33,614 nt of DNA from Mesaphorura yosii (lineage: Eukaryota > Arthropoda > Collembola > Poduromorpha > Tullbergiidae): the NCBI GenBank assembly GCA_009869945.1, contig WIXG01000600.1, forward strand, positions 1 through 33,614. The letters are read 5' to 3'. Under the pieces are notes generated by a model. The model had not been told where the DNA came from and ran no database searches. It saw nothing but the letters and a program-made list of their open reading frames with translations. Of this stretch, positions 1 through 33,614 are shown piece after piece (position 1 is the first letter of the stretch; each line of letters starts with the position of its first letter). Both the position numbers and the translations under genes were made by a program.

Positions 1-1830
1 GTAGAATGTTTGCGGAAGCCGCCCAGACGGATTGTACACGCCAAACATGACGTCGGCCATCGCCTCGCCTGCCGATTGACCGAGGTAGCCTGCCCAGATA
101 ATGGCACCTACCCGTGGATCGTCTTTCCAGTCTGACACGTCAATTCCACCTCCGGACACGACAAACATGATGACGGGCTCCTGCGCGACATCGAGCACGC
201 GCCGAATCAGTTCATTCTGGAGCCCGTACAAACTCAGGTTTGCCCTGTCAAGCCCCTCGCGCTCAACCTCGTTCGAGACGAGTCCGACGAAGAGGACGAC
301 CTGCTCCGATTCGGCCGCAAGGTCAACGGCCTCCTGCATATGTGAATCGTCGAATCCGGTCGCAAAGCAGCCGATCGCGTAGCCCAGATCCGGGACGTAT
401 TTTCTCAGCTCATCGATGGGCTCCTTGATGAAAGAGGGGTGCCCGTTGTAGATGCCCAGAAAGGTTTCTCCGCCGATGACGAGCGGGCCGATCGCCGACA
501 TGCTTGCCCGCCGGGCGCGGAAGTTGGTGGCGTCGATCGGGAGCGCTGGGCGGCCTGCCCTCGGCCCTGCAGCGTTGGGGGCGTTCTTCAGGAGGACAAT
601 GCTTTGGCGGGCCGCTTCGAGTGCCAGTGTCTGGTGGGGCGCACTGTCGACGATCGATGGCCCGAGCTCCTTGTAAGGCCGCGTCGCCTCCTTCTCGAAG
701 TAGCCGAGCCGCATGAGGGTCCTGAACAACCTGCCCAGGGCGGTGTCGATCAACTGCACGGGGACGACGCCGGAGTCGACCGCCGTCCGCAAATGCTCCT
801 CGAAGAATTTGACAAAGTACCAGCACTCGAGATCCATACCGGCGTCCAGCACGGCGTGGCACGCTTCGGGGCCCGTCATCGTGTAGTTGTGCTCCAGAAA
901 AACCCACGCGGCTGCGTCGCAGTCCGACGTCACGTAGCCGTCGAACCCCCACTTGCCACGGACGGTGTCGGTGAGGAGCGGTTTGTGGACGCAGGCGGGC
1001 ACACCGTTGATTGCATTGTAGGCGCACATGACACAGGACGCCCCGGCTTCTTGAACGCACGTCTGGAAGGCGGGCAGGTAAGTATCTGCCATGTCCTGCT
1101 CGGTCACGGTGGAGTCAAAGGAGAATCGATCTTCTTCCAGGCTGTGGGCGGCGAAATGCTTGCAGCAGGCGGACGCCTTCAGGAACCCGTCCTCACTTTC
1201 GCCTTGCAGACCTCGGACAAACTGGCGCCCGTACTCGGCGGAGAGACGGGGGTCCTCCCCAGGCGTCTCTTGACCTCTGCCCCAGCGGGGGTCCCGGAAA
1301 ATGTTAATGTCGGGGCTCCAGAAGGTCAGGCCAGAGTTACCGACGTTGCCAAAAACTCTGCGTACACAATTAAAATTTCAAATCTCCCAGGCCCGTGTTT
1401 TTCTTGATTTATCTTACCTCGCCTCGTTTCCGGTTGCATTCGCCACCCGGAAAAAGAGGTCCTTGTTGAAAGACGAGGCCAGATTGATAATTTGGGGAAA
1501 AGCCGTTGAGTACTCCGTCGGTGGCTGGAACCGGGTGCCGGGGCTGTACGCGACGCCGTGAAGAGCTTCATTCCACCAGTTATACTCCTCCAAGTCGACA
1601 TTCTCCAGGGCTCCGTTGAGCGTGTGGTGCATGGCCCCAATCTTTTCGTCCAGTGTCAGGCGCCCGATGAGATCGTCAACTCGAGCGTCGATCGACAGGC
1701 TCGAGTCGCAGAATGGCAGCGGGGCATTTCGGGGTTTGTCACAGTCCCACACGCGCTCTTGAGCCAAGGAAAGGGCGGCCAGCAGGAACGAGAGCGTGGC
1801 GGGAAATAGGAGCAGTGATTTTTTGTACAT
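1..1830 (-). CDS. Secreted GH3 beta-xylosidase/arabinofuranosidase-like glycosidase (5' part, runs off window)
   Basis: Two exons on the minus strand: 1830-1418, then 1357 down past position 1. The 60-nt intron 1358-1417 has a GTAAGA donor and a CGCAG acceptor. They give the first 590 residues of a protein that is usually about 750-800. A signal peptide of about 23 residues (MYKKSLLLFPATLSFLLAAL) precedes the GH3 N-terminal domain. Family hallmarks are visible: NWWNEALHGVA, DPRWGRGQETPGEDP, the KHF triad (204-206), and the nucleophile context GYVTSDCDA with Asp283. The second-domain motifs EREGLDRANLSL and YNPSGRLPQT follow. These match the plant/fungal xylosidase-type GH3 clade, which removes xylose or arabinose from xylan and arabinan outside the cell. 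A TATAAA lies 64-69 bp upstream of the ATG. The intron shows that the gene is host-adapted. Substrate is inferred; the 3' end is not visible. Confidence 0.9.
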
Positions 1831-1893
1831 TTTGTAATTTGCCGGTCAGAGGCAAGTAAGGCTGTAGTAAACCATCGATCAGCTGCGCACGCA

Positions 1894-1899
1894 TTTATA
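1894..1899 (-). promoter_or_regulatory. TATA box of the GH3 gene
   Basis: TATAAA on the minus strand, 64-69 bp upstream of the GH3 ATG, which leaves room for a leader of about 35-40 nt. Position and match are seen directly; function is inferred. Confidence 0.5.
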
Positions 1900-2661
1900 C
1901 CGAGCATAAGCGACAAGCGCCAATTAACTCGGCCGGGCAATGCAATTAGCAAATAAAACTAGCGATCCATCAGAACCTACGACTGTCAGTTTTTCAAGTG
2001 TGCATGTGACTGTGTGACAGATGGTAAATTGATGAATTTCAAATTGACGTAAGTGGCATTGCGCAGCTGTACCAGCAAGCAAGCAGGCAGGCTGGGCAAC
2101 TGTGATTTGGCATTTTCCAGGTAAAATTGTTTAATTACACAACTTTTCTCATCCATCATTTGATTGACAAGCCAGGAATGCGTGGGGCACACGGAATTTC
2201 AAAGTCCAAGGTTCTTGAAAGAAATTATGTAAGAACATTATATACTCGAGTGATAAGTGATTGTTAAGACTTGATAGTGATTTAAACTTCAAAAGGACAA
2301 AGTGTGGAAATAGTTTTGCTCAAACCCATGATCATTTCTCCAAGGGGCAAGAACGAAATCTAATGAATGCCACCAGCTTAATAAAATCAGATATTTCGTA
2401 GTTCTCACTTTCTAGAGAATGAAATTTTGGAAGCCTCTACTTGACCTGCTTTCATACGACAGCTGGGGTGACTTTTGAAGCGAGGCTACGTACCTCGGTG
2501 GCCTTTGGGCTTGCAATGCCTTAGACATACGCAGTACATAATCGGATATCAAGGCTTAATTGTCAGTATAAATTGCATGGCAATTTAGCCTACTGTTCTA
2601 CTCGACGTGTGAACTAAGTCCATGGCCGTAATCTATTCTGTAAAATAGTATCTTTCTGTTC
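1900..2661. other. Intergenic, no gene recognised
   Basis: AT-richer stretch between the divergent GH3 and methyltransferase-like genes. It probably holds both promoters. Short open frames here have no recognisable domain. A polypyrimidine run at about 2648-2660 next to the ATG of the following gene could equally be a splice acceptor tract for an unseen upstream exon. Confidence 0.4.
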
Positions 2662-3168
2662 ATGTCGGACCCAGAGTACCGCGTGACGCTGGCGAAAATG
2701 TACGAGCTCCTCGGCCCCGGTAGGCGGCTCGTGCTGATGATCATGACCAAAACAAATCTCTGTGAGTGCATCGACCACCTCAAGAAGCAGGCGGACTGGA
2801 ACAAGTTTGACCTCGTCCTCGATCTCGTCATTCCTGACTGGACGGCTGCCGATGCGGATCACCAGCAGCATTTCCAGAGAATTCTCGAAGGCCTCGGCTT
2901 CCGCACAGGGCAGTCCGACGCGGTGCGCAGCTCGTTCATGTTTGCGTGGAAGGCGGCTTGCACCGAATTCTTCATCTCGCAGAATCCCGTTGCTCACGAG
3001 TTTAAGCTGACACTCGACGACGACCGCGACGGAGTGTGCAAGACCTTCTACTGGCATCTTTCCGTCCCTGCGGGCAGAAGCGGCCCCCTTACGCCGAGCC
3101 CGTACGAGATTCAGTACGAGCTCGTCAATTTCGTTGTGGAGAAACCGGCGCCGGCAGAGAAGAAATGA
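2662..3168 (+). CDS. Methyltransferase-like protein, C-terminal half only (JHAMT-like)
   Basis: Open frame of 168 residues from ATG 2662. Residues 5-65 (YRVTLAKMYELLGPGRRLVLMIM, then a helix with ADWNKFDLVLDLVIPDW) and 66-85 (AADADHQQHFQRILEGLGFRT) resemble the second half of small class I SAM methyltransferases of the juvenile-hormone-acid-methyltransferase type: a strand after LkPGG, then a helix and the late GF strand. The N-terminal SAM-binding GxGxG half is absent. No signal peptide or membrane segment is visible. Either the 5' exons were lost or lie unrecognised upstream, or this is a truncated copy. If it stands alone it should not bind SAM in the usual way. An AATAAA lies at 3274-3279. 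The family call rests on pattern resemblance only. Confidence 0.45.
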   Translation: MSDPEYRVTLAKMYELLGPGRRLVLMIMTKTNLCECIDHLKKQADWNKFDLVLDLVIPDWTAADADHQQHFQRILEGLGFRTGQSDAVRSSFMFAWKAACTEFFISQNPVAHEFKLTLDDDRDGVCKTFYWHLSVPAGRSGPLTPSPYEIQYELVNFVVEKPAPAEKK

Positions 3169-3578
3169 ACAAATCACGGCCTCGGCCACGACTCATGAAA
3201 CAGTTCCAATTATAATTCATTATACAATGATTGTAATTATCATTATCATTACAATAATGTAGCCTTACCCATTAATAAACAGGCTTAAATGTTACGTAAT
3301 TGTCAGGCAATTAAAATGAATAACTTCTTGGTGCATGGCCTGCATGGCCAAGGTCACAGTCACAGCAAGGCGCGTGTTACGTAACTCGGCCCGATTCGCC
3401 AGGCTGCTCCAGTCCAGAACGACAATTCGTATCACTCAGGTTTCATTGTCTCATAGGCTTTAGCCCGTCGTGGTGGACGTGAGATTTGCTCATCCTTTCC
3501 TTATCTCGCCAGTAAATTCACTCACTCCAGCTGCTCTGTTGTTCCAATTCCAGTTTTCAGTCTGTCAGGCATTCAGTC
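3169..3578. other. Intergenic with AT-rich hairpin
   Basis: 3' UTR of the methyltransferase-like gene and promoter side of the reductase. At 3230-3255 an 8-bp perfect inverted repeat (ATTGTAAT / ATTACAAT) flanks a 10-nt loop in a TAAT-rich tract. AATAAA lies at 3274-3279. No further gene seen. Confidence 0.4.
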
Positions 3579-4738
3579 ATGGAATATTTGACCTTCAAGA
3601 ATGGAAAGAAGATGCCCGTTCTTGGGCTGGGGCTCTTTCTTGTAAGTTCATTGTTTAATTCGTAGTTCGCAGGTCACAGAACCCTGAGTACTGAGTTAAT
3701 TGGACTGGCGGTAGACTAAAAGTTATTTATACTACTGTATTCAGGCGAGCGACCCCGACGCACTGGAAACCGCCATTCAGATTGCCCTCCAAGTCGGTTA
3801 CCGACACTTTGACACGGCCTACTTGTATAAAAACGAGGCGGTGCTGGGGAAGGTGCTGCAGGAGTGGCTTGTTGCCGGTAAGGTGAAACGTGAGGAGCTG
3901 TTCATCACCACAAAGCTCCCACTCCACGGAAATCATCCCGATCGAGTCGAACACTTCCTGAAGCAGTCCCTCGCGAGTCTGCAGTTGGAATACGTCGACT
4001 TGTACCTGATCCACAATCCAATCGGGATCAAATACGTGTCAGATGACGATTTTCCTGCCAGGAAGGCCAATGGGGAAGTGGCCTTGGACACGACGACCAA
4101 TTTGGAGGTGGTGTGGGCTGCGATGGAGGAGCAAGTTGCCAAAGGCCGTGCTTTGTCGATCGGAGTCTCGAATTTCAACGAGAAACAGCTCAGGAGGATT
4201 GTGAGAGTCGCTAAAGTGTTCCCGGTCACCAATCAGGTGGAGATGAACCTCGATTTTCAACAGAAGGAGCTGCGTGAAGTCTGCAAGGAGCTGGGCATCA
4301 CAATTGTGGCTTACGGGCCGTTGGGGTCACCCGGTCGTCAGGACTTCTATGCACGAATGGGCGTGTAAACAAAGATTGCAATCCGGCCTCATGTACACAG
4401 TAGAACTGATAACTGATAAAAACATTTCTTGCAGGGAAGGGTTCAAACCTCCTTCGATCCTGGATGCCCCAGTCGTGGCAGAAATTGCAAAAAAGTACGG
4501 GAAGAGTTCGAGCCAGGTTCTACTCCGGTTTCTGATTCAGCTCGGAGTCGCCCCGATTCCGAAATCCGTGACTCCAGCGAGGGTGAAGCAGAATTTCGAG
4601 GTTTTCGACTTCGCATTGAGCGAGGCAGACATGGCGACTCTCGTAGGGCTGGACAAGGGCGAGGCAGGTAGGAGTTTTACGATGGATGCCTTCAAGGGGG
4701 TGGAGAAGCACCCAGAATATCCGTTTCCAAGAAAATGA
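3579..4738 (+). CDS. Aldo-keto reductase (AKR1/aldose-reductase type)
   Basis: Three exons, 3579-3641, 3745-4364 and 4435-4738, give 328 residues, the normal family size. Both introns (103 and 70 nt) are GT-AG, in phases 0 and 2. The protein is a cytosolic TIM-barrel NADPH-dependent reductase of aldehydes and ketones. The catalytic tetrad is complete at its canonical spacing: Asp44 and Tyr49 in FDTAYLY, Lys78 in FITTKL, and His111 in YLIHNP. The cofactor loop GVAPIPKSVTPARVKQN is intact, and the protein ends in a typical short tail (HPEYPFPRK). The start ATG gives MEYLTFKNGKKMPVLGLG, the usual first strand. The second intron donor (GTGTAAAC) makes an in-frame stop if unspliced, so the 5' exons read alone look truncated. 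The physiological substrate cannot be told. Confidence 0.93.
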
Positions 4739-5441
4739 AGGTCTGCACTGACAATTAACAATATTTTACAAGAAATGTTAAATTTACGAACGAATTTTTT
4801 GTATTTCGTTAATTCTTAATGTAATAAGCAGAATTTGGCCAACAACTTCGCCATATCAGTTGCATATCACGAATAGTTTACTTTCGCTTTTCGGGCATAC
4901 AAAGACAGGCCACGTTCGGGCAGTACGACGTCAAGGCGCCAGAGAGCATAAAAACATTCAATCGCGAATCACATTTGCATCTTGCATCTGGCATAGGAAC
5001 AACAACCTGAAACGTCAGAATCAAAAGTGAAGTGCAAAGCAGAGCAGAGCAGAGCGCGAGCGGACATTCGAATCTTTTCCGCATCTGCGAGTCCCTTTAA
5101 CTTTTCCTGTGCTGTGAATCAGTGCTGTACAGCGAGCCAGCGAAGCACCGACCAACACCGCCACGGGCTGAACAGGAAAACCGGTTTTTTATTAAGAAAA
5201 ATAAATCCCACGATTAACATCCATCCGCCAGCCAGCCACCGAGTGAGTACGTGTTCACATTTTACTGTGCTTCTGTGTTTTACTGCACTGACTTGACTGG
5301 CCGTATTGTTGGCACTCCTTAAAACCCGTCCACGTCTGTCGTCCATCCAGATTTCGCCTTCGTAAATTTGCATTCCATATTTCGCCAGCCCGCAATTTCG
5401 CCGTCCGTCTGTGGATTAACGTGCCCCGTCGCAGCTCCAAA
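4739..5441. other. Intergenic and probable 5' UTR of the promethin-like gene
   Basis: No domain-bearing open frame. A good donor (GTGAGT, 5243-5248) and an acceptor (GTCGCAG ending at 5434) just before the ATG at 5442 suggest a 5' UTR intron of about 190 nt. This is inference only. Confidence 0.3.
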
Positions 5442-6090
5442 ATGTGCCCACGTCGTGTCAAGAAGGACGAGCTCAGCTTCCTGCAGCTGATTGGCTCCAG
5501 TTTCACCGATTTTCAGTGGGAGGCAGGCAACTTCGAGGCCGGGGTTCGCGAGCGAGTGTCAACAGTCGGTAAGGAGCATAATTAATTGCCTTAAGTGATA
5601 ATTTAATTGAGCACTGGGCGCTAATCGATTTATTTACTGCGCAGTGACTCGATTCCGTGCCCTGACCACGAATTCGCCGTTCATCGACGGCTGCAAGGCG
5701 TATGCGCGCACCAATCCCCTCTCGACGCTCGTCATCGCCGGGTTCCTCATCACAATCGGCGTGCCAATCACCGCCTTCATCGGATTCACCATCATAGCAG
5801 TGCTGATCGGGATCGGGAGCTTCGTGGTCATCGAGGGCACCTTGATAACTGTCGCCCTGTTTATACTCGGCTCCTGCCTTCTCGCCACGCTCGTGGTCGC
5901 GGGCTCCTTCACCGTCTGCACCTTGACCGTCTTCTTCCTACTCAACAAGGCGAGGACCACCGTCTCGGACACTTTCAGGCGGGTGCTGCTTAGCCGAGTA
6001 GACAACGCCGGGGTCGGAGTTAAAGTGGAGCCGGAAAGTAACGGAAGCGCCAACACGAATGGGGCGGCGGAGCTGGTTCAAAGTGATTAA
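5442..6090 (+). CDS. Promethin/LDAF1-like hairpin membrane protein
   Basis: Exons 5442-5568 and 5645-6090 are joined by a 76-nt phase-1 intron (GTAAGG...GCGCAG) and give 190 residues. A 60-residue hydrophilic N-terminus leads into about 75 nearly unbroken hydrophobic residues (66-142), read as two membrane hairpins around TNPLSTLVIAGFLITIGVPI and GSFVVIEGTLITVALFILGS. A charged, Asn/Ser/Gly-rich C-terminus follows. Size and layout fit promethin (lipid droplet assembly factor 1, the seipin partner in the ER), where a Gly/Val/Ile-rich core with a central Glu-Gly is typical. The family assignment is inference from topology and composition; another small multi-pass protein is possible. AATAAA lies at 6283-6288. 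Splicing is supported because exon 2 alone has no ATG. Confidence 0.6.
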
Positions 6091-6496
6091 GGTTAAGGAT
6101 CAAAGATCTAAGTTTATGGGTGCTATAAGTGCTATTACAAATCCAGACTACTGAAATTCCAATTCAATTTCCTGGTGGGGCTCAATTAAGTCAATTAAGT
6201 CAAGCAACGAACGAGCGAGGGCCGGTCGAGTCGAAGTTAAACTTAATTGCGCTGTAAATACTTCTTATCTACGTTGGGAATTAATAAATACTTTTAATAC
6301 CAATATTAACTGATATGGATGATGATCTCACGTGTTATTCATCTGTAATTATTTGATTGCTGATCTCCAACTCTGGCTCTGGAAGGCTAACGCCTTCCGC
6401 CTTTGATCTTGACCTCATCTTCTCATAACTTTGTCGATGACGTGAGCGTTTGTCTTTGCTCGTGCAGCTTATCAGTGAGCGGAATTCCTTGCTGCT

Positions 6497-6503
6497 TATA
6501 AAA
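6497..6503 (+). promoter_or_regulatory. TATA box of the small Cys-rich secreted protein gene
   Basis: TATAAAA 74-80 bp upstream of the ATG at 6577, with CTCAGC about 12-17 bp further on. The match is seen; the role is inferred. Confidence 0.5.
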
Positions 6504-6576
6504 CCGAGCGTCTCAGCAGGGTTGTTATGCAATTGAATCTTGCCAGATCAACTCCAAGAAGAAGAAGGAGAAAAAG

Positions 6577-6986
6577 ATGCAGTCAAAGACAAAAGCAAAG
6601 ACAGCCTCAGCCTGCCTCCTTGCTCCGCTGGCGTTACTCGCCGTCGAGCTCCTGATAAACGCCAGCTTTGCTCCGGTCGTGGGTACTGGCTGCATGTAAG
6701 TCGCGTCTCTTCCAACTGCAGCTGACTGAATTCATCACTGATTAATTATTGTTCGTTTTTCGCAATTTGCAGATTGAACTGCAGTTTCTGCAAAGGAGAC
6801 CCGATTACTGACCTACTTCACTTCCCCCTCGACGCCGTGATGCCCCTGGCCGCCTTGCAGGGCTGCAACTGCAACGCGACAAACCTTCAGTTCCAGTGTC
6901 AGACGACCCCGATCTTCCAGGACATTATCAACCTGATTTATCAGCTGAATGTCAACGGGTTTTGTAAGTGCGTGTGTACTCCGTGA
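6577..6986 (+). CDS. Small secreted Cys-rich protein, unrecognised family
   Basis: Exons 6577-6695 and 6773-6986 with a 77-nt phase-2 intron (GTAAGT...TTGCAG) encode 110 residues. An N-terminal signal peptide with a basic start (MQSKTKAKTA) and a hydrophobic core (CLLAPLALLAVELLI) is followed by a compact chain with nine cysteines at 39, 43, 46, 71, 73, 82, 104, 106 and 108. The pattern is C-x3-C-x2-C ... CxC ... C ... CxCxC, with one N-glycosylation site (NAT). The odd number of cysteines leaves one free or permits dimerisation. I do not recognise the fold. A well-placed TATA box upstream and AATAAA at 7033-7038 support a real transcription unit. Function unknown; an extracellular defence or structural role is possible but unsupported. 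Confidence 0.7.
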
Positions 6987-7222
6987 TTTTAACGTCAAAA
7001 TAGACAATTTTAACACAAACACAAAGAATAGAAATAAAACATACGTTTTTATTAACAAATTGCAAATTCGCCAAGTAAATCAAATCAATAAAGATATGTT
7101 AATGTTAATTATGAAATCCACGAGTTGAAATTGAAATATTGCAAGATGAGATACAATTCAATAAATACTTTAGATTCAACCACAGTACAAAAGTGTGATT
7201 ACAACTGATAATTGTCCATTGA

Positions 7223-8320
7223 CTAATTGACTCCAAAAGTCTTGTTCCATATCTTCTTGGCCTTCGCTTCTTCGCCTTGTCCTTCATTGTTGAGGTTGTT
7301 ACTGTTGTGAAGGAACGCCTCCTGTGGCTTGACGACGCGGTCCCGCTCCGTCTCGACGATGGCCTTAAGTTTGTCGATGAATTCCTGCTGATTGGTCGGT
7401 TTATAACCCATAAATTCCCCCGAAGGCGCGTTGTAGTGCAGAATCAGTAGTTTGAAGCCCCCGCCGCCGGCTCCAGCGCTGGCGCATTCAATATGCACGT
7501 AGCCGCAGTACTGCCCCGACTTCATCGCCTCCGTCAGCTCCGCCAGGCCTGGGGCGTGTTCGCCGAATTGAAATCGAAGTGGCCGGACGTTCTGCATGAC
7601 CCCAAGTTTGTGGAGGATCGAGCTGGGAATCAGTTTCATGTGGAGCCGAGTCGGAGTGAAGTTTACGCTTCCGCCCACGCCTCCTCCTGCAGCGTGGCTG
7701 AATACTTGACAGGGCAGCGAGATCTTCGTATATGTCTTTGGCTCGACGCCTCCAGCAGGGCGGCCCCATTCAAGCTCGAGATCCCAGAGTTTCACGTTGA
7801 AAGGTCCGAATCGGGCGCCTAGTGATAGCGGTGTGGAGCTGGAAATCGATGCGGGCCGCTTTTTCTTGGGCCCGTACGCCGGAGGAGGGCTGCCACCACC
7901 ACTTTTTCGCTTCGTCGAGTTGATAATCCGTTGCACCGACACGCAAACATCGCACTTGCCACCGCAGTTGCGCCAGTGGGTAATTATTTGGCGTGTGGAG
8001 AAGCAAAACTGGAAGGGGCATTTAGCCGTCGGCGTCTCCGTCGACGGAGTGCCAGTGTTAGTGCAAGACGTGAGGTGTCGGAGCACGTCCTTCATCACGT
8101 CACAGTTGGGCAGCAAGCAGGCGGCGGCGGTGCAACGCTGGGCGTGGAGGACGAGGACGAGCTGGCGCTGGATGAGGTGGAACTTTACACTCAGATCCTG
8201 CTTATCTTTACCGTCTTTGCACTGATACTGATTTTGTGTTGGGAGAGCCGGTGCCCCAACCGCCGCAGCAGCGTTGGAGCTCCTGCCCGAGTTCACTGGT
8301 GCAGATTTCTGCATTGTCAT
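7223..8320 (-). CDS. TAZ zinc finger - MED25 ACID/PTOV fusion protein, copy 1
   Basis: Single-exon gene of 365 residues. Residues 46-131 form a TAZ zinc finger as in CBP/p300, with all three HCCC sites: H59/C63/C68/C73, H82/C86/C101/C106 and H115/C119/C123/C126, the last in the hallmark THWRNC context. A linker carries a basic NLS-like PKKKRP (151-156). Residues 167-328 form the activator-interacting (ACID, also called PTOV) domain of Mediator subunit MED25: a WxxxLEW strand, SLPCQV (201-206), RLHMKLIPSSIL, YCGYVHI, LLILHY and EFMGYKP. In their parent coactivators both domains bind acidic activation domains of transcription factors. No bromodomain, acetyltransferase or von Willebrand domain is present. 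It is probably a nuclear adaptor or decoy (inference). A paralogue lies upstream on the same strand. Confidence 0.9.
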   Translation of the reverse strand: MTMQKSAPVNSGRSSNAAAAVGAPALPTQNQYQCKDGKDKQDLSVKFHLIQRQLVLVLHAQRCTAAACLLPNCDVMKDVLRHLTSCTNTGTPSTETPTAKCPFQFCFSTRQIITHWRNCGGKCDVCVSVQRIINSTKRKSGGGSPPPAYGPKKKRPASISSSTPLSLGARFGPFNVKLWDLELEWGRPAGGVEPKTYTKISLPCQVFSHAAGGGVGGSVNFTPTRLHMKLIPSSILHKLGVMQNVRPLRFQFGEHAPGLAELTEAMKSGQYCGYVHIECASAGAGGGGFKLLILHYNAPSGEFMGYKPTNQQEFIDKLKAIVETERDRVVKPQEAFLHNSNNLNNEGQGEEAKAKKIWNKTFGVN

Positions 8321-9480
8321 AGTAATTAGTAAGTTGTCACTTAAGCTCGCTTAACTCGGGTAGTTAACAGCTTTTTTAAAGTATTTCAATGTTTTTTCAT
8401 TGTAATTAGCGATTTTCACTGATTATACACAAATCCACTGCTCACAGGCTGAGGGCTGCGTCGATACTGAAAAAGGGAGTCGGACGGACGTTGGAGATAC
8501 CTTAAATAAGAGGGCTGGGCTCTGTGGCCTTTGCGGCAGGACGTGGACGTTAACGTCACGTAGGCAATGATAGAACAGAAACGACATGTATGGAAGGAAA
8601 CGTTGCGTTGCGCGTTGGCACGAGTCTCATGTGACCCCGCATACGATTTGTATACGTTACATAGCAAATAGCATGAACATAGGCAATAGGCTAGGCAACG
8701 GCAAATAGCAATGACTCAACCCCTCGTAACGTTACGTCTTACGTGCGCATGCAAATGCATTGAAGCACGTTCGCTCGTCTCGTGACGTCACCCTGCCTCC
8801 CGGAGCTACCCAACAATGTACATGTAAAATGTGCTCAAATCGTCGCATACGTGCCGGGCCGCACGTGGATTAATCGACTGATGAAATTACGTACTTTTTC
8901 TTGGAAATGATGCTGCATTTTTGCGAATTGCGTAGAATCCTCGACGCATTTTAGGTATCGAGTCTGCACGGCGACGCTTCATTTCGCACGTTCCCACAAG
9001 CACGAAGCCAACGAATTGCAGTACTGCGAATTGCAGCTGTTAAAACTGGAAACATCTGCAAAAAGGTGGCCTAAAATGCCAGTTTATGCAAAAATTCGAA
9101 AATGGATGCAAAGACACGTAGACGGCTATTTTTAATCCAAACAAGAATTTACAACGTATTTTCACTGCGTAATTTAAACTTTTTATTTATTGATTGACTG
9201 ACAACTTGAAATGAAACAAGAAAAAACATGAATTTGTACAATCAGCATAGCTTAAATGCTTAAAAACGCAAACGCTGGGCTCAGATGCATGGGCTATTGA
9301 TTATTAGTTGTTAATTACAAATGATAAATGCTGTTAATACGAATGAACTACGTAATTCTACTGTGAACAGAATACCAGAACCAATCAAGGACGAGCTGAA
9401 TCTTGACACTCAACACTCGACTCGACACTGCACTGGTGTAGTTTGCATTCGTCGTATGATTGAGCTGATGCTGATAAGAA
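8321..9480. other. Intergenic between the two TAZ-ACID genes, promoter side of copy 1
   Basis: No open frame of interest. It contains a perfect CRE palindrome TGACGTCA (8783-8790), further ACGT-centred palindromes (AACGTCACGT near 8552, TAACGTTACGT near 8727) and an octamer-like ATGCAAAT (8749-8756). These lie about 230-470 bp upstream of copy 1, where proximal regulation would be expected. The motifs are seen; regulatory function is inferred. Confidence 0.4.
8783..8790. promoter_or_regulatory. CRE-like palindrome TGACGTCA
   Basis: Exact 8-bp cAMP-response-element palindrome, about 460 bp upstream of the copy 1 start. It is the site bound by CREB/ATF factors, whose coactivator CBP is the source of the TAZ domain encoded next to it. 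The link may be chance. Confidence 0.35.
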
Positions 9481-10602
9481 TCACGTGGTGACTGAGATCA
9501 TTTCAACGTCGCGGTCGCGATCGTCTAGGGTCCGCTGCTCGTGTCGATTTTGTACTTGAATCTGCGCTTGCACGACGTAACGGAGCCGCTTCACAAACTC
9601 CTTCTGATTGGAGGGCAGACAGCCGACGAAGGCGCCCCGCTCCTCGTCGTACGTCAAGATGAGCATCTTCAGGGGGCATCCCAACCCACCGCCCGGCCCC
9701 GTGCTGTCAAAGTGCACGTACCCGTAGGAGCCCGCCTTCAGCGCCGCCTGCAGCTCGGCAACCTCTTGCATGTGCAGCTCGTTGCTGGAGCTGCCAAACT
9801 TCAGAAGCACGTGCTGGCCGTCCAACTTGAGGGGGCCGGTGCCAGCGACTTGATTGACGAGCTGGGCGGGAATTAGCTTTAGGTGGAGTTTGTCGGGCCA
9901 GCAGACTGTGTTGAGACGGGTCGTGGAGTAAACGCTGCAGGTCATTGTGAAGTTCCGCATGTTTTGGAGCGCCTTGGCGCGTTGGTGCCACTCCATCGAC
10001 CCTGTCCAGCTGCAGTGGCGAAATTGGAGCCTGGTCGTGGCGGAAAGCTTAGGCCCCTTCATGCCCTTAGCGACGGGGTGGGGCGCCACTGGCGGTGTTC
10101 GGTGGTCAGCCTTCACTGTCACTGGGGCACAAATGTCACATAGATTACGAGTGGGGCAGTTCTTCCAGTGACCGAGGATGGCGCGGGACGAGGCGCAGTA
10201 TGGAACGGCACACTTCTGCAGATCTTCGATGTACGGGCCCTGCTGCTGCTGCTGGACGCAGGCGTTCATGTGAACGAGCACGGACTTCATCGTGCCGCAG
10301 TGTGGGGTCGGACAGGACTCCCGGAGGCCGGCTGCGGCGGCGCCGACGCCGAGGGCGCATTTCTGGGCGTGGAAGAGCAGCGCGAGCTGCTTCTGCATCA
10401 ACACGTGCTTGCTATTGTTATTGCTGTTGGCGTGGGGCGGGTGCGGGTCGTACAAGGCGCCTGGGAGAGTCTGGCGCTGGTTTGGGCTCGCGAGGCGCTG
10501 ATGCTGCTGTTCTTGGTGGCGCGCCAGGGCCAGTGCCCGTGCTTGGTTTTTCTTGTCTTGGCTCCTTCGGCTGCACATGCTGCTGTTGCTGCTGTTGGAC
10601 AT
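9481..10602 (-). CDS. TAZ zinc finger - MED25 ACID/PTOV fusion protein, copy 2
   Basis: Single exon, 373 residues from the ATG at 10602 (MSNSSNSSMC). The frame stays open upstream to 10869, but that part has no TAZ-ACID counterpart and is Cys/Leu-rich, so the internal ATG is preferred. The N-terminus is basic and Gln/Asn/Pro-rich. TAZ at 66-160 has complete ligands H78/C82/C97/C102, H111/C115/C131/C136 and H145/C149/C155/C158, including GHWKNC. ACID at about 190-345 shows WTGSMEWHQ, WPDKLHLKLIPAQLV, YGYVHF, MLILTYDE and CLPSNQKEF, but lacks the SLPCQV strand kept in copy 1 (TMTCSV instead). A polyglutamine run sits in the second zinc loop. The tandem, same-strand arrangement shows local duplication followed by strong divergence. 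Predicted to be nuclear; the partner activators are unknown. Confidence 0.9.
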   Translation of the reverse strand: MSNSSNSSMCSRRSQDKKNQARALALARHQEQQHQRLASPNQRQTLPGALYDPHPPHANSNNNSKHVLMQKQLALLFHAQKCALGVGAAAAGLRESCPTPHCGTMKSVLVHMNACVQQQQQGPYIEDLQKCAVPYCASSRAILGHWKNCPTRNLCDICAPVTVKADHRTPPVAPHPVAKGMKGPKLSATTRLQFRHCSWTGSMEWHQRAKALQNMRNFTMTCSVYSTTRLNTVCWPDKLHLKLIPAQLVNQVAGTGPLKLDGQHVLLKFGSSSNELHMQEVAELQAALKAGSYGYVHFDSTGPGGGLGCPLKMLILTYDEERGAFVGCLPSNQKEFVKRLRYVVQAQIQVQNRHEQRTLDDRDRDVEMISVTT

Positions 10603-11408
10603 GTGGAACACATTTACGATTTTAAGGGAAATTGGCAAATTGCGAAAATTTTGCAAGTCCAGGTGTCTGCAATATTTAATTTCTGTCGCTACTGCGATCA
10701 GATGGCTGGCAGATTTCGTATTTCGTATTGTACACGCGCAATGCAGGCAATCCTTTGCGAGCGGAGGACAGGAGAGCAATGAAGAGCGAACGGAGCATGG
10801 CAACAAAGAAGGTTCAGCGTTTAGTACACAAAGTGCTTGAAAGCAGGCGAAAAAGATGATGCAATCCACGACACGAGTTTGTCAAGCAGCTTTTACCTAC
10901 CCTGCATTTTGCCTTAGCACGAGTGTGCATGCTCTTGCGAGGCGAAGGCCGGCCTTTCGCGATGTTGTAAACAAGTCCAGAAATTTCTGCATTGCATCTC
11001 CACTTCAAAGCTCATTTAAGCTGCTGAGCTGTAATTGCTGTATTTGAGTACTTGCTGTATTTCGCAATTCATCTGCGACGATAGCGCAGCAGCGTGCGGG
11101 AGTGCACGTGATGAGGCAAATAACAATCAGCATGATAGCTTAACCAGTCTTCTTAACGAACAATTTTCATTCATTGGATTTGCAATTTCCCAATTTCTAG
11201 CATTTTACGACTGCGCCTACGTCACCGGAAGGAATTTTGACATGAGCCACCCATTTTTGCGGCGGAAATATGCGGTTTTTCGCGAAATTATGCTGCGACT
11301 ACGACTGCGACTGTGAAGATGGAAAATTTCTTAAATCGCACTCCAGAATTTAGGCGATTTGGTACAGAAATTCATTGACTCAGGCGCACGCACGCACGAC
11401 AATCGACA
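10603..11408. other. Intergenic, shared upstream region of TAZ-ACID copy 2 and the serine protease
   Basis: About 800 bp between divergent genes. No supported gene. Short open frames here lack domains. It presumably carries both promoters. Confidence 0.35.
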
Positions 11409-13010
11409 ATGAATTCTCTCCAGAATTTCGTGCTTTCGTCACTCGTCGTTGTCGCCTTCAGCTTCTGCTCCACGGGCGTTTGGGGCCAAGGCTTTGGGCG
11501 GTGGTTCGGACTGTTAAGCCAGTCCCCGTTCCCAAGCAAGGGCCAAGGCCAAGTGACGACACGATTGGCCTCGGGTACCGGCGGTTCCGACGCCTACCTC
11601 AGCCAGTCGAGCCAATGCTGCAATTTGGTGCAGTTCAGCGGGTCAGACACGAGCCAACGGTGTTTCGACTTAAAGCAGTGCGAGAAAGGCGGCAGCAGCG
11701 GCGGAATCAACTTTGGATGGACCTTCGACCCACAGACTTTCGGCAGCGGGGGTTCATCCACATTCGATTTTGAGGGGCAGAAAATGTGTGCGTGCATGGC
11801 AGGCGCTACGCGCGGGGGTCAGAAGATCGGGAGACTCTGCTGCTCGTCGAAGTACCCAACAAACTCTGGACCGACCTTTGGAGAATTGCAGCCTGAACCC
11901 CCGAAAACCAACACGGCGTCTCCAACGATCCATTTCGATGACGGCCCGAGACCAAAGCCGCAGCCATCCTCCCCTCCGTCTACACGCCCGTCACAGCCAC
12001 AGCCGCTGCCAATTCCACCGGTGAAAGACGACGCCTCGATCCACTCCGTCGAATGGAATCTACCGACAAAAGCACTCGTCCGCTCCCACCCAAACCTGCG
12101 ACTTCTCCCCGGGCTTGACTCCTGCGGCCAGGCGAAAGCCCGCTCGGGCATCGTGCCGTACATTATCGGAGGCGTCAACTCGAAGCTCGGGCACCACCCG
12201 TGGATGACTCGGCTGGGCATTCTGAGCCCCGACCCCGAAGAGGGCTTGAGCTTCGCATGCGGGGGCACACTCATCAACGAGCGCTACGTGCTGACGGCCG
12301 CTCACTGCGTTTCTGCCCCGCCGCTCCCGCCGGGCTACAAACTCACTACTGTCCGGCTGGGGGAATTCGACCAACGCCAGGATCCCGACTGCGACGCACG
12401 GGAGTGCGCCCCCTCCGTGCAGGACATCACCGTGGAGCAAATTGTGTCCCACCCCGCATACAGCCTGAGTTCGCACGAGAATGACATCGCCCTCCTGCGC
12501 CTGGCGGCCCCCGCCGCGCTCGGGTCGTACGTAACGCCAATTTGCTTGCCCGTGCACGATTTTCACCGCATGGGAGAACGGCCTTCGACCACCCTCCGGC
12601 TAGCAGCCGGCGGAGGCGATCAGCTGACGGTCGCCGGGTGGGGCCGCACGCGATTCGACAAGGAAGACGGGTCCGACGTGCTGCAGGAGGTCAAAGTACC
12701 CATTGTGACTCGGACGAAGTGCCAGGACTATTTTCGGGAGCTGTTCGGGGTGATCAAGGACGGGCGCTTCTGCTCTGGTGGCGAAATGAGCCGAGATTCT
12801 TGCCGGGGCGACTCCGGGGGGCCGATCATGGGGCAAGTGGCCCTCAAGCCCGCGAATGGAGCCAGTAGCCTGACGCGAATGGTCCAGCTGGGGATTGTGA
12901 GCATCGGGCGGGAGGACGCGCAGTGCTCCATGGCGGGGGAAGGCCACCTGACGTTGTATACCAAAGTGGCGCATTACTTACCATGGATTCTGGACCAAAT
13001 CAGGCCGTGA
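11409..13010 (+). CDS. Secreted trypsin-like serine protease with Cys-rich prodomain (clip-like)
   Basis: Single exon, 533 residues. A signal peptide ends near VWG-QG (about residue 26). The N-terminal module (68-146) has eight cysteines, paired as QCC, CFDLKQC, MCACM and LCC, reminiscent of clip domains of arthropod protease cascades. A Pro-rich linker (155-210) and the interdomain Cys (LDSCG, 239) follow. The S1 domain starts at Ile252 (IIGG). The triad is His299 (TAAHC), Asp359 (ENDIALLRL) and Ser469 (CRGDSGGP). Asp463 sits in the S1-pocket position, predicting cleavage after Arg/Lys. Odd points: the zymogen bond follows Tyr251, not Arg/Lys, and the usual SWG (215) is SIG. Extracellular; an immune or developmental cascade role is inferred. 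AATAAA lies at 13092-13097. Confidence 0.9.
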   Translation: MNSLQNFVLSSLVVVAFSFCSTGVWGQGFGRWFGLLSQSPFPSKGQGQVTTRLASGTGGSDAYLSQSSQCCNLVQFSGSDTSQRCFDLKQCEKGGSSGGINFGWTFDPQTFGSGGSSTFDFEGQKMCACMAGATRGGQKIGRLCCSSKYPTNSGPTFGELQPEPPKTNTASPTIHFDDGPRPKPQPSSPPSTRPSQPQPLPIPPVKDDASIHSVEWNLPTKALVRSHPNLRLLPGLDSCGQAKARSGIVPYIIGGVNSKLGHHPWMTRLGILSPDPEEGLSFACGGTLINERYVLTAAHCVSAPPLPPGYKLTTVRLGEFDQRQDPDCDARECAPSVQDITVEQIVSHPAYSLSSHENDIALLRLAAPAALGSYVTPICLPVHDFHRMGERPSTTLRLAAGGGDQLTVAGWGRTRFDKEDGSDVLQEVKVPIVTRTKCQDYFRELFGVIKDGRFCSGGEMSRDSCRGDSGGPIMGQVALKPANGASSLTRMVQLGIVSIGREDAQCSMAGEGHLTLYTKVAHYLPWILDQIRP

Positions 13011-13983
13011 GGCGTGTGTTGTGGCGCTCCGTTTCAAGATTTCCGCTCTAATATTTAGACTTTTGTTTTAATTGCTACCTTACAAGTTGTCAATAAAGGA
13101 TAATTTTACCGTTTACCTGCTCTATCTGTCTATAGTGGACAACTTGAATTTTTCCAGAACGAGTAATTCCTATGAAATTAATTGTGTAAACATTAAACGA
13201 TTGATAAATCAGCAGAAATCTCATCAAGTGCATTCGGCTGCGGTTTCCAGTATCTCCCACGAACAATTGCGTCGAATTCGAATTCGCATGAAAATTGAGC
13301 AATGGTCTTGGGGGGATAACGTAAGAAATAGGTCAATCTGCGTAGTTTTAATTAATTAATCACAGCACAATTCAAATTGTCACACTAAATTGATATTACG
13401 TAAACAAGGCAAATTCATCAGGTTTCTATCCTTTGTAAATTGCATTAGAATTCGAACATGAGCAGGATTCAAACTCTGATTAACAGTTCACGGCGTCTTC
13501 ATGAAACTTCAATCAAATAAAAAAAAAGCTCGAAACATGCCGCTGTTTTTCAGGCAAGCGAAAAAAGGTCAGGAAATAATGGACGCCCACTCAAGTTAAT
13601 TCAGATTAAATCAATACGCTTCTTCTTTCCAGTTTCTATAGTAATGAATACCTGTCAATGAAATGTCATTAAGAATTAAGCTGTGAACATCGAACAACGA
13701 AAGGTAAGTCCTTTCATGAATTGCTTGATGAGTGATCCTAGAACGAGGTGTCCTTAGCATAAATACAAAGGAAAATAGTGTGGGACGCAAACGCCAAAAT
13801 TGCTGGGCTGCGTTCCATTCTCTGTTCGACAGCCTCGAACGTACAATCAAACATGCCGTTGGTTCTCAAGTTATTTATTAAAGAAGCTCGGCCAGGGTCG
13901 GCACGGCCCACTCACACTCACATGTGCCCTGCATTCGATCGGCTGAATCGATTGCTGCTCCTTCAGACGCTGAAAGTTGCAGA
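13011..13983. other. Intergenic, AT-rich
   Basis: 3' UTR of the serine protease (AATAAA at 13092) and upstream region of ionotropic receptor A. No convincing coding exon or RNA gene was seen. Confidence 0.4.
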
Positions 13984-15978
13984 ATGGACGCTATACTCTT
14001 AAGCGCGCTCGCTCGGGCCCCACCTTCATTGCTTATTTTGCTCGCTGCTGGGGCTCCACACGCGATCGTGACCGTCACTGGAGCAGGAGCGCTTGAACAG
14101 CTTCCGCCATTCGAGCACGGCTGCAGTATTCACGTGGTCGTCTCGTCTGGGTCTGCGGCCGATTTCGGGGACAGCTATGAGAGCCAGTTGGAAGAGAAAC
14201 TGGTCAGTTGGGCAAACGGACCGTCCCCCCTGGCGACTCCGCTCGCTCTGGCCACCGACCCCCGGACACTGGAGCTTGAGACAGCCGCAGCTCCAAGACG
14301 CTTCGGACAATGCACTACATTTGTAGTCATCTCCCAGGATGTGAATCTCCTTCTGGGTGTCATCGTTGCCTCCAGCTTGAGCCATCGAGATCGTGTTGCC
14401 GTTTATTTTGACGTGATTACGGCTCCGGTGGATCAAACCCGTATTGAGGAGGCATTCAAATCGGGGATTTTCTATGCGAGGCATCCGAACGTTGTCCTGA
14501 TTGCTCCGTCGGAGCCGCAACTTTGGCGCTGCGGCGTGGTTTGCTACCTTTGCGACTCTCCCCTCCAGTGGCTGGGTGCAAAAACTGTTAAAGAAGGCTT
14601 CCCAGCCACGATGGCAGAACTGGTGACAATTCACAGATCACTGAACTCTGACGGACACGGAAGGGTCGCGGAAGTCCGTGGTACATGGGATCGCTGGTAC
14701 CTTTTTCCCTTCGCCAACGGAACTGGGCATCGGCTGGATTTCGAGATGCAAGCTTTCCATTCGTGGAGGGACGGCGCGTTGACGGACGTGATCGCGAGCA
14801 TGCTCGTGCACCGCTTCAACCTCACCTTCGGTCCGTCGTGGATTGCGCGCGATTTGGGGGCGGCGCCATACCCGATTCTCTGCCTGCAGTGTGGACTAGC
14901 GGTGTCACAGCACACGGAGCTGGTGCTGCTGACGATGGACGAGTACGCGCATTTCTACTGCACGAGGAAGGCGACACTCCAGCAGGCGTCGCTCGTCTTC
15001 TTCCTCCGCCCCTTCGACATGTGGAGCTGGGCCTGTCTTGCAGCCCTCACGCTCCTCTTCGCAGTCGGGCTCCTGGCATTCGGAAAGCCCAGCGCAGGGC
15101 TGCGGCTGCGGCTTGGCCAGGTTTGGTACGCTCTCGACATTTTGTGGGCCCTCATCGGGATTCCCCTGCAAAACCCCCGCTGGCCACACGCCGTTGCCCT
15201 CGTCATCTTCCTCCTTTTCGTCCCCTCGCAGCTGTACATCGCCTACTTCACTTCCCACGTGCTCGCCCCGTTGCAGCCCGCCCGAATTCGCGCAAACAAG
15301 GAACTCTTTGAACAAGGATTCCGCGTCCTGTCCGATCACGAAGCGTATGCGCCGCTCGATGTGCAGAACTTTACGCTCCACGGAATTGACTTTGTTGAGC
15401 ATTCGTTCTTTGAGCCTGACACCCCAGCCACCGCCTGTCAGGGCCCCGGCTGGAACGACTGGGGCCCCTGCGTCGCGGCGTGGGCGGATGCGGGTTGCCG
15501 AAAGATGAACACAAAATTCGCGCCACGGTCGGTCTCGCAAGCCATAGCCTGGGCACGGGCGGAGGACGCCCACGCCCACGCCGGCATATTCTGTGCGACG
15601 GTGGACGAAAAATGGGGCCGCCCGGAGTGGCTCACCCTCCAGTTTATCGGCCACCTGCAGACGACAATCACAGACTTTATGGTCCGCCTGGTGGAGGCGG
15701 GCATCTTCCCAGGCTTTTGGGACGGGCTCTACGTGGCCGGGGCAGAGCGGGAATACCCCAATTCAAAACCACTTTTTGTATTCCGACGTCTCTCCTTCAA
15801 CACAGCCCTGCTCTCTGTCATTCAGCTGTACGGATTCCTCCTCGTGGCGGCCTTGCTGGCGTTGGCGGCTGAGATGGCGCATTCGCATTGCAGACGCAGG
15901 TCAAACAGTCACACGCGAGCTCGTAATTTTCAATTGAAATGCCAATCAGAGATTTTGCTACCCAATTTCTGTAATTAG
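13984..15978 (+). CDS. Divergent ionotropic receptor A (intact, intronless)
   Basis: 664 residues from the ATG at 13984; the open frame starts 60 nt earlier but without an ATG, and a signal peptide follows this Met directly. An N-terminal ligand-binding half carries the family-specific VVCYLCDS. Then come FFLRPFDMWSW and membrane helix M1 (about 345-367), a pore segment VWYALDILWALIGIPLQNPRW-like stretch (380-400), M2 (about 401-425, ending SQLYIAYFTSHVLAPL) and, after the S2 lobe, M3 (about 604-631, in LSFNTALLSVIQLYG). This is the ionotropic receptor branch of iGluR-like channels, here a divergent chemosensory type: the iGluR SYTANLAAF motif is replaced. It works in the dendritic membrane, usually with a coreceptor. 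Paralogues B-D lie 10 kb away in opposite orientation. The channel block is nearly identical in DNA to receptor C. Confidence 0.92.
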   Translation: MDAILLSALARAPPSLLILLAAGAPHAIVTVTGAGALEQLPPFEHGCSIHVVVSSGSAADFGDSYESQLEEKLVSWANGPSPLATPLALATDPRTLELETAAAPRRFGQCTTFVVISQDVNLLLGVIVASSLSHRDRVAVYFDVITAPVDQTRIEEAFKSGIFYARHPNVVLIAPSEPQLWRCGVVCYLCDSPLQWLGAKTVKEGFPATMAELVTIHRSLNSDGHGRVAEVRGTWDRWYLFPFANGTGHRLDFEMQAFHSWRDGALTDVIASMLVHRFNLTFGPSWIARDLGAAPYPILCLQCGLAVSQHTELVLLTMDEYAHFYCTRKATLQQASLVFFLRPFDMWSWACLAALTLLFAVGLLAFGKPSAGLRLRLGQVWYALDILWALIGIPLQNPRWPHAVALVIFLLFVPSQLYIAYFTSHVLAPLQPARIRANKELFEQGFRVLSDHEAYAPLDVQNFTLHGIDFVEHSFFEPDTPATACQGPGWNDWGPCVAAWADAGCRKMNTKFAPRSVSQAIAWARAEDAHAHAGIFCATVDEKWGRPEWLTLQFIGHLQTTITDFMVRLVEAGIFPGFWDGLYVAGAEREYPNSKPLFVFRRLSFNTALLSVIQLYGFLLVAALLALAAEMAHSHCRRRSNSHTRARNFQLKCQSEILLPNFCN

Positions 15979-17041
15979 CGGCGGCCCGCTCCTTTGCTCA
16001 GAAGAAATTGACAGAGAACTTGGAAAAAATCTGCGCCGAGTCGTTTCCTCAGGATAATTTTATAATTTATAATTGAGTTAAATATAAAGTGTTAAGAAAT
16101 CAAATGAAACTATATAATTTAATACAACGTTCCATAGACTGTACATAATTTTCGTGTATAAAACAAATGAACTCGTCTATAAGCTGGTGATAAAATGTTC
16201 ATAACTGTCCATAAATTTATGACTTCTATTAATAGTCATCAAAAAGTAGAATCAACATTTCTTTCATTTTTTTCGCTCAATTTTGTACTTCACTTTCTGT
16301 TATGCAGTCCAATGGCTTAGAGTATCGCCCGTCTGCCTCAATGATGGCAAACTTTCATAGAATTACATTCAACAGTCGAGGCTAACTAAATTCGGTTTGT
16401 ACTTGTTCTTTTTTTCAAAATCAAAACCACTGGTCGAAGAAAAGAGAACGGGGTCGTCATTCCGGCGGAAAGAAAGTTGGTTCGCTAATGAGCATTTGTA
16501 TTCCCACGCTAATTGATTTCATGTAATACGTCTTTTAATCTTTCAACTATTTAATGATGTACTGAGCTGGATTCACGTTCGGTTTCAAAACAGGTACGGC
16601 TGTGGACTCAAACCTCTTGGATTATATACGGAAGAAAGCAAGGAAAACTGAATAATCTGTGGCCTTAGCTTGCGTCGTGACTTTAACATTGCTCACAAAT
16701 GGTAATGCTTCTTTAACATGGAATGATGCAATGCCCAATGAATTTCGGGCTTTGGACTGAACTCAGCTCGGGCGTGCTCACGCTTGTTTGTCCATCCATC
16801 GATCGATCATTCTTCTGAATGTCCAGCGCATTGTATAATTTATCTTCTGCTAATCCAACGCTTAACTTAGTACAATGATAGTGAGGTCAGTGATGATAAC
16901 ATACCTTGAATGACACTTGTCACACCGTCACACGAATTGAATTGAGCTACTTGAAGTGCGTTCGATCGAGTTTAGTCCCCAGTTGCCGAACAGAATCCAC
17001 CGACGCTGCAAATTTTCATTGGCGTAGAAGTAGGAGCAGGT
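15979..17041. other. Intergenic, AT-rich, no gene recognised
   Basis: About 1 kb between receptor A and the aminopeptidase. Rich in A/T, with repeated stop codons on both strands. Neither a domain-bearing frame nor an RNA gene could be supported. The last part should hold the aminopeptidase promoter. Confidence 0.4.
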
Positions 17042-18034
17042 ATGAAATATCACGTAAAGATGGCGGCACGTCCGACCGACCCATTTTGGGGGGTTTGCCT
17101 CTTTCTTGGGGTAGCTTTCATTTTTACGTCGAGAGCCGCTGAAGTAGTCGAAACTACCCGCCCCCTCTACGAAATAACGCAGCAAGAGCTGACACGTTCT
17201 GTCATCACCCGGCTGGACATTTCGCGGATGCGAACTTTTCTGACGGCTTACACGCAATTCCACAACCGCTTTCACTCGTCGAGCACCGGCGCCCAGGCAG
17301 GCGACTGGCTCTTCGCCCAGATACAGCAAAGAATCCGTGGCAGCGGTTATCCGGGCGTCGTCTCCGCCGAGCAGGTCGCCCACGCAGGAATTTTGCAGAA
17401 GAGCGTCATCGTACGCGTGTTCGGGACAGGGAGCAGGGAGACTCTCGTCATCGGCGCCCACCTGGACTCGATCAACATCGCGTCGCCCTCGCTGCCAGTT
17501 GACGCACGCGCGCCCGGCGCGGATGACGACGGCTCGGGGACGGCGACAATTCTGGAGGCGCTCACGCTCCTGCTCGAGTTCGGACACGCTCCCACGCGCA
17601 ACATAGAATTCCATTTCTACGCCGGGCACGAAGACGCCGGCTTCCGGGGGTCGAAGGACATCGTGCAGTCGTACACAAGCGGGCCAAACCCCGTGCCCAT
17701 GCTCGCCATGGTCCAGTTTGACATGACCGGCCATCTTTCGGCGAACCCCAGAATCGGGTTCGTCACCGAGAACACCGATGCGCAGCTCACACAGTTTCTC
17801 CAGCGCCTGGCGGATACGTACTTGGACTACGGGTGGACCACGCGGGGCTGCGGGTTTCCCTGCTCGGACCACACAACCTGGAACGCTGCAGGCGTCCCGG
17901 CCGCGTTCCCCTTCGAAGACGACGCGAATCCAAGGATTCACACCGAGTTTGACACGCTTGAATTCATAAACTACGATCACATGGCGGAATTTGTCAAGCT
18001 TGCCGTCGGCTTTGCAGTCGAAATGAGCGTTTAA
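17042..18034 (+). CDS. M28 leucyl aminopeptidase, bacterial (Vibrio/Aeromonas) type
   Basis: Single exon, 330 residues, with an N-terminal hydrophobic signal (about 15-32). It is a secreted two-zinc exopeptidase that removes N-terminal hydrophobic residues. Zinc ligands and catalytic residues follow the Aeromonas/Vibrio enzyme: His140 (GAHLDS), bridging Asp162 (PGADDDGSG), general base Glu197 followed by Asp198 (GHEDAG; normally Glu-Glu), Asp227 (QFDMTG) and His300 (NPRIHT). The CGFPC disulfide loop before SDHTTW, and AAFPFE, also match that subgroup closely. Length corresponds to the processed bacterial enzyme plus a short propeptide. The lack of introns and close bacterial-type motifs suggest acquisition by transfer (inference). 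The Asp in place of the second Glu is conservative but falls on a zinc ligand. It converges on an LPMO gene 101 bp away. Confidence 0.92.
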   Translation: MKYHVKMAARPTDPFWGVCLFLGVAFIFTSRAAEVVETTRPLYEITQQELTRSVITRLDISRMRTFLTAYTQFHNRFHSSSTGAQAGDWLFAQIQQRIRGSGYPGVVSAEQVAHAGILQKSVIVRVFGTGSRETLVIGAHLDSINIASPSLPVDARAPGADDDGSGTATILEALTLLLEFGHAPTRNIEFHFYAGHEDAGFRGSKDIVQSYTSGPNPVPMLAMVQFDMTGHLSANPRIGFVTENTDAQLTQFLQRLADTYLDYGWTTRGCGFPCSDHTTWNAAGVPAAFPFEDDANPRIHTEFDTLEFINYDHMAEFVKLAVGFAVEMSV

Positions 18035-18135
18035 GTCTTGCAATGTGATTTATTGAATAAATTCGAAAAATATCTTCCAGATTGACCGAAATCGAGTTTT
18101 TTTTCGCGCTTTTCGATGAAGGGAGCGTGCTTGCC
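18035..18135. terminator. Compact bidirectional polyadenylation region
   Basis: Only 101 bp separate the stop codons of two convergent genes. AATAAA for the plus-strand gene lies at 18056-18061, and AATAAA for the minus-strand gene (TTTATT on plus) at 18049-18054. The transcripts must overlap or end within this interval. Confidence 0.55.
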
Positions 18136-18759
18136 TTAAACGATCTTGACATCAGCGCAGTTTCTGAAAACCTGAGCCGGGCAGGGGTTGTCGCAGAAGT
18201 CCGAGGTCCCACAGTGACCGGGGTACGACGTTCTGTACGTCCAACGAATCGTGCATCGCTCGCAACGGACTCCGGCCGGGAGCCAGACTTGGGCTCTGAT
18301 AGGGCCCGGGGCGTTGTTGTCGTACGGAATGCAAACACGGTTCTGGTCGCGGATTTCCTCGGTCGCCTCGAGGATGATCAGTTTCTGGAAGCAACCGTCC
18401 GTCTCCTGCGCCTGGGGGCAGAGTTCAATTTCAAAATGCCCACGGTGGGCGGCTTGGAACTCGGAGACCATTTCGACGACGGCGCCCGACTGGTACGTCG
18501 CCACGATTACGCCCTTGTCATAGATTCCGCCCTGGCTCGCCGAAGTGTCGCCTGCCGGGCCGCCACAGCGTGCACAGGACGAGTAGTTCGGGTCTTGGCC
18601 GCCACACTCGACGCCCTGGTAATTCCACTGGTACGGCTGCTCCGTGTTGAACTCTGGGTGCAGGTGAATGGCTGTGCGCGCCACGGGGCTCTTCAAGTAC
18701 CCGTGCCCGTGCGCCGTCGCGAGGGCGAAGGCGGCTAGAATGAAAAGTTTCAGAGACAT
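18136..18759 (-). CDS. AA15 lytic polysaccharide monooxygenase
   Basis: Single exon, 207 residues. Start chosen at the ATG 18759: the frame extends upstream only without an ATG, and a TATAAAAG lies 58-65 bp before it. The signal peptide MSLKLFILAAFALATAHG is followed at once by HGYLKSP, so cleavage exposes His19 as the first copper-brace histidine. The second is His105 in FQAAHRGHFEIELC. The AA15 cysteine pattern (VECGG, CARCG, ELCP, CERC, HCG, FCDNPCP) and the ending RNCADVKI are present; Phe198 near the end is the probable axial residue. The enzyme cleaves chitin and/or cellulose oxidatively with copper and a reductant, outside the cell. AA15 is an established arthropod family (for example in the firebrat gut). 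Substrate preference cannot be read from sequence. Confidence 0.94.
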   Translation of the reverse strand: MSLKLFILAAFALATAHGHGYLKSPVARTAIHLHPEFNTEQPYQWNYQGVECGGQDPNYSSCARCGGPAGDTSASQGGIYDKGVIVATYQSGAVVEMVSEFQAAHRGHFEIELCPQAQETDGCFQKLIILEATEEIRDQNRVCIPYDNNAPGPIRAQVWLPAGVRCERCTIRWTYRTSYPGHCGTSDFCDNPCPAQVFRNCADVKIV

Positions 18760-18816
18760 TTTGAGCCAAGCTCGTTTCTTTTTCTGATTCTTGCTTGCTG
18801 GGTGGTTCAAGTGAAG

Positions 18817-18824
18817 CTTTTATA
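18817..18824 (-). promoter_or_regulatory. TATA box of the AA15 LPMO gene
   Basis: TATAAAAG on the minus strand, 58-65 bp upstream of the chosen ATG and only 7 bp before the upstream non-ATG extension of the frame. It thus supports the internal ATG as the true start. Confidence 0.55.
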
Positions 18825-19119
18825 TCCACAAACCCGGCGGCCACTTGACAATTCGCCACTTTCGACTCCAAACTGCGCATTTGCAAAGTTTTTGTTCATT
18901 TACTGCTTCAAAACTGTCATACGTGTCTCAAAATCTGGTGGATCAAATCGTCAATCATCGCAAGGCAAAGCAGGTGGCATGAGCCACTCGGTGCCTTGCC
19001 TCTTTGCGCACGCTCTCAAGTTTGAAAAATTCGCACCTGCTCTGCGAAAAATTCCTGGGGCAATTAAACTTTGCTCTGATGCTCTGCTCAGGAATGCAAA
19101 TGGACTTAACTTTGTCTTT

Positions 19120-19413
19120 TGGAGCTCGGTCCTTCGCGTTGTAGAACGTGTACGATGCTTTCATGGTGTCCCCTTCGAACGCGTACTCCTTCGAGTACGG
19201 CATCTCACCCCGGTTTTTCTCGCAGATCCACTTGTTGCCTTCGATCATGATGAGACTCGAGACGGGAGTCCCGTCCTCCAAACTTATTCGTCGCGCTTGC
19301 CCGACACGAACGAAAACTGCATTTCGTTGACATCCTAGAAAATATCATGCTGAGTCCACACGCCGTCACCGTCCACGCTGAGTTCGACGATGGAGGCGGA
19401 GCCTGAGAAAGCC
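19120..19413 (-). pseudogene. Fatty-acid-binding-protein relic
   Basis: After a good acceptor (TTTTTGCAG, exon from 19413) the minus strand reads SIVELSVDGDGVWTQ, then NEMQFSF, and in another frame EDGTPVSSLIMIEGNKWIC and EYAFEGDTMKASYTFYN. This is the strand order of the C-terminal two thirds of an intracellular lipid-binding beta barrel (FABP/CRABP). A TAG stop (19335-19337) and a frameshift near 19285 break it, and no first exon with the N-terminal strand-helix part is visible. The TAG sits in a TTTTCTAG context that could be an acceptor of a very short intron, but the frameshift remains. Likely a dead copy. Confidence 0.5.
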
Positions 19414-19439
19414 CTGCAAAAAGGAAGAAATTTATTCGC

Positions 19440-19741
19440 CGTGACAAATTCGAAAGGACCTTATTCAGCCATGTACGAATTTCTTGCCTAATGCCTGTAG
19501 TCACACCAATCAGCGTCCTAAACCCGGTGACGAGCAAGCCGTGTGACACATCCCAAAACGAGCGATTCAAGTCCATTTGTGATGCGTTTGTACAAAAAAC
19601 AGCGAACATGAATCCGGTGATGACTCCCACCGTCGTGAGACACACGTACCAACTGAATGAGTTCCGACGCCCGTTACGAACTTGCATCCAAGACTCGTGT
19701 TGATTTAACACGGAGAGCATGAGAGCCCTTCTGAAATACAT
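19440..19741 (-). pseudogene. Gustatory-receptor-like fragment 1
   Basis: From 19741 the frame gives about 100 residues with two hydrophobic helices (SWYVCLTTVGVITGFMFAVF and HGLLVTGFRTLIGVTTGI) followed by RQEIRTWLNKVL. That succession, two helices and then a charged helix before a short loop, is like the TM1-TM2 region of arthropod gustatory receptors. The remainder of a receptor of about 400 residues is absent, and the frame runs into the lipid-binding relic. Assignment is by topology and local pattern, so it stays tentative. Confidence 0.35.
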
Positions 19742-19899
19742 GCATCCCTATTTTTTAAAATGCCGATGCTCCTTAATACCCGAACCTAACCTAAGTAAAT
19801 TGACAAAATATAGTCTGCTTTAATCTAATCTAAAATCAAATTTAATTTTCACTAAAACGTACTTATGCGCCGCCTCAGTCGCGAATTTGTGTTAACGTG

Positions 19900-22383
19900 T
19901 TACTGCTGTCGTGTGCCGGGCAGAATTGGGCGGGGCCAGTCGACTCTTAAAAGACGTAGATATATGATTATGTATGCATATATATATGCGTATGTATCTG
20001 TGAATGGGCGAAATATAGCCCGCAAAAGTTTGAAAATTCGAATAATAGCAATTGGAACAAATTCCAGAATGAACCTTGTCACTGCCACCAAGAACCCCCA
20101 CCCGAGAATATAAAACACAGTCACCACGTTCGAGTCTATCCCCAACGGTTTGGGGCCGTCATTTCCAACTAGTATCATTCCATCCTTTTCCATTTTCTCA
20201 ATTTCGGCCTGCCAATAGGATGGATGTTTCAACTTGTACCACTTCTCCCAAATGGAGTAAATGCCCGACGACAAGATTCGCTGCATGCGCTTGTACAGAT
20301 AAGTGGACGTTTTCCCAAACTTTTGGAATTCAAATCTGTAAATCTCTGTCCAAGCATTTCTTTTCCCACTTTGAGTACAACCACTCGATTTCCAGCTTTT
20401 GCTTCCAGGTAGTGAATCATTGCTTTGAGTTGGTCGGCGCTTTCTGCTGTAGCAGTATTGTGGCACCGAGAAACTTGCCGGATAAATTCCTCTGTCTCAT
20501 TAGGATGGAAATTGTCGCGGTCAGCTCCAACCATTGATACAAAAACGAATTGATCTTGGGACGCACCAATTGCCTTCTGAGCAGTACCATTTCTCTTCCT
20601 TTCCGCGATCCGCAATTCGTCCCACTTCGTTATGTCATCCAAAGTCCATCCACGCCTAAAAAGCCTCAGTGCAACCTCGCACCAGTATTCTTGCGCAAAG
20701 TATGGGGCTGGTGTATCGTCAATATCACTGCAATTGCTGGAAGCGTAATCAGACAACGACGAAGACCATGCGGCCAAGTCAGAAAGGTATTTTCGGTGAT
20801 CCACAGAAAGCCCTCGATGAAAGATGAATGCCCTGAACGCTGGGTCGATCCAAGGATATGGTAGTACATTTATGTGTCTGGCGTAGAAGGTAAACCCATT
20901 CATCTCGGTGAAGTCAGTCCATCTTGAACGAAGCGGAATTGGACGCGTGAGTTCTGACACAAAGATGCCACTGTAGGCTCCGGTCAGTACGACGGAGCCT
21001 ACAGAGCGCGTGAGCTACAGAGCAAAGTGCCCAACTTCCGATTATGACCATGAAGCATAGCATGACAATGCCAGTTGACCGTATTTCTTTTCTTTCGCCT
21101 GGCGGTGATGCGAAGAGCATCGCTGCATTGATCATGAGCAGGTTGTGCACAACCGAGCAGATTGACTTAATCGCGTCAGGATTCTTGTATATTACGATGG
21201 TTGTAAGCAATGTTGTCAGCAAAAGCACAGTGCAGATAATCGCGAACCACGAGCCAGAGTCAAATGGATCGAAAAAGAACTGATAACTTAGGTTCTCAGA
21301 ACTTCCGTCACAAGTGGCAATATACCAGTCGTCAGACTGAAGGACAATGGAGAGCCTATTGAGCCAGGACCCACTTCGGTCGCTGCTAAAGTGAAAATAT
21401 GACACCAGTGTATCCTCCGTCAAGTTCCCTGCACCAAAGGGATCTGAATCTCTCACGGATAATGTTAGCGTCTCGACAATTAGGAGCCTGAGTAACGTAT
21501 CGAGCTGGATTGGTGGTGGCTTAAAGGGATTGGCGGGTACAATATTTAGAGATTTGATGTCGACCGTCGGCATGAACTTGATGTACTCGACCAACTCACT
21601 CACACTTTTACGCAAAGCAGACCGTTCATCGTTCCACAGGAGCACTTGGTTTTCCTTTGTGGCACCATTCAGGGCGAGATTAAATGCCTCGAATTGTTTC
21701 CTACAGCTTCCGCCATCGCCCAACTGCAGACAACCGGTCATATTGACCAGAACTGATTTAGTTCGTCCTGCTTGCACATAGTCAATTCCGTAAAGCGCAA
21801 CAGAGATGTTGCTGGCATCTGAAAGCAACTTGGTCGCCACCAGTATAAAAGAAAGTTGCAGCAGCCCCTTGTAGTCATCACCTTCAAAAGCTTCCACAAT
21901 CGAGTACTCGTCTCCATCACCAAGGCCTGGTCCTGAACTGCTCATGATGCTACTCCAAAAAACGAAGACTGTACCAAAGTGAAAATATTCAAACGGGGAG
22001 GTTTCTTCTTCATCTGTTCTTTCTTTGCAGTCCAGCATGCGATAGTAGGTCGCCTGGCTCATGTGCAAGTACAGATTAGTAACCGCTTCGTTCCACTGTT
22101 CCAGTAGAATAATGACAAGTTGAGGCCGAAGTTGGACGTGCAAATGTCTGCTGGGCACCTGGAAATGCGTGCCGTTACCAGCTGATACAGATACCGGGTG
22201 CTCTGGTGGGTCAATTTGGAGATTCGAGCTTTCAAGCAGCAGATGCACAAGATACAGGTCACGAAATTTATGAATAAACGCACTGACCCCTTGAACATAT
22301 ACAATTGGTTTGTGTAACTCTATACCCATGCTCAAGGCTCCAAAGGTCAGCAAACACGTTCTCATCCAATTCGGAGTAATCAT
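19900..22383 (-). pseudogene. Ionotropic receptor, disrupted by two frameshifts
   Basis: Reading runs in three successive frames on the minus strand. Frame 1 (22383 to about 20990) has a signal-like start, a ligand-binding half with several N-glycosylation sites, FFFDPFDSGSWFAII as M1, a pore region and M2. Frame 2 (about 20975 to 20360) continues directly with YSGIFVSELTRP and the S2 lobe. Frame 3 (about 20350 to 19900) has the second S2 part (WEKWYKLKHPSYW) and M3 (VVTVFYILGWGFLVAVTRFI). The order is right for a divergent ionotropic receptor, but this one is only distantly related to receptors A-D. The first break coincides with a 12-bp inverted repeat insertion. No intron of plausible size mends either break. 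A pseudogene is most likely; an assembly error is possible for the second break. Confidence 0.7.
20971..21004. repeat. Perfect 12-bp inverted repeat at the frameshift
   Basis: CTGTAGGCTCCG (20971-20982) and its exact complement (20993-21004) flank a 10-nt loop. A 9-bp direct repeat CTACAGAGC (20999-21007 and 21015-21023) overlaps it. It lies exactly where the receptor pseudogene changes frame. Confidence 0.85.
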
Positions 22384-23138
22384 CTTTCACAAGTTTTTAC
22401 TTTATACCAGAGAACACCTTAGTGTCTCGTGGGTCGCCGGGCGAAAGAGTCGATCAACTAACCTTGCGGGAAAGGCAGAAGTTACTTCGATAATGGAGGC
22501 AATAAATTTTTTATCAGCCAAGCGTTTATACTTAAGTCAGTACTTAACCAGAATCCATTTGGAAACCAAAGCAAACAATGCGAAGCGTGGCCAGAATGAA
22601 ATTGGTTTCCTGCATTCTGTATGTATGGTTGGCACATCCTGCTGATGGCGTTCGGAAAGTTTATTCAATTTTGACTATAGTCGTCGTATGTCAAGTGTAA
22701 CAATCAAATCAATTGAATGGTGCGAAGTGCATATTTAATTGAATTGTATTGCCCTCGAAATTCCTTTGCTAAACATTGATACGTGATGTAGCACAGGATA
22801 CCACTTACCCATGGAAGCCTGCTTCCAGCTGAAAGGTATCGCACGGGTGAAGGTACCAATGCGAACTAGGAAACAGGCGGCATCGATCCATCCGGATGGC
22901 AACATGCTGCTGATGTGACGGAGTCTTAAATGAGAGTCAAGTCCAACGAAGAATTTTCAAAACAAGAATTGTCTAAATGTCTTGTATTTCTTGGAAAATA
23001 GAGACAGATTGTAGGAGAGTCGCAAGAAGCAAGCAATAAAAAGCACTCTGATAAATTGGAGAGCAATTTACCAGAAAGTGCTCGTCAGGCGTACGTGCTT
23101 CGAAGGAAGAGTCATCTGGTTTGAAATATTAAAATCAA
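22384..23138. other. Region with a possible chemoreceptor first exon (22905-22809, minus)
   Basis: Mostly featureless. On the minus strand an ATG at 22905 opens 32 codons (MLPSGWIDAACFLVRIG... ending IPFSWKQASM) before a strong donor GTAAGT at 22808. Gustatory receptor N-termini often contain a similar 'IPFxW' before the first helix. No matching second exon was found in phase, so this is weak. Confidence 0.2.
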
Positions 23139-23640
23139 TTAAAAAACATTAGCTCCATAACCCAAAATTTTGATTTTGATGACATTATCAGGATTTACAC
23201 GATTCTGATCAACGACAAGATATTCCTTTTCTTCAAATGTAAACTTTTCTGCGTACATTTCTGCCACTTTGATATTTGGTGTAGAGTAAGTTCATTGACC
23301 ATACAAGAATCGTTGGCCCTTACTCAGAAGGTAGCCGTCTTCTGCAATGGAATAACTATTCCGTTGTCCAGTTCCATGATAGGACATAGCCCACTCTTCA
23401 CAAATTGATTTGGTGGGATCCAGCCTGTCTTTATCAGCGCCCAGCATTTGTCTTCACCAAACCTGCAACTAAAACCATTTTAAATGTTCAGCTCCTGAAT
23501 AAGGTTACAATGAAGTCGCGTTCTTACTCACTTTCCAATGACATTGAGAGCAATTCGTTTCCAGTCACAAGGACGTTTGTAGATCTTAGCTCCTGTCCAA
23601 AACTCTTGCGTGTCGACGAATTTAAATACAAAACTACTTT
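23139..23640 (-). pseudogene. Relic of a YHGT/QNRVNP family protein (ADP-ribosyltransferase-like look)
   Basis: Minus strand, two exons: about 23640-23532 and 23462-23139, joined by a 69-nt GT-AG phase-2 intron. They carry YKRPCDWKRIALNVIGK, then SYHGTG, SIAEDGYLLSKGQRFLYG, YSTPNIKVAEMYA and QNRVNPDNV. I recall this motif series from a large, little-studied eukaryotic family (fungi, rotifers, arthropods). Its H-G-T, G-Y and Y-S-T-P order resembles the H-Y-E scaffold of ADP-ribosyltransferases (inference). It is broken by a one-base shift around 23440 and an in-frame TGA (23292-23294) where a Gly codon would be expected. The usual C-terminus is missing. A recently dead copy. Confidence 0.55.
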
Positions 23641-23694
23641 AATGAAATCTAAAACGCTTTATTTTTAATTGTTCAACATAAAATTGTGCCATTA

Positions 23695-23920
23695 TCCACC
23701 TCCGTCCAAGGATTGCAGCGACGGAGCCACAAAACTGACACCGGAACCAGTTTGCTGTGAAGGTTTTTACTTTTGCCATGTCGGCAAAGCAACAAAGTAC
23801 AACTGCGAACGGGGTGAGCAATTTAATCCAGTCAAGCTTAGTTGGGACGACGCTTCGGTAGTCGGATTTGAAATTGCTTACAAGCTAAGATTACGTGTAA
23901 AATGCAAGTGTTTCATGTAA
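23695..23920 (+). pseudogene. Chitin-binding type-2 (CBM14/peritrophin-A) fragment
   Basis: Without an ATG, the frame reads DCSDGATKLTPEPVCCEG, FYFCHVG and YNCERGEQFNPVKLSWDD and ends ...RVKCKCFM-stop. Spacing C-x14-C(C)-x5-FYFC-x9-C-x-x-G-x-x-F is that of a peritrophin-A domain, which binds chitin in cuticle or gut lining. The fifth cysteine is replaced by Trp (LSWDD). Either it is an exon of an unrecognised gene (an AAG acceptor-like context precedes the domain) or a remnant. No signal peptide exon found. Confidence 0.45.
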
Positions 23921-24461
23921 AGGAGCCCTAAAAATTATTCAAATTCATCTCCCTTTGAATGGCAAAGTTACACGGCTGCATTTCGGTTTATTGATAAGGG
24001 ATGATTAACTCATTGTCACACTCTCGAATCTTAACTGTAACACTCCGGCATAACGATAAAGTGTCATGGGCTGTGGGGAAAAAGGTTAGGGAAAGAAGTT
24101 GGAGGTATGATCACGAGTTATACTGGGCCACTGGACGTTGCGATTTGAGACCACGATGCGTTGGTATTGCCTGCGAATGCGAAAGTACTGTGCTGGTGTT
24201 CGTGATCAGTGCCACGTAATCACCCCCGCACCACAATCTTTAAGTCAGACAATCACGCAATTATTGCCTTTTATCTATCGCTAACCTCAGAGCTTGAAAT
24301 TTACCGCAGTCTCGAATCCATCATCAGTAAACCACAGATTCCACATAGCAAATGATTACTACATACAGAGATCTTCCAACTTCTCAATTTCAATACATGC
24401 TACGATTCAGTAGCAACGCAAATTTTTGTAAGACAGCAACAATTTAAATTTCGATTTCGCC
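23921..24461. other. Intergenic, one unrecognised 72-codon open frame
   Basis: An ATG-started frame at 24001-24219 (contains GRCDLRPRCVGIACECES) has no recognisable domain, signal or splice partner and could be chance. The end of the stretch is the promoter side of the peptide gene. Confidence 0.3.
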
Positions 24462-24701
24462 ATGATGGACATTAAGTTGGGTCTTCTATTAGCTCTCTGC
24501 ACCTTGCTCATTGGGTTTGCCTCTACAACCCCCTCGCAGACGTTGCCATACAGTGTAGACGGAGGTGCCACGTGGTCTAACGTTGATGTTGGTATGGTAT
24601 TACTCAATACACTGTAAATTAGTTTGGAATAATAGAACTTTAACATTCTAGCTCCGGGAACCGAAATACTTACACGGAAGTGGTACAATAACGATGGTTA
24701 A
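24462..24701 (+). CDS. Small secreted peptide, unrecognised (59 residues)
   Basis: Exons 24462-24591 and 24652-24701 with a 60-nt phase-1 GT-AG intron (GTATGG...ATTCTAG) encode 59 residues. The start MMDIKLGLLLALCTLLIGFA is a strong signal peptide, followed by a cysteine-free chain rich in Thr/Ser/Asp/Gly. The chain ends in a dibasic Arg-Lys (52-53), then WYNND and a terminal Gly, the layout of an amidated peptide precursor, though this may be coincidence. It is too short for either exon to stand out alone; the signal peptide and in-frame splice are the evidence. AATAAA-type signals occur near 24848. Family not recognised. It is the only intact-looking gene in the decayed zone. Confidence 0.5.
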
Positions 24702-25059
24702 CGACGTGCATAGAACTCCGGGATGACTGCATCACTTCCTACTGGCTTCAATTAGTTGCCTAGTAGCACTAAAACATGCCTTAGTCCTAGTGTACATGAT
24801 CCAAATGACCCAAGTAATGAACAGATTTGATCATTCATTGAAAAGTGAATAAAATAAAGTCTCACAAAAGACACCTCTTCATAACGCATCTCAGCTGCTA
24901 ACTGTTGTTGAGGCTCAATCCGTATTAATGATAATGATGTGGAGTTCAAAGATGAAGTTTGATTCCTCCGGAAAAGGTATCAGCCGAAAGTTCAAGAGCG
25001 GATAGAATTAAAAATTGAAGACTTGAAGGCTCGGATGCTTGAGGACTCATCCGTCGCTT
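24702..25059. other. Intergenic, no gene recognised
   Basis: 3' flank of the peptide gene (AATAAAATAAAG near 24848) and 3' flank of the receptor fragment. Nothing further supported. Confidence 0.35.
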
Positions 25060-25604
25060 TTAAAAACTCATAGAACGACTTATCGCCCTTTTCGTCAGGG
25101 ACTTCATCTTTGAGTCATCTTCGACTGCTTCGACGGGGTTTTCGAGCGCGCAGCGAGTGATTCGAAAGTACAACCTAACGAAGGTGTTGAGGAGCTCAAA
25201 GAGTGGGACGATTGGGAAGAGGAGGCCCGCGACCCACGTGAAACATTGCGTCAACGTCCACGCGTAGTGGATTTCAGCTGCTATAGAGCAAACAAAGATG
25301 AACCCCGCACCGCACCACCCGCAAACATCCACTGAATTTAAAGGAAATATCGTCGATCTGTCCACGCACCTGCGCCGGCTCGCGCGCGCCCCAACCGGCT
25401 GTACAGCAGCAGCAGTTCGTTGAAAAGTATGACCAGCTCCCGTCGGCTTGATTCGAACCCTAGTTTGATGACAGAGTGAAGCACGTAGACCACAACGGTC
25501 AAGGCGTACAGCACGCGAAAGGATTCACGAAGGCAACAACAAGTCGGCCCACGGCGATTGAAAAGCTGCAGGCGCGGACTGTTTTCGGATGAATCGCTGC
25601 GCCG
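25060..25604 (-). pseudogene. Gustatory-receptor-like fragment 2
   Basis: Open from 25604 after an in-frame stop, without an ATG: SFRVLYALTVVVYVLHSVIK, then RRELVILFNELLLLYSRLG, then (after a 38-nt GTGCGT...TTCAG interval, 25328-25365, that restores the frame) FIFVCSIAAEIHYAWTLTQC and VAGLLFPIVPLFELLNTFVR, ending SRSMSF-stop at 25060. Three hydrophobic helices and the 'ELxxLFNxLL' pattern resemble the middle of arthropod gustatory receptors. Start, later helices and the TYhxxxxxQ tail are missing. 38 nt is shorter than any other intron here (60-103), so it may be decay rather than splicing. Confidence 0.4.
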
Positions 25605-25787
25605 TCAGTCGCCGGTGGCCTCGCCGAACCCACCGCACCAGGCGAAGGCGTCAGACCATTCGGCTTAGTTTCGTGTTATTCGCTTCTCCAGTGTGTTGCG
25701 TAATTAAAAGTATTGATTTAAAAGTGTTAATTAAGGTGTTAATTAAAAGTGACTCGCTTGAGTGCCAATTGACTTAGGTGGAAATGA

Positions 25788-27680
25788 TTAATTGTTACTC
25801 CGCCGCCGAATTAATCTGCTCTGCACGAGTTCAACGAACAACGCGACGGCCGCTCCGGCAATGAGAATTCCGTACAGCTGAATGACGGACAGGAGCGCCG
25901 TGTTGAACGAAAGCTGTCGCGGCACAAAGCGTGGGTCCGTCACAGGAAATTCCCGCTCTGCTTCAGCCATTTTGAGGCCGTCCCAATAGCCAGGAAAAAT
26001 TCCGGCCGCCGTGAAGCGGGCCATCGCCCTTGCAATGACGGACTGCAGATGGCCCATGACTTGAAAAGTGAGCCAGACGGAGTGGTCCCACATTTCGTCG
26101 ACGGTAGCACAGAAAACGCCCGGCTCGGAGCCCTGGTACACAGTCCGAATCTGGCGGATTGACCGTGCCGCGAGTTTTGTCAGCGTCCGGCGAGTGCCTT
26201 TGTCCGACCAGGCTGCTACGCACAGAGCCCAGTCGTCCCAGCCGGGCGCACGGCACGGCTCAGGTGTGGACGCCTTCATGAATGAGTCAGCAGTGAATTG
26301 AATTCTATTGCGCGTGAAATTCTGGACGTTTGCTGGCGCGTACGCGCCGTGATCGTCTACGACACGGAATCCTTGGTCAAAGAGCTCCTTGTTTGTTCGG
26401 ATTCGGGCGGGCTGCAGCGGGGCGAGCACGTCGGACGTGAAAAAGGCGATGTAGCCCTGCGAAGCGAAAAATAAGACGAAGAACAGGAGCGCGATGGGGC
26501 CTGGCCAGGCGCGGTTTTGCCGGGGAATCCAAATGAGCGTCCAGAGAATGTCCAGGGCGTACCAAATCTGTTGCGGCCCTGTGGCGGCTGCTGAGGCGTC
26601 GAAGGCCAGGAGCCCAGCGGCGAGCAACAGCGTCAGGCCGGCAAGGCAGCCCCACGTCCACAGGTCGAAGGGCCGAAGAAAGAAGATCAGCGACGCACGC
26701 TGTAGAGTCGCCTTCCGCGTGCAGTACAGATGCACGTAATCGTTGAGCATGATCAGCGTCATCTGCGTGTGTTGATAATTGCCTAGGCCACAACTCACAC
26801 AGAGAATGACGCGGGGCGCCGCCTTCATTTGGGCGGAGGTCGCGTTCTGCGGGAGGGTGAAGCTCAGATTGAACTGGTGCACAAGCACGGAAGCGATTAA
26901 GTCGTTTATCCCCAAATCTCCGTCCCTCCAGCCGAAGGCGAGTGCTTCCGCCGCGAGGTCGCGCGGAGTCCCCCGCAGAGACCCGTCAGGGTAGAAAAAC
27001 ATGTGGGCCCGCCAGGCGGTGTAGCCGCTTCGAGTTGCGGCGTCTCGGCTGTTTCCATTGTTGTTTAAGGACAGGTACGCCCTTCTCAGTGCTGCTCCTG
27101 TGGCCGTCTGAGCTGAAATTGGCACCGTTGTGGTGTCCTGCCATTGGGTCACAGTGTCACAGAGGTAGCACACGATACACCAGCACCAGCGCCATATTTT
27201 AGCCGACTCTGTCTGCTGACCAATCAGAACGACGAGTGGATGGCGTTCATAAAAGAGCGACGACGTGAAAGCCTGTCCCAGCCTTGTCTCATCCACTTCG
27301 CCTGTCAGCAGGCCAAAAAATAGCGTCCAATCGCTGAATGAAAGGTTCGACTTGGCAATTACGTCCAGAAGGAGGCGCTCGTCGGGGTATACGACAATGA
27401 CGACCAGGCATTGCCCAAAACGTCGAAGTCGTGCATCCAGCTGCGTTTCTGGTTTCTGAACCAGGAGAAGAGGAGTGGACCACCTGACCAGGTTCGCTTG
27501 TAGTTCGTCAGCGGCAAATGCAAACTCTGAAGCGACGATCTGAATCGTACAGTCTGGCTCGAATCTTGGGAGTTGGTCGAGCGCCGCCGAGGCTGGCGTT
27601 GGAGCTGACACAGGTTGAGAGAAAAGAAGGGCTTCGCAGATGAATAAAAGACCGCCGATACTGAAAACGTTGACAGCCAT
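25788..27680 (-). CDS. Divergent ionotropic receptor B (intact, intronless)
   Basis: 630 residues from the ATG at 27680. An in-frame ATG lies 63 nt upstream (27743), but the signal peptide MAVNVFSIGGLLFICEALLF starts at this Met and paralogues begin alike. Layout as in receptor A: ligand-binding half with WCIVCYLCDTVTQW, LYCTRKATLQRASLIFFLRP leading into M1, pore WYALDILWTLIWIPRQNRAW (the IPLQNPRW of its sisters is changed), M2 with SQGYIAFFTSDVLAPLQP, and M3 in SFNTALLSVIQLYGIL. It is the first of three tandem minus-strand copies and the most divergent of these in the pore. Membrane chemosensory channel; ligand unknown. Confidence 0.92.
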   Translation of the reverse strand: MAVNVFSIGGLLFICEALLFSQPVSAPTPASAALDQLPRFEPDCTIQIVASEFAFAADELQANLVRWSTPLLLVQKPETQLDARLRRFGQCLVVIVVYPDERLLLDVIAKSNLSFSDWTLFFGLLTGEVDETRLGQAFTSSLFYERHPLVVLIGQQTESAKIWRWCWCIVCYLCDTVTQWQDTTTVPISAQTATGAALRRAYLSLNNNGNSRDAATRSGYTAWRAHMFFYPDGSLRGTPRDLAAEALAFGWRDGDLGINDLIASVLVHQFNLSFTLPQNATSAQMKAAPRVILCVSCGLGNYQHTQMTLIMLNDYVHLYCTRKATLQRASLIFFLRPFDLWTWGCLAGLTLLLAAGLLAFDASAAATGPQQIWYALDILWTLIWIPRQNRAWPGPIALLFFVLFFASQGYIAFFTSDVLAPLQPARIRTNKELFDQGFRVVDDHGAYAPANVQNFTRNRIQFTADSFMKASTPEPCRAPGWDDWALCVAAWSDKGTRRTLTKLAARSIRQIRTVYQGSEPGVFCATVDEMWDHSVWLTFQVMGHLQSVIARAMARFTAAGIFPGYWDGLKMAEAEREFPVTDPRFVPRQLSFNTALLSVIQLYGILIAGAAVALFVELVQSRLIRRRSNN

Positions 27681-27988
27681 CCTGACACTCTCATAAATTC
27701 CGAATGAATGCGAGTGAATGCTACACCAATATTCCAGAGACATAAATTCCAGCCGGAAAATGTTCCATGCTCATTGTGGATGTCCAAATCGTGTTCGCAA
27801 GGGCGCTCAGAAAAATACACCAGCTACTCGAACTCTTTTTCGTTGAATCTTTGATCAGCACAGCTTTTGATGGCATAATTCATTGATTACGGGTTTCGAA
27901 CAGGAGCACAATCAATTTGCATTCCTCAAGCGTGGAAATTTCGATTGTTTGCACTCTCCCATGCACATGTTTCACTCGTGCTCCACCT

Positions 27989-29959
27989 TCAAGTATGGAC
28001 GACTGGAGTGCTGCTCCGTCGTCCCCGAACAAACGTACAATGCAAATGCGTGAACTCAACGAGCAGCGTGGCCGTCGACGCCGCGACAAGTATCGCGTAC
28101 AGCTGGATGACAGACAAGAGCGCCGTGTTGAACGAAAGGCGTCGCGGCACAAAGCGTGGGTCCGTCACAGGAAATTCTCGGCCCACGCCAGCGAGGTAAA
28201 GCCCGTCCCAGAATCCGGGGAAGATCCCGGCCTCAATGAAGCGGGACACGCAGTCAGTTATTTTGCTTTGCAGGTGGCCCATAAACTGCAGCGTGAGCCA
28301 GACGGAGCGGTCCCACAGCTCCTCCACCGTAGAGCAGTACAGCCCCGGATCGTCATGGCGGGACCGAATCTGGCGAATGGACCGCGACGCGAATTTCGTC
28401 AGCGTCCTCCGCGTGCCGACGTCCGGCCATTCTGCGAGGCAGAGGCCCCAGTCGTTCCAGTCGGGGTTCTTGCAGGAGGCGGGAGTGTCCGGCTCAAAGA
28501 AAGAACTGTTCGTATCGAAAGAGATACCTCCACGTGTAAAGTTTTGGAGTTCGACGGGCGCGTAGGCAGTGTGTTCGCGCACAACGCGGAATCCTTGCTC
28601 AAAGAGTTCCTTGTTTGTTCGGATTCGGGAGGGCTGCAGCGGGGCGAGCACGTGGGAAGTGAAGTAGGCGATGTACAGCTGCGAGGGGACGAAGAGGAGG
28701 AAGATGACGATGGCGATGGAGTGTGGCCAGCGGGGGTTCTGCAGGGGAATCCCGATGAGGGCCCACAAAATGTCGAGAGTGTACCAAACCTGCCGGAACC
28801 GTACGCCGGAATTGCCGAATGAAAGCAGCCCGACTGCGAAGAGCAGCGTGAGGGCTGCAAGACAGGCCCAGCTCCACATGTCGAAGGGGCGGAGGAAGAA
28901 GACGAGCGATGCCTGCTGGAGCGTCGCCTTCCTCGTGCAGTATAAATGCGCGTACTCGTCCATCGTCAGCAGCACCAGCTCCGTGTGGGCGTAGGCGACC
29001 AGCTGACAATTCAAGCAGAGAATGACGCGAGGCTGGCTGCTGAACTCCGGCGAGGGCCTGGCCCCGGGCGCGGGCGCGTACGGGTTTTGGACGTGGGTGA
29101 ATGTCAGATTGAAGCGGTGCACGAGCGTATTGCCGAGCACCTCGACCAACGGCCAGCCTCGCCAAGCCTCCCGGGCTTGCGGTTCGATATCCATCGGGCT
29201 TTCGCGCAAGGTCCAGTTCGAGTCGTAGAAAAGGTAGAGCCCAGTCCAAATTCCGCGCGTTTCCCCTTCACGTCTGTTCCCGGCTTTGTTCAGCGAGCTG
29301 TAAATATGGGGAAGAGCCTCACTGGTTCGTACGCGTGGAATTGGGACGGTTGCGGCGTCTTGCCATTGAGTTACGGCGTCACAGAGGAAACAAACGACAC
29401 ACCAACGCCAGCGCCATCTGCAGGTCCAGTCAGGTTCTTCCACTGCCACGCCAGCAATCAGAAGGACGAGTGGATGTCGTTCGTAAAATACGGACGAAGA
29501 GAAAGCTTGCTTCAGTCTGAATTCGTGTACTGCGCCCGTAATGACACCGAAAAACGGTGTATGGTCTCTGAATGCGGCGTTCGACGCTGAAATTGTGTCC
29601 AGAAGGAGGTGCTCGTCTCGCGAAATGACGAGGAAGATGGCACAGTGATCGTAATGTCGATCCCTATGAGTCTCCGCCCGCAAGGCTTCTGGATCCCACT
29701 GGTTCGATAGGACAAGCTGAGTCGTCAGTCGGGCGCTCCACGCGATTAATTTATCTTCCAGCTCGACGGTGGTGGCGGCAAATTCAGATTCGGAGGTGAC
29801 GATATGAAGGATGCAGCCAAGCTCGAATTCGGGCAGCAGGCCAAGCGCCTCTGCTGTTGTTTTTGCTTCTATGGCGCCCGCTGGAGTCAGCGTAGACGAC
29901 GGGTGGGCAGCTGAACAGAAAAGTACGAAAAAAATCACGCCAGAACCTTCGACGTTCAT
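27989..29959 (-). CDS. Divergent ionotropic receptor C (intact, intronless, mosaic)
   Basis: 656 residues from the ATG at 29959 (MNVEGSGVIFFVLFCSAA, a signal peptide aligned with receptor D). An earlier ATG at 30043 would add 28 residues ahead of the signal. Domains: ligand-binding half with WCVVCFLCDAVTQW, FFLRPFDMWSWACLAALTLL (M1), WYTLDILWALIGIPLQNPRW (pore), SQLYIAYFTSHVLAPLQP (M2) and M3 in SFNTALLSVIQLYAIL. The N- and C-terminal parts resemble receptors B and D, while the channel block is almost identical in DNA to inverted receptor A, so the gene is a mosaic. The tail after M3 is short and basic. The stop lies 309 bp from the upstream neighbour B's start codon region. Confidence 0.92.
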   Translation of the reverse strand: MNVEGSGVIFFVLFCSAAHPSSTLTPAGAIEAKTTAEALGLLPEFELGCILHIVTSESEFAATTVELEDKLIAWSARLTTQLVLSNQWDPEALRAETHRDRHYDHCAIFLVISRDEHLLLDTISASNAAFRDHTPFFGVITGAVHEFRLKQAFSSSVFYERHPLVLLIAGVAVEEPDWTCRWRWRWCVVCFLCDAVTQWQDAATVPIPRVRTSEALPHIYSSLNKAGNRREGETRGIWTGLYLFYDSNWTLRESPMDIEPQAREAWRGWPLVEVLGNTLVHRFNLTFTHVQNPYAPAPGARPSPEFSSQPRVILCLNCQLVAYAHTELVLLTMDEYAHLYCTRKATLQQASLVFFLRPFDMWSWACLAALTLLFAVGLLSFGNSGVRFRQVWYTLDILWALIGIPLQNPRWPHSIAIVIFLLFVPSQLYIAYFTSHVLAPLQPSRIRTNKELFEQGFRVVREHTAYAPVELQNFTRGGISFDTNSSFFEPDTPASCKNPDWNDWGLCLAEWPDVGTRRTLTKFASRSIRQIRSRHDDPGLYCSTVEELWDRSVWLTLQFMGHLQSKITDCVSRFIEAGIFPGFWDGLYLAGVGREFPVTDPRFVPRRLSFNTALLSVIQLYAILVAASTATLLVEFTHLHCTFVRGRRSSTPVVHT

Positions 29960-30410
29960 CCTTACGCGGTTTAATTTAGTCTTTGAGGACAAAAAGCGAT
30001 AATATCGGTCAACGTCGATAACGATAACAATTCGACCTTCCATTTGCACTTCCACTTGCACGTGTAAGCATTGTATTTTTTATTTACAGGAGAAAATCAA
30101 TGCGTGCACTTAATTCGAATGCAAAATGCGAAATGCTCAACCAGCACTTTAGGTCCATTACAGTGGTGGTGTGGCCTATTTTTTAGCCTGCATTTGTGCA
30201 CGTAGCACATTATTAACAAGAAATTGATTAAATTGTTTATAGGCTAGCAATTCCAAGCAAACACACAAATGTTTTGTGAAGGTGGTACACAAAAAACGAT
30301 GCAGATTTTCCAACGGCTGCACTTACCGCCTTAAAACCACTTCAATTTATGAAACGGACAATGAATTATCGTTTTATTGACAAGTCGGGCGAAGAGGAAA
30401 AGCTCGTACT

Positions 30411-32483
30411 CTATTTAATGTATGACAATTTGGGTTTAACAAGAATTATTGTAGTCGATTGACAATTTCGACGCCACATGGCGCGTGCGCAAAGATGTTT
30501 TATTATTCTTGCCCCTGAAATTCTTGCTTGGCAAATTTTCGCGTCCGGTCTCACCCAGCTGCGCCAGAATTTGATCTTCCGCCAAACATGTGCGCAAATG
30601 CACCGGCCTCGCACGTGTACGATTTCCACAAACAGCGTGAGTACCGCCGCAACGATGAGGATACCGTACAGCTGAATGACTGAAAGGAGCGCCGTATTGA
30701 AAGAGAGACGAGACGCAACGAATCGCGGGTCGGGCACCGGAAATTCACGCGCCGTTCCCGCCAGGAAAAGGCCGTCCCAAAACTGAGGGAAGATGCCAGC
30801 CTCGACCAGTCGGGCCGTGCCCTCTTTCATGGCGGACTGCAGGTGACCGACAAACTGCACGGTGAGCCAGACTGAGTGGTCCCACATTTCGTCCACTGTC
30901 GTGCAATACAGCCCGTGGTCCGGGTTGCGAGCCCGAATCTGTCGAATTGATCGGGCCGCGAATTTTGTGTGCGTCCTCCGCGTCCCTACATCCGGCCACG
31001 CCGCGAGGCAGGGGCCCCAGTCGTTCCAGCCCGGCTTCAGGCACACAGCCTCGGGGGTTTCCGTCTTCATGAACGACCGCTCAGTGAAATTGATTTTGTA
31101 GCGTGTGAAATTGTTGACGCCGAGCGGGGCGTACGACGTGTGGTCACACATGACGCGGAACCCGTTCTCAAAGAGTTCTTTGTTCGTCCGAATACGCGAG
31201 GACTCGAGCGGAGCTGTCACGTCGCATGTGAAGTAGGCGATGTACACCTGCGAGGCGAAAAAGAGGCCGAAGATGAGGAGAGCGATGGGCCGTGACCAGC
31301 GGGGGTTCTGTAACGGAATCCCGACGAGGCTCCAGAGAATGTCCAAGGCGTACCAAAGCCGTCCCGGTGACCTGTAGAAGGCAAGGGTCCCAACGGCAAG
31401 GATCACCGCCAAAGCCGCCAGGCAGGTCCACGTCCACATGTCGAAGGGCCGAAGGAAGAAAACGAGCGACGCCTGCTGGAGTGTCACCTTCCGCGTGCAG
31501 TAAAGGTGGGAGTACTCGTTGAGGAGTATGAGCACCATTTCCGTGTGCTGATAAGCTGCCGTGCCACAATTCAAGCATAAAATTACCCGTGGCGACGACG
31601 TCACGTTGAAATTGTCCGCCGTAGAGGGCAAGGCGAGTGAGAGCTTGGACTGCTCCAGCAGCGAGCTTGCAATCACGTCGCTCAAACTGCCGTTTCTCCA
31701 CGAGCGACGCACCTCAGCCTCGAGATGCTTCGGAGTCGGTCGCAGGGATCCGTCGGGGAAATAAAACAGGTCCCGCCATCTGTTGTATCCCCCGCGTGTT
31801 TCTCCAACTCTTCCATTTCCGTTGTTGTTCAGGGAAAGGTGCTTCTTTCGCAGTGCTGCCACCTGGCCTGGAATTCGTATGATTGAGGCGTCCTCCCACA
31901 GCACGACGGAGTCGCAGAGGTAGCACACAACACACCAACGCCATTTTTCGGACTGGGTCGTGGGTTCGTGCGTAATGAGAACGACGAGGGGATGGCGTTC
32001 GTAAAACAACGCCGATGTAAAAGCCTCCGCAAGTCGCGCGGTGAATTCGTCCACTGCGCTTGCACCCGTTAGCAAGCCAAAAAAAGGCGTCCGATCGCGA
32101 AACGCGTCGGGTAACACAGAAATGGTGTCCAGAAGGACACGCTCGTCTGGCGAGGCGACAATCACGACGAGGCAGTGTCCAAAATGTCGCAACCCGTGGG
32201 TGTGTGCCAGCGCCGCCGACGTCGGTTGCGGTTGATTGGCCAAGACGAGAGGAGTTGTCAGGCGAGTAGTCCAGGTGACTATTCTCGTGTTCAAATCGTG
32301 TGCGTGGGAGGCGGCGGGAAATTTGAACTCGGAAGCTACGATTTGAAGCGTGCAGCCCGGCCCGAATTCTGGGAGCAGGTCGAGCGAAGTTGCGAAGAAG
32401 CCTAAAGCGGCTGAAGGAAACGGGATGGAGGCTGCAGGGCAGAAGAGAAAAAGTAAAATTATGGCTGGACCTTCGTCGTTCAT
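30411..32483 (-). CDS. Divergent ionotropic receptor D (intact, intronless)
   Basis: 690 residues from the ATG at 32483 with signal peptide MNDEGPAIILLFLFCPAASI. Ligand-binding half with WCVVCYLCDSVVLWEDA, then LYCTRKVTLQQASLVFFLRP and M1, pore WYALDILWSLVGIPLQNPRW, M2 with SQVYIAYFTCDVTAPLES (differs from sisters at LQP) and M3 in SFNTALLSVIQLYGIL. It has the longest tail of the four, about 60 basic residues after M3 including several Cys/Arg/Lys, possibly from stop-codon loss. Last gene of the tandem array. Plasma membrane chemosensory channel subunit; ligand and coreceptor unknown. Confidence 0.92.
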   Translation of the reverse strand: MNDEGPAIILLFLFCPAASIPFPSAALGFFATSLDLLPEFGPGCTLQIVASEFKFPAASHAHDLNTRIVTWTTRLTTPLVLANQPQPTSAALAHTHGLRHFGHCLVVIVASPDERVLLDTISVLPDAFRDRTPFFGLLTGASAVDEFTARLAEAFTSALFYERHPLVVLITHEPTTQSEKWRWCVVCYLCDSVVLWEDASIIRIPGQVAALRKKHLSLNNNGNGRVGETRGGYNRWRDLFYFPDGSLRPTPKHLEAEVRRSWRNGSLSDVIASSLLEQSKLSLALPSTADNFNVTSSPRVILCLNCGTAAYQHTEMVLILLNEYSHLYCTRKVTLQQASLVFFLRPFDMWTWTCLAALAVILAVGTLAFYRSPGRLWYALDILWSLVGIPLQNPRWSRPIALLIFGLFFASQVYIAYFTCDVTAPLESSRIRTNKELFENGFRVMCDHTSYAPLGVNNFTRYKINFTERSFMKTETPEAVCLKPGWNDWGPCLAAWPDVGTRRTHTKFAARSIRQIRARNPDHGLYCTTVDEMWDHSVWLTVQFVGHLQSAMKEGTARLVEAGIFPQFWDGLFLAGTAREFPVPDPRFVASRLSFNTALLSVIQLYGILIVAAVLTLFVEIVHVRGRCICAHVWRKIKFWRSWVRPDAKICQARISGARIIKHLCARAMWRRNCQSTTIILVKPKLSYIK

Positions 32484-33479
32484 TCTTGCCTTAGATCTGT
32501 ATTGAAAAATAATCAGAACATAAACAAAGATACAAAATTTGTGGCTGAACTTGAGAATTTATGTCCAGACAACCTCTTTCTGTCATAATTGAAAGCCAAT
32601 TTTATCCTCTCAATCTGTTGATCAGCAAGCACTCCAGTGCCATTACAGCGTTTGAATTATTCGCTCCACCGACGCGAAATGTCTTTCACCTTGGCAGCTG
32701 CCCGTGGTTGGTCGTGCGATTGATTGGTTGATCGATTTTGGACAAATTATCGATTTTAATTATTGGCGAAGCAAAAGAAAAGCCAGTCTGCCACTCTTTT
32801 TGACGGACCACCATCACCACCCGGAGAACCTACGTGTCGAACTCGGTGAGTGTGACATTTTATTGCGAGCAGAGAGCAGTTCCCGCTTGCTGCAAAGTTC
32901 AGATGAAAATGCGTTAATTGTGGAGCTCACAATAACCACTGTGTGCGAACGGTGACATATAACGAGAAGCGTTATGTAAAATGGCACGTCCGAGGTGACT
33001 TTGTACAAATGACAGTTTATATCCTCACGACACTTGACTGTCCTCCTTATACCTTTACTTTACCGTTTCTTGTGACTTATGTCATGATCACGATACGACA
33101 GTTTATGTAAGTCGCAACAGTGGTTCCATACTACTTGCGACAGTCAGAAATATGAGACCTGTCGAGTTGCCTTTTGCCTTTTCGGGCCGGCACAGCGATA
33201 TTTTTACGACCCATTACACTTTTTATGACGCAGAGGCGAGACCACGAATTCGTTCCAACACAGGGAAGCAAGAAGGAGAAGGAGCACGGACATGACAACA
33301 AGTCGTGATCGGGTCGAAATATTAATAACTTGTATTTGTAATTTTGGAGTAGTCTGTTTCCGTCTTTTACTCTATAAGGATTAATACCTAATAAAGCCTT
33401 TTGGGCACAGAAAGTAAAACCTCCAGATTATGTTCACACCACATTGTTTTCCCATTTTCACCTCATAGAATTGTCATGC
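32484..33479. other. Intergenic upstream of receptor D
   Basis: About 1 kb with no recognised gene. A frame of 83 codons at 32704-32955 (plus) has no domain. It presumably includes the promoter of receptor D. Confidence 0.35.
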
Positions 33480-33614
33480 GAGGAACTTCAAATTGGACAA
33501 GCAGTAAATTATTCATTGACGAATAATCATGACAAGGAACTTCAGATCGGACAAGCAGTAAATTATTCATTGACGAATAATCATGACAAGGAACTTCAGA
33601 TCGGACAAGCAGTA
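33480..33614 (+). repeat. 54-bp tandem repeat array (about 2.5 copies, continues beyond window)
   Basis: The unit starting AAGGAACTTCAGATCGGACA recurs with period 54 (starts at about 33480, 33534 and 33588). The second and third copies are identical over their visible length; the first has a few changes (AAATTG for AGATCG). Each unit contains a 7-bp perfect inverted repeat ATTATTC-attgac-GAATAAT. The array is cut by the window edge. Confidence 0.9.

What the first reader, a model, noticed from the sequence alone, without database searches (positions are those of the whole stretch)
7223..10602. Two tandem genes fuse a CBP/p300 TAZ finger to a MED25 ACID/PTOV domain
Both proteins (365 and 373 residues) hold complete HCCC zinc ligands of a TAZ domain followed by a MED25-type activator-interacting domain (SLPCQV, LHMKLIP, YVH, LLILxY, FMGxxP). 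TAZ and ACID each bind acidic activation domains, but in two separate coactivators (CBP/p300 and Mediator). A protein made of only these two modules, with no catalytic or Mediator-anchoring part, could bridge activators to both machines, or act as a soluble decoy that mops up activators. I know of no described TAZ-ACID protein. Being intronless and duplicated side by side suggests a retro-derived or recently evolved lineage-specific family.
Basis: partly seen in the sequence, partly recalled or inferred. Interest (0 to 1): 0.92.

Follow-up and report, generated by a model that had tools for sequence, protein, structure and literature searches.

The report
Paired TAZ1–ACID coactivator fusion genes
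Two neighbouring genes of an arthropod, probably a springtail, each join the activator-binding zinc finger of CBP/p300 to the activator-binding domain of Mediator subunit MED25 in one small protein that lacks the working parts of both parents, a combination not described in anything we could search and which may act as a competitor or adaptor in gene control.

Summary
Both ORFs (373 aa, 10602-9484; 365 aa, 8320-7226; minus strand) pass Pfam's cut-offs for zf-TAZ and Med25 ACID in one frame. Structure comparison of both models puts MED25 ACID first and CBP/p300 TAZ1 next. The finger is TAZ1-type; all 12 zinc ligands are present, a pattern in 0 of 20,000 shuffles per protein. Another source holds a 94% identical protein with both domains. 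MED25 (with VWA) and CBP exist elsewhere in the genome, each with an intron inside the domain concerned; both fusions lack it, which fits an RNA-mediated origin. The pair is old: 30-33% identical, silent sites near saturation, dN/dS 0.40-0.57 by two methods. Most likely a PTOV1-like, Mediator-free competitor or adaptor: inferred, no binding or expression data. Against plain activator trapping: human ACID's activator-contact residues are mostly replaced, most of all in ORF2. The genome also holds a RING-ACID fusion. A new architecture from known parts; its spread is unknown.

The parts
9484..10602 (-). ORF1, TAZ-ACID protein 1, 373 aa, one open frame (frame open up to 10881)
10129..10398 (-). 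TAZ1-type zinc finger of ORF1 (residues 69-158)
   Evidence: PF02135 over cut-off; CBP TAZ1 best PDB sequence match; fold; 12 ligands
9562..10020 (-). Med25-type ACID domain of ORF1 (residues 195-347)
   Evidence: PF11232 over cut-off; MED25 ACID best fold match
7226..8320 (-). ORF2, TAZ-ACID protein 2, 365 aa, one open frame
   Evidence: 94% identical relative P0001
7943..8173 (-). TAZ1-type zinc finger of ORF2 (residues 50-126)
   Evidence: PF02135 over cut-off
7343..7792 (-). Med25-type ACID domain of ORF2 (residues 177-326)
   Evidence: PF11232 over cut-off
7793..7927 (-). basic linker of ORF2 between the domains (residues 132-176, net charge +8, with KRK and KKKR clusters; NLS-like by inspection)
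   Evidence: the NLS reading is inference from the sequence
9182..9191 (-). two overlapping AATAAA hexamers downstream of ORF1, possible poly(A) signal
   Evidence: motif only
7048..7053 (-). AATAAA downstream of ORF2, possible poly(A) signal
   Evidence: motif only

Best explanation
Two paralogous genes encode small, probably nuclear adaptor proteins made by joining a CBP/p300-type TAZ1 finger to a MED25/PTOV-type ACID domain. Origin (inferred): domain coding sequences without their parental introns were joined, probably once and through an RNA intermediate, then the fusion was duplicated in tandem and diverged under protein-level constraint. Function (inferred): like vertebrate PTOV1, which has ACID domains but no Mediator link and keeps CBP from MED25, the proteins occupy activators (through TAZ1) and/or CBP or activators (through ACID) without bringing a HAT or Mediator, so that they compete with CBP and MED25 and damp or redirect a subset of activator-driven transcription.
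For: Shown: both domains in one frame in both genes with matching folds; intact zinc ligands in ORF1, ORF2 and P0001; no HAT, bromodomain, KIX or VWA match in either protein at E up to 1, while MED25 with VWA and CBP pieces sit elsewhere; parental introns inside ACID (MED25) and inside TAZ1 (CBP) absent in both fusions; ACID halves of ORF1, ORF2 and P0001 group together (support 94/91, just under the program's own star of 95/80), in keeping with one fusion; net positive charge of the TAZ (+5, +6) and ACID (+5, +2) regions and a basic linker in ORF2; dN/dS 0.40 (NG86) or 0.57 (LWL85); P0001 keeps the architecture with 15 of 17 substitutions among the 169 of 360 compared residues of low model confidence (Fisher p 0.0006). 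Precedent: PTOV1 did not interact with Mediator and sequesters CBP from MED25 (PMC5355357, passages).
Against: No expression or binding data. Of published activator-contact residues of human ACID, ORF1 keeps 3 of 7 (H1) and 2 of 12 (H2), ORF2 0 of 7 and 1 of 12, against background identities of 40 of 117 and 39 of 121; this genome's own MED25 keeps 6 of 7 on H1 but only 3 of 12 on H2. In the TAZ tree the two fusions do not form a supported group, so a single fusion rests on the ACID half and the shared architecture. By Pfam span the P0001 substitutions are not rarer inside the domains (11 of 227 against 6 of 133, added up): the constraint shows only by model confidence, and P0001 was itself a row in that model's alignment. 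dS is near saturation, so dN/dS is rough.
Confidence: 0.42

Rival explanations
1. Bridge or positive coactivator: TAZ1 and ACID hold two activation domains, or an activator and CBP, at once and help assemble the coactivators at promoters.
For: Two separate folded modules joined by a linker of low model confidence; MED25's PTOV domain is reported to bind CBP (PMC5355357 passages).
Against: No Mediator anchor or HAT found in either protein, so nothing in it would bring the machinery except by contacts of the two ligand-binding domains.
Confidence: 0.2
2. Neofunctional adaptor: the domains kept their folds but changed partners, so neither acts as in CBP or MED25.
For: Human ACID H1/H2 contact residues largely replaced, most of all in ORF2; the two ACID halves differ from each other as much as from MED25 (31% against 27-33% identity).
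Against: The TAZ halves are still 47-48% identical to human CBP TAZ1; ORF1 keeps K413, V534 and R538, and ORF2 has similar residues (I, L, K) at the three alpha-3 positions of H1.
Confidence: 0.28
3. Decaying retrocopies without function.
For: Single frames without the parental introns.
Against: Two full-length frames kept despite near-saturated silent divergence, dN/dS 0.40-0.57; 12 of 12 ligands kept in three sequences; 94% identical intact relative.
Confidence: 0.05
4. Assembly or reading artefact: two genes run together.
For: None found.
Against: Same architecture in two diverged neighbours and in P0001 from another source (3 contigs, longest 1412 bases).
Confidence: 0.02

Closest known systems
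PTOV1 (prostate tumor overexpressed 1)
   Same: ACID/PTOV domain, not found with Mediator; a small adaptor reported to compete with MED25 for CBP (PMC5355357 passages)
   Different: PTOV1 has two ACID domains in tandem; here one ACID and one TAZ1
MED25 (Mediator subunit 25)
   Different: no VWA domain; TAZ finger added; no intron in ACID
CBP/p300 TAZ1 (CH1) domain
   Same: 46% (ORF1) and 43% (ORF2) identical to this genome's CBP TAZ1, 48% and 47% to human CBP TAZ1; 12 HCCC ligands
   Different: no KIX, bromodomain, HAT or ZZ match and one TAZ only; no intron in TAZ
Plant BTB-TAZ (BT) proteins
   Same: small proteins that use TAZ outside CBP (recalled; PMC7324939 seen as a search listing with the start of its abstract)
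   Different: BTB instead of ACID; no BTB match here
p300-like protein of Crassostrea angulata (P0002, 484 aa)
   Same: animal protein with TAZ fingers and no catalytic domain among its listed Pfam domains
   Different: carries KIX, no Med25 domain listed

Membership tests
TAZ zinc finger (PF02135), TAZ1 type | Pfam score over cut-off and three HCCC zinc sites | tested here: met
   53.9 (ORF1) and 54.3 (ORF2) bits against 25; 12 of 12 ligands in ORF1, ORF2, P0001
TAZ zinc finger (PF02135), TAZ1 type | closer to TAZ1 than TAZ2 | tested here: met
   43-49% identity to TAZ1 of own CBP, human CBP and oyster against 27-34% to TAZ2; best PDB sequence hits are TAZ1
Med25 ACID/PTOV domain (PF11232) | Pfam score over cut-off and ACID beta-barrel fold | tested here: met
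Med25 ACID/PTOV domain (PF11232) | activator-contact residues of the H1 and H2 faces | tested here: inconclusive
   ORF1 3 of 7 and 2 of 12, ORF2 0 of 7 and 1 of 12; own MED25 6 of 7 and 3 of 12
Mediator subunit MED25 | VWA domain that links to Mediator | tested here: not met
   no VWA match in the proteins; PF11265 found only on contig C2 (3 matches)
PTOV1 | two tandem ACID domains | tested here: not met
   one Med25 stretch per protein
PTOV1 | keeps CBP from MED25 | not testable with these tools
   needs binding and reporter assays
CBP/p300 | HAT, bromodomain, KIX, TAZ2 | tested here: not met
   only zf-TAZ (one stretch) and Med25 pass cut-offs
Plant BT (BTB-TAZ) proteins | BTB domain | tested here: not met
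   no BTB match

The most novel reading that the evidence does not exclude
A natural bivalent activator trap: one protein carries an activator-binding pocket of each of the two major coactivators, CBP/p300 and Mediator, with neither's output, born by RNA-mediated fusion and kept as a diverged pair. The same genome fused ACID to a RING E3-type module as well, so ACID may serve this lineage as a portable activator-targeting tag for sequestration (with TAZ) or ubiquitination (with RING).
Probability: 0.25. Interest if true: 0.82.

Novelty: new variant of a known kind. Interest (0 to 1): 0.66.

Why it matters
CBP/p300 and Mediator are two main coactivator machines of animals and share activators such as p53; a natural protein made only of one activator-binding domain of each would be a ready test of how activators choose between them, and a possible natural dominant-negative tool. 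It would also be a case of regulatory innovation by fusion of coactivator domains rather than of DNA-binding factors.

Tried and rejected
Protein search with ORF1 alone gave no hit at E 0.001 among 7745 candidates; with the two-row alignment, P0001 and three proteins without a listed Med25 domain (only the 8000 candidates sharing most words were scored); with ORF2 residues 44-330, P0001 alone among 5480 candidates. Picking candidates by shared words can miss relatives: P0002-P0004 appeared but not. So restriction to one lineage is not shown. No other collection of eukaryote sequence was open to me. 'lgn', the source of P0001, I read as the Logan assemblies of SRA (recalled); its species and whether it is DNA or RNA are unknown, and it may be a strain of the same species.

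Literature: listings with starts of abstracts (7 of 7 listed; none found; 5 of 5; 18 of 18; 14 of 14; 20 of 21; 8 of 30; 8 of 36; 5 of 5); passages of PMC5355357, PMC3431373, PMC12431651, PMC7564715 (one search found none), PMC6222444, PMC5490193. No title or abstract start in those listings speaks of a TAZ-ACID protein; most subscription papers are not held.

Full report

TAZ1, not TAZ2. The fingers are 43-48% identical to TAZ1 of this genome's CBP and of human CBP, and 27-34% to TAZ2. Sequence searches of the PDB put TAZ1 chains first.

The rest of the genome (93 Mb, 1127 contigs). PF11232 rings at four places: canonical MED25 on C2, ORF1, ORF2, and a RING-bearing gene on C253. The Med25 VWA domain is found only on C2, 1.4-2.3 kb upstream of that ACID. 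PF02135 rings at five: ORF1, ORF2, CBP TAZ1 on C113, the first part of CBP TAZ2 on C308 and a CBP-like paralogue on C382. A search with ORF2 found no further TAZ-ACID copy (5 matches: itself, ORF1, and the C2, C113 and C382 genes).

Origin. In this genome MED25 has an intron inside ACID (within the Arg codon between GFVD and IRKVI) and CBP has one inside TAZ1 (before CTLPHC); both are read from GT-AG and frame. Both fusions run through these positions without a break. Loss of both introns in both genes fits a processed (RNA-mediated) origin; random intron loss is not excluded, and another large single frame lies next door (a 533-aa trypsin-type gene at 11409-13010). The ACID half might come from a PTOV1-like gene instead of MED25 (see Tried and rejected). 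The ACID halves of ORF1, ORF2 and P0001 group together (94/91, just under the program's star); the TAZ halves are unresolved. A single fusion followed by tandem duplication is the simplest reading. It is not recent: 30% identity by BLASTP, 33% over the alignment; over 325 codons NG86 gives dN 0.78 and dS 1.93, LWL85 0.82 and 1.45 (ratios 0.40 and 0.57), with silent change near saturation.

Constraint. P0001, a 366-aa protein from another source (three member sequences, three contigs, longest 1412 bases), is 343 of 365 columns (94%) identical to ORF2 and has both domains. Seventeen substitutions and a six-residue insertion separate the two apart from the ends. Fifteen of 17 substitutions fall in residues of low model confidence, which are 169 of 360 compared (Fisher p 0.0006); counted by Pfam span instead, domains and remainder are equal (11 of 227 and 6 of 133). 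P0001 was a row in the model's alignment, a mild circularity. None of the zinc ligands differs.

How it may work. MED25's PTOV/ACID domain binds activation domains and is reported to bind CBP; PTOV1, with ACID domains but no Mediator link, keeps CBP from MED25 and represses RAR targets (PMC5355357 passages). TAZ1 structures are solved with HIF-1alpha and CITED2 (PDB titles). A protein with TAZ1 and ACID but neither HAT nor VWA would on these precedents compete with both coactivators or tether an activator to CBP; this is inference. The basic linker of ORF2 (net +8, with KRK and KKKR clusters) looks like a nuclear localisation signal. Against a plain reading: the contact residues reported for human ACID (H1: PMC7564715 passages; H2: PMC6222444 passages) are kept in 3 of 7 and 2 of 12 (ORF1) and 0 of 7 and 1 of 12 (ORF2). 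The animal's own MED25 keeps 6 of 7 and 3 of 12, so the H2 face is a poor guide here, but on H1 the fusions depart from their own MED25. At the three alpha-3 helix positions of H1 the character hydrophobic-hydrophobic-basic is kept in both (VLR, ILK).

Host. TTAGG repeats: 108 sites against 1 for the reversed control pattern. A 3156-codon frame with three condensation domains on C420 resembles the ACV synthetases reported for Folsomia candida (PMC5490193 passages). Collembola is likely, not proven.

Novelty. No title or abstract start found speaks of TAZ with ACID, and no protein but P0001 showed both domains, within the limits told under Tried and rejected. The domains are known; the architecture, without the catalytic and anchoring parts, and the parallel RING-ACID fusion (zf-C3HC4_2 35.6 bits, Med25 52.2 bits once its 80-base intron is removed) are, to my knowledge, new.

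Noticed in passing
L004:779-2544 (+), contig C253: A second ACID fusion: RING finger and Med25 ACID over cut-off in one gene, with a zf-TRAF match below cut-off; the ACID is split by an 80-base GT-AG intron, and a long low-complexity C-terminus follows. A possible activator-directed E3 ligase.
   Followed up: partly
L029:5172-9786 (-), contig C382: A diverged CBP/p300 paralogue in few large frames: TAZ and bromodomain over cut-off, KIX and p300-PHD matches below cut-off, and a long frame that looks by eye like HAT and ZZ; only 30% identical to the CBP of the same genome in TAZ1.
   Followed up: partly
contig C420, 24688-32376 (+): One open frame of 3156 codons with three NRPS condensation domains, perhaps an ACV synthetase of horizontal origin; further condensation domains on C394 and C1089.
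   Followed up: no
P0002: A 484-aa p300-like protein of Crassostrea angulata with TAZ and KIX but no catalytic domain listed: CBP fragments may persist in other animals too.
   Followed up: no
window 18139-18819 (-) and 1-1377 (-): LPMO_10-type polysaccharide monooxygenase and glycosyl hydrolase family 3 genes, possibly part of a plant- or fungus-digesting repertoire.
   Followed up: no
contigs such as C221, C1051, C936: Many TTAGG runs inside contigs, often on small contigs, perhaps subtelomeric or telomere-targeting elements.
   Followed up: no
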